This document shows positions 1 through 64,000 of a stretch of 64,000 bases of DNA, piece by piece (within the stretch, counting starts at the first letter, position 1; the number at the start of each line of letters is the position of its first letter). This DNA is from Chlorella sorokiniana (lineage: Eukaryota > Chlorophyta > Trebouxiophyceae > Chlorellales > Chlorellaceae): positions 1,736,001 to 1,800,000 of the forward strand of contig CP084608.1 of the NCBI GenBank assembly GCA_025917655.1. The letters run 5' to 3'. The position numbers and the translations under genes were made by a program. The notes beneath the pieces were generated by a model. That model was not told the origin of the DNA. It did not search any database and was given only the letters and a program-made list of their open reading frames with translations.

Positions 1-1008
1 CTGGTTCTGATGGGGGCAGCAGCAGGCATGGCAGCCAGGCCGTCAGGTGGAGGAGAGCATTTCGTGTCAGCTCCACGCGTGGTGGCACTGATTGCAGCGG
101 GCAAACACTGGCAGGCCTGCCAGACTTACCCAGTATGGGATCAGAACCTTGGTGGCGAGCATGTAGAGGGCGTAAGCCGGGATCTGCAGCAGGACCTCGA
201 CAAACCGCCATGAACTGGCTGCCCATGTGCCCCCCGCCGAACTGGTGGTTCAAAGAATGCCGCCAGCTGCCGTGACGCAGCGGCACAGCAGCAGCACGCT
301 TTGCCGCTACACAGGCAGGGACCGCATCAGCGACGCAGCCGGCGCTTGTGTGAGTGTGGAGCGGTGGCGGCGGCGGCCGCGGGCTGCCCGGCGCACCAGC
401 AGGAAGGCGAGCCATGCGTAGTCGGTGGCGCAGCCCGCCAGCTGCACAAAGGCGGCAATGTAGAGGACGTCGTGGAAGTAGGACAGCACGCCGCCCACGC
501 TGAGGTCCTGCCCGCTGAACACCAGCTCGCCGCCCGCGCCGTACACACGGGGCTGCGCAGAGAGCGCGTTGGGAGGTGGAGGGAGAGGGCACACGGTATC
601 GTTCAGCCTTGTGCTGCTGCGAGAGTGTGGCCAGCGCAAGGTCAGCCAGGATCGCGACGAATGCAAGCAGGGCGTTCGCTCACAGAGCGCTTGGCTGATG
701 AAGTGGTAGCAGGCGCCGTAGACGGCGGCGTCAGCAGCCAGCCTGTCCAGAGCAGCTTGCCGGCGCTGCTACCTCGGAGCAGCAGTCGGATCACTAAAAA
801 GGATACCTGTAGGTGCCAGGAGCAGGCCAGGGCGCAGGCAGGCAGCTGTGACCATCACCACTCCGGCACCATCAAACGGTTGCTCTTTGAAGCAGCCTTG
901 ACTGCATGGATCATTTGTCGCTCACATTCGCTACCACAATCAGCAACTGAAGCCTCTGCAAGTGCTTCCTGTTCTCTTCAAGACGTCTCTTGTCCCCCCT
1001 TTCGCCAT
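1..1008 (-). CDS. TMEM208/SND2-like ER membrane protein (C-terminal end beyond left edge)
   Basis: TMEM208 (SND2) is an endoplasmic-reticulum membrane protein of the SND pathway, which inserts tail-anchored and other membrane proteins. Reading the minus strand, a first exon near 912-1008 gives DKRRLEENRKHLQRLQ, a second (about 684-775) gives AAVYGACYHFISQAL, a third (397-552) gives ELVFSGQDLSVGGVL and DVLYIAAFVQLAGC, and a fourth (130-183) gives IPAYALYMLATKVLIPYW. These match the human order EENRETL, AVYGASYH, ILLTAIVQVLSC, ALYLL. The donor after IPYW is GTAAGT at 123-129, so at least one more exon lies left of the window. The natural start is ATG at 1006-1008 (MAKGG). It reaches the conserved frame only if the six-C run at 994-999 had one more base. 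The gene is divergent from the pseudouridine synthase at 1382. Confidence 0.8.
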
Positions 1009-1381
1009 TTCGTTCTCTTGGGTAGTGATATTGTGCCCCGCAAGCTGCAACAAGTGGAGCCGCCCTTTGGTGCCGAGCTGGCACGAGCCTGTCGGGTGGT
1101 CGCAACATCTGTTCGTCGTGCATTACAGCATGGATCAACTGCAATGTCATCCATTAAATTACATACAATTGAATGTTTCTCCGTGCATTGATTGTTATTG
1201 TAGCTCTCCTTTGAGGAACAAGTTGGCTTGAGCCGCCGCTAGCGGGTGCAAAGGCATCAATCTGCTCGCTCTGAAGCAATTTCTGCTGCCTGGGCGCAGC
1301 AAACCACGCCTGCAGGCTGCCTGCGCACCCGCATGGGGAGCCGCCGACGCCCGGCGGCGGCAGCAGCAGCAGCACGGCGCC

Positions 1382-3472
1382 ATGGCGGGCCCCCCGCGAG
1401 CCAAGGCCCTGTCAGAGGATGAGGGTCGGATCCTGATGCAGGCGCTGGCAGTGCCGCCCATCCCTGGCTTCCAAGGCCCGGGTGCTAGAGTGGAGCATGT
1501 GCTGGCGCCGCGGGACGGCCAGCTGTCGGAGGTGGTGACCGAGGCGTTGGGCCTCCCACAGGCAAGCCCCGTTCTCCCCGCCCTCTCCCTGTTGCCCCTG
1601 TCTTCTTTGCGGCGCGCACACTGCATGGGTGAAACAAAGGGTAAAGGCAAGGGATTGCCAGCGCAGATCAAAAGGAAAGGGGCCACATGCCGCCGCTCTG
1701 AAGCCCCTCCCTGCCCCCACCCCCTGCTCAGGGCGCCGCCGAGCTGCTGCTGCGGTTCGGCGCCATCCACACCTGCCCCGTGCCACCTGCGCTGCCCCCG
1801 CCATCCTGGCCGGCATGAGCCCCGAGGCGGCGGTGCGGGTGCAGCAGACGCGTGAGGAGGCGCTGCGCCGGGCGGGCACCAGCGTGAGCGCGCGCGGCTG
1901 CAGGCGCCTGCGTGCACTGCCGGCCCTGCCATGCATCAGCCGCTCCTCCCTCACAGAGTCGTGCGTGGCCAGAACCACTGGCGGCACCCTTCCTCCCTCT
2001 CCCCCACCAACCTCCCACACACCTGCCCTTGCCCACGCCCGGCATCCCCGCAGTCCCAGGCTCGCACGCCGCAGCGCATGTCGCGCGACGCGCCGGTGGG
2101 GCGCCACGCCTACATCCGCGTGCACCTGCACCCCAAGCGCTTCCCCGCGGCGCACGCGGCGTCCTGGGCGCAGCGCGTTGTGGCGGCCACGCAGCAGTAT
2201 GTAGTGGTCAGCAAGCCCGCGGGGTGCCCGCCGCGCCCACGGTGGACAACCTGCTGGAATGCGCCCCCGCCTGCACCGCTCAGGTGGGCTCCGCGGGCGT
2301 GGCTGCGGGAGGCTTCCACAGCATGCGCTTCTTTGCCCTGAGCCTGTGCCCCTGCATCGCCCGCACACTGGTGGGGAACGGGTTGCGCAGAGAGCGGCAG
2401 GCGGGGCAGCCCAGTCCAGACCACCCTGCAGGCCGTCTTGAGTTGCTTTGCCTTTGAGGGGGAGGGGGGCCGTGCGCTCTCAGGTGACTGCTGCTGCTGC
2501 TTCCAGTCCCAGTGCCCTCAAGCCCGGGCCGCTGCCGCTGCCGACACAGGCGCTGGGCCTGCCTGAGCCGCTGCGGGTGACCCACCGCCTGGACCAGTGC
2601 ACCGAGGGGCTGCTGGTGCTGGGCAGGAGCCGCGCCTTCGTGGCCGCCTTCAACGCCCTGGTGCAGCGCAGCAGCGGCGGCAGCAGCAGCGGCGAGCCTG
2701 GCAGCAGGGAAGCAGGCGGATGGAGCAGCGGCGGCGGCGGGCGCAGATGGCGACGATGTGGGGGCGGGCGCGGCGCCGCTGCGCCCACTGCGCAAGTTTT
2801 ACCGCGCTGCGACCGCGGCGCCGCCGCCGCTGGGCACGCTGCGACATCACATCAGCGTGGAGCGGCGGCAGCAGGGCCTGCCCGGCTTCACCGTTGCGCA
2901 CGACGCGCCGGTGCCGGCCAGCCTGCCAGCTGGGCTTGTGGTGCTGCAGGCGGCGCCTGTGCAGCTGTCGGCAGCTGCAGCTGCCAGGTGGGGTGCAGAG
3001 TGGGCGTACGAGTGCGTGATCGAGCTGCTGACGGGGCGCACGCACCAGATCCGCACGCAGCTGTCGGCTGTTGGGTGCCCCCTGCTGGGCGACAGCCTGT
3101 ACCAGCCGCTGGCCTGCCCCCAGCTGCGCCAGGTGCGGCGCTGCTGCAACACGCACTGCTGTGGTGCTGACAGTGCACCCGTTGCGGCCAGAGACGGGAG
3201 AGTGTGCATCCTGGAGCGCACTTCTCCCGCCCTCCCACCAGCTTGCTCACCCCACTCTTCCGCTCGCCGCATGCACGCAGCGCCTCTACGCCGGCGACCC
3301 CTGCCTTGATGTGCAGCCCGCCGGTGAGCGGCTGCTGGCGGAGCCTGAGGGCGGCATCGGCCTGCAGGCCTGCCGCCTGTTGGTGGCTGACGCATGCATG
3401 GGCGGCAGCGCGGAGCGGCCAGCGGAGTTCAAGGCGGGGACGCCCTGGTGGCGTGCAGAGACGGAGAGTTGA
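1382..3472 (+). CDS. RluA-family RNA pseudouridine synthase, plant PUS6 type
   Basis: This enzyme isomerises uridine to pseudouridine in RNA. The closest relative I recognise is Arabidopsis 'RNA pseudouridine synthase 6, chloroplastic'. Exon 1 (1382-1561) ends at a GC donor (CAG|gcaagc), and the next exon from 1732 starts GAAELLLRFGAIH. Then come YIRVHLHPKRFP, the catalytic motif THRLDQCTEGLLVLG (Asp is the nucleophile, about 2580-2625), and AYECVIELLTGRTHQIRTQL (about 3007-3063). An intron at 3133-3280 separates PQLRQ from the last exon RLYAGDPCLDVQPAGERLL, which ends in the family's typical TPWWR. Two single-base frame breaks (between about 1775 and 1810, and at the G run 2221-2224) interrupt an otherwise conserved protein and look like sequence errors. 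No clear transit peptide is seen at this start. A second upstream ATG (1333) is out of frame. Its 3' half is duplicated downstream. Confidence 0.82.
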
Positions 3473-3913
3473 GCTGCGATGGTTGCCAGCAGCGCCATCA
3501 CACCCGCATCAATCTTCTGTGATAGGTTTGGAAGCACCATCATGCTGCCAGCAGGCTTGCCTTGCAAGAGAGATTGCCTATGCGAGAAGGCAGCTGAAAG
3601 GCGGTGGCAGGAGACGCCGCAGGGACCGCGCCACTCTGCCGTTGTGGCATCCACAGCCTGCTGGTCAAGGGGGGCTCCACAGCAGTGGGTGGCAGCGGTG
3701 CCTGCTGCCGTCTGCGTGGCCTACCACCGTGCAGTACACACAGTGCACGCAGGGTGGGGCCTTTACAGAAGTCAGGGCCACCACCACAGTTGGAAATGGC
3801 AATGCACAGCCGCCTGCCCGCCAGCCTGTCGCGCGTCATCCCGCACTCACCCAGGCACCTCTTGCGTCATGATTGTTGTACGTCGCATTGCGCATACTGA
3901 TTCAGTTACTGCG

Positions 3914-4871
3914 ATGGATTCTGACACACTGGTTGGGCGTGCGTTGAGCTGGCTGTCCACCCTGCTCCCTGACCCGCCAGTCGGCACCAAGCCGTATATC
4001 GACAAGCTATGTAGGGTCAGGCTCGAGTGGAACGAAGAGAGGGCCAAGCCGCCCGAGCAGCTGGACACGGCCAAGGTTCGGGCTCTGTATGAGGAGATGC
4101 TGCGCCTGGACGTGAACGCTTACGAGGTGTGTGTCTGAGTGTGTCGCTCGAGCGTGCAGCGGTTCTCGGAAGGGACAGGGAGGCTTGTGGTTGTGCGGTG
4201 GGCGGATGCTGCCGCACCAGCCCGGTGCGGGGCTTACTTGTGATCTCGCATCCTGGTGACCTATGCTGCAGTATGCAGCATTGCATGAAGAAACGCTTCG
4301 CGCAATTGGACCAAGGCTGAAAAGCCGCCTGCATGCAAGGGCTGCACGGGCAGCGCGGTGGTCGTGCAGCGCCTGGCAGCATCCTGCGCCGCGCGTGCGG
4401 CGTACTGGCGCGCCCGGTATACACAGGCGAGCGAGGAGCTGCGCGCAGGGAGAGAGCGCCGACGAGCTCGCGTGGTTGCCATTGCTCGCTTGGAGGTGGA
4501 CGACAAGGCTGTGGCCGCGCTGCGGGCTGTGCCGCCCTGCGACGTGTGCGTTGCTTGTCATCATGAAGTCGAGAAGGTGAGACGTGGGTTGCAGGGGCAG
4601 CAGGTGGGGCGTGAAAGCGTGGTTATTCGTGGGTTTGAAGGGCTCGTATTCAGCCCATTCCGGTCTCTTCCGCGTCATGGCTTCACTACGTTCTGCAATT
4701 GGGGCTGTCTCTTGCCCGTTTGAGCTGTGCTGGCCTGGCGATAGCTTGAATTGTTTGGCTGCCCTGGTTTGCTGTGTGTTGCAGGCTGAGTTCTTTGAGC
4801 AGAGTCAGCGCACAGACTGCGCCAGGCTGGTGGCACATTACCGCGCAAGCGGTTTCCTTCCCTCAGCTTGA
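3914..4871 (+). CDS. Unknown Cys-containing protein, duplicate copy A (C-terminus truncated by a 1-base shift)
   Basis: I do not recognise this gene. Three exons fit together in phase. 3914-4126 starts MDSDTLVGRALSWLSTLLPD and ends LDVNAYE. 4316-4576 contains EKPPACKGCTG, a helical basic stretch RERRRARVVAIARLEVDD and PPCDVCVACHHEVEK. 4785-4871 contains AEFFEQSQRTDCARLVAHYR. The CxxC and CxxCxxCH clusters could bind zinc or another metal, which is inference. Copy A has one extra C in the run at 4860-4862 compared with copy B, so it stops after GFLPSA. Copy B continues about 55 residues further, to CGMSS. That C-terminal sequence is still present here, out of frame, to 5037. This gene follows the pseudouridine synthase on the same strand. 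Confidence 0.6.
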
Positions 4872-5104
4872 AGGCGAGGACGAGGGGCAGCAGCAGCACC
4901 CGGCAGCACATACGCACAGCACACACCCTGCAGATGCCAGCGCGGTGCAGGCGGCAGCGGCAGGCCACAAGGAGGGATTCTCAAGCAGCAGCGCAGACGT
5001 GCGCAGCAGCCGCGTGCTGTGCGGCATGTCCTCGTAGAGCGATAAAGTGCATGCACAGCTAGAGGCAGCAGCAGCGGCTGCAGGTGCTATGATTGAGGGC
5101 GGAA

Positions 5105-5763
5105 TGCAGCGCCGCCACCGCTGGGCACGCTGCACCATCACCACAGCGTGGAGCGGTGGCAGCAGGGCCTGCCCGGCTTCGCCATTGCGCACGACGCGCC
5201 GGTGCCGGCCAGCCTGCCAGCTGGGCTTGTGGTGCTGCAGGCGGCGCCTGTGCAGCTGTCGGCAGCTGCAGCTGCCAGGTGGGGTGCAGAGTGGGCGTAC
5301 GAGTGCGTGATAGAGCTGCTGACGGGGCGCACGCACCAGATCCGCGCGCTGTCGGCTGTTGGGTGCCCCCTGCTGGGCGACAGCCTGTACCAGCCGCTGG
5401 CCTGCCCCCAGCTGCGCCAGGTGCGGCGCTGCTGCAAGACACACACTGCTATGGTGCTCACGGTGCACTCATTGCGGCCAGAAACGGGAAAGTGTGCATC
5501 CTGGAGCGCACTTCTCCCGCCCCTCCCACCAGCTTGCTCACCCCACTCTTCCGCTCGCCGCATGCCCGCAGCGCCTCTACGCCGGCGACGCCTGCCTTGA
5601 TGTGCAGCCCGCCGGTGAGCGGCTGCTGGCGGAGCATGAGGGCGGCATCGGCCTGCAGGCCTGCCGCCTGTTGGTGGCTGACGCATGCATGGGCGTCAGC
5701 GGGGAGCAGCCTGCGGAGTTCAAGGCGGGGACGCCCTGGTGGCGAGCAGAGACGGAGAGTTGA
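5105..5763 (+). pseudogene. Duplicated 3' fragment of the pseudouridine synthase
   Basis: This is unit B's copy of the synthase 3' part. It keeps YECVIELLTGRTHQIR, LLGDSLYQPLACPQLR and the final TPWWRAETES, but begins downstream of the HRLD catalytic motif. It therefore cannot encode an active enzyme. Three bases are missing after THQIR compared with unit A (RTQLSAVG becomes RALSAVG), and the intron-equivalent region carries further differences. It has no start context of its own. I call it a pseudogene fragment produced by the tandem duplication. Confidence 0.85.
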
Positions 5764-6295
5764 GCTGCGATGGTTGCCAGCAGCGCCATCACACCCGCAT
5801 CAGTTTTTGTGATAGATTTTGAAGCACCAACATGCTGCCAGCAGGCTTGCCTTGCAAGAGAGTTTGCCTACGCTGAGCACACCCAGCACAGTTTTGGAGA
5901 AGGCAGCTGTTAGACGGTGGCAGGAGACGCCGCAGGGACCGCGCCACTCCGCCCTTGCGGCATCCACAGCCTACTGGGCAAGGGGGCGCTCCACAGCAGT
6001 GCCCAGCTGCCAGCGGTGCATGGTGCCGTCTGCGGCGGTCCCATACGTTTGGCTACCACCGCGCAGTACACACGGCGAAGCGCAGGGCATGGGCTATCAC
6101 CGTGCAGTGCACACAGTAAAGGTTGGCACGCAGGGTGGGCCCCCTGCAGAAGTCAGGGCCACCACCACAGTTAGAAATGGCGGTGCACAGCCGCCTGCCC
6201 GCCAGCCTGTCGCGTGTCACCCCGCACTCACCCAGGCACCTCTGTGCGTCATGATTGTTGTACGTCGCATTGCGCGTACTGATCCAGTTACTGCC

Positions 6296-7424
6296 ATGGA
6301 TTTTGACACACTGGTTGGGCGCGCGTTGAGCTGGCTGTCCACCTTGCTCCCTGACCCGCCAGTCGGCACCAAGTCGTACATCGACAAAATGTGAAGGGGC
6401 AGGCTGGAGTGGAACGAAGAGAGGGCCAAGCCGCCCGACCAGATGGACCCGGCCAAGGTTCAGGCTCTGTATGAGGAGGTGCTGCGCCTGGACGTGAACG
6501 CTTACGAGGTGTGTGTGACTGTGTCGCTCGAACGGCGCTCGGAAGGGACAGGGAGGCTTGCGGTGTGCGGTGGCCGGATGCTGCCGCCCCAGCCCGGTGT
6601 GGGCTTTACTTCTGATCTCGCATCCTTGTGACCTATGCCGCAGTATTCAGCATTGTATGAGGAACGCTGCTGCGCGCAATTGGACCAAGGCTGAGAAGCC
6701 GCCTGCATGCAAGGGCTGCGCAGGCAGCGCTGTGGTCGTGCAGCGCCTGGCAGCGTCCTGCGCCGCGCGTGCGGCGTACTGGCGCGCCCGGTATACACAG
6801 GCGAGCGAGGAGCTGCGCGCAGGGAGAGAGCGCCGGCGAGCTCGCGTGGTTGCCATTGCTCGCTTGGAGGTGGACGACAAGGCTGTGGCCGCGCTGCGGG
6901 CTGTGCCGCCTTGCGACTTGTGCGTTGCTTGTCATCATGAAGTCGAGAAGGTGAGAGGGTGGGTTGCAGGGGCAGCAGGTGGGCGTGAAAGCATGGTTAC
7001 TTGTGGGTTTTGCAGGGCATGTAGTCAGCCCATTTTCGGTCACCTTCCGCATCACGGCTTCTCTACTTTGCGCTGTGCAATTTGCCTTTGCCATTGGGAT
7101 GTTTCTTGCCTGTTTCAGCTGTGCTATACTGTCACAGGCTTGAAGTGTGTGGCTGTCTTGGTTTGCTGTGTGTTGCAGGCTGAGTACTTTGAGCAGTGTC
7201 AGCGCACAGACTGCGCCAGGCTGGTGGCACATTACCGCGCAAGCGGTTTCCTTCCTCAGCTTGAAGGCGAGGACGAGGGGCAGCAGCAGCACCCGGCAGT
7301 ACCCACGCAGCACACACACCCTGCAGATGCCAGCGCGCTGCAGGCGGCAGCGGCAGCCCCCAAGGTGGGAACCCCAAGCGGCAGCGCAGACGTGTGCAGC
7401 ATGCTGTGCGGCATGTCCTCGTAA
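6296..7424 (+). pseudogene. Unknown Cys-containing protein, duplicate copy B (nonsense codon in first exon)
   Basis: This copy parallels the gene at 3914. It starts MDFDTLVGRALSWLSTLLPD but meets TGA at 6392-6394, where copy A has TGT (KLCRV becomes KM-stop). Beyond it the sequence stays open: LEWNEERAKPPDQMDPAKVQ, then EKPPACKGCAG, RRRARVVAIARLEVDD, PPCDLCVACHHEVEK and AEYFEQCQRTDCARLVAHYR. The C-terminus (LPQLEGEDEGQQQ to CGMSS, stop 7422-7424) is intact here and broken in copy A. Translation could in principle restart at ATG 6443 (MDPAKVQ), which would lack about 49 residues. Whether either copy makes protein cannot be decided from sequence. Confidence 0.65.
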
Positions 7425-7461
7425 AGCGACAGGCCGCATGCAGAGGCTGAGGCAGCAGCCG

Positions 7462-7590
7462 CGGCGGCGAGGGCGCAGATGGCGTCGATGTCAGGCGGGG
7501 CACGGCCCCGCTGCGCAAGTTTCACCGTGCCGCGACCGTAACGCCGCCGCCGACCGGCTGAGCACGCTGCGCCACTATCTCGGCGCCACC
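7462..7590 (+). pseudogene. Third, short fragment of the pseudouridine synthase
   Basis: About 130 bases resemble the synthase coding region at about 2735-2850: cagatggcg, the ctgcgcaagttt segment, and the run encoding RAATxxPPPxGxLRHH. Similarity then ends. It marks the right border of the tandem array, where a third unit begins and breaks off. It is not translatable as a functional protein. Confidence 0.6.
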
Positions 7591-8323
7591 AACCCGGCTG
7601 GCGGGAGTTGGCCTGAAGCACCTGTGTTTGGACCCTTGGTGTCATTTAGACTAACAGATGACCACATGCACGGTGAAGCAGTGCACTTGCAAGTCTATCC
7701 CAATAGAGGGAGAAAGGCGACATACGCACGCAAAGCGGAGTCTGTTTGAGGGAAGCCTGCCCCAACGGCAGGCGCTGACATCGCAGCTGTAGCAGGATTG
7801 GCGAGTTGAACCGTTCCAGGGCGGGGAAAAATCAGGGGATGTACGGCAGTGCGATTGCAGGGCATCAGGGAAACGTCGTGCGTCGACATCCTGCATGGGC
7901 TGCCGGGGCTCCTCAACGGCTACCTGCTGGCCGTGGTCGCCCGCCGCTCGTTGCCGTAAAGTGCGAGGGACGATAACGCGAAGATGGCTGCAATGGAAGC
8001 ATGTGAGGGAGGAAAGGAGATGGCTGGTCCTGATAAGGCGAACTCATGAGCAGCACATGCAGGTCTCTGCTGCAAGCATCGCATGCATGATGCCTCCCTG
8101 CAGCAGCGCAGTTGGCCAGGTCAATGCATGAGGTGCAGCAGCACCCACCAATGGGCATGATCAGCATGCTTATTCTGCGGTCCTGTAACCACTGGGGCAT
8201 GCCACCAGCGGTACCTGCATGCATGCTTTTGCTTTAGGACAGACCAGCTGACACGGTACGGCGCTTGCAGCCAAGCGTGGCCTGCCACCAGCTGGGCGGC
8301 TATCAGCAAGTATTAGAACAGGC

Positions 8324-8344
8324 GCAATGCAATGCAATGCAATG
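8324..8344 (+). repeat. Pentanucleotide microsatellite (GCAAT)4
   Basis: Four GCAAT units stand in a row followed by a single G. This is a simple sequence repeat in non-coding DNA. Confidence 0.9.
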
Positions 8345-8506
8345 TGTCGCTCTCTCACCAACCAGCAGCCACTGGGGTCAGCTCAGAAAGCCAAGCACGC
8401 TAGCGCTGACACAGCAAAGATGGCGTACGCCAGGACTCCAGGCGAGACAGGGACGCTCGTTGCTCCCAGGTGCACGGCATATGCCGCTCCCATCCCAGCT
8501 CCAACC

Positions 8507-8720
8507 CCCTGCATTGCTATCGCCAAAGATGCCACTGCTAGCACCATCACAATCCTCGCCATTCTACTAGCATTGTCGCCCACCCAGAAGGACAGCAGCC
8601 AGGCAAACCCTGCAGCAGGGCATGCCTGGCTGCTATCATTCTGGGCTCCAGACATCGCTAGTGGAATGGCGCGGATTGTTATGGTGCTTGCAGTGGCATC
8701 TGTGGGAATGGCAATGCAGG
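8507..8720. repeat. Long inverted repeat (fold-back element 1), arms about 107 bases, almost no loop
   Basis: The left arm (about 8507-8614) and the reverse complement of the right arm (about 8615-8720) align along their whole length. Both begin CCTGCATTGC and share GATGCCACTGC, AGCACCAT, ACAATCC, GCCATT and GACAGCAGCCAGGCA/GATAGCAGCCAGGCA-type blocks, with roughly 15 percent mismatches by eye. The transcript of either strand would fold into one hairpin of about 107 base pairs. Both strands therefore show near-identical translated frames (CIAIAKDATASTITI on plus, CIAIPTDATASTITI on minus). This is a mirror effect and not evidence of two genes. It may be a miniature inverted-repeat element or a precursor of small RNAs. 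The sequence shows only the symmetry. Confidence 0.85.
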
Positions 8721-8846
8721 AGTGTATAAATTGCTGGCAGTCCAGCGCTCCACACTGACTGCGATTCATGCACTACAATTTGTGTGGCAATCGTTCACAT
8801 GCGCAGCTGTCAAGCACGCAGACAGGCCAGAAAGGGCTGTCACAGC

Positions 8847-9050
8847 ACACGCCCACCTGCTACAATGCAGGGCGTGAAGCAGGCCGCCGTCATCAGAGTG
8901 CTCAGCTGCGTATTCCGGGCAGCAGCAAACTCTGGCACAGTCAGCGCAGCAGTGCCAGGAATGCGCAGCTGAACACTTTGATGACGGCAGCTGAACACTT
9001 TGATGACGGCGGCCTGCTTCACGCCCTGCATCGTAGCAGGTGGGCGTGCG
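8847..9050. repeat. Inverted repeat (fold-back element 2) with an internal 22-base direct duplication
   Basis: The left arm (about 8847-8910, containing CGCCCACCTGCTACAATGCA and GTGAAGCAGGCCGCCGTCAT) is the reverse complement of the right arm (about 8985-9050), with about four mismatches over 60 bases. The right arm contains GCAGCTGAACACTTTGATGA twice in tandem (units 8965-8986 and 8987-9008). Short inner segments also pair (GCGTATTCC with GGAATGCGC). It lies 130 bases from fold-back element 1 but shares no obvious sequence with it. Confidence 0.8.
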
Positions 9051-9637
9051 CTGCGTCATGGCGCTCTCCACCCGCTTGCAGCTTGCTGGCGCACAAAACT
9101 CTGTGCTGCAGGCATGGCCTTGCAGCGGGTCCTTGCCTTACGAGCAGGTCCAAGGCATGGATAGCAAGTCCAAGGCAGGGACGGCCGGAGTTGAGCCAAG
9201 ATCACGAGCGGCAGCAGCAAGCTGCCCTGTCTGACTCAACACAGTCTCATCACAGTCAGCAAGTCCTTGGCGCCCGTCTCACCAGCCCTTCGCTATGCCT
9301 TGGACGAGCCAAGCTCACTTCACGAGGCAACACTAACACCACGACCATGTCCAGCAGGCCAGAGGGATCACAATGCGCAAAGAGGCTCACCTGTGGCGGG
9401 GAGGAGCTTCAAAGCTGGAAGCAGTGCAAGTGGCAATGGGCAGCTGCCCACTTGGACGACAGACAGGATAGCAGCCAGTGCCAGAATTGCCGAAGGCTTG
9501 TAAAAATAGTGCATGCAGGTTTGTCATTGAAGATGTTGCCAGGAGGCTTGCCACTTGGCGGCCGTACTCGCTGCGGGTGGCGCGGGCCGCGCGCCGCCAC
9601 GGCGTCTGCGCGCTCGGTTGAGTTGTGAGGGTACCCT

Positions 9638-9642
9638 TTACA
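9638..9642 (-). promoter_or_regulatory. Possible TGTAA polyadenylation signal for RAD51C
   Basis: The minus strand reads TGTAA about 130 bases past the last conserved RAD51C codon. TGTAA is the usual chlorophyte poly(A) signal. The five-base motif is common by chance, so it is only suggestive. Confidence 0.3.
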
Positions 9643-9759
9643 GTGCGGAACAAGGCAGGCGACAGGGCTGGGAAAATGGCGCACAGGGCGGCGCCAACAG
9701 CCAGTTGCTCCGCCTGCCGGCAGCTCCCAAAACGGGCGAGCGTCAGCCCTCCCCGCGGG

Positions 9760-11566
9760 GCCGCTTGCTGCTGCGCCGGTCCGCGCCCGCACCCCCTCTT
9801 TGGTCACCCGGTACTCTGCCCCCGCGGCCGGCTGGGTGGGCGACTTGTAGATGAAGGCTCGGCGCCGCCCCTCCAGCCAGTGCAGGATGACGCGGGAGGT
9901 GGCGGCGTGGCCCACGAGTCGCCCAGCGCGGGCACCAGCCGGGCGGCCGCCTCCCGTCGCCGCCGCCGCCGGGGCCCAGCTTGGTTGTCACCTGGTTCAT
10001 CAGCACCACCTGCGAGGCAGACGCCGCACGGCATGCATGCACGCGTAAGCGCAGCACTCAGGGCCACCACAGCACCGCGCTGGGAACAGTCACAGCAGTG
10101 CAGCTCGTCCGGAGTCGAGACACGGGAGCGCATCCAGGGCGTCTTAGAGCCCCCCTCCCCCAACCCCGCCCACCGCCACGTCTCGCTCCCCCGCCAGCTG
10201 CATCAGCTGCTGCGCCATCTGCGCCAGCTGGCGCGTGCGGGCCGCCAGGTCGGCGCAGTCCTGGCGGAAGTGGAACGTCACGCTGTCCACCACCACCAGC
10301 CGCACCTCGGGCTGCTGCGACAGGAAGGCAGGCAGCGCCTCCACCGCCGCCAGCTGCGCAAGGGCAGCCCGCCGCGGCGCGGTGAGAGGGCTCGCCGACA
10401 GGAGGGTTTGGTGCAGGCATCTGCTGGCAAGCGCGCCCTCTCCTCAATTACACCCGGCCTCACGCCCACACCCGCGCTTCAAACGTCGACCCCCCTTCTC
10501 TAACCTGCTCCACGTGGTCCCGCAGCCGGAAGTAGTGGATGCCGGCCAGCAGCTGGTCGCGGGTGAGGGCGGCCGCCGCAGCAGCCTTGGCCGCGTCCCC
10601 CTTCAGCGCCGCCACCCTGGCCAGGTGCGCCACAAAGGCGTCCGCCATCTGGCAGCAGCGCTCCAGCATGAAGGAGCCCTCTGCGGGGGTGCAGGCCAGG
10701 GCGGCGCTAAGCATCCGCGGCCTGGCCAGGCGGCTGGGAGCCGGGCAACCCACCTGCCGACCCTGTCGCCTTGCACTGGCAGCCAGCTGAGCGCAGCATT
10801 GGCCATGATGCGGGGCATTGCTCCTTTGAGGCCGTCCGCAGGAAGCGATAGGTGGCAGGATTACGGGCTGGCAGGCAGGGCGCCCACCTGTGTCGAGGTA
10901 CACGGCAGCGCCGCCCAGCCCGCCAAACACCGGCGGCAGCTGCACATCCAGAGCCAGCTGCAGCCCCATCTGCGTCTTGCCCACGCCCGGCACGCCACTG
11001 CAGGGCAGGGGCCCAGAGGCGCCCCACGTGAGAGCGGCAGTGGTGTGTTGTGGAGAGCCAAGTGGAGAAACAGGCCCTCCCACGGCTGTTACCCCCCCCC
11101 CACCCCCGCACCAAAACTCCGTGACCGCCCCCGTCTCCACGCCGCCGCCCAAGATGCCGTCCAGCTCAGCAGCAAAGGTGATGATGCGGCGGGCGGCCAG
11201 CTCGCGCTCAAAGATCTGGCGCGCGGAGAGGGCGTGGCTGGCGGCGGCGGCGGGTGCCACACGCTGCGGCGCCGCCAATTGCAGGACTGACAGCGCCTCC
11301 TCATGGGTGAGCTGGGCCTCTGCATGGGTCTCAAGGTGGGAGGTGTGGGCACGGCAAGGAGCAGAGCGCTGGCAGCGGGTGTCGCCGCCCGGCGGGCGGC
11401 TGCCGCAGAGGGCCCCTGCGCACAGCGTACCCGTGGCTAGCTCCACTGGCCCGGCTACCGCTGCTATATCCGCGGTGGTGCGAAAGCCCGCACTTTGCAG
11501 CTTGTGGCGCACGCTGGGGTTCAGCGGCAAGCCCACCACTTCAAGGCGCGGAATCAGCACGTCCAT
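9760..11566 (-). CDS. RAD51C: RAD51C-like recombinase paralogue
   Basis: RAD51C is a RecA-family ATPase that works in RAD51 paralogue complexes for homologous recombination and crossover processing. The protein starts MDVLIPRLEVVGLPLNPSVR (ATG 11564-11566), with the helix-hairpin-helix part KLQSAGFRTTADI. Then come ITFAAELDGILGGGVETGAV, the Walker A loop GVPGVGKTQMGLQLALDVQ, DGSFMLERCCQMADAF-type sequence in which GSFMLERCCQ is read directly, LLAGIHYFRLRDHVEQ, Walker B VRLVVVDSVTFHFR, QLAQMAQQLMQLAGERDVA, VVLMNQVTTKLG, and finally HAATSRVILHWLEGRRRAF and YKSPTQ. This order is the human RAD51C order. The frame slips by one base near the C runs 9954-9956 and 9911-9913, inside conserved sequence. 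The exact stop is uncertain: the last frame stays open to 9409. MNS1-like follows upstream on the same strand. Confidence 0.85.
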
Positions 11567-11770
11567 GTGAATACTGTTGTTGGGAAGATCCGGTTGTGGC
11601 TGCCAAAAAGTGATCACTTCGCCGACATCGACTCAAAGTGCTCTGCCGCCGTTGCCACTGCTGTTGCGTCAAATATTTGCCACTCTGTGATACATTGGAA
11701 AGGTATGCCCTAGAACACATCCGACCCCGCTGGGCATGCCGTCAGGTCGTCAGTGCCCCTGCCGCCGCGT

Positions 11771-14477
11771 TCATGAACGGCTGCTGCATTCCTTGTTCGG
11801 GCTCCGCCATGCTCGCAGCTGCATGATGTTGCCTCCGTTTGAACAGTGATACATAAGGAGGATAATAAACATGTGCAGGCAACAGGCTGACTGGCTGCCG
11901 CCAGGCTGCTGGTTACGCCCGGCCCCTGCATGTTTGGTGAGGTGTGGGTCAGGGATGACACCCGACCCAGCCAGCTCAACCACCCGCTCACGGCAGGGCT
12001 GCCCATGGCTGGTTAGAGGCGGCGCGGGGCTGCTGTCGGGGGCGGTGAGCCTGAGGCGGCGGCCAGCGGTGGGATGGCTGGGGCTTCCATCACCATGCTG
12101 GCTGGCCTCGAGCTGCAGACTCGTGCTGCTGCTGCCGCTGCGTCTTGCCCGGGCGCCCAGCAGGCTCAGCTCCTCCACGCTCTGCACCACCCCCTTGGGC
12201 AGGAAGCCGCGCAGGTGAGCCGCCTCGCGCAGCATGCGCTGCCGCTCCGCCACCACCACCGCCGCCTCCTGGGCGGCGGCCTCCGCCTCGCGTCGCCCGG
12301 CTTCCGCCTCCGCTTCCTGCACAGGTTCAACGGGCGGAGCAACGGCAGTAATTCGTGGAAGACTCGGTGTTATCTGTCCGGTAACTCATTGCGCCAGTGC
12401 TGCCGGGACGGACGCGGCAGCCCGCACCTGCATGGCGAGGTACAGCTGGCGGCGGTAGGCCAGCAGCCGCTCCACCTCGCGCATGTGGGCCGCCTGCTTG
12501 GCCCGCCGCTTCTGCGGCAGTGACATTAGCAACAGGTGCCAAGGTGCAATCAGTTGACGGTACCAAAGCTGAAAAGCATGCCAGGCTTCGAAGCAGCCGC
12601 CTGGGTCCCGGCACATGAGTGGTGCGGTGTGCTGTGAGCATGCCCTCCCCCTCCACACCTGCATGTTCATCTGCTCCAGCCGGTCCTCCTCCGCAAACCG
12701 TTCCAGCATGCGCCGCCGGAACTCCTCCTCCCGCGCGTTCCGCCGCACGACGCTCCGCCTGCGCACAGGCGGGCGGGTCGGGATGGGCTGCCTCTGAAAT
12801 ACTTGCTCAAGCCCATCCAGCGCTGCAGACTCAGCACGCCACTTTCAAGCCAGAAAAGCCAGCACAGCGCTGCACCCGCCTTGAACCGCTTCTGCGCTTC
12901 GTTGGCCTCCACCATCTCTCGGCGCGTGGCTTCCTGGTGGCTGCGCTGCTCTGCAGCGGCAGCGCGTGCCCGCTCGGCTTCCAGCTCCGCGCGCAGCAGG
13001 TCCAGCAGGGCCTCCTCCTCCTCCCGCGCCGCCTCCTCCTCCTCCTTCTGGCGCTTCAAGACCTCGTAGGCTCTGGGAGGGGTATGGAAAACAGGAAAAT
13101 GAGAGGCTACACAGTGCGGGCCCTGAGCACAACCAGTCCGCCCGGCTGCTGGCTTCAATACAAGCGCTTCTGCCCACACCGCACGTGCCCCACTCACAGC
13201 CCGCCCTCACCTGTCCTGCGCCTCGCGCTTGCTAGCCTGACGCGCGGCCTCAGCCGCCTCCCGCTCCCGCCGCTTGCGCATGTACTCCTGCACCTCGCGC
13301 TCCTCCGCCGCCTCCGCCTCACGCTGCCTGCAGAGCGGAGGAGGGCGGCTGAAGGGAGCGCTGAGCGCAGGCGATGACTGCACGGACGGGCTCGCGACTG
13401 CCATAATCCTCATATGGGACACTGGCAGAGCAGGAGCGTCTGCCACCTCTGCCTCAGCTCCTGCTGCTGGGCCAGGAAGCGCTGGATGTCGGCCTGTGCG
13501 TCAGCGCGGTGGCGCCGCGCCGCCTCCGCCGCCGCCGCGTCCTCCGCCTCGATGCGCGCCACCACGGCATCCACCATTGCCCGCTCCCGCTCAAACTCTT
13601 CCTGCGCCCGTGGGCTCAAGATGGGGGCTGGGGTGGCATGCTACATCGCAGTTTAAAGTACTCTCCGCAGAGCTTGCTGACCGCCGACTGTGGCGCCTGT
13701 GCAGCTCCCACCTTGGCGACACGCTGCAGCTCGCTGCGCTCCCTCATCTGCTTCGCCAGCGCCTCGCGCGCGCCTCCTGTTCCGCCCATGCCCGCTGCTC
13801 GGCTTCCGCAGCCTCCCGCGCCCTGCCGGCCTCGCGCTGCTGCGCCGCCAGCGCTTCCAGCGCGGCGGCGTACTCGCGCTCGCGGGCGTGGATGGCGGCC
13901 CGCTGCTGCTGTTGCTGTGCGCGCTCCAGGTTGACCTCCGCAGCCTGCAGCTTCTCCTTCAGCCCCCGCAGCTCCTCGCTGCGCTCCAGCAGCAGCTGCA
14001 CCTGCCGCTGGTGCCGCACAGCCTCCCAGTTGGCGGCCTCGGACTCTGCCGCCGCGCGCTGCTCCTCCTCCAGACGCTGCTGCGCAAGCTGCCTGAGCTC
14101 CTGGGCCTGCAATCATTGTTTGTCATTGGGGACGATTGTCTGGGAGCAGGCTAAGGCATGGGTGAGGAACTGGCAACAGGCCTGCAGCGCAGCGATCCCG
14201 CGTGAGCTCACCCTCTGCCATGCAGCCATCTGCGCTTCCTCGTCCTCACGCTCCTGCGCCTCCCGTGCCTTTGCAAGCTCCTCGACCTTTTCCTGCACAG
14301 CCCGCCACACAAATGTCGTTGACGGGCAGCCCCAGGCCCCCGTATGGCTCCGCCGGCGCAGCGCGCTTCCACCTGGTGCCGCGCTTGGGCCTCCATGGTG
14401 CGCTGCTGAGAAACGTAGGTTAGCACCTCCTGGCGCGCCGCTTCTTGGATCCGGGCGCGCTCGTGGCGGGCAGCCAT
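11771..14477 (-). CDS. MNS1/FAP127-like coiled-coil protein (TPH domain)
   Basis: MNS1 (FAP127 in Chlamydomonas) is a microtubule inner protein of motile cilia. This gene starts MAARHERARIQEAARQEVL (ATG 14475-14477) and reads through about eight exons of charged coiled coil, such as EELAKAREAQEREDEEAQMA, QEFERERAMVDA-type sequence and EYMRKRREREAAEAARQA. It reaches the family's diagnostic block: RRMLERFAEEDRLEQMN, then QKRRAKQAAHMREVERLLAY, then ERQRMLREAAHLRGFLPKGV. Human MNS1 has AEDDRIEQMNAQKRRMKQ and LLKEHATNLLGYLPKGV at the same places. The tail after SVEELSLLG is less conserved, and the in-frame stop is at 11771. Exon limits are approximate. No disabling change is needed to read the diagnostic exons. 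Confidence 0.82.
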
Positions 14478-14867
14478 GGCTGCAGGTGTTTGGGATCCGT
14501 GGTGCAGTCAGGCAGCCGCAGCGGCGGCGGCAAGAAGCGGGGCAAGTTCCTGTGGACAGGCAGCTCGCGGGGCTGTTGCAATTTCAACATTTCACAACAT
14601 TTAAATGCGCTTTTGGGACTTCGAGCCCCTCCTAATTCGTGCAGGCCCCCGGCTCACCGTGCCGCATCGCGTCGAAAGTCTAAGACCGCGCCTGAAGATC
14701 AAACGAAAAGAAACAAAGCGCTGGAAACAAGTACCAGCCAAGCTTAGAAGCAGCGACGCTGGCCTGTGCATTTCCCTAACCAGTCAACCCATGCTTTGTT
14801 GCCGCCACCTGGACGCCACGCGGGTGCTCACTGTGCTTCTGCACTTCGGTCCCATCGTTAATTGGTG

Positions 14868-14872
14868 TTACA
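14868..14872 (-). promoter_or_regulatory. Possible TGTAA polyadenylation signal for the GIP1-like gene
   Basis: TGTAA on the minus strand lies about 485 bases past the stop codon at 15355. The bases between 14478 and 15354 otherwise contain no recognisable gene and fit a long 3' untranslated region. Confidence 0.3.
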
Positions 14873-15354
14873 TGGAATGCACTGCATCGTGTCAAGTGCG
14901 CCTAGGGCAGCAGGGTTCAATCGCAGAGCGGGCGCCTGGGGGTGATGGAGGGCGGACAGCTGCCGCGGGATAGGGGAGGAGTAGTTAAGGAAAAAGGGAA
15001 CGACAGGTGGGGAGGGAGGGCGAACAAAGAAAGGAGCGTGAAGCCGGCGCAAAGGGGAAAACGTCGGGTGGGTGAAGGGGGAGCGAAGATCTAACGTGGG
15101 CAGCCAAAACGCGCTGCGAAGCCGACAGGGGGACGATGCATGCGGGACGAGTAAAGGACAAAAGAGGGGCTCTCCGATGTGCGATGTTGCACGCCAAGTA
15201 TCTAGGAAGCTGCGTCACGCTGCGCGCCCGTGCTTGTGCCCAGGCTCCGCCGCTGTGACCGCTGAGGCTCCAGTTGCGGGCAGCCGCCGCCGGGGCAGAA
15301 CCTGACCATGCCAGCGACGACCCACCGGCGCCTGCTGAAGCCAGGTTTGACTGT

Positions 15355-18300
15355 TCACTGCTTGAAGTTCAGGCCCTGGCTGCCGCCCTGCTGGCCGTAG
15401 TACTGTCCATAGCCCTGCTGGCCGTAGCCGGCCTGGGCGTAGGCGCCCTGTCCGTAGCCCTGCTGGCTGTAGCCGGCCTGGCCGTAGGCCTGCTGGCCCT
15501 GCGCCTGGGCGCCGTACAGCGACTCCTTGTCGGTCTTGGCGCCGGCATAGCCTGGGGGAGGGGCCGGTGGAGGTGGGGGAGCAAGGCTGTCAGAAGGCAA
15601 GCCAGCGGGCAGAGGGCGTGCGCAGCCCCACCCACAGGCTGATCAATGCAGCAGCGGCAGGGGCAGCCAGGGGCAGCGTGGGTGCTGGCAGCGCACCCGC
15701 GTTGGCCGAGCCCTCCTCGCTGTACAGGCCGTAGCCCTGCTGGCCGTAGCCCGCCTGCTGCGGGTACTTGGGCCCGCCGTAGGACTGGCCGCCCTGGGGG
15801 GGTAGGCGCCGGCGGGCTGGCCGTAAGCGCCGGGGTAGGAGTAGCCGGGGTAGCCGTAGGGGGAGGGCATGTAGGGGTACTGCGAGGGGGTGGGTGTGTA
15901 CGTGTGTGGGTGCTTTGGGACGGGAGGAGCAGGATGGCAGGACAGGCTTGCAAAGCGCGGCAGCACAGCAGGCGGGGCAACCGCCGCGGGCAGCAGGCGA
16001 GCGCCTCATCAATGCACCAGGTGCGTCAGCCCGGCCCGGCCAGCCTAGCCGCACGATTGCATGCGGCCGGGCGGCTGCGTGCCCAGGACCCACCTGGGGC
16101 ATGCCGTAGCCGTAGGCTCCCATGCCGGCGTAGGGCATCTGGGGCATCTGGGGCGCACCCGCGGCCTGAGCCCCGCAGCCGCCTGGTCCTGGGGCTTGGC
16201 GGCGGCACCGCCGCCGTACTGCTTGCGGTCCTGGCGGCCGCCCTGCTGGCCGTAGCCCTGCTGCTGCGCGGGCTGCTGCTGGCTGGCAGCGGCGGCGGCG
16301 GCGGCGGCAGCCTGCTGCTGCTGCTGCTGCTGCGCGGCGTAGTAGCCGGCGGCATCGTACTGCTGGGCAGCGGGCTGGGCGGGCTGCTGCGCCGCCTGCT
16401 GCTGCGCGGGCTGCTGAGCAGCGGCGGGCTTGGCGGCCGCAGCGGGCTGGGCGTAGGCGCCGTAGGCGCCGTAGCCCTGCTGCTGGGCGTAAGCGTACTG
16501 CTGGGCAGCCTGGGCGGCGGCGTCGGCCGCGGGCTTGGCGGCGGCGGGCGCAGCGGCGGCGGCGGCGGCGGCCTGCGCCTGGTAGCCCTGGAAGGCGGCC
16601 TCCGCGGCCTTCTGCTGGGCGGTGGGGGCGGCGGCGGCCTGCTCCGCGGGCTTGCCAGCTGCAGGCGGCCACGGACGGGCGTAGGGGTCAGGGGAGTAAA
16701 GCCGGCCTGCACCGCGGCTAGTGCATGCCGCGCCGTGCCATGCAAGCCCGACGGCAGCTTCCCCAGCGCTCACCAGCAGCGTCAAAAGAGCTAAAGCCGG
16801 TGCTGTAGTCGGCGGCGGCGGTGCCAAAGTTGAGCTGGCCAAACTGGAGCATGGTGCCGTCCACGGAGGGGGGCGCCGCCGGCGGCGGAGGCAGCGGGCT
16901 GCTGCGCCGCTGGGGGCATCAGCACGGAGGGAGCGGCCTGGGCCTCCTCGGGCTGCGCAGAGGCGGCAGGGGCCTGCGGGAGGAGGATGGAGGAAGCGGC
17001 AGTCGCTGTTGAGGAAAAGGTTCGCATGCAGCCTGGCCCAGCATCTGGAGCTGAGCCAGCAACTGCATCCAAACACATGCAACACAGGCAACCAGGAGGT
17101 ACCCACCTGGGCTGCAGGGGCGCCGGTGAGGGCAGACATGAGGTTGAGGCCAGCGGAGGCTGCCGCAGGGGCCGCGGGGGTCGCTGCAGGCTTGCCCCAC
17201 GCGGAGGTGGTGGGGATGGCGGCGGCGGCAGCGGCAGGGGCAGCCTCCTGCGTGGGGGCTGCATACGGCTGTCCCACCGCACCCAAGCCCAAGCCGCCGC
17301 TGATCTGAGATGCGCTCGCATCCGGCGCACCCGCTGCTGCTGCCAGGGTGCTGGTGGGCTGCTCCGGGGCAGGCGGGGTGGGGGAGGGCGCCGCCGCCGT
17401 GGGGGCCACCGCCGCGGGGGCTGCAGCTGCTGCGGGCACCTGAGCGGCGGGGCTCGCGGCGGCAGCGGCGGGCGCAGGGGCGGGCGCCGCCGGCGCCGCT
17501 GCCTTGGCCCTCACAATGTCTGCCATGGTCCTGCCACCGGTGGAGGCTGCGGGGGCTGCGGGCGGGGGGCACCCACATCCCCGGGGCCTTGGAGTAGGCG
17601 GCGGATGCGGCAGGCGGCGCCGCTGCAGGCGCTGGCTCGCCTGCTTCGGGGCGGAGCTGAACGGAACGTCCTCCTCAGCGGGCGCTGTGGTCGGGGCATC
17701 AAAGTCTGCTGCGGGGCGGGGACCGCTGAAGCCGCCGCGCCCCGGCCGCCGCCAAACCCGCCCCGCCCGCCGCCGACACCGCCCCGCCCGCCGCGTCCGC
17801 TGAAGCCGCCCTGCTGGGAACGCTGCCGGTCCGCACTCCGGTCCTTGGATTCGCGAGCCTCGCGCTGCAAACAACAAGGGGCAGTGTCATCAGGAAGGGA
17901 TGCAAGGCCGGTGGGCACGTTGACCGCTTGGGCCGGGGCTGCGCAGGCACAGCGCAAGGGCCTGCAGCGAGCAGCACCCACCTCCTTCCGCTTCTGGTCC
18001 CTGGTCTTGACCGTCTGGAAAGGGTCTGCACGCAGATGGAGGCAGAGGAATGAAAAGGGTCAGAGGCGTTGGCTGCGAACACAAAGGCAAGAGCGCCTGC
18101 GCAACGCGCAAGACGCCCTTCCCGCCGATCGGCGCCGCTCACTGTCAATAAGTCTGCTGGTGGCTTCGTTGACATCGTAGTTGCACTCGGCCAGCCTGCA
18201 AACATGTCGAGAGGTGTCAGAGAGGCTCTATCCGGGACGGGGGCTCAGCCCGGCCGCTGATCAGCACGACATGCCATCCCCAGGCCCGATGTGGAAGTAT

Positions 18301-18522
18301 GTGGCCCTCACATGGCGGAAATCTCCTCTTCCTGTGCTCCTGTTGCCTCCTTGATGCTGTCGATGATCTGCAGGGGGCCATGAGGAGAGGTGTCCAGACG
18401 GGTTTGCCCAGGCAGCTCTGATGGCTGCTCTCGCCGCGTCCTGGCCTGGTCCTCACCTTTTTGGGAGCCGTGAGAGGCTTCTTGACAGCCGCCGGTGCTG
18501 CCGGTTTGCTGCGGGAGGCCAT
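15355..18522 (-). CDS. GBF-interacting protein 1-like (DUF1296) with prion-like tail
   Basis: GIP1 proteins of plants carry an N-terminal UBA-like domain (DUF1296/GIP1_N) and a long disordered tail. They were described as cofactors of G-box binding factors. The gene starts [17 protein letters not shown] (ATG 18520-18522). Following exons give the DUF1296 signature [35 protein letters not shown] and [15 protein letters not shown]. An RGG segment follows ([20 protein letters not shown], near 17770), then [18 protein letters not shown] and [13 protein letters not shown]. The rest is Ala/Gln/Pro-rich and ends in tyrosine-glycine-glutamine repeats ([16 protein letters not shown]...[13 protein letters not shown], stop 15355). 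Two single-base frame shifts are needed, near 17740 and near 16170. The tail composition resembles prion-like domains that drive condensates. Confidence 0.78.
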
Positions 18523-18954
18523 CTTGTGCAGGAGGCTGTGCAGGCCGGAGAACGAGGTGAGGCTAGTGTACAGAACGGAGAACGAACACGCGAACAGCGT
18601 CGAAGCCGACCGGCCCGCGTCAAATGCTGGGCACCGATTGACCCTGCCCTCCCCGCCATGTGCACTTTGCGTTCCGGGCGCAAACAAGCGGATCGCAGCG
18701 TGTCGACATTTACAGACGGGCGAGCTGAAGTCGAATTGCGGGCAACGGGGCCCAAGCGGCGCCGCAGCCACGCAGGTGGACCGGCGGCGTTGGGGTTCAG
18801 GCGTGGCAGTCAAACACAGCGGTAAATCGAGCACAGCAGCGAGAGTGCCCTAGGATGGGCGTCAGCAGCAGCATAAGCAGGGAGGGGCAAGCATTGCAAG
18901 GCAGGGCTGCGACGGGCAGCCCCGCCGCAGAACAGGTGTGCCGCCGTGGGGCGG

Positions 18955-24596
<5,642 letters not shown>

Positions 24597-24873
24597 GGCG
24601 CCGACGTCACACCGATCGCGCTAGCAGTCGGTGAAGAAGTGCCTCCTAGCCCTGCCTCCCCTTCAGGAAAGATATGTTGTCAACCAAATAATCATGCGGT
24701 TCTTCAGAGTGTGTTTTCTCGCCATCGACAGTACGTGCCAGCTCAGACTGGCCGCAAGCGGCCGAAAGGCTCATAGTTCATGCCCCCACGCCGGGGTTGC
24801 CATCTCATCTGCGATTCCAACATTTCAGGATCCGGACAATGTTCATTCGCTCAAGTGTACCGGGACTCGCACT
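24597..24873. promoter_or_regulatory. Shared divergent promoter region, CDC5L and FHA-RING genes
   Basis: About 277 bases separate the CDC5L start codon (minus) from the proposed FHA-RING start (plus). No open frame of interest lies here. It must contain the CDC5L promoter. Whether it also drives the plus-strand gene depends on that gene's true start, which is uncertain. Confidence 0.4.
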
Positions 24874-27470
24874 ATGAACGGCTCTGCTGCGCCCGGAGCA
24901 TCAGATGAAAGGAACAGCGACCCAAGAATTGATCAAAGCGGTCCCGGGCAGCACAAAGACGCTGGTGACGGCACGGCAGGGGTTGAGCCCACTGAACTGA
25001 CACCGAGCGGGGGCAGAAAAGACTGGCGCATGGATCACGGAGCAGATGATCAGCAGCCAGCCGATGGGGGCCCGCAAGCCCACGGCAAGGAGCATGGCGG
25101 GGAGGGCGGCGGGCGCCGCTGCTGGCAGCCGCCAGCGCCGCTTCCAGCGCCCCCAGGCCTTCTGGCAGCGTGTACTCTGGGGGCAGCAGCGAGTGGAGGG
25201 CGGCTGTGGCAGCAGCAGCAGTGGCGGCAGCAGCCGCTTCGGGTTCAGACCCCTCGGCGGCGGGCACGGCTGCGGGCGCAACGCGGCCCGCCCCCACGCC
25301 TGAGCCAGCTGCGTTCCCTGTCGCGCGGCCGACGCCCTGAGGTGTGGGGCTGGCTGAGCCCCACGCCGGGCACCAAGCTTCCGCGGGTGCTGCTGCAAGG
25401 GCGTGGCGTGGCCATCGGCCGCGGCAGGGAGGCCTACCAGGAGCGCCTGCCGCAGCTGGTGCTCTCCCGGGCAGCATCCCTCGCCTCGGCGCCGCCCTCC
25501 TTCGGCCCCGCCCTGAGCGGCGCCAGCCTGGATGGCACCGGCAGCGGCGCCCTTGCGCGGCACGCCGGCAGCGGGCCCAGCGCGGTGTGGGGCCGGGAGG
25601 CCGGGCGGCGCTGCTGAGGCCGGCGGCAGCAGCGGCACGCTGGAGGCACGGCAGGACGGCGGCGGCGGCAGCAGCTTTGTGGAGGTGGCTGATGGCAGGG
25701 TCAGCCGGCTGCATGCCTGGGTCAAGTGGGACAGCAGGCGGCAGGAAGCCGTTGTGGAGGTGAGATGCTGCTGCCGCTGGGCCCTGCGCCGGGTGCACGA
25801 GAGGCAGCCGGCTGCCGCTCTCCTGCTCCGCGCCTGCCTCCCTCCCTGCCGCCCCTCCTGCCGCCCATCCCAAGCCCTTGGCTGCTGGAGCTGGCCTCGC
25901 TGCCTGTGCGCTTTTCCTCTCCCAAACCGCCCCCTTTCTTCCCCCTCACCGCACCCAGGATCTGTCAAGCAACGGCACCTTTGTCAACGGCCAGCGGCTG
26001 GGGCGCGGGCGGCGCGTGCCGCTGCGCGACGGCGACCGCCTGAGCCTGGTGCTGTCAGTGGCGCCGCTGGCGGAGCAGGCCTTCACCTTCCACAGGGGTG
26101 GGCGGCCTGGGGGGGGCAGGGTTCCAGTGCCAACCTGCCCCTGCTGCTGCCCTCCTGCATGCCCCTCCCGCGCTGCTGCCCGGTGCAGGGCAAGTGTTCA
26201 AGCTCCGCAGGCCCTCCCGCTCTCCTGCCGACAGGCAGCTTGCTTCCTGTCGCCTGCCCATCTGCAGGCGACCCTCGGGCCCTGGACAGCGAGGCGTCGG
26301 CGGAGTGGGCGCTCTCGGCCGCCTCCGCCCTGCTGCCGCGCGGCGCCTCGCGCAGCCTGGCGCCCCAGGGCAGCGTGGGCGCGCCGCAGCCCTCGGCCGC
26401 CAGCGTGGCCGACACGCCGTTTGCGGGGGCGGGCGGCGCGCTGAGCCGCAGCAGCAGCGCGGGCTTTGGCGGCAGCGGGGGCGCTGGCGGCTTTGATCCA
26501 GCGCGACGGCTGGCCCGCAGCAACACCAACGACTACTCCACCCCCAGGCCACCACGCTGGAAGACCTGCAGGCACGCGGGCCGCCGCCGCCGCTGCTGCC
26601 CAGCGTGTGTCGCCGCCACCCGGCTGCCTAGCAGGGTCCGCAGAGCCTGCCCCCCGGGCTGCCTTGGGGGCTTGCCCAGGCGAGGTGCCATGCGGCGAGG
26701 TTCAGCCGCGCCGCTGCCCCGCCAAGCGATCCCCCCGTGTGCGCTGCAGTGCCAGATATGCCTGGGCACGCTGCGCGCCTGCGTGGCGCTGCAACCCTGC
26801 GGCCACAACTTCTGCGCCCCCTGCCTCAGCCACCACCTGGCGGCGCTGCTGACGGGCGGCCTGCCGCTGGCCTGCCCTCTGCGCTGCGCCCCGCCCGAGC
26901 GTGTGGTGGTGAACGCCGCCGTGCGCCAGCTGCTGAGCGGTGGGGTGGGCGGGAGGGCGGCGCGGGCACGGCCGCACAGCGCGCAGCCGCCTCCCCCGCC
27001 GCCTCGCTGCGTCCGTACCGCCGCCAGGCGTCTGTGGCGCCGCACGGCGGCACGCTGGAGACGCTGCCAGAGCTGACAAGCGACAGCAGCCACGGCAGCC
27101 TGTCGCTGCCGCCCGGCTCCCAGCTGTCTGCCGGCCTGGCGTCGGCGCTCTCTGCCGGCAGCCAGCGGCAGGCGTCCTGGGAGCATCGCCAGCAGCAGCT
27201 GCAGTACCAGCAGTACCCCCAGCAGCGTCAGGCATCCTGGCAGCAGCAGCAGCAGAGCTCAGCAGACCTGGGCAACGCCGGCAGCCTGCCCTCCGCCGCG
27301 CCGTCGGTCGGCAGCGGCGGCGGCGGCAGCGGCCGGGACTCGCCCGGCGGCGGCTACCGCTACGTGCCGCTGGCGCCTTGCTCCGGCACCGGCAGCAGCC
27401 TGGCGTCGCCGCCGACCTCCCCTTTGAGTCGCAGGCGCACTCGATCACCTTCTCGACAGCTGGCAGCAGC
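24874..27470 (+). CDS. FHA-RING protein, CHFR-like E3 ubiquitin ligase (start and end approximate)
   Basis: CHFR-type proteins bind phosphopeptides through an FHA domain and ubiquitinate through a RING finger in a mitotic checkpoint. Here the FHA part reads VWGWLSPTPGTKLPRVLLQG, GVAIGRGRE, then FVEVADGRVSRLHAWVKWDS, and after an intron DLSSNGTFVNGQRLGRGRRV and PLRDGDRLSLVLS (to about 26090). A Ser/Ala-rich linker follows. The RING begins at 26750 after a GC-AG intron (TLEDLQ|CQICLGTL) and has C-x2-C, ALQPCGHNFCAPCLSHHLAA and CPLRC spacing. After the RING the sequence is Ser/Gln-rich (QQQLQYQQYPQQRQ) and needs frame shifts. The first ATG in frame (24874) is a weak choice: the minus strand is also open there. 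It may continue into the ARM-like sequence downstream. Confidence 0.6.
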
Positions 27471-27823
27471 CAGCTGTCGGCGGGGCAGGGGTGGACCCTG
27501 CCCGGCGAGCCCACCTTGCCTGCCGACCACCCGCTGGGCACCGCCGCGCTGCCTGGCGAGCCCACCCAGCGGGCAGAGGTGCCGCTGGCTCGCCGCCAGC
27601 CGTCCTCCGCCAGCGCAGCGCTCGCCAGCGGCGCTTCTGTCGCACTGCTGCAGGCGGGGGCGGCGGGTCGGCCCAGGGGGCAGCTGCGGCACCCCCAGCC
27701 GGCGACGCCGTGCGGCCTGGCCAGCCGGGGGTGGGGCAGCAGCCGGGTGCTGCCGGCGGCGCGGCGCACGCCGCGGCTGCGGCGGGCGGCAGCGATAGCG
27801 ATGGCGATGGCGACGCGCTGCCC

Positions 27824-30112
27824 ATGCACCCGCTCTGCCCGCTGGACGACGCCCACCTGCCGCTGGACACCGCCAGCCTGAAGAGCCGGCAGCTGGGCCA
27901 CGCGCTGCAGCTGCTGACGGGGAGCAGGGCGATGCGGGTGGGAGCAACGCCTGCGCACCGCCATCTGCGCCCTGCCGCCCGCGCTGCGCCTCGGCCCCTT
28001 GCCCCGCCGCGCTCTGCTGGCCAACATGTCAAGCAGCCCACCGTGCACGTGGGCCCCGCACACTCCATCCTGCGCCCCCGGCCCCCGCCCCCCCAAAACC
28101 ATCCCTCACCCCTTTCCCCCTTCTTCCCTGCCTGCAACAGACGCCGCCGCGGCTCAGCTGGAGGCCCTGGCACGCCTGTGCTGGAGCGACGAGGCGGCCC
28201 GCAGCGAGCTGCAGCGCCTCGACGCCCTGCCCGCAGTCGTGGCGTGCATGCGCCGGGGCGCGCGCGCCCACGCTGCTGCGGCAGCCGCTTTGCTGGGAAG
28301 GCGGCCGCGTTGAGCGGCGCCGCTTCGTCCCCAGTGCCGTGCCCACCACTCCACCTGCTGCTGCTGCCTCGAGCTGGGCTGTGCTCACGCCGCTGCGCCC
28401 GGCCGGGTGTGGTTCATCCAGCACCGCGCACGCCCCCCCCTTCACACATGCACACCCCTGCCGCCACCACACACACTACACCCACTCACCCTCCAACCCC
28501 CCCCACACACACCCGGGCCTGCAGCTGGATGCGTCTGCGGGGGTGCAGTGCAACGGCTGCCTGGCCCTCATGGCCCTGGTGAGGGGCGACGACGCCGCCT
28601 CGGAGCGCAACCGCGTGCACCTGGCCGACTGCGGCGGCGTGGAGGCGGTGGCGCGGGGTGAGCGGCGCCCGGCCCCCGGCCCTGCCCTTTCTTGTCGCAC
28701 CTGCTGGCATCCTGCCGCTGGCCCGTCGCGGCCTGGCCGTGCTCCAGCTCCCGCATGCGGGCCCCACCCCTGTGCACCCCACTTGTCAAACACAACACAC
28801 ACACACACACATGCACGCACACATGCACGCCATCCCCGTGCACACACATGTGCGCGCGCGCCCGTGTACCCGCGCAGGCATGTCCCAGCACAGCGAGTCG
28901 GCCATGGTGCAGCTGTCGGCGCTGCTGTGCCTGGTGCCGCTGGCGCTGGAGAACAGCGCACTGCAGGTGGGGCTGCCTGCACCAGCCTGCACCCGTGGCT
29001 GGCTGCCGACACCCGGCCCTCGGCAGCTTTGAAAGCCTGCCATGAATGCGTAGCAGCTGATAGCAATGCTGGCAACCCGCCCCGCTGCCACATGCTCCCC
29101 CTGGATCGCTGCAGCTGCTGGTTGCGCGCTGCTGCCTGCCCTCCATCCTGGAGGCGATGCTGCGCCACGCCGACGAGCCCGAGGTGGTGGGCAAGGCGAT
29201 GGTGCTGCTGGGGGTGCTGGCGCAGGCAAGCCGTGGGGGGTGCCACCGGCGGGGAGGGCTGCCTGCCGCCGCTCCGGGTCCAGCTGGCGCCAGCCCCGGC
29301 CTCACGCAGGGCAGCCTGCCGCTGCGCCTGTGGGCCGTACGCCCCTGCCGGCCCTGCCCTCCTGCTCCCGGCCCGCTCACCACGCCCCCGGTGTGGACGC
29401 CGCGCAGGGTGAGGAGGAGGTGCATGAGGCCATCAGGCGAACCCTGGTGGAGCGCACTCCCTTCCCACGCATCGCTGCCCGCGTGCTGAGCGACCTGTGG
29501 ACCCTGGACGGCGACGGGTGGGCGGCGGCGGCTGGCTGGGAGCGGTGGGGCCGGTGCCTCCCCGCCTCCCTCCTCCACCCTGGCTCCCAGCTGTTGCCAC
29601 GCATTGCGTCAGCGCGCTGCTGCTGCCCTGTCAAAGAGCGGTCGGGTGCACCCTTGTGTGTGGATCCTTGTGTGGTGGGCCCCGATGCGCATGACGCCTA
29701 GCAAGGCTCCCTGACACCGCGTGTGGCTTGCCCCCGCGCCGCCCCCGCGCAGCGAGGACGTCCTGTGGGCCTCCCTCTTCACGCTGGCGGTGCTGGCCAA
29801 CGACACCAGCCCCGCCTTCGTGCGCCACATGGTGGCCCTGGCGGCCGCGGGGTGCTGCCCGCGCTGCGGGCCGCGCTGCGCGCGTATCGCGGTGCGGCGC
29901 AGGCAGCGGGCGTGGAGCCAGACGAGATGATTGTTCGGGCGGGCGAGTTCCTGCTGGCGGTGCTGACCCAGGCGCGGCGCCTGCTGTGGGCACGGCGGGT
30001 GGCCCGTGCCACGCGCGTGGCGCTAGTTGGCGTGCTGGCGCTGAGCGCGCTGCGCTGGCTGCGCCAACGCGCTGCGCACCGCGTAGCCAGCGGCGGCGGC
30101 AAGCTGCGGTGA
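27824..30112 (+). CDS. ARM-like repeat protein with C-terminal membrane segment
   Basis: I do not recognise a named family. Exons spell helical repeats of armadillo type: AAQLEALARLCWSDEAARSE and LQRLDALPAVVACMRRGARA (about 28142-28310), VQCNGCLALMALVRGDDAAS (28526-28660), SESAMVQLSALLCLVPLALE (28879-28970), LPSILEAMLRHADEPEVVGK and AMVLLGVLAQ (29112-29228), EEVHEAIRRTLVERTPFPRI and AARVLSDLWTL (29408-29516), and VLWASLFTLAVLANDTSPAF (29753-29830). The end has ARATRVALVGVLALSALRWL, a probable membrane helix, with stop at 30112. A frame break occurs at a G run near 29850. The start at ATG 27824 (MHPLCPLDDAHLPLDTASLK) is a guess. The reading may instead be continuous with the FHA-RING gene. Introns end in long CA/C-rich tracts. 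Confidence 0.5.
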
Positions 30113-30681
30113 CGCCGCCTCTCCCCCGCCCCTCCCTGAGAGACTCAAGTTTTGCCTGTATCTCAGCTTCCAGATTGGCTTTCTGGACCAGTAGTTTTGC
30201 AAGTAGACAGGCAATGCTTTCCCTCCGCATGGACTGCTGCTGATCACCGCGTGCAGAGCTCACTGTTGCTTCCGACCGTTGCCGCACTTGACCAGTGCCC
30301 TCACGCGCGTCCCGCTGTGAACCACGCGCATCCCGCGCCCTCTCCCTTGCTGGGCGTTGCAAAATAACAAGATATTTACTATCGTATCTTTGCTTCATCA
30401 GCTATGTCCACTTGCAGAGGATGTACAGCATGAAAGGGCTGGAGGGTGCAGCAGCAAAGAGGCAGCACTTGCGTGCACAGAAGGGCTGGCAGCGGGTGCG
30501 TCGCCAGCTCAGAGGGCAGGGGTTGCGAGGGGTCATTGTAATACGGTCAGGTCAACGAAGGCCGGCGCCGGGGTCGGGCAGTAGGGGCAGTGCGGTCAAG
30601 GCAGAGGGAGCCAGCGAGCGGGACACAAGGTGGGTGGAAAACAGTGGGCAGCAGCTGGTGGCAGGCGTGCGCAGCATGCGC
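30113..30681. other. Convergent intergenic region
   Basis: Between the stop of the ARM-like gene (plus) and that of the SNARE gene (minus) I see no gene. It contains a TGTAA on the plus strand near 30536, about 420 bases past the plus-strand stop, which could be its poly(A) signal. Confidence 0.5.
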
Positions 30682-31210
30682 TCAAAAGATCCACTTGAGC
30701 AGGCGGGAGAGCTTGGACCAGGAGTACACCGCGAAGAACATGGCCAGGGCAAAGAGGACCAGGTAGAGCATGTGGTTGGACTTGCTCTGCCTGTAGGCCC
30801 GCCCCAGCCGCTTCATCGTCTTGCGCAGCGACAGCCGCGCCTGCTCCACCGCCGTCTCCAGGCTGTCCATCACCTGCGCCGTCAACCGGTTCTCCTCGCC
30901 GATGGCCTCCGACACCTGGCAGGCACGGCACAACAGGGGGGGGAGGGACTGTGCTCAGGGCCGTGGGAAGCGGGGCCGGTTGGCTGGCCGGGCGCCGTCG
31001 CCGCTGCACTGCGCCTGGGGTCCACGGCTAGCGGCTGGCTCGATTCAACAGCCGTCCCACCTGCTTCAAGCGGCCCACTGAGTGCCGCAGCTGGTCAATT
31101 TCATCGTCCAAGTCGACCGTGCCGCTCTCGATGTTGATCTGCAGCTGATCGCTCTGCGCTCCAGGCCCCCAAAGAGCGGCTGTCGCGCACTAAGCCCTGG
31201 TCTGCACCAT
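30682..31210 (-). CDS. SFT1/BET1-like Qc-SNARE (5' end uncertain)
   Basis: These small tail-anchored SNAREs act in vesicle fusion at the Golgi. Two exons are clear. The upstream one, ending near 31070, reads LQINIESGTVDLDDEIDQLR and HSVGRLKQ. The second (30682 to about 30915) reads VSEAIGEENRLTAQVMDSLE, TAVEQARLSLRKTMKRLGRA, YRQSKSNHMLYLVLFALAMF and FAVYSWSKLSRLLKWIF. Arabidopsis SFT1-type proteins have the same pattern (DLDDEI at the start of the SNARE helix, then NNHIMHVVLFALFCFF). One transmembrane helix ends the protein, with a longer luminal tail than usual (about 10 residues). Further upstream QPLFGGLERR is in another frame; the C run 31166-31170 would reconcile the frames with one extra base. 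I could not place the start codon. Confidence 0.75.
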
Positions 31211-31709
31211 AAAAGGCAAACAGGGCTTCGCTGGCGCTCCGCGGCAGCAAGTGCGGTGCTGGGCGAAGGTATGCAGCAGGGCACTCGGTCTACCTCGACG
31301 TTCACCTGCTTGTATATCCTAATCCATGCCGATGGCTCATGGCCCCGTGCTTCCAAGAAGCCCGCAACCCAGCCGCGCCGCTTTGCTCGTTTACTGACAG
31401 GAGCAGCTAAAACAAGGAAGTATAACAATCGTATGAAGACAATGGCGCGTGCCACTGTCACCTACACGAGCTAAAATCATGGGAGCACACGACGCGGCGG
31501 GCAGCACGGCGTGGCGGCAGCGGTCCAGCAGCAAGCCTGTCCGCCTGTTACGACATGACAGGCCAGGCAAACACCACTGTTTGTATGTGGTTTAACTGTT
31601 AACTGCAGTCAGGATGAACGCATCGAGCATTGCCCCTGCTCTGCTGGGACCGCTCAAGCCTGAACTCGCCTCGTGCGTACCAAACTCCTCGGCTCCTTTT
31701 CCTTTGCAG

Positions 31710-31714
31710 TTACA
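31710..31714 (-). promoter_or_regulatory. Possible TGTAA polyadenylation signal for the CBS-DCC gene
   Basis: TGTAA occurs on the minus strand about 515 bases past the stop at 32227. The region 31470-32226 otherwise holds no recognisable gene and fits a 3' untranslated region plus spacer. Confidence 0.25.
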
Positions 31715-32226
31715 AGATAAAATGGCGCATCCATTGCAGTATGGCAAAATGGGTCTGCGGCGTAATGTGAAAAGAATTGTTGGGCAGAGCAGGGGCAATA
31801 CAGCGGCGTTGCGTGAGGGGGGCCAGCCCGCAAGCAGTGGCGGAGAGCGCTCTACGGCTGGCCACAGCCGCATCAAGAGTGTCCTGCTGGTGGACACCCT
31901 TAGAGGCAGGCGTCTGGGGAAGGCAGCTGGGGAAGGCGGGTGTGGCGGGAAGGGAGGACGTTGAGCGAGGCGCTGGTGGGGACGTCGGCAGCAAAACATA
32001 GAACACACACACGGCTGCAACCTACAAAAGGCACCGCCAATCAGCCCATACGTTGGACAGGGAAACACAATGGAACTCAAAGGCCAGGAAAAGAGAGCCT
32101 CCTGGCCTGTGAACTGAGCGACAGAAAGAGCGGGGATGTGCAGCCAGGCAGGGGGGTTCAACCCTTCCCCAAACAATGAGAAAGTAGGGTGGCCCTTTGC
32201 AGCAGAGCAGGCCACCACCCTGCACT

Positions 32227-34522
32227 TCACCACTCTGCCTGGCACTCCTCCTCGTCGTCCACGCAGTGCTCGATGCCCTCGCTGGTCATCTTCATGCGCC
32301 GCATCGCCAGCACCGCGTCCATGCCCTTGCCCATGGGCAGGCGCAGGCGCGACAGCAGCTCATACACCCACTCCACCAGGGTGGAGATGATGGGCAGGTC
32401 GCCAAACGCCGCCGCCCAGCCCAGCCCCACCGCCGCGTACAGCTGCTTCAGCGCGTCGGTGCCCTTCAGAATGGTGCCGTTGCGCTGGATGGCGTGGATG
32501 GTCTGCGGCATGAGAGGGGGCGGCGGGCAGCATGAGCGAAAGGTCCACGCTGGGCATGGCAGGCCAGCGCGGCAGGAGTGTGGCTGGCACACAGGTCGAA
32601 GCAGGCCCGCAACAGGCCCTCTGTGAGCGTACATCCCCCTCCCCCGCACCTCCCCACCCCACACACACACGCGCCCCCGGGCCCGGCTGCCCACCTCCAT
32701 GGCCTCCTCATACAGGATGCCCTCGTTGTCGGCGGGGTCGTAGGCCATGGAGGCAATGTTGACAAACTTTATGCGGCCCTGCTCGCCGTCCTGGCGGCGC
32801 AGCATGGACACCAGGGAGAGGCACATGGAGCAGTCGCCGTCGTACAGGTACTTTACGGTCCTGGGGGGCATGGGGGGGGGTGTCAATGGACAGTGATGAC
32901 TCGGGATGGCAGCGGGGCGGTCGGCATTGGAGCAAGCTTGGACGCATGCAAGCGGGGCGGTGGAGAGTCCAAGGACGTGCGCGGGCACACGGCGGCAGCG
33001 GCCACACGACCGCGGCGCCTCACCAGGCCGCCTCCTGCTGCGCGCACTTGGCCGCCTCCTCCTCCTCGTCAAACGTGGCCGACAGGCTGCTGGTCAGCTG
33101 CAGAGGGCGAGCAGGTGGCAAGTTGTCAATACCGCAGGAGCGCTATGGCCCACCGTGCCTGCCCATCCTTGCAATCAAGGTGCTTCTGAGGGCTGCCATG
33201 CACCTGAACCACTCCTGTCACCATCGCAATGGCCTGCTGCTCATCACATCTTGCGCCAGGCCCCGACAAGTCAACAACCAGCCATCAAAGACCGCAGCCC
33301 AGCTCTCACCCCGCCCCCCCTTCCCCCCCCACCACACACACACACACAAACCCCACCACCACCAACCCACCTGCAGCATGTCGTCGGTGGACAGGTAGTC
33401 CTCGCCGTAGGCCGCCATCTCGCGGTAGAAGTCGCGCTTGGCAGCCAGCGCGCGCTGGAAGACGTCGGTGCGGCTGATGATGCTGCGGGAGGCAGGGGGG
33501 CGCGCGGCGGGCCGTGGGGCAGCGGCAGCGCAGCCTCGGCTCACCAACAGCGCCAGCACCAACTTCTGGGGTTGGTGGCTGCACCCCGCTCCCGCTCCAC
33601 GCAGCCCCCATCCCCCTGAGCCCGCCCTGCGCGCACACGCCCTGCCAGGCTCACCCGACTAGCTTGCCATCGTCGTCCACCACGGGCAGGCGGTGGATCT
33701 TCTTGGCCAGCATGACCGCCGCGGCCTCGCCGGTGGGGGTGGAGGGCGCACCACGATGGGCGGCGACGACATGTGGGTGCCCACCGACTCCGACATGCTC
33801 GCACCCTGGCGCCAGGCAGGAGAAAGGGAGCGCACCGGCTTGTATGATGAAGGCTTGTCGCGACGGGCAGCGGCTGCCCCTCGCACAACCAAGGGCAGGC
33901 GCCGTGGTGACACGGCGCCAGCCGTGCAGCAAGCGCTCCCCGAGGGCTGCTCCTTCGTGACGTGCTGCGCGCCCGCACCTGCTTGCGCAGCCGGTTGATG
34001 TCGCGGATGGATATGACGCCCACCACCACGTTGCTCTCGTCCACCACAGCCAGGCCTGTCACCTTGTCCAGCTTGGAGGCGGCGGACGAGAGCGGCTGCT
34101 CGGGCGTGGCAAACCGCAGCGCCGTCGTGGTCATCAGGTCTTGCACTGCACGACCAGCGTTTGTGATTCGTGGGTGGTTTTCATAGCTGACTTGATCAGC
34201 CAGCCGACAGCTGGTACTGCTGAAAGCAAACAAGGCGCGCTGCAAAGCAGGGCGCTGGCGGCGGCAGTCGCCCGGCCAGTGCAGGCGCCCCTTTCTCGGC
34301 CCCCTTACCCAAGCCGAAAGGCTCGTCGATCGGCAGCTCATCGGCCCTGATATCCTCTTGGGGCTGCGTTGCTGCTGCCACCCTGAGCAACGAGTGCCTT
34401 GACTCCCGGCCGCTCCGCCGTGGACAAGCTGCTGGCAGCGTGCTACAACTGATTCGTGGCCGCACCGTTGCCCTGAAGGCGCCGACAGCCGGACACCGGC
34501 CGCTCAGAGACTGCGCCAGCAT
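32227..34522 (-). CDS. Chloroplast-type fusion protein: two CBS domains plus DCC (DUF393) domain
   Basis: The first exon (ATG 34520-34522) gives MLAQSLSGRCPAVGAFRATV followed by Arg/Ser-rich sequence, a typical plastid transit peptide. It ends GLV at an intron whose phase joins VQDLMTTTALRFATPEQPLS and LAVVDESNVVVGVISIRDIN, the first CBS motif. The second is MSESVGTHMSSPPIVV, then VMLAKKIHRLPVVDDDGKLV and IISRTDVFQRALAAKRDFYR. Next come EDYLSTDDMLQ, LTSSLSATFDEEEEAAKCAQ and QEAAW, spliced in phase (TG|G) into TVKYLYDGDCSMCLSLVSML, the DCC motif with C-x2-C, followed by IKFVNIASMAYDPADNEG, MEVWVYELLSR-type helices and the stop at 32227. CBS pairs sense adenylates and, in plants (CBSX), regulate thioredoxins. 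DCC proteins are predicted thiol-disulfide oxidoreductases. One base seems missing from the G run 33744-33746. That all exons form one mRNA is inferred from matching intron phases. Confidence 0.75.
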
Positions 34523-34587
34523 ACTTCTGCGCCTGTTTCCGCCACTGCTCGCTAACAATTTACTGTCGGCGTAATAACGCTAACGGT

Positions 34588-34592
34588 TTACA
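34588..34592 (-). promoter_or_regulatory. Possible TGTAA polyadenylation signal for the VIT-family gene
   Basis: TGTAA on the minus strand lies about 215 bases past the stop codon at 34808, a usual distance for a green algal 3' untranslated region. It is a five-base motif only. Confidence 0.35.
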
Positions 34593-34807
34593 GGAAGTGG
34601 AACAAGTGCAGCCGATAACTCGATTGTCGTCAGCCTTGCTGGCGGCACGCCACCTCAACCCACTTCCCAGCTGCACGAGCCGCTGCACGAGCTCTGCTTG
34701 CGCCGTTGGCCCAGGCGTGTGAGGTTGCATGTACACAGGAAGCTCGTGAATTGTGTCAATGCCCCTGAACTGGAGGATGACAAGCTGGCCAGCCGGGGCA
34801 GAGCCAC

Positions 34808-36361
34808 TCAACCGCTGGCATCCACGTTCAAGGCGCGCCCGATGCCGTACACGACGCCCAAAGCCATCCAGCCGCCCAGCACCACACGCATGCCGCCACG
34901 CAGCACGTTCGCTCCACCAAGGAACGCCCCCAGGAAGCCAAAGAGGCACAGGCCAGCTGCACGAGGGTGCAGGGGAGCGGGCATGTGCTCAGCAGGAGCT
35001 TGCTCCCACTGGCACAAAAAATTGCAGAGCTTATGTCGGAATGCCCCACTCTGCTGATGAGCAGCGTATTCGCAGCAGATGCGCATGGCACTCACCCGTG
35101 GTGGCCCCTGCAAGGATGCCAATGCGCAGGGTGGGGTCGCTGACCCACGCGGCCGACAGCAGCGGCAGGGCCGCCCCTGTCACGAAGCAGATGGCGGACA
35201 CGAGGGCGGCTTGCAGCGGGTTGGCCAGCTCGTCGATGTCTGGGGTGCGGGGGCGAGGGGCACAGGCAGGAGTCGGGCACGTTAGCGACACCAGCCGCGG
35301 CGCCAGGCACAGAGAGCGGCGCTTTCCCTCACACGCCGCGCGCAGCTTGTTCAAAGCTTGCACACAGGTCTTGCTGGGCATGTGCCTCTGCAGGCGCGGG
35401 CCTCACCAATGCCCAGCTCATCCCGCGCGTGCGCCCGCACTACGTCTTTCTCGCTCAGCACCTCGGCCACTTGGCGGGCCAGGGAGTAGGGCAGCCCTCG
35501 AGCCACGTAGATCTGCGCCAGCTCCTCCAGCTCCCGCGCCTGCAGGAAGGGAAGGGCGGTGGGTGGAGCGGGGTGGTGTCATTGAGTGTATTGGTGTGGG
35601 GTGGGGTGGGGGGTGGGGGGGCATGGGCTGAGGGAGGGGGACCGTGTTGGAGGGGCTGGCTGCAGGGAGATGGGCAGACCGATCTTTTGTGTACTCATGA
35701 CAGCGCCCCCCCCTCCCCACCCACCACCACCACACACACACACCTGCGCCTCCGGCCCCTTGAGCTGCTCCAGCCTCTCCTGCTCGATGTCCGCCTTCTC
35801 GGCATCTCGCTGGCTGCTCACACTGATGTACTCGCCCACCTAACCGGGTCAGTGGGGTAGGGCAGGAGCGCCGCAGGAGGCAGTCAGCGCCTGGGGACTC
35901 AAAAAGCGGGGAAGCATGCGGCGGCGCCACGAACCCAGTTCTCCCAAACTTGTAGGCTTGTGAGCAGTCGGCGGCAGCCCAGCTCCAAGGCCAGCCCTGT
36001 GCCCTGCTCACCGCCATTGACAGCGAGCCGCCAACCATGCCGGCCACGCCCGCCAGGCGCAGCGTGGCCAGGTTGGAGGTGTGCCCCCACGCCCATCATC
36101 AGGGCCGCGGTGGACACCAGGCCGTCGTTGGCGCCCAGCACCAGTGCACGCAGCCAGGGCGCGCGGTTGCTGTGGTGCCTGCACCCGCGTGGTTGCGGAA
36201 GAAGAGGGGTGGCAGAGGGGTCGGTGCTCCGCGGCCTGCTGGCCGGCCCGCGGCGGCTGCCAGCCGCCTCTCCTGGTCATCTCGCTAGCCTTGGCTTCGA
36301 ATGATGCATTCCCTCACGTGTGATCACAGTATTCGTCGACCTCGCCGTTATGAGCCTGCAT
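34808..36361 (-). CDS. VIT/CCC1-family iron/manganese transporter
   Basis: Vacuolar iron transporter family proteins move Fe2+ or Mn2+ out of the cytosol into vacuoles or other compartments. The first exon (ATG about 36361, MQAHNGEVDEYCDHT) joins in phase to HHSNRAPWLRALVLGANDGL and VSTAALMMGVGA, the family's first helix with its G-x-x-DG motif. A frame change at a G/C run leads to AGVAGMVGGSLSMA, then VGEYISVSSQRDAEKADIEQ and ERLEQLKGPEAQ (the cytosolic metal-binding helix region), QIYVARGLPYSLARQVAEVL, DIDELANPLQAALVSAICFV, TGAALPLLSAAW and GFLGAFLGGANVLRGGMRVV, ending ALNVDASG (stop 34808). About five membrane helices are visible. The first exon may not be the true start, since no good context is seen. 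Confidence 0.85.
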
Positions 36362-37310
36362 AAGCCCATCGGAGACGCCCCCTTGCTCCGCCCTGGCGGC
36401 CGCGAGATCGGGGCTGCTGCCGCGTGTGTGGCTGGCCAACGATGCAGATCGCGACTGCCGATGCTCCCTCTGCAGTACAGGGGTAATGTAAGGTGGGCTT
36501 GGCAGGACTGTGGCAACGGGGTGGCGCACGGCAGGCTGGCGAGGTCAAAGCTGCCTCACCGTGCTGGACGGCAGGGGTTCGTATCCCTCTGGGACCTGGC
36601 CGCTATGGGCACCAGGTAGGCTCCTCTCCATCTGTTGACGGTGCTCTGGGCCCATTCTGACGTCAACGGGGTGGATGAATCCGCCTTGAACTTGTTTGCC
36701 CAACCACTGCGACTGGTGTCGGGACGACACTGCTGCTGGCTTGTCGTTAAAATATGCAACTGTTATTATATCACACTGGGAGGCTTTAATTGCCCCTGAA
36801 GTGCCGCAGGTAGGGAGTTGAGAGGTTGCCGACAAAGACTTTTGGCGTACCCGGCCTTACCGAATGCCCTATTCCTTGTGAACAAAATGCAGACAGGAAC
36901 GTAAGTTAGGGGAGCCACACGGGGAGCTTCCACAGCGGTGTGAGAGAATCACGAGATGCGCCACATGGCACACGCTGGCCGTATGCGCGGCGCACGGTGG
37001 ACGATCCTAACCCATGTTCCCCGCGTCATATCCCGATCATGCTAGGCACGGGATGGCTGGGCTGAGCTGAGGCGAGGGCAGCGCAGCATGTATCACCAGC
37101 TCTCAGCAGCCAACCATGACACACCAGCACCGGTCCAGCCTTTGCGCCTTTGCACGTCGCATTCCTCCAGCGTGCATTACACACAGCTGGCCAGAAGAGG
37201 ATGCACGCGCCGCCGGCGCGGCGGCGGCTGCTGCCCGAGAGTGGGCGTCGAGGCACGAGCCGAAGGGGGGCTGCTGCTGCGGGGTGGGAGCAAGGGGAGC
37301 TGCTGCAGGC
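36362..37310. other. Intergenic region of about 950 bases
   Basis: It holds the 5' flank of the VIT gene and the 3' flank of uL15 (both minus strand). I see no gene. A minus-strand TGTAA occurs near 37177-37181, about 130 bases past the uL15 stop. The stretch 36600-37020 is noticeably less GC-rich than its surroundings. Confidence 0.5.
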
Positions 37311-38538
<1,228 letters not shown>

Positions 38539-38862
38539 TTTGAGAACAGGCCCTCCTCCCACGCGGCCAGAGAGACAGAGACCGGCAACCTGCACGCTCT
38601 AGGGGCGCCCCGGGCACCGCTGCCAGGGACAACGATGGCAGCATGCAAGCCCTGAGCACGCAACAGGACAACCGATCGATCGTTTTGATGTTGTTCTCGT
38701 CGTCCAGCGTTTTTCAGGGCTCGTCAATTCTCTCCTCTGTGTTTGGCGAGACCCCTTGAAATAGTTTTGTGTGCTGCTCCACCGGGCGCTTTGCTTGTAT
38801 CTCCCGTATCCTTTATTGTATCCCTGTTTAGATCGATATTGAGCGGGCCGATCGTTGCCAAG
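38539..38862. promoter_or_regulatory. Shared promoter region of uL15 and mS34
   Basis: The 324 bases between the two start codons are less GC-rich than the neighbouring exons and contain GATCGATCG near 38675-38685. No open frame of interest lies here. Both genes must start transcription within it or overlap it, so a bidirectional promoter is likely. No TATA box is obvious. Confidence 0.55.
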
Positions 38863-39586
38863 ATGCGCTCGACCTTGTTGCAGCAGGCCAAAAACGGTAA
38901 GCTGAAGGGAACGTCAATCCAAAATGCTCTTTATTGGATGCCTGAGATGCAGTTGACGCGCCAAAATACGCCGTTAAGGCTCGCCCCAGTTTCAGAACAC
39001 CTGCCGCCGCGCGCTGCCCACTTTGACGCTGACAGCGTGCTGGCGGTCTCTTTAAACCCTCTGCAGCATTTGAGCTGCTCAGTAGGCAGCCGCAGCATGG
39101 AATGAGCAGCAAGCTCAGCCGCACCAGCTGGCCGGATGACTGCTATTGGACCATTTCCAAAGTGCGATTGTCGCCGGTGAGTTGAGGGGCGAGGCTGACT
39201 TACAATGTACCGTGGTTGTGCACCCTCTCATCCGCCACTGGAACAGCCAATCGTACAATTGAGAGTGAATCAAGATCCCTGCCTAATCCGACCGTCCCCT
39301 CAGTTTGTGTTCCTGCCCTGCCCACGCCCAACAGGACGGCAAGCACGGCACTGCATGGGGTGTACTGACATGGCGCGGCGAGGAGCAGCAACCTGGGCTG
39401 CCCACGCAGGTCCGCGGGCCATTGAAACCTGTCTGGCGCCTGGTGGAGGACAGCACCAGGCAGCCGCAGACTTGGCAGTCCCTTGTGGCAGATGCGCTGC
39501 GGCAAGACCAGCAGGCAGCGACAGCGGACGCATCAGCGCAGGCTGAAGCAGCAGCAGCAGCAGCAGGAGCTCCCCCTGCCGCATAG
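38863..39586 (+). CDS. MRPS34: Mitochondrial small-subunit ribosomal protein mS34
   Basis: mS34 is a mitochondria-specific protein of the small mitoribosomal subunit. Three exons join in phase: 38863-38896 (MRSTLLQQAKN), 39067-39176 (FELLSRQPQHGMSSKLSRTS, WPDDCYWTISKVRLSP) and 39335-39586 (DGKHGTAWGVLTWRGEEQQP, LKPVWRLVEDSTRQP, ending AAAGAPPAA). Human MRPS34 has LLQLLGRLP, KSWLW, EPCYWRLTRVRPDY, HGKAWGILTFKGK and DWRLVPK in the same order. The total is 131 residues, much shorter than the human protein, which has N- and C-terminal extensions. The Ala-rich tail is not conserved. Confidence 0.87.
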
Positions 39587-39642
39587 CCAGGCAGCACATG
39601 CTCCAGTTGAGCGTACAGTGTACCATGCAGATACCCACGTAG

Positions 39643-41540
39643 TCACCTCTCGTGTACCCTTAAAACCCCAGACAGCTGATCTCCACTTGCATTTATCTGA
39701 GCTGCATGCATGTTGGGCTCAATTTGCCACAGCACTGTCTTCAACCCTGGTGCTTCCACGCTGCCGTACCGCACCGCCATCAGCGCTTCTTCTTGGGTCG
39801 CCCCCCCGCCGTCCCGCACCTTGCTCTCGTAAAACTGGCTGAGCTTGCTGAGGGCGCAGCAGCCGGGGCAGCCTTCACGTGCCAGGTCATGAATCCTGCA
39901 GATGGGGGTGGGTGCACAGAGTGACGCTTGCTCGGGGAGCAATGGCTCAGGTTGTTCGGTGTGCTGCCATTGCCGCCGAAGCATGCCGCCTACAGCTGGC
40001 CCGCCAAGCACACGCAGGCCTTGCTCACACGCTGGACAGTATCAACTCCCGCACGCCATCCGGCCACTGCACCGATATTTCCACGCCGTTGGCGGCGACC
40101 TTGGCACCTGCGGGGGCAGGCGGGAAGGGCCTGAGCAGGCAGGCAGCAAGCAAAGTCCAGCACAGGATGTGCCAAGCTCCCGCCTTTGCTGCTGCCCTGG
40201 GCAAGGCAGCGGCTTGGGCGGCGTCGGCAGGTACAGCAGCGCGGCAGTGGCGCACCGCGTATGGTGGCCTGGCTGAGCCGCTCCGCCAGCGCCGCAAGTT
40301 CGTCCTCAAGCTCCTCCTCCTCCTCCTCCACACCCGGCCCTGCCGCTATTCCCCCTCATCCTCCCCCGGCTGACCCAGCATGCTGCTCTTGCTCCCCCGG
40401 CCACCACGTCCCTGCCACCTGCTGCGGCAGCAGGCTTCCGCTTCTGCCCCCCTTCTTGCCGCGCCTGCTGCTGCTGCTGGGCGTGCGCTTGCACGGCGTC
40501 GCACCCTGCCGCCTCCGCCTCTGTGTCCGGCACGACAACGCTGCCTGCGCCGGCCTGCTCGCCGGCCTGCACGGCCTGCCAGGGAGCGCGCAGCGAGCAG
40601 GCGCAGAGGGGTCTAGTGTTGGCATGCCGGGTGCTGCGGCACAGGACGGGACCTTCACCCAACCCGGGGCATTTGGGGGCAGCAGCGTTGGATGTGGACG
40701 AGGCCGAACAAAGCCTGCACCTTCCGCTCACCTGCGTGTCAGGCAGAGAGTCTGTGCGGACCTCCTCCATCCCCTGCTCATCCTCCCGGCTCGTGAACTG
40801 CACCTCATCCGGCTGCGTGCGCGGCAGCAGCTGCAGCGGCGGCGGCAGGGCGCTTGCCCGGCCGTCGGGCGCCACGCTGCTCTCCTGCTGCAGCTCCTCT
40901 TGGGCGTCGTAAAAGTCGTCCTCGCCTGGCGGAGGGATGCACAACAGAGCTGTGAGGGCAGTTGAGCAGCGCGTGTGCAAGGCGGGCTGGGGCTGGGCAA
41001 GATCGGAGCACAAGGTTGCAGAGCAGTGATGGATGCATGTGAGTGCACACCAGCCAGCGTCGGCCCGTGAGGACGGCAAACAACGCGCGCCCCACCTGCA
41101 GTCGCCTGGTCTGCAGCCTGCGCCGCCCGGCAGGCGCGCGCTCCTCCTCCTCCCAGCCGGTGGCCAGCACAGGCAGGGCCTGCAGCGTGAGAGGGGCGCG
41201 GGGGGTCAAACCTCCTGCAACTGGCTCCCACAGCTGCTGGTAAGCTTCAACCCATCCCCGCTGTCTACCAGCCGGTCTCCACGCAGCTCTCATACTTCAT
41301 GCTGCCCGCACAGCCACATACGTGCTTAGTACAAGCGCCCCCCCCGCACACACACACACACACCTGCAGGAAGGCCAGCTCTGCCTCATCCTCCGCCCTT
41401 GCAGGGCCGTCACCAATCTCTCGAAGCTCTTCCGCCATTTGATGTACATCTTGACCGCAGGCAGCTGCGTCAGCGGCCTCGTGCAGGGCCTCATCCGCGG
41501 CTGCTGAAGCGGCGGCCGCAATGTCGGGCCGGGTCGCCAT
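39643..41540 (-). CDS. Unknown acidic protein, possibly the 3' part of a larger gene
   Basis: I do not recognise this protein. From ATG 41538-41540 it reads MATRPDIAAAASAAADEALH, EAADAAACGQDVHQMAEELR and RAEDEAELAFLQ, then after an intron with a GTGTGTG donor GWEEEERAPAGRRRLQTRRL, GEDDFYDAQEELQQESSVAP, LPRTQPDEVQFTSREDEQGM and EEVRTDSLPDTQ. A Gln/Lys-rich part follows, then LEDELAALAERLSQATIRG, KVAANGVEISVQWPDGVREL and a more ordered C-terminus, DLAREGCPGCCALSKLSQFY, ESKVRDGGGATQEEALMAVR and EAPGLKTVLWQIEP (stop 39643). The last domain, with C-x2-CC, looks conserved in style but I cannot name it. The frame is also open upstream of the chosen ATG to 41888, so it may join the next gene. Confidence 0.45.
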
Positions 41541-41884
41541 GTGAGCAGCAGGGGCGGTATGTGCGCTCTTGGGCCGCTTTGCTGCCCGCTGCGCCCGCTC
41601 AGGCACAGCGTTCCCACAGGACGCCGCCGAGCGTTGCGCGGCAGGCGGCCCTGCCCCCAGCCTGCTGTCGCAGCGTCCGCTTGTAGCCAGGGGGCGGGCG
41701 GGGGGCCCCAGGGCAGCTGCTGCCGGTACAATCTGGGCCGCAGGCCTGCGGCGGTACGCTGCAATGATGGCCTGCCCTGACAGCCTGGTGCTGCCTGCGC
41801 TGGGGGCCCCTGCACCGGCCGGCCCGCCAGCCTGCAGGCCCTGAACGGCTGTGCAGTAGTCAGCTGGCCGCTGCGGCAGCCCAG

Positions 41885-43964
41885 TCACACCCGGGTGCTC
41901 CCCGCCGCCAAAAAGGCCAGCCCTGTGGGTGGCCTGCCAGGCGGCGGCCTGGCACCCAGACCTTCAATCGGCTGCTGCAGCTGTGGTCGCACTGCCATCG
42001 CATGGCCGCCAGCTGCAGCGCGGAAGCCCGGGGGTGGGATGGGCGGCGGGGCTGCACGCTTGTACCCGGGTGGCGGCTGCGGCGCCGGTGCGGCTGCCCT
42101 CCCAGTCTGAGACCGCGGCAGGCCGCTGCTGGCTGGCAGAGCGGCTGCTGCAGCTGCTGCCCGGCGTGCGCCCAGTGCTGCTGCCGCCGCGGGCGCCCTG
42201 AACAAGGCTCCAGCTGGCCGCTGCGGAGGGCTGTGTGCGGGGGCAGCCACCCCTCCAGTAGCAAGCTGCTGCTGCTGCTGCTGCTGCTGCTGAGAGAAGA
42301 AGGCCCGCCCGGCAGCCTGCTCTGCGCGAAAGCCAGATCCATGAGCGGCCGGCTGCGCTGGCTGTGCTGGCTGGCTGCGAACCAAGAGAGGCTGAGAGAT
42401 GTGCGGCGGCCCGAGCGCTTGCGCCACGCCCGCCAGCAGCAGCGAGGGCGGCGGCGGGCCCCCATGCTCTGGTTGCTGTACAGCAGCGGCGGCTCCGCCT
42501 CGGGCTGCGACTCCAGAGGGATGTTGCGTGGCGCCACGGGCATGCCCGGCGGCGGCGCCACGCCGCCGCCCGCACCCAGCCGCGGTAGCCCGCCGCCGCC
42601 CCGCCGCCGTGCACCGCCGGCCGCAGCTCTGCAGGGCTTCGTGCCGGCGGCTCCGCTAAAGTGGCCTGCTCTTGCATCCCGGTGCCGCCAGCGCCGTGGC
42701 CGGTAGGCTGCGGAGCGCGCGAGGCCTCCGGTGCGGCGTCCCCCTCCCGCAGCCTCCGGTGGGCTGGGCTCCAGCAGCGTGCCCGCCGCCCTGCGCTGGT
42801 TGTACTCCGCAATCATGGACTGCCAGGCGGCGGGAAGTGGCGGCGCAGCTCGCCCTGCGTCACCCTGCAGCAGGGTGCAGGGGGCGGGACTGGGCCAGGG
42901 GCCAGCGTGCAGAGCGCCACACGCCCCACCCGGGCCTTTTGCCAGGCGGCAGGCACCGCGTTCTCCCACGCTCCCCCGCCTCGCCTCCCAATGCCGCGCG
43001 GAAGCCAAGGTGCATGGCCCCCTTCCCCCACCCCACAAACCCATTCGCCCCCAACAAACCCGCCGCGACGAACACTCTTCCTGACCGCCGCTGAAAGGCA
43101 CCGCCCTCCCAACCCCACATCATACGTGACCCACCACCAGCCCCAGCCCACCACCGCCGCCGCCGCACCACCCACCAGGCCCCCTCAGCCTCCGGGTGGT
43201 TGTCGAACACCAGGTAGTAGGAGGTGACGGCGTGGCGCCCGCGCTTGCGCCGCTCCCGCAGCACCACCCGCGCCCGCGCCGGCTGCAGCAGCATCTCCTC
43301 GGCTTGCTGCGCGGCGCGGGGGAGGGGGGGGGCACGGCAGCGGCAGCATGCTCACTTTGCAGCATGCGGTACGGCGTGACTGGGTGCGTGCAAGGGAGGT
43401 GGCAGGACTGCCAAGCGCAGCCTGTGGCGGCAGGCGGGGCACCCATCTGCCCTGCCCTGCCCCCCCCTTCCCACCGTGTCGGGCACTTGTGACATGGAGG
43501 CGCCGCCTGACAGGATGTCGCACAGCCGCTCCTCCACCGCACCAAACTTGACCCGGTCGCCCCGCAGGTTGGCGGCATCCGCCGACACCGCAATCTTCAC
43601 CGCCTGCCGCGTCCTGCAGGCAGCCGGGGGCGGGGACAGCCGGGAGCCCCGCTCAACCAGCAGCGCAGTCACTTTGTGAGAATCGCGTCTGCAGCGGAGC
43701 AGCGCTGAGGTGCGCAGCGGGGGCGACGGCTTTCGTGCCTGAAGATGGGCGCATCCACGGTGCCTGAGATGCCCAGCGTCTCTCCGCGATCGCCTGCCAG
43801 CCCTCCCAGTCCAAACCTGGAAACTCGACGTCATCAGGAATGGAGCGCGCCTGGGCCTGGAACGCCTCCTGGTGCAGGCGCAGCAGAAGGGACTGGGCTG
43901 AGCAGCGGCACTGGGGCGTGGGGCGCCCCCGCGACAGTGGGCCCCGTGCGCCAGCCACACACAT
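41885..43964 (-). CDS. Unknown Gln/Pro/Ala-rich protein
   Basis: I do not recognise this protein. Exons upstream to downstream give LLLRLHQEAFQAQARSIPDD, VEFPGLDWEGWQAIAERR, AVKIAVSADAANLRGDRVKF, GAVEERLCDILSGGASMSQV, QAEEMLLQPARARVVLRERR, KRGRHAVTSYYLVFDNHPEA and SMIAEYNQRRAAGTLLEPSP. Then comes a long low-complexity region with a polyglutamine run (about nine Gln near 42270-42297) and repeated P-P-G motifs, to AFLAAGSTRV (stop 41885). One extra base in the short C run near 41903-41908 would let the frame continue (HPGVTGLPQRPADYC) into the gene at 39643-41540, so the two may be one. The 5' end and start codon are not resolved. Confidence 0.45.
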
Positions 43965-43977
43965 TCTGCATGATCGT

Positions 43978-45813
43978 CAAACTACTGGGTGGGCAACAGA
44001 ACAGCTTACCAGGCACGCACTGAACAGAACTGCCGCCATGGAGGCTGGCGAGCGGTGTGAGGCGTGCGGGCAAAACGCTGTTGTGATGTTCCGCGATCAC
44101 GGCTCAAAGCGCGGCGAAAGACGGCTATACTTCACTCCATTGCTTGCTGCCCAAAACGGGCCCCGACAGCTGAACCCCGACAAGCCGCTGTAGTAATGTA
44201 GTGATCGTACAATATCGTTGCGTGAATTTCCGACGTGACGGGCGCTGGCCAGGCTCTTTTCGGGGAGCGCACAGGGCGCCGGCGCTGTCAGCGCGCTGTG
44301 CCGCTCCAGGCCTAGGCCTGCAGGCCTGCAACAACCCTGTTCCTTTTCGGTGGCTGTGTGGATGCTGCAGGCCTTCAGCAGCAGCTACCAACCGTGGTTT
44401 CTCAAATCCATCACGGGACATTACATATTCGTCTATTCGTGGGACGACAGAGCGTTGGGGCGGAAGGAGTCGTTTGTTGAGGGTCAGTACTCCGGAACGA
44501 AGACATTCTAAACCTGGAACGTTGGGGCAGTGTGGATGGGAGGGCACTGTGGGAGGGCACTGCTGCTCAACCAGCGTGTGAAAAGGAAGGAGCAAGGCGG
44601 TGAGGTGCCGCCAGAGCGAACAAGGGCCTGGACAAATCACATCAGGGGCTGAGCCCCGTGGCGCATCGAACTTTTGGTAGGGAACATGGGTTTGGTGGGA
44701 GTTGCGCGCGAGCGGGTTGGTTTTTCTTCTCGGTTGGAAGAGGGCGGACAGGGGTTGAAAAGCAAGCGAGGGGTACACAAGGTTGGGCAAGCAAGGCCGT
44801 GGCCAGCTGCGGGCGTCAAGCGTGGCAAACGTGCGCTTGCGGCGATGCAAGGGAAGGCGGTTATGTGGTGGTTCGTGGACGGGCAGCAAACTAGCGATAC
44901 ATCGAGTCAATGGAGGACAGGGGCAGACGTTGCACGCTAATGTACAGCTGGCGGGGCAAAGAACCAGCGCAGAGTAAGCATGCTGGCTGCGGACAAGACG
45001 GAAGACTCGCCGCAAACGCTCTAGGAGGGTGCATGGCAGGGCGGCGCCTGCCAGCCAAGCAATTCGGCAAAACGCATGGGTTGTAGCATTAGCAAGCTGC
45101 AGGCGGCGTCCGTGCAGCAGGCGGGGCGGGCCCGACGGTACAACATCAAAAGGGAGGGAGCGGAACGAGGAGGAAGTGGAGGGAAGGAGGGGTTCGGCGG
45201 CGGTTGGCGCGGCGCCGCCGAAGGGCGCGGGCCAAGCAATCGGCAGCCCGGGGGTGGCGGCGCGTGGACTGGAGGGATTGGGGTACCAGATGAGATGGGC
45301 AGTGTCCTCAACAGCATCAAATGCTTTTGCGGGGGAGAACGGAGCGCGGCCAACTGCACGCCCCGCTCGCCCCGCCCATGAATACTTGAATGCTGGGGTG
45401 TGCGGCGCAGCCAAAAACAAAACGAGAGGCGACAGGAGAAGACCAGGATACAGAGACTGGCGGGCGTCCGTGAGGAAACGCGGGAGCCCGCCTCGCTAGG
45501 GGATTTGCACGCAAGGGGCGGCAGGAAGGGCCCGTGCACTTATTAGGCAGCCGGGCTGCGGCCGCGTGGTCGACGGCACAGCCGACCCCTCACTGCATGT
45601 GGGCCCGCAGGGGCAGCCCTTGCGCCGCTTGGCGGGGTGGCCGTGGAAGTCGGCTCTGCGGGTGGCGGGTGGGTGGGGGCCAGGCGGCAGGTAGGTCAGC
45701 ACAAAGCAGCTGCGGGTAGGTGAGGAAGCCGTTGTTGCGCAGCCCGCTCAGCCCCATCCCTGTGCAGTCCTTGAGCTCCAGCAGCAGCAAGCATGGCGGG
45801 CGGCCCAGCACAC
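43978..45813. other. Gene-poor stretch of about 1.8 kb
   Basis: I find no conserved protein. The minus strand has an uninterrupted 431-codon frame (44125-45420) with ordinary-looking but unrecognised composition, and the plus strand has G-rich frames at 45029-45499. The right part may be the 3' untranslated region of the PLATZ gene. The left part is the 5' flank of the Gln/Pro-rich gene. Confidence 0.45.
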
Positions 45814-46859
45814 TCACTGGCAGTCGCTGTCGCTGGTGGCGGCCGCGGCGTCCAGCGGCCGCAGCGAGTCCAGGTGGGAGGGCGTCTCGGGGCCGCTGCT
45901 GCGCGCGCTGCTGCCGCTGCTGTCGGTCGCGTCGGCTGGCGCCAGCTTGCGCAGGCTCACGTGCTTCACGCCCGCCAGGTTGTCCAGCTTGCACTGCAGC
46001 GAGCAGTACTGGCTGACGTCCTGCAGGTGGCGGCTGCACACGGTGCAGAGGGACGCGCCCACTGCGCCCTTGGGAGGCCGCGGCTGCGGGCGGCGCCTCA
46101 GGAAGATGACCTTGGAGCTGTTGATTGTGTAGCCTGCAGGCGGGGGGGGCCAGCAGGCTGGACTGCGTCAGAAGTGCCGCAACTGATCTTGACTTACGAG
46201 GTGAGCCTGGTGGTCCACATTCTGTCTGTCTGGCAAAGCAGCGGCGGCGGCTGCCCCCGTCCGGCGCGGCAGCCACCCAGCCGGTGACGCTGCCACCCGC
46301 CAGTCGCAAGCGCCAACCCTCCTGCTGCTCCACAGGCTCACCCTGGATCCCAGCGATGTCGGCGTAGCGAGAGATGTCGGCCATCTTCACCACATCATGG
46401 TAGCTGGATCGCCGCACCTGCAGGTACGGGCGCCGGTCAGCGTCGTGCGCGGGCGCGGGCGCCGGCGTGGCTGGCAGCAGGCGCTGGTCGGCGCAATGTG
46501 CAGGCCGTGGCCCGATTTTCGCCTCCTGGGCATGCTTGCGAGTGGTGCGGGGGCGGCCGCGAGGCCATCGGGTGGCCCCAACTCCTTCCCGCCCAGCCCC
46601 GGCCCGCTGATGATCCAAAACGGCTCACAGCTCCCCGGGCGCCCGCATTGCCCGCACCCTGCAGCATTTCACCCATGCTTGCCTGTAGGTATGGCGTGAG
46701 GGGCTGGGAAGCCACGCAGAGGGCGCAGCAGGCCTGGTGACGGCTCAGGTCCCAGAAATTGAGCTGCGCCTCTCGTGCTGCGCTGTTGGCGTGGGCTGGG
46801 CACGTCTGAAAGAAGTTCTCAGTGCCCACAAAGTCCTGGAAGTCGTGTAGCGAGGTCAT
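45814..46859 (-). CDS. PLATZ-domain zinc-binding transcription factor
   Basis: PLATZ proteins are plant-lineage zinc-dependent DNA-binding proteins with affinity for A/T-rich DNA. The proposed start is ATG 46857-46859 (MTSLHDFQDFVGTENFFQTC). Conserved parts follow in order: PAHANSAAREAQLNFWDLSR and HQACCALCVASQ, then QVRRSSYHDVVKMADISRYA and DIAGIQ, then YTINSSKVIFLRRRPQPRP-type sequence, and CTVCSRHLQDVSQYCSLQCK, which ends in LDNLAG. Plant PLATZ has QIRRSSYHNVVRV, YIINSAKIVFLNERPQPRP and CEICCRSLLDSFRFCSLGCK. The tail is Ser/Asp-rich to SDSDCQ. The stop near 45814 overlaps a possible GTGAGT donor, so a further 3' exon (LKDCTGMGLSGLRNN, about 45780) cannot be excluded. Confidence 0.85.
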
Positions 46860-47630
46860 GGCGTTGGTGGTGTGGAACTCGACGTGAACTGCACTGATTA
46901 ACTGGAAGCAGTCTACAGGAGCGTTCAGCCCGCCTGGGGGAGGAAACAAGGCTGGAACGGGTGGCGGCGTGATCCAAAAAGGGGGATTTCACGCGCCTAG
47001 CAGGCATGGGAAATCTGCGCCGCATCATCGAATTTCCGGGTTCCATGCCCTCCGCCGCGTTCAGTGTGAAGAATTGAGCACTCCGAGGGCCTAGGAGCGC
47101 TGGGTGAGACCCGCCAACCATCAATACCCTCGCACCCCAGCCCACCGCCGCCGGCCCTGCACACGGCCGCTTCACCTTCAGCGGCGATATTTATGGCTCC
47201 TGGCATAAATATCTTCCACCCAACATCTGGAAACCTTGGTCATTCCACAAGGAATTCTTGCTGCGCAAAGTTGGCCACAGGCTGTTTCTCAGCAGCCAAG
47301 TTGCCGGAGTGCCAGCAGCGCTGACGCAGGGGTGAACGACTCAGCTTGAGATCCCTTTCACCACCGGCGCAAGGTCTGCACTGGCCATTCTGCACCAGTT
47401 CCTTCCTTCTTCAAGTTGTTGTTAAAAGCTGATTGCAAATTGGCACGAAGTTACTGGCAGAGAGGTTTGCTTGCAATGAAATCGGGAAGGGTGGAGGCCA
47501 TTCTTGTCAGTTTGACAGCACTGGGGGCATTTGCAAGGCATACAGATGCATAGGTGCACAGCAGCCAAGAGGTAGAGTGCGCTCCACACGTAGCACATAG
47601 CGGCCCAGCACCGTTGCCAGGGCAAAGCCT
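46860..47630. other. Intergenic region between PLATZ and IBR5-like genes
   Basis: About 770 bases hold the 5' flank of PLATZ and the 3' flank of the phosphatase gene. I see no conserved reading frame. The sequence is moderately AT-richer than the exons around it. Confidence 0.5.
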
Positions 47631-49131
47631 CTACTCCATCATATGTGCATCTGAGCTGTGGTGGTGGTGCTGCTGCTGCTGCTGGGGCTGCGTTGGGCTG
47701 GCGCCAAACACGAAAGCACCCTGGGTGGGAGACGTTGCGAAATTGAGGGATGGCTGCTGCCCTGGCTGCAGCGCCGGCACGCCTGCCGCTGCCGCTGCCG
47801 CTGCCGCGCCGCCAAACGCGGGCAGGCCAAACGCGGGCCAGCCAAAGGGCCCCGCTCCACCCATCGCTTGCCCCGCCCCGCCCGTCGGCTGCTGCCCAAC
47901 GGGCACTTGGAAGCCGCTGGCGTTGGGCCCCAGCACCGCTGCCTCTGCCGCTTGCAACCCGCGCGGCGTCGTCCCTGGTGATGGCGATTTGGGGCCGCCG
48001 GTCCTTGACCCAGTGGTACGCCTCGCTGCAGGTGTGGGCGTGTGTGGGCATGTTGTTACGACGGTCACACTCGGCTGTTGAGGGTACATCGCCAGATGCA
48101 TGCCATGCATCAGTTCCCCCCGCAAGCCAGCAGACCGCCCACCTATGCCTCTCGACAGGCGCCCACCCACACCATCCAGCCTCACCCGCAACCCCGCTTC
48201 AGCCCCCCCCACACACACACACACATTCAAACTGCTCGACCAGCAGCGCCGCCGCCCACCTCAAGCGCCAGCTGTTGCAGCGCATCAGGTAGTGCATGGC
48301 CACCACCGCCGAGCGCGACAGCCCGCTCATGCAGTGCACCAGCACCCGGCCCCGCTCGCGCCGCACCTCCTCTGCACACGGCGCGCGGCACGGCAACCGG
48401 CCGGTCGGCAGGTGAGTTGCAGGCACACGCATGGCCGCAACCAACAAGCGGGAACCCCGCTTGGTGAGCATGAGCGCGCACGCAAGCGCGTGATGCTGTT
48501 GCGCAACACGAGGCGGACCAGGCTGGAGCAGCTGCAACGGGCGCGCGGCAGCTGACCCTCACCCAGGAAGGAGTAGCACTCGTCCAGCGGCGGCGGGATC
48601 TCGGCCACGGTGTGGTACTTGAAGGAGTTGCGGTACAAGGGCTGGCAGCTGGGCACCGTCTGCAGCGGGCCGGGGCGTGAGCGTAAGCCGCGGTGAGCGT
48701 GCCATGACGCCCTTGCGGCTGGACCTCATCGCCAGTTGCAGCGCGCGCCCGGCCCCCTGCGGCACCCACGCTAAGGATGTAGTTGATCCCCAGGGTCTTG
48801 AGGATTTCCTGGCGCGAGGCGTGGTCGTAGCTGCCCAGATAGAGGAAGCCGGGCACAATCTCCGAGGGGAAGGCGCTGGGCGGCTTCAGGGCGGGGGCGG
48901 TGCCGGCCACGCCCGCGGGCACCTCCAGCTTGTGGCCGCAGATGGAGCAGGGCTCGCCGCCGAGGTACTGCGTGGCGACAGCGGGGCAGGTGTCCTCGGC
49001 GAGCAGTGGCGGGGTGATCAGCAGGGAGGCAGGCTGTACGAGGCTGCGTGCGATCGGCAGGCACACAGGCTCACATCGTGGTAATGCCCGCACACTTCGC
49101 AGGGCTCCTCCCTCTCCCTCTTCTGCTTCAT
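47631..49131 (-). CDS. IBR5-like dual-specificity phosphatase with long C-terminal extension
   Basis: IBR5 is a plant MAPK phosphatase (Arabidopsis MPK12) that modulates auxin and ABA responses. The start ATG 49129-49131 gives MKQKREREEPCEVCGHYHD, matching Arabidopsis MRKRERENPCSICGHYH. A second Cys pair is in GGEPCSICGHKLEVPAG. The phosphatase domain reads PSAFPSEIVPGFLYLGSYDH, ASRQEILKTLGINYILS, TVPSCQPLYRNSFKYHTV and EEVRRERGRVLVHCMSGLSR, with the complete HC-x5-R active site, then SAVVAMHYLMRCNSW and EAYHWVKDRRPQIAITRDDA. The Arabidopsis protein ends shortly after, but here about 100 low-complexity residues follow (AVLGPNASGFQVPVGQQPTG, Ala-rich, then poly-Gln and poly-His) to SSDAHMME (stop 47631). 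The intron after NSWRL starts with GT/G-rich sequence (48205-48228). Confidence 0.9.
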
Positions 49132-49522
49132 CTTGGTGTCAACCAAGCCCAGGGCAGGGCAAGCGTCTTTAGCACTATCCCGCGCTGCAACACAGCAGCG
49201 CAGCGCCGGCCGCCGCCGCTAGCGCGGACAGCTCACAAGAGCTGGTGCTTGGAACCGATCGCAGGACTGCTGACGCAGAGTCAGACCGTTGGTTGCCGCT
49301 TCTAACCCCAGTCAAGCTTTGTAGCAGTGCAAGCGCCGATCAGTGTTCGTCAGCACTCGGTTGGGCGGCGGCAATAGCTGCAACTGGATCTTCGGCACCA
49401 ATTGTGAAGCATGCAACTCCAGGCAAATCAAACACATGTGACACTGGGTACAGCCGAAGTTTGCTGTACACGCCAGTCTTTGGCTGTTGTGAGCGCGCTG
49501 TATCACGAATTGACCTTTCAGT
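49132..49522. promoter_or_regulatory. Divergent promoter region, IBR5-like and SMG9
   Basis: The 391 bases between the IBR5-like start (minus) and the SMG9 start (plus) contain no conserved frame and are less GC-rich than the exons. Both promoters must lie here. Confidence 0.5.
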
Positions 49523-51184
49523 ATGAGCACGAAATCCCCGACGCCACAGAAAACCGTGCTGCGAAAGGCAGCGGCTGCACCTGCTGCGCCGGCGGCGGCA
49601 GAAGGCAGGAGCAAGGCCACTGCTGGGGCGGAGGACTCCCAGAACGAAGGATCCGAACTACTTCAGGTGCATACGTATTGACTTTTGCGGGCTGGACTGC
49701 TGCACCAGGCACTGCTCCCGCCGGGCGCTGCCCACGTCACACGTGACGTCTGCCCGCTGTTGCTCCTGGCAGGGCCCACGTTGCCTGCTGGATGGAAACA
49801 CATGGCAGATGCTGCCGCAAGAGGCGGCACAGATATTGACCAGCAACCAGGACTTTTCTGTAGTGGGTGTGCTGGGCGGGCAGGGACTGGGCAAGTCGGC
49901 CTTCCTCAACAGGCTGACAGGTGCGGGGGTTGAAGCGAGCAAAGGTTCCGCGCCCTTTCGAGATTGATGCCTGCTCAGCCGTTCAGTCTTCCCGGCCATG
50001 GATTTCATACCCTGGGGACATCTTGCTGCTGTGCAGGCTGCTGTGGCGCCTTCACAGCTTCCGCACCAGCCCCTCCCGGCTTCCCTGTCGGTGCTGCCGG
50101 CGACGCGTGGCAGCACTGCACCTCGGGCATCATGCTGAGCGCCAGCCCTGACAGGCTGCTGGCCCTGGACACCCAGCCGCTGTTCTCAGCGTCGGTGCTG
50201 GCTGACATGGCGTCGTGCTGGAAAGCGCCGCCCGCGGCGCTCGCGGCGCCTGCGGTGGCCGCCGCGGGCGAGGGCAAGGCGGCGGCGGTTCCCTACGAGG
50301 GTGTGCAGGCGCTGGCGCAGCTGCAGCTGGCGGTGCTGCTGCTGAGCGCCTGTCACCGTGTGCTGGTGTTCTGCGATGGCTGGGCCGACAGGCGCACCTG
50401 GGAGTTCCTGCAGACCGCCGAAATGCTGGCGCGCGGCGTGCCAGACCCCAGCCTGCCCCCCGCGAGCAGCAGCCGCAGCAGGCCCCCGCGACGCCCGCAG
50501 CAGGCGCCAGCGGCGGGGCCGCGGCAGCAGGAGCGGGCGTGGGCGCGGGAGGTGCCGCGCAGGCGGCGGCGGCGCGGCAGGTGCCGCCCCCAGGAGCACT
50601 TGGCTGAGGTGGTGCTGGTGCACGTGCTCAGCGAGGCTGCGCAGCCCACGCCGGCCCAGCTGCAGCAGCTGGAGCGCAGGCTGGATGCCTTCTTTACGGG
50701 CTCGCGCCTGCGGCGGCCAGGTGCGCGGGTGGGGCGGCCCTAGAGAGGCGTTCGAGGCCATGGGCCCATCCATGTGCTGGCTGACCGTTTCCAAGCTTTG
50801 CGCTCATTGCCTCATGGTGTTGTGATGTCTGCAGGTGCCTTGCGCATGCTGCAACATCGGGCCCGCGGCAGCGGCGGCGGCAGCGGCAGCGGCGGCGGCG
50901 GCGGTGATGCCAGCGGGGCTGAAGAGTTGATGGGCTACTGGGTGCTGCCTGCCCCGGCTGCCGGGTGCGGCGCCGACGCCCGGCTGGGACGAGCTGGTCG
51001 CGGCGCTGCTGGCGCGGCCGTGCCCGCCCTTTGCGCGGAGGGGCTGCACGGAGCGGCAGTGGCTGCGGGCGTGGAGGCAGAGTGCTGGCGGGCGGTGCGC
51101 AGGAGCGTGGACATCGCCACGTTCTACTCCCGCCTCGCCCGCACGCAGCTCAAGGGCGGCGGCGGCTGGGGCCTGGCGCGGTAG
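49523..51184 (+). CDS. SMG9: SMG9-like nonsense-mediated decay factor
   Basis: SMG9 is a GTPase-like partner of SMG8 that controls the SMG1 kinase in nonsense-mediated mRNA decay. Exon 1 (49523-49666) gives MSTKSPTPQKTVLRKAAAAP to SELLQ. Exon 2 (49773-49920) gives LLDGNTWQMLPQEAAQIL and the nucleotide-binding loop VVGVLGGQGLGKSAFLNRLT. Next come TSGIMLSASPDRLLALDTQP, LFSASVLADMA, YEGVQALAQLQLAVLLLSAC, HRVLVFCDGWADRRTWEFLQ and TAEMLARGVPDP, where human SMG9 has NQTSGIDFFITQERIVFLDTQPILS-type sequence and FLQTAEMVKP. Later parts are EHLAEVVLVHVLSEAAQPTP, GALRMLQHRARG, a Gly/Ser insert, TPGWDELVAALLARPCPPFA-type sequence and VRRSVDIATFYSRLARTQLK (stop 51184). Frame breaks occur between about 50985 and 51100. 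Confidence 0.85.
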
Positions 51185-51312
51185 CAGCTGGCCCTGCATG
51201 TAACGCGGGGGATGGCGTGCGCCCGCCACCTGTGAGCCACCTAGTGGCAGGCCGTGCCACAAGACTGCCGGGCTCCCTCCTGGCAACGGGCTGCCAATGC
51301 TGGTGCTGGGGT

Positions 51313-52859
51313 TTACAAGAGTGTCGGCCCAGCTGGCACGAGCGTGATGCGGTGCAGGAAGATGCGGGGGCGGGCAGCCTCCAGCTCAGGCAGGTGCTGG
51401 AAGGCCACAGCCGCGGCGCCGCCGCCCTCTCCTGCACCATCCCAGCACGCCGCCGCCGCGCTGCCGCCCTGCCTCAGCTCCTCTATGCGCACCTCTGGGT
51501 CTGCCTGAGCGGCGCCCAGGAACAGCTGCAGGGTGGCTTCGTTCCGGAGGGTGGTTGCCAGGTAAGCGGCGGGCTGCGGCTCGCTGCCCGCTGGGTGGGG
51601 TGCTGCCGGTCCTACCGCCACCGCGCCCGCCTCTGCTTCCGCTCCAGCTGCCTCAAGCACGCGTTTCAGCAGGGACAGGAGCGCCAGGATGACTGTCGGG
51701 TCGTACAGCAGGTCTGCCCCCAGCACGACTGCCGGCGCTGGCTGCCCCGCCACGCCCCGCCAGCCATCCTCCCAGCGCAGGAGGCGGCAGTCTGCCCACG
51801 CCTGGCCCGCCCCCGCTCCCCCGGCTGTCAGCAGCGGCACGCCGTTGAGCTGCAGGTTGAGCCGGCAGTTGGCCAGGGTGGCGGCGTCGCCGTCTGTGAG
51901 CACGACGCCGGCAGCGCCCGCTCGGTGCAACGCGACGCCCGCCATGCCCACCCCGCAGCCAAGCTCCAGGCAGCAGCGGCCTGCGGGGGCGAGCCAGCGC
52001 GGGCGTGTCATGCAGCTGCAAGCACGGGGTGAGCGGCTGCTGCTGTGGCGAAGCACGCTCAGCGTTGACTAGTGTTTGTCAAACCGTTGCCGCACAGTTG
52101 GAGAGCTGCCCGCTCACCGGCCACCAGCTGCGGGTGGCTCAGCACCCACTCCGCCAGGAAGAAGCCCGCCTCCCACTCGTGGCAGCCGGTGCCGCCCTCC
52201 AGCAGGTTGAGGGAGGCGTGGAGGGCGAGCAGCCCGCGCAGCCCGTCGCCGCACGTCACTGCTGCCTGCTGGCCCTGCTGCTGCGGCTGCTGCTGCTGCT
52301 GGGAACGCGCGCACTCCTTCAAGGCCTGGCTTTCTAGGGCGGCCAAACTCTCGATCACGGAAGCAAGGGGAGCTGCGGTCGGTGCATACGCGTACAGCTT
52401 GTAGCACCAGCCCGGCTGTGGAGGAGGTGTCATCAAGCTGGAGCCGTCATTGCTGCTGGGCCGGCCTATCAGGCAATCGCTGTACACCTGCATGAGCTCC
52501 TCGCACACCTCCTGTCCCTGCTGCTCAGCCTCCAGAATCACTGCCCTCAGCACACGCCGCTGGTAGTCTGCTGACGGCGGCAGCAGTTTCGCCAGCGGGC
52601 GGCGCCACTCGGCAAGTAGAGCTTGCTGGCTGGCAGGCGTTAGTGGGCCCCCATCGTACACTTTCAACAAGGAGCAAATAATTGGGGGCAATACTTGCTG
52701 CCATAGCGCACAAGACAGGCTAAACTTGACGTGAAGATTGTTTGGCGTTTGGGCCCCATTCTGGCCTTGTGTATCGGCCATCATTGGAGGATAGAATTCC
52801 AAGTTGTTTACATATGTAGACGCGACATGAAGGACAAACACTGGGAGGGGACTGGCCAT
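51313..52859 (-). CDS. EEF2KMT/FAM86-like protein lysine methyltransferase
   Basis: EEF2KMT (FAM86A) is a seven-beta-strand methyltransferase that trimethylates a lysine in elongation factor 2. The chosen start is ATG 52857-52859 (MASPLPVFVLHVASTYVNNL). The N-terminal FAM86 region includes ILEAEQQGQEVCEELMQVYS. The core begins TGCHEWEAGFFLAEWVLSHP, QLVAGE, and then, after a short intron, motif I LELGCGVGMAGVALHRAG, GVVLTDGDAATLANCRLNLQ and VVLGADLLYDPTVILALLSL. The ending is YLATTLRNEATLQLFLGAAQ and RIFLHRITLVPAGP (stop 51313). The order WEAG-LAE, LELG-G-G, LTDGD and GADLLYD is the METTL16-fold family-3 (Methyltransf_16) signature. A first in-frame codon further upstream (52907) is not ATG. 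It shares a 134-base promoter with CYP97A. Confidence 0.85.
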
Positions 52860-52993
52860 GCTGCGTGCGGCGACGCAACCTTCAGCCCCCTCACTGTTTG
52901 GAGCCACACATTGTTCATCGATTGGTGTGGTTCGAGGCTGCTGAGGCCCACGGCCTCTTTTAGCGCTTTCGGTAGCTTTGCTTGTCGGGAGTC
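52860..52993. promoter_or_regulatory. Compact divergent promoter, EEF2KMT-like and CYP97A
   Basis: Only 134 bases separate the two start codons. An inverted CCAAT element (ATTGG) lies at 52921-52925, roughly in the middle. No TATA box is apparent. With so little room the two genes almost certainly share promoter elements or have overlapping 5' ends. Confidence 0.5.
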
Positions 52994-55900
52994 ATGGAGC
53001 GAAGTGTGGCGCTTGGCGGCTGCAACAGCACATTTGCCGGTAATCGGCTGGTTGCGCAATCACATCGCATCGCTCCACGGCAGCAGCGGCAGCACTGGCG
53101 GCTCTCAGTGTCAGCAGCAGCCGCCAGCCAAGAACCGCAGCCGCCCAAAAGCAAGAAGATAAGCGGCAGCCTGGAAGAGGTGCGCATCGTTTACGTTGGG
53201 GACGGGCCGGCTGGCGGGGGGTGTGGGCGGCGGGTGCGCAGCGGGCGCCTGCCCTCTGCTTGCACCAGCTCTGTGTTACATCGGCAACCGGCCCCACGGC
53301 CAGCCCCCTGCTTCGTGTGGCCACACGTGGCTTTTCTTGAATCCATAGCACGAAGTGTGAACAATGTCATCAGGTGCAGCTGCCGCCGGCCCTGCCGCCG
53401 ACCAGCCCCTGCCCCGCTGCCGCTGCTGCAGCGCATAGCGAGCGGCGAGTTCACCGATGCGGGTTCCACCAAGGAGCGGCTGACGCGGCCGCTGCGCCGT
53501 GTGCTGGCAAAAGACCCCATAGGACCAGGTGAGGCATGCCTGCCCTGTTTTGCCGGGCCGCCAGGCGTCGCTGTGCGGAGGCCACACCTGTGCCTCCAGG
53601 AGCAGGCCTGCTGGTGGGCCCGCTTTCTGATGCCCCCATGCCCAGCGCCCAGCCGCTTGTGTGCCGACCCCTTGTTGCCCGCGCTGCTGCTTTGCAGGCC
53701 GCGCACTGGCGATGCAGCTGGCGCGGGTGGGCAAGCGATGGCAGCGCGACGCGGCCGAGCGCATGCCGACCGCCACGGGCGACATCCGCGAGATCGTCGG
53801 CCAGCCCGTGTTTGTGCCGCTGTTCAAGCTGTACCAGATCTATGGCAAGATCTTCAAGCTCTCCTTTGGCCCCAAGCAGTTTGTGATCGTGTCGGACCCC
53901 CAGCTGGCCAAGCACGTGCGTGGGCCGGCAGCCCCGGGAGCCCTCTCCTGCTGCCGCCACTGCTCTGATGCCCCTGCGTGTGCCTGCAGCAAGGGCAGCC
54001 AGGTGGCAGAGCGGCTGGCTGCCGCTTCTGTGCACTGCAGCCCTTACCATGCGGCTGCTGCCTGCTGACCAGCCCCCAACCATCCATGCACCCCCCTCCT
54101 GCAGATCCTGCTGCACAACGCCACCAACTATTCCAAGGGCCTGCTCAGCGAGATCCTGGACTTTGTGATGGGCCAGGGCCTCATCCCTGCGGACGGCGAG
54201 GTGTGGAAGGTCCGGCGGCGCGCCATCGTGCCCGCCCTGCACAAGAAGTACCTGGCCGCCATGCTGGACATGTTTGGAGACTGCGCGCTGCACGGATCCA
54301 ACATGCTGGACAAGGCGCAGAGGGTGAGGCAGAGGGGGCAGGTGTGCGTAGTGCGTATGGTAGTGGTGTAATGTTTAGGGAGGGGTGGCGTTGTGGGCGA
54401 GGCGAGTCGGGACACAAGGAAGAGGTGCCAGCAGCACGCGGGAGGCGTACAAGCGGCAGTCCAGGGCCCAGCACTGCCAGCAGGCGGCCGCCATGCGCGG
54501 CGCTGGCAGCATGGCGCTGCCAGCATGGCCCCGCGGCGAGGGCCTTCCCACTTCTGACCCTGCGTGCAAGGGGTGCCCCGCAGGAGGGCAAGCCCGTGGA
54601 GATGGAAAACTTCTTTTCCCGCTTTGGCCTGGACATCATCGGCAAGGCGGTGTTCAACTACGAGTTCGACTCGCTCACTCACGACGACCCCGTGATCCAG
54701 GTGCGGGGTGGGCCTACAGCGCTTGCTCCTTGCACCTGCGTCTCTTGTCGTCTCAAGACCAGATCTGTCTGTCTCTGAAGGAGGGTTTGTCCATATGCGC
54801 GGGAATGGGTGGGGCCAGGCGGCACATTGAGCCGCATCGCTGCTGTGGGCAGATGCTCGGGTCGGCGCGGCGCTTTGCACACCTGGCGACTGACTGCTAC
54901 AACCCATCCCCGCGCTCCCATGTCAGGCCGTGTACACCACGCTGCGCGAGGCTGAGTACCGCTCCACCTACCCCATCGCCTACTGGAAGGTGCCGCCGCT
55001 GCGCTGGCTGGTGCCGCGCCAGCGCCGCAACGACGAGGCGCTGGCCGTCATCCAGCGCACGCTGGACGAGCTGATTGCCAAGTGCAAGCGGCTGGTGGAG
55101 GAGGAGGACGAGGAGTTTGTGGAGGAGTTCCTGTCCAAGGCAGACCCCTCCATCCTGCACTTCCTCATCGCCTCGGGTGCGCGCCGCCCGACGCTCCGCG
55201 CGCAAAGAAAGGGCCCCAGGCCGCCTGCAACACGTGCGCTTTCGCGGCTTGCAGGCTGCGGCTGTGCCGGCTTTCCCAAGCTCAAACCCACCTGGCGTGC
55301 TGCCGCTTAAGGAGGGCCGCCCGGCCTCCTTCACGCCCTTCCCCCTCTCGCTGCCCCCCACCCCCCCCGCCCTCCGCCCCCTCCCCCTTCCCTGCCCCCA
55401 GGCGACGACATCACCTCCAAGCAGCTGCGGGACGACATGATGACGCTGCTGATCGCGGGGCACGAGACCACGGCGGCGGTGCTCACCTGGACCTTCCACT
55501 GCATCGTCGACCGGCCAGACGTGGTGGAGCGCATGCGGGAGGAGGTGCGCGCGCCGCCGCCCCCGCCCTGCAGCCCCTGCAGCCTGCTGGCAACCGTTTT
55601 GATTGAAGGCCCTCCACCCCCAGCCCCGCCACCCCGCCTTATCCTCTGATCTTCTTCAGACCTCCTGCAAGCTCGCCTCCACCCTGCCCCGCCCTTCCCC
55701 CACCTCCCCTCCCCTGACCGCCCGACCCCACCCACCCACCCCGTGCCTGGCCTGCTTGCTCCCCCGCAGATTGACCGCGTGCTGGGCGACCGCAAGCCCA
55801 GCTTTGAGCAGGTGCGGGAGCTGCGCTACTGCTCCCGCGTCGTCGCCGAGGGCATGCGCCTCTACCCCCAGCCCCCGTGCTCATCCGCCGCGCGCTGGCC

Positions 55901-57017
55901 GACGACGAGCTGGCCGGCTACCGCGTGCCCGCCGGCTCCGACATCTTCATCTCCGTGTGGAACCTGCACCGGTGGGTGTTTTCTTTTTTGCGGGGGGTGG
56001 GGGGCTGGCGCAGGCATGCGTGCGTGGCTGGCAGACTGGGGGTGGGAGTCGGCGTGTGTGGGCAGAGGGGGCGGGGCAGCCTGGTGGGCACGGGCAAGGC
56101 GTCCGCCGGCCGTGGGCCCACCACCGCGGGTGCATGGTCGGGGATGGGCCATGGCGTGCCTGGGGCTGTGCCGCCCTGCTGGCGGCCCCGGACGCAGCCA
56201 CAGAAGCTGGATGTGTGCCTGCAACGAGGAGCAGGCAGTCTTCCTGACTCTTTCTGACCCCTCCCGCCGCCCCCGCGGCCGCCCGCAGGTCGCCGCTGCT
56301 GTGGGAGGAGCCCGACGCGCCTTCAACCCCGACCGCTTCCCGCTGGATGCGCCCATGCCCAACGAGGTCACCCACGACTTCAAGTACCTGCCCTTTGGCG
56401 GCGGCAGGCGCAAGTGCATCGGTGGGTGGGGGCGGCGGCCGGCGGGGGGCTCGCCGCGCGGGCTGGCCGCGCCAGCGTCTGCAGGCATGGAGCGGCATGC
56501 TTGGGCTGTGGCATGCTGCGTGGCGCTGGGGGTAGCAGGCCGGCGCGGGCGGCCCGGTGGCGCTGGCATGCTGGCGCTCCTGCAGGGCGTGGCACTCGTG
56601 TGCCCCAGCCTCCCCAACCACCCCCACCCCCACTCCCACTCACCCACCAACCCACCCACCCACACGCACCTCGACCCACTCGCCCCACCTTTTGCAGGCG
56701 ACCAGTTTGCTCTGTTTGAGGCCATCACCGCCCTGGCCATGCTGGTGCGCCGCTTTGACTTTGAGCGCGCCCCCGACGCCCCCGCCGTTGAGATGACCAC
56801 CGGCGCCACCATCCACACCACCAGCGGCCTCTGGCTCTCCATCAAGCCGCGCCAGGTGCCCGAGGAGCCGGTGGCGACCGCGGTGGCGTCGGCCACCGTG
56901 GCCGTCGCGGCGGCCGCCGCCGCCGCGGGCATGGCGGAGCAGCGTGAGCTGGCGCTCGCTTTCACCGACGCGCCGGCGCAGCAGCAGCAGCAGCAGCTGA
57001 CCCAGCCGCAGGCCTGA
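52994..57017 (+). CDS. CYP97A: Cytochrome P450 CYP97A (LUT5-type carotene beta-ring hydroxylase)
   Basis: CYP97A hydroxylates the beta ring of alpha-carotene in plastids on the way to lutein. The start MERSVALGGCNSTFAGNRLV begins a plausible transit peptide. Core motifs are GDIREIVGQPVFVPLFKLYQ, IYGKIFKLSFGPKQFVIVSD, LLSEILDFVMGQGLIPADGE, VWKVRRRAIVPALHKKYLAA, FFSRFGLDIIGKAVFNYEFD and DPSILHFLIASG. The I-helix is DDMMTLLIAGHETTAAVLTW (about 55430-55490), the E-x-x-R region VVAEGMRLYPQPP, then ISVWNLHR, and the heme loop FGGGRRKCIG (about 56395-56424) with the Cys ligand. VEMTTGATIHTTSGLWLSI matches the family end. The tail is Ala/Gln-rich to LTQPQA. About ten introns interrupt it. Frame breaks at the C run 55872-55876 and near 56310 look like single missing bases. 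Confidence 0.94.
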
Positions 57018-57955
57018 GGCGGCAGAGCACAGAGCTGCAGGCAGGCGCTTAGAGGGCCTTGTTTGCGGCTGCCGCGCGCTGGCGCTGCCTGTAGAATGCT
57101 CACCCGGGGGCGGCGTCATGCTGCCTTTCCTACACCTCATCCCCCGACACACCAGGCGCGAGCGCCCGGCTTTTGCTTCAATTGCAGCGCCCTGTTGGGA
57201 GTTGCCGCGGTCTGCAGCAGCATCACACATATCACAGCACCCTGATTTTCCGTGCATGATCGGCAGTGGGGTCGTGCTCCCAACTTTTCGCGGCTGGCCG
57301 TCGCCCCGCAGCACGGCGCAGCCGCACCCCGCCACCACCTCCCCTGCCCCCATTTCATTTGTTTAGGCGCTGCTTGCCCGTCTGCACCTGCGGCACAGGC
57401 CTCACCTTTTTCTCCCCTCCCATTCCTTCCCCAGCGAGCCTCCCTGCCTCCCTGTTTGCCCGTGCTGCCCCACATAATGCACCTGCTCATGGGGCTGCGA
57501 TGGCGGGTGCGCCCGTGCACGCCCCTCCTCACTGCTGCAAGCCACACTTGGAGCGCGCATTAGCACCGTTTGTGAGCACCTGTTCAAATGCCCATCCCCG
57601 CCCGCCCGCCCGCCACTAATGTGCCACCAATCCAATCCCAGAACCGTCCAAAACTGTTCACATGCTCCCTCTGCACAATCAAGCGCCTCGCCTGCTTGAA
57701 ACCTGCTGCACACGCTTCATTTTCTTTCTGATTCATCTGCAGCGGCTTACTGTAAGCTACATGCTGGCAGGCTCAGCGCAACCGAGGCTCACTGCAACCA
57801 CTTGCCCCTCCCGCCATCCATCAAGCGGGGCAGGGCCTCCGGCGATGGCGGGCCCCGCACCTGGCCTGCCTCGACAGGCATGCGATTGCACCGCAGCGTT
57901 GCGCCAGCCGTGACACCGACTTTCGTGAGGAGCCTGCTGAAGAAGCAGCCGCCCA
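57018..57955. other. Convergent intergenic region of about 940 bases
   Basis: It lies between the stop of CYP97A (plus) and the last recognisable codons of the membrane-protein gene (minus). I see no gene. A plus-strand TGTAA stands near 57749-57753, inside a short palindrome GCTTACTGTAAGC, which could be the CYP97A poly(A) signal. Confidence 0.5.
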
Positions 57956-60528
57956 TTAAAGGACGCGCCCCTCCGCATCCCGCGGCAGCCGCGGCAGCAG
58001 CCAGGCCAGCTCCAGCAGTGCCACAACGAGCGCCGCCGCCAGCGGCGCCGCAACGCCGTGCGTGGCGTGGCGCAGCGCAGCCAGCCCCAGCAGTTGCAGC
58101 CCGTCCATCGTGCTCAAGAACAGGCCGGCGTCCTGCGGCGGCAAGCGGCGGCGGGGCGGGGCGGGGCTCAGGCCGGCCGAGGAGCCCTAGACGGTGCTCG
58201 GGGGCAGCCGGCGGCAGGGCGCCGCCACGCCGGCCACCAGGCAGGCCGGGCTGCGCCGCTCCCAGGCGCCGCTGCCAGGCTGGCGCAGCAGGCCGCACCT
58301 CCATGCGCTGCAGGTAGTGGCGGGCGGCCTCCTTGAAGGTCTGGCTGGCCCAGGCGGGGTCCACGCCTGGAGGCGTGCCGCCGCCTGCGCCCGCACGACG
58401 CGGTGCCAGCGGTCGGAGCTCTGCAGCGCGTCTGTCAGCAGCGGGCGGATGGGGTCCTGGAACCGAGCCACGTAGCACTGCAGGGGGCCAGGGGGAAGGG
58501 GTGGCTGGGGGAAGGGGTGGCTGGGGGGGGAGATGGTGGTGGCGGGGTAGGGGGTTGACAACAGGCCCACGAGGTGGGGCATCCCGGCGGTGCCGAGGCT
58601 GGACAGGCGAGCAAGCTGTGGCGGCATGGCAGCCTCCCCAGCGTCGCACCTGCACCTGCTTCCTCAGGAAGCGCGCGCCCCCGCGCACCCCGCGCGCCCC
58701 CCCGCCCAGCCCCGCGCTCACGTTCAGCAGCAGTGGCGCCGCCGCCACAGCCACCGCTGCCAGCAGCGCCGCTGCCCCGGAGGCGGCGCCGCCGCCGTCT
58801 GCCGCGTCAAAGGCCGCCAGCGGGTCCAGCAGCGCCAGCGCGGGCGCAGCACAGCGGCTGCGACTCGCTCGGGCGAGGCCCAGCGACAGGCAGGCCAGCA
58901 GCAGTGCGCTGCACCAGCTGGCCAGGGCCTGGTGCAGGGCCGACTGAGCAGGGGTGAGGCCCCTGAGCATCACTCGCCGGTTCTCCAGCTACAAAAATCA
59001 CGAGGGGGATGGGGGGGCGGGGCCATGTCAGCCGTGCCTGGGAGGGCTGCGCTGCAGGCACAGCACCCGTGCCTGTCTCGTGAACGCGCCACCGTCATCC
59101 TGGGGACCAGGACAGCTGGCAGAGGCATGCAGGACTCGGCAGGAGTTTGACGCTGCCACAGCCAACCTGCGACGCTTGCAGATCCCGCCACGCCTCCAGC
59201 CGCGGCCGTCCGCCGTCCGCCCAGTGTGCCAGGCGCAGCGCACCAAGCGGCAGGCCGGCCGCAACGCCCGCCGCCACCGCGCTCCCAGCGCCCCAGGCTG
59301 CTGCGCCGCCGTCGGAGAGAGGGTGCAGGTGCAGAAGCGCATCCGCGGCACCCACCACGGCCGTGACCAGCGCGGCGGCGGTCAGCGCAAAAAACAGCTT
59401 CTGGTCAGCACCCTCCCGGCTGTACTCCTCGGCGGTGATTTCCATCAGCCCGTCTCCCGCGCCCTTCAGCAGGCCCCGATCCGGCTGGCCGCAGCATCCA
59501 GCAGCCTGCTCCTCTGCACCTCAAACGCCGCCACGAACAGCATTTGATCCTGCGTGAAGGGAGGGGTGCGCCCTAGGAAGCGGGTCGGGGTTTGTGGCAA
59601 GAGGGGGAGCACCGCTGCAGCAGGTTGCGAGGCTGCTGTTCAGGGCCACCGGCAGCAGCGTGCACGGCTGCCACCCGAGGGCGGCACGGTTCCAACGCTC
59701 GGAGCAATGCTTCCAGCGGGCGCAGTGCGCTGGCTTGTTGCTCAGACGCGCACCAGTACAGACAGCTGCTGCATGGCTTCTGCCTGAGCGTGGGGCGGAA
59801 CATCCTCCAGGAAAGCTCGATACTGCGCGGCCAGCTCAGCCTGCAGCTGGTCGACAGCTGCCACGCCGCTGTCCTGCATCAGCTGCCGCTGCTCTGCGGG
59901 CAGCAGGCTGTGCCATGCCACGGCCCAGCGCTTGTCAGGGGAAAACCGTTGAAGTCGTCTATCAAGACGTCCACCTGGCCGGTTAGGCGCTCGGCTTCGG
60001 CATCTGAGAGGCGGTGCGCATGCTGTGCACGCTGTGCCGCCTCGGAAAACGCCGCCAGCCACCCCTGCTGGTCCGGGGGCAGCCCCTCCCAGGCCTGCAG
60101 CTGCAACTGGCATTCGAGCTCGAGGGTGGACACCTCGCCTTCGCATTCCGTTGGCAGTCCTGCTGCTTCGAGCGCCGCCTCTGCGGCTGCGGGCGATGTC
60201 GCTGGAGCGGCGGCGGCTCGGACGCCGCACCTGCTGCACCGCCGGCATTGGCGCCCTCCTTGCTGCCTGGCGGCAGAGATGGCTGCCGCTCAGCCTCTGG
60301 GCTGGAACCTGCCGCCCTGGTGGTCACGCGCGTGTGGTTGGCAACCCTGCGCGGCCTTGGCCTCGCGTGCAGGCGGCGCCTGCTGCCTCCCGGCGACGTC
60401 CGGGCAGCAGCCACCTGCCTATGCACGCTGATCGGTGCAGGACAGGCATCACAGCATCTCGTGGCCGCGTGTGGTCGCATTCCTGAGGTTCCGGCCTGCA
60501 CGGCTCGCGTGTTGACGACCGATCGCAC
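57956..60528 (-). CDS. Unknown membrane protein with plastid-type N-terminus
   Basis: I cannot name the family. The N-terminus (MRSVVNTRAVQAGTSGMRPH or ATG further in) is Arg/Ser/Ala-rich, as plastid transit peptides are. After a frame break come VSTLELECQLQLQAWEGLPP, DQQGWLAAFSEAAQRAQHAH, DAEAERLTGQVDVLIDDFN, FSPDKRWAVAWHSLLPAEQR, QLMQDSGVAAVDQLQAELAA and QYRAFLEDVPPHAQAEAMQQ. Further exons read QMLFVAAFEVQRSRLLDAAA, ITAEEYSREGADQKLFFALT, AAALVTAVVGAADALLHLHP, LENRRVMLRGLTPAQSALHQ, LLLACLSLGLARASRSRCAA, CYVARFQDPIRPLLTDALQS, WASQTFKEAARHYLQRMEVR and STMDGLQLLGLAALRHATHG, ending LPRDAEGRVL (near 57956). Three to five hydrophobic helices are visible in the second half. The order suggests one gene, but the link between the two halves (near 59550-59750) is not proven. 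Confidence 0.5.
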
Positions 60529-60669
60529 GAGTGCCTTTTACGAACAAGGCGGTTTTTTTGTGTAAACCCCCAAGTAGCTCCGGGGAAAAGAAGCGCCCAC
60601 ACACGGTCGAGATAAGGGGCAGACTGTAGGGGAGCCACCGTCACGTGGCTCCAGCTCGTCGCTGTCGCA

Positions 60670-63600
60670 CTACACCAGCGACCCCTCGCCCGCCTCAGCG
60701 GCATACAGCGACTCACACAGGCACAGCAGATCTGCGATAGTGCACATGGCAAGCTGACGGCCAGCCGCGGAAGAGGACTCCCTCAGCGCTCGCCCGCGGC
60801 TGGCGGCAGCACCGCCGCGGCGGCGCCGCCCCCCGGCGGGCCACCTGGCCGCCAGCTCCCGCCTCGCCGCCTCCTCCGCCAGCAGCCCCACCGCCAACAG
60901 CGCCTTGGGCGTGCACCGCCAGGCGGCTTGGGGGCGCCGAGGTCTGCCGCCGCGGCGCTGGCCACATCCTGGGCCGCCAGCATGAGGCGGCACGTGGCGG
61001 GCGGCAGCGCCTCGGCCCACGGCGCGCGCCGCACAAAGGGCTGGGCCAGCGCGGCGCGAGCGCTGCCGCGCCTGCGGGCCCAGGCACTGCGGGCAGCCTG
61101 GATGCTCCTGCTGCGCGCAGCCTGGGCACACTGCAAGGCGTCGCGGAACAAGGGAGGCGGCCCGTTGATCACGGCATGATGTGCTGTGTGAGAGCGGGTC
61201 GCGGCGGCAGCTCCTCACGCGGGGCAAAACAGGCAGCGGTACGCAGCGGTACGCAGCGGTAGGCACCTGGAGGCGGCTTGGGCACAGCCAGCGCCATCTG
61301 GACCACCGGGCAGCCCTTGAAGCCCTGCCGGCTGTGCTGCGCCGCGCCGCACAGCAGGCACAGCGCCCCCTCCCGCCCCTCCGCCTCGGGCGACGCGCCC
61401 CTCGCATCCAGCTCCCGGCTGCCCTCCGCGCCGCCGTCGCCATCTTCCCCGCTGTTCTCGGCCTGCCGCCGCCGCCGCCGATGCTGCCGCAGCAGGAGCA
61501 GCTGCTCCTCCCGCTGCTGCTCCTCTTCCTCCAGAAGCTGGTCGGCACCTTCCACCGACAGAGGCACCTCCATGCCCCTGCAAAAGGTGCCCGGGACAGG
61601 CCTGTCGCTCAGCTTCCGTGCAGGCTCGCCAAGGAGCCCTGGCCAAGCACTGATACAAGCGGATGGGCAGCTGACGTTGGCAGCGCACGGGTTGCCGGCG
61701 CTCACCCGGCACGGCACAGCTCAGCCAGGCGCAGGAGCTCAGCGGGCTCCTGGCTGCGGCTGGACAGGTGGTTGTGCGGGGGTACGCGCGTGCCAGCCAG
61801 GTGAAGGGGTCCAGCAGCAAAGGGTCCACCTCCCGCTGCCCCTGGCCCCGGCTGACCGCCTGCACGGCGGCGGCGGGGGTGGCGGCGGCGTCGCCACGCC
61901 GCGAGCGCCCACGCCCCGCGGAGCCGCCCCGCTGCGAGCCGCGGCGCCCCTGCCGCTGCTCCTCCCGCAGGGCAGCCGCGACGCGGACCTCCTCCGCGCC
62001 CAGGCGCTGCTTGAGGGCGGCATGAGCCTCCTTCTGCAGCTTCTGCAGGCGGGCCATGCCGGCCGCGCCGCTGGCGGGCTGCTCCAGCCACTCCAGCTCA
62101 GACTCAGACTCGGCGGGCTGCCCAGCGGCGCATGCCGCCCTCCGCACGCCCTTGCGCCGCTGAGGCTGACGCTGGCGCTGCTGCTCGGCGACAAGCTGCT
62201 GCGCTGCCGGCTCCCCAGAGGCCGCCTGCAGCTCACTCTGCGCCTTCAGTGCTGCACGGTCAGGAGAAGGGGGGCAAGAAAGAAATGTGGGCAGGGACAT
62301 CTTGCCCAATGCAACCATAGGCTGCCTAATGACGAAGGCCCCCACAACCAGTTGCACGGCCGGCCGCCGGCCGCACCTTGCGCATACTCTGCGTCGGAAG
62401 CCAGCAACTTCACCACCGCCGGCTCCCTGTGTCCAGCTGCCCTGCCAGCCGCCAAGCGCACGCACCCCCAGGTCTGACCGCCAGGGCTGCCGGAAAGAGG
62501 GCGCGAGCGGAGTGCGTCAGTTCTGAGCGCCTGGCAGGACAGGCGTGTTGCGGCCGGCGGCGAGCAGACTCACCTGTCGGCAAGCCGGGCAAACGCCGCA
62601 CGTCTTTGCGGAGGGCACCAGAGGGGGTCGGAGGCGCGGTGCCAGGACACAAGTGCCGCCGCCTCCCTCAGGGGCATGCCGTCCTGCAGCAGATGAGGCC
62701 GCAGAAAATGCCTCCGACTTGGCCAAGACAGCGCCACCAGCGGCCCCTTGAGCTGCGTCCAGCCAAGGTGCAAAGAGCTAACAGAACAGACAGACCCAAT
62801 TGCGAGGCTGTGTGCAGGCAATCGCAGCAGCCCCTACCGTCTCCCTCCTCAAGTTTGCACGCGCCAAGGCTTGCAGCTTGTGCCGCTCTTCCGCTGCGGT
62901 GCGGCTTCGCGCCTCAGCCTCCTCCTCCCCCTCCTCCATGTCTTCCTCATCTTCCTCGTCTTGGGCCTTCCTGCATTAACAACTCCCGGCAAGAGGGCTG
63001 GCAAGCCGACATGCAGCCATGAGCAAGCAGCTGACACACAGCGGAGAGGAGCTCGGCCAAGCAGCAGCCTGAAGGCGCACCTCAGCTGCAGGAGGAAAGC
63101 ATTCAGGTCTGGTCCGTAGCGCTGACGCTCCCGCTGCTTCTGGTATGTTTCCAGCGGGAAGTTCAGCCCCAGGGCGGCGGCAGCCTGCGGCAGGAGCCAG
63201 CAGGGTACCGCAGGCCGTGTGAGGGAGAGGGCGCTGCATGAGCCCCAGAGGCCGCTGCCCCTGATGCGAGTCTCTGGCAGCATTCCTGGAAAACAACAAC
63301 AACGACGCAGCGAGCATGCAGGTCGGCGAGAAGCCGCCGTCACCTTGCGGCCGTGCATGGCGATGAGGGCGCGGTCGTAGACGCGGGCCGCCAGGCTGGC
63401 AGAGCGATACGTCCCCACCTCCAGCATGCTGCGGTCCGGCAGCTTCACACGCACTCGGAAGCCCACTTTGATGCGGCCCTTCATCTTGGTCTGCCGCACG
63501 CCGCGCCAATGCTGCAAGCAGGGATGGGGTGTCCTGAGAAGAACGGCAGGGCTGGGCTGGGCCATGCTGAGGAGCAAGCTGATGGGCTAGCATTCCTCCT

Positions 63601-63916
63601 CTCTGCCCACCTTCGTAGTGGCGCCACCCTCAGACACGCCAGCCGAGGTGCCTGCATGCTCCCCTTCCGTCTGTCTGTCGTCCCATTCTGATGCACTGCT
63701 GTCGACGTCGGACTGGGCACGGCCAGAGGCTGCCGCCGCTGCCGCTGTTACTGCTGGAGAGCGGCGGCGGCTGCTAGGCCGGGCAGATGCATGTTCTGGG
63801 GTCTCTCCATCCTGTCCACGGCTGACAGGGGCGTTGAGGGCCTTGCGCTTCTTCGTGGCCGAAGCGAGAGGCGGAGCCTCGTCTGCTTCAGGGCTTTGCT
63901 TCTTGCGCTTCGGCAT
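60670..63916 (-). CDS. Large AP2/ERF-domain nuclear protein
   Basis: The start ATG 63914-63916 gives MPKRKKQSPEADEAPP and TKKRKALNAP, two likely nuclear localisation signals. Exon 1 ends GATTK and joins in phase to HWRGVRQTKMKGRIKVGFRV, RVKLPDRSMLEVGTYRSASL, AARVYDRALIAMHGRK and AAAALGLNFPLETYQKQRER. This is an AP2/ERF DNA-binding domain (RGVR at the start, G-T-Y-x-S-A-x-x-AA-x-x-YD in the middle, NFP at the end). Next come acidic AQDEEDEEDMEEGEEEAEAR, LRPHLLQDGMPLREAAALVS and DPLWCPPQRRAAFARL, then EPAVVKLLASDAEYAQ, SESELEWLEQPASGAAGMAR, VDPLLLDPFTWLARAYPR, QLLEEEEQQREEQLLLLRQH, ALCLLCGAAQHSRQGFKGCP and VVQMALAVPKPPPG, ending CLCESLYAAEAGEGSLV (stop 60670). The AP2 part is firm. That the 3' exons belong to the same gene is inferred from donor/acceptor order. 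Confidence 0.65.
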
Positions 63917-64000
63917 TATTGCTGGTGATGTTCAGAGAACTGGTGAGGTTTGCCGCTACCCATCTCGGGAAAACGAGACGCAGGCTCCCGGGGAGCACAC

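Follow-up and report, generated by a model that had tools for sequence, protein, structure and literature searches.

A predicted CBS-CBS-DCC fusion gene in the green alga Chlorella sorokiniana

Gene layout at the CBS-DCC locus

The locus was examined within a 64,000-nt stretch of DNA (the window) from Chlorella sorokiniana, whose genome comprises 38.8 Mb in 15 contigs and contains intron-rich genes as in green algae. The GC content of the window is high, ranging from 0.63 to 0.72 when measured in 4-kb steps. The CBS-DCC gene lies on the minus strand and consists of seven exons that run from an ATG at 34522 to a stop codon at 32227, which is exactly the extent given in the preliminary description. 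The start codon is the only ATG of its frame located 3' of an upstream in-frame stop. The predicted product has a presequence at its N-terminus, followed by two CBS domains, then an acidic linker and lastly a DCC1-like domain, and the exons are separated by six GT-AG introns of 163, 173, 172, 273, 163 and 192 nt, in that order. Directly upstream on the same strand is a gene of several exons (34808–36276, minus strand) resembling the VIT1-family (PF01988) vacuolar iron/manganese transporters.

Exon 1 (34309–34522, GC3 0.70) contains the start codon, a Ser/Ala/Arg-rich presequence and the first mature residues, and ends at the donor gtaagg; judged by its composition, the presequence is a putative organelle transit peptide. 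CBS domain 1 is encoded by exon 2 (33979–34145, GC3 0.91), and CBS domain 2 starts in exon 3 (33655–33805) and ends in exon 4 (33371–33482, GC3 0.97) with the sequence GIISRTDVF, followed by a helix-like extension. The acidic linker, LTSSLSATFDEEEEAAKCAQQEAAW, is encoded by exon 5 (33024–33097) and connects the CBS pair to the DCC1-like domain. The N-terminal half of this domain, including the sequence YDGDCSMC, is contained in exon 6 (32695–32860, GC3 0.91), while exon 7 (32227–32502, GC3 0.95) supplies the C-terminal half, an acidic tail and the stop codon TGA. Intron 6 (32503–32694, minus strand, 192 nt) has no in-frame stop; if retained, it would add 64 residues inside the DCC domain and leave the frame open.

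The three intron phases assigned previously (G|TG between the transit peptide and CBS domain 1, phase 0 between LQ and LTSSL, and TG|G after EAAW) were found to be right. It had further been concluded that the exons read as one protein, which holds at the junctions checked but not inside exon 3, where the frame breaks once. Exon 3 is 151 nt long and the flanking phases require a length of 2 modulo 3, so that the assembled sequence is without a continuous reading frame. The exon is read in frame A as GASMSESVGTHMSSPPIVVRP and in frame B as STPTGEAAAVMLAKKIHRLPVVDDDGKLV, with the switch near 33741–33748, within CBS domain 2 and beside runs of C; GC3 is 0.93 and 0.85 on either side of it. A literal reading of the assembled DNA gives an early stop in exon 3.

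The CBS pair and the DCC domain

The CBS domains were assigned using the Pfam CBS profile (PF00571, cut-off 24 bits), which matched two stretches of the X-joined protein, in which the exon 3 break is bridged by X, at 86.6 bits. The unjoined N-terminal piece, with exon 2, scored 36.1 bits and the C-terminal piece, with exon 4, scored 45.2 bits. The NCBIfam profiles gave weak CBS matches, all of them far under the cut-offs, and no match for the DCC family. A search of solved structures with the CBS pair matched 78 distinct sequences, the best being Arabidopsis CBSX2 (E 8.1e-18); CBSX1 ranked fourth (E 8.6e-17), with the CBS protein 9znf between the two. The adenylate-ribose motif of CBS domains is G-x-x-S/T-x-x-D, and its Asp is kept in both halves of the pair, as GVISIRDI in the first and GIISRTDV in the second.

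The resemblance to CBSX1 and CBSX2, the chloroplast proteins with a single CBS pair, extends to the combination of a presequence with the CBS pair and to a proposed link with thiol redox chemistry. The two arrangements differ in that the DCC domain is absent from CBSX, and the stretch between the CBS halves is, by alignment count, approximately 25 residues longer in CBSX2. Since the CBSX nomenclature of Kushwaha et al. (2009) is given as allowing no further functional domain (PMC2694836), the DCC1-like domain after the CBS pair places the protein outside the CBSX class although its CBS pair is CBSX-like. The preliminary description had also relied on CBSX proteins as regulators of plastid thioredoxins. 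Such a role was proposed by earlier work but is contested by Murai et al. (2021), who reported that CBSX1/2 left the reduction of FBPase, SBPase and NADP-MDH by thioredoxins f and m unaffected in vitro, and that mutants of CBSX1/2 likewise revealed no effect for these three enzymes (PMC7921703).

The DCC domain announced for the downstream half, with its C-x2-C, is present, and its DxxCxxC motif is intact as DGDCSMC. The Pfam DCC1-like profile (PF04134, cut-off 27.8 bits) scored 72.5 bits for the X-joined protein and 73.8 bits for the C-terminal piece, covering profile positions 2–109 of 113. A single-sequence search of solved structures for DCC relatives gave no match at E values up to 10; the lone profile match to a solved structure, at E 1.9, was judged to be due to chance. 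The fold was modelled on a cyanobacterial DCC homologue in place of the DCC domain of the window, which in a model with intron 6 retained folded poorly (pLDDT 44.9). The model of the homologue has the order beta-alpha-beta-alpha-beta-beta-alpha, with Cys9-x-x-Cys12 (numbering of the modelled sequence) at the head of helix 1, and the 50 VIA structure matches listed for it were mostly GST, glutaredoxin and thioredoxin. Outside the domain, the acidic linker contains one Cys and the acidic tail two (EHCVDDEEEC, 32227–32290, minus strand). A second, shuttle Cys pair in the tail is conceivable, as four cyanobacterial DCC proteins likewise end in a Cys pair.

The best explanation for these features, which we put at about even, is that the locus specifies one nuclear-encoded and organelle-targeted CBS-CBS-DCC protein that carries out adenylate-tuned thiol exchange, with the exon 3 break being an error of the assembly. 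The presequence would direct the fused protein to an organelle, probably the plastid, where the CBS pair would form one Bateman module with an adenylate or similar nucleotide as its ligand. Binding would alter the dimerisation or oligomeric state of the protein, or the access to the DCC Cys pair, and the DCC domain, with its putative thioredoxin-like fold, would swap disulfides with a partner protein via its Cys-x-x-Cys, giving a thiol exchange that would track the energy state. The mechanism that we infer from these domains and motifs, that of an adenylate-gated CxxC oxidoreductase, is plausible.

The DCC domain could instead serve the fused protein as a structural or partner-binding module without redox catalysis, in which case the CBS pair would regulate another target, such as a partner at the plastoglobule or in the envelope. 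In the aligned DCC sequences the position of the thioredoxin cis-Pro is not Pro (alignment by eye), which together with the lack of a sequence relative among the solved structures would suit such a module. AT1G52590, a putative DCC oxidoreductase, is moreover tabled under plastoglobule core genes and proteins (PMC12587418). This possibility is nevertheless considered unlikely, since eight aligned DCC sequences, two of which are only 19–22 per cent identical to the domain of the window, all have both Cys residues together with the D and G ahead of them, and since the reduction of carbonic anhydrase 2 (CA2) by Arabidopsis DCC1 has been reported (PMC7598583). DCC1 is comparable to the predicted protein in belonging to the DxxCxxC family and in the redox action described for it; it differs in being mitochondrial, and in the passages describing it CBS domains are not mentioned (PMC7598583).

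The junction between the two halves and the frame break

The reading of the locus as one CBS-CBS-DCC gene was the central proposal of the preliminary description. At the level of sequence it is well supported by the junction phases, the GT-AG introns and the composition of the linker exon. The frame break inside exon 3 is the one exception to the in-phase fit. The GC3 of the linker exon is 23/24, a value equalled by only one of 935 open non-coding 72-mers (overlapping, and drawn from the introns of the locus and the downstream flank), and the exon therefore looks coding. The CBS and DCC halves are separated by a gap, intron 5 (32861–33023, minus strand, gtgagg...cccccag), that matches intron 1 in its length of 163 nt and has an AG acceptor rich in pyrimidines. 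TGTAA, a green-algal signal, is absent from this intron; it is found at 34592, between the CBS-DCC gene and the VIT1-like gene upstream of it, and at 31714, past the stop codon. As TGTAA is rare, with 15 occurrences on the minus strand in 64 kb, the lack of it in a stretch of 163 nt carries little weight. Overall the locus is, in all likelihood, a single fused gene, whether intact or broken, and we infer a single transcript spanning both halves.

In a two-ORF reading, in which a single transcript carries both ORFs or two genes lie side by side, a CBS-pair protein would end in EAAW-stop at the border of exon 5 and a DCC protein would start from the ATG at 32871 (MPPRTVKYLYDGDC), the latter expressed through bicistronic translation as in green algae or from a promoter of its own. 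This ATG lies within intron 5, in the DCC frame and 11 nt ahead of exon 6, and exon 5, if left unspliced, ends at once in W-TGA. The stop is uninformative, because TG before a GTGA donor always yields W-TGA in this phase, and the gap contains two more ATGs (32947 and 32927) in addition to the acceptor, the length of intron 1 and the lack of TGTAA already described. A stand-alone DCC protein of this kind would also be without a presequence. Exclusively polycistronic transcripts have been called prevalent in green algae, where many inter-ORF regions are shorter than 100 nt, and the published bicistronic algal loci have a median ATG ratio of 0.43–0.49 ahead of ORF 2 (PMC11291117). In the spliced exons 1–5 of the CBS-DCC locus nine ATGs were observed compared to 6.6 expected, a ratio of 1.36, so that the depletion of ATGs seen at green-algal bicistronic loci is not found ahead of the DCC domain. 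Two separately translated products are consequently regarded as improbable.

The frame break of the single fused gene was compared with four other genes of the same genome, a non-random sample consisting of the VIT1-like neighbour, a CBS gene on contig 3, a DCC-like gene on contig 1 and a DCC gene on contig 12, and comparable apparent breaks were found in three of the four. The VIT1-like neighbour has one frame change, beside a run of G in its first exon, and the VIT1 profile scored 46.6 bits for the X-joined piece compared to 30.9 bits for the unjoined reading. Three apparent frame changes were found in the contig 3 CBS gene (locus positions 1066–1665) and three in the contig 1 DCC-like gene, while the frame of the contig 12 DCC exons was clean by eye. 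Given these similar breaks in other genes, the break in exon 3 is probably an assembly indel rather than the mark of a dead gene. The assembly seems to be indel-prone, which bears on any gene call made from it. A gene that is decaying or recently broken, with a real break and only a truncated CBS domain 1 or an alternative splice form as its product, would account for the one true frame change and the early stop in the assembled DNA, but is improbable given that the rest of the gene is intact, that GC3 is high on both sides of the break and that the three genes named above contain one, three and three apparent breaks of their own.

Relatives of the fused protein and its possible meaning

Relatives of the DCC domain were found in C. 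sorokiniana itself and in cyanobacteria. The contig 12 gene (230354–232456, a locus of 2103 nt) encodes a stand-alone DCC protein with a presequence-like start, and contains an apparent GC-AG intron (gcaagt...ctgcag) that splits the codon of YDG, immediately ahead of the catalytic Cys. The DCC domain of the window is 41 per cent identical to the contig 12 protein and up to 40 per cent identical to proteins from Pseudanabaena/Phormidium. The PF04134 group motifs YDP..N.GI, AM.RIHAI and GLGW are common to the window domain, the contig 12 protein and the AT1G52590-type DCC; the last of these, a plastid protein, is stand-alone, unlike CBS-DCC, and the contig 12 gene is presumably its counterpart. 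The two C. sorokiniana genes differ in their catalytic motif, which is DCPLC in the contig 12 gene and DCSMC in the fused gene, and in their intron positions. Judged by identity and motifs, the fused DCC looks like a diverged paralogue of the separate cyanobacterial-type gene on contig 12, and the shared motifs would group it with this gene and the cyanobacterial REV-type DCC proteins. A DCC tree was used for grouping only, its branches being long and its root unreliable. A third DCC-like gene, the one on contig 1 (1321081–1321371; locus about 1490–1800, minus strand), belongs to another subfamily (CNGGVNFMLDWD).

DCC matches were obtained in 185 of 386 cyanobacterial genomes. Among the matches listed, three frames were longer than 250 aa (406, 262 and 253) and Pfam identified only DCC in them, although a fusion could still fit in smaller frames. 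A scan of bacterial genome contigs with the DCC domain of the window gave four Pseudanabaena/Phormidium loci, with frames of 168–209 aa in which no CBS domain was seen by eye. The four proteins carry a C-terminal Cys-x3-Cys pair. No relative was found in viral contigs.

The preliminary description knew of no described example of a CBS-DCC fusion, and none was found in the open-access papers searched; an entry with this architecture may exist in InterPro or UniProt. The main text of a survey of plant CBS proteins contains neither 'DCC' nor 'DUF393' (PMC2694836). CBS-DCC is thus a new combination of two ordinary known families that looks undescribed. A precedent for joining a CBS module to a small redox-switch protein is provided by the cyanobacterial CBS-CP12 fusions; CP12 differs in being a thioredoxin-controlled switch rather than an oxidoreductase, and the function of CBS-CP12 is described as likewise undefined (PMC3906501).

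The fusion may be used in C. sorokiniana in place of the separate CBSX proteins of land plants, as a CBSX2 fragment used as query matched only the CBS-DCC gene in the genome, although weakly (E 0.003, 40 of 100 residues, introns ignored). In its strongest form, which we advance only tentatively, the adenylate-sensing CBS pair would directly gate the fused oxidoreductase, and a single polypeptide would thereby set its thiol exchange with a dedicated target according to the stromal energy charge. Studies of CBSX have so far been a search for loose partners and have given conflicting results. Should the alga produce the fused protein, the disputed tuning of plastid thiol chemistry by CBS domains could be tested in one molecule, and a handle would also be gained on the DCC1-like proteins, for which two sequence searches of solved structures gave no relative. 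If the proposal is true, energy status would be tied to thiol chemistry in one organelle protein.
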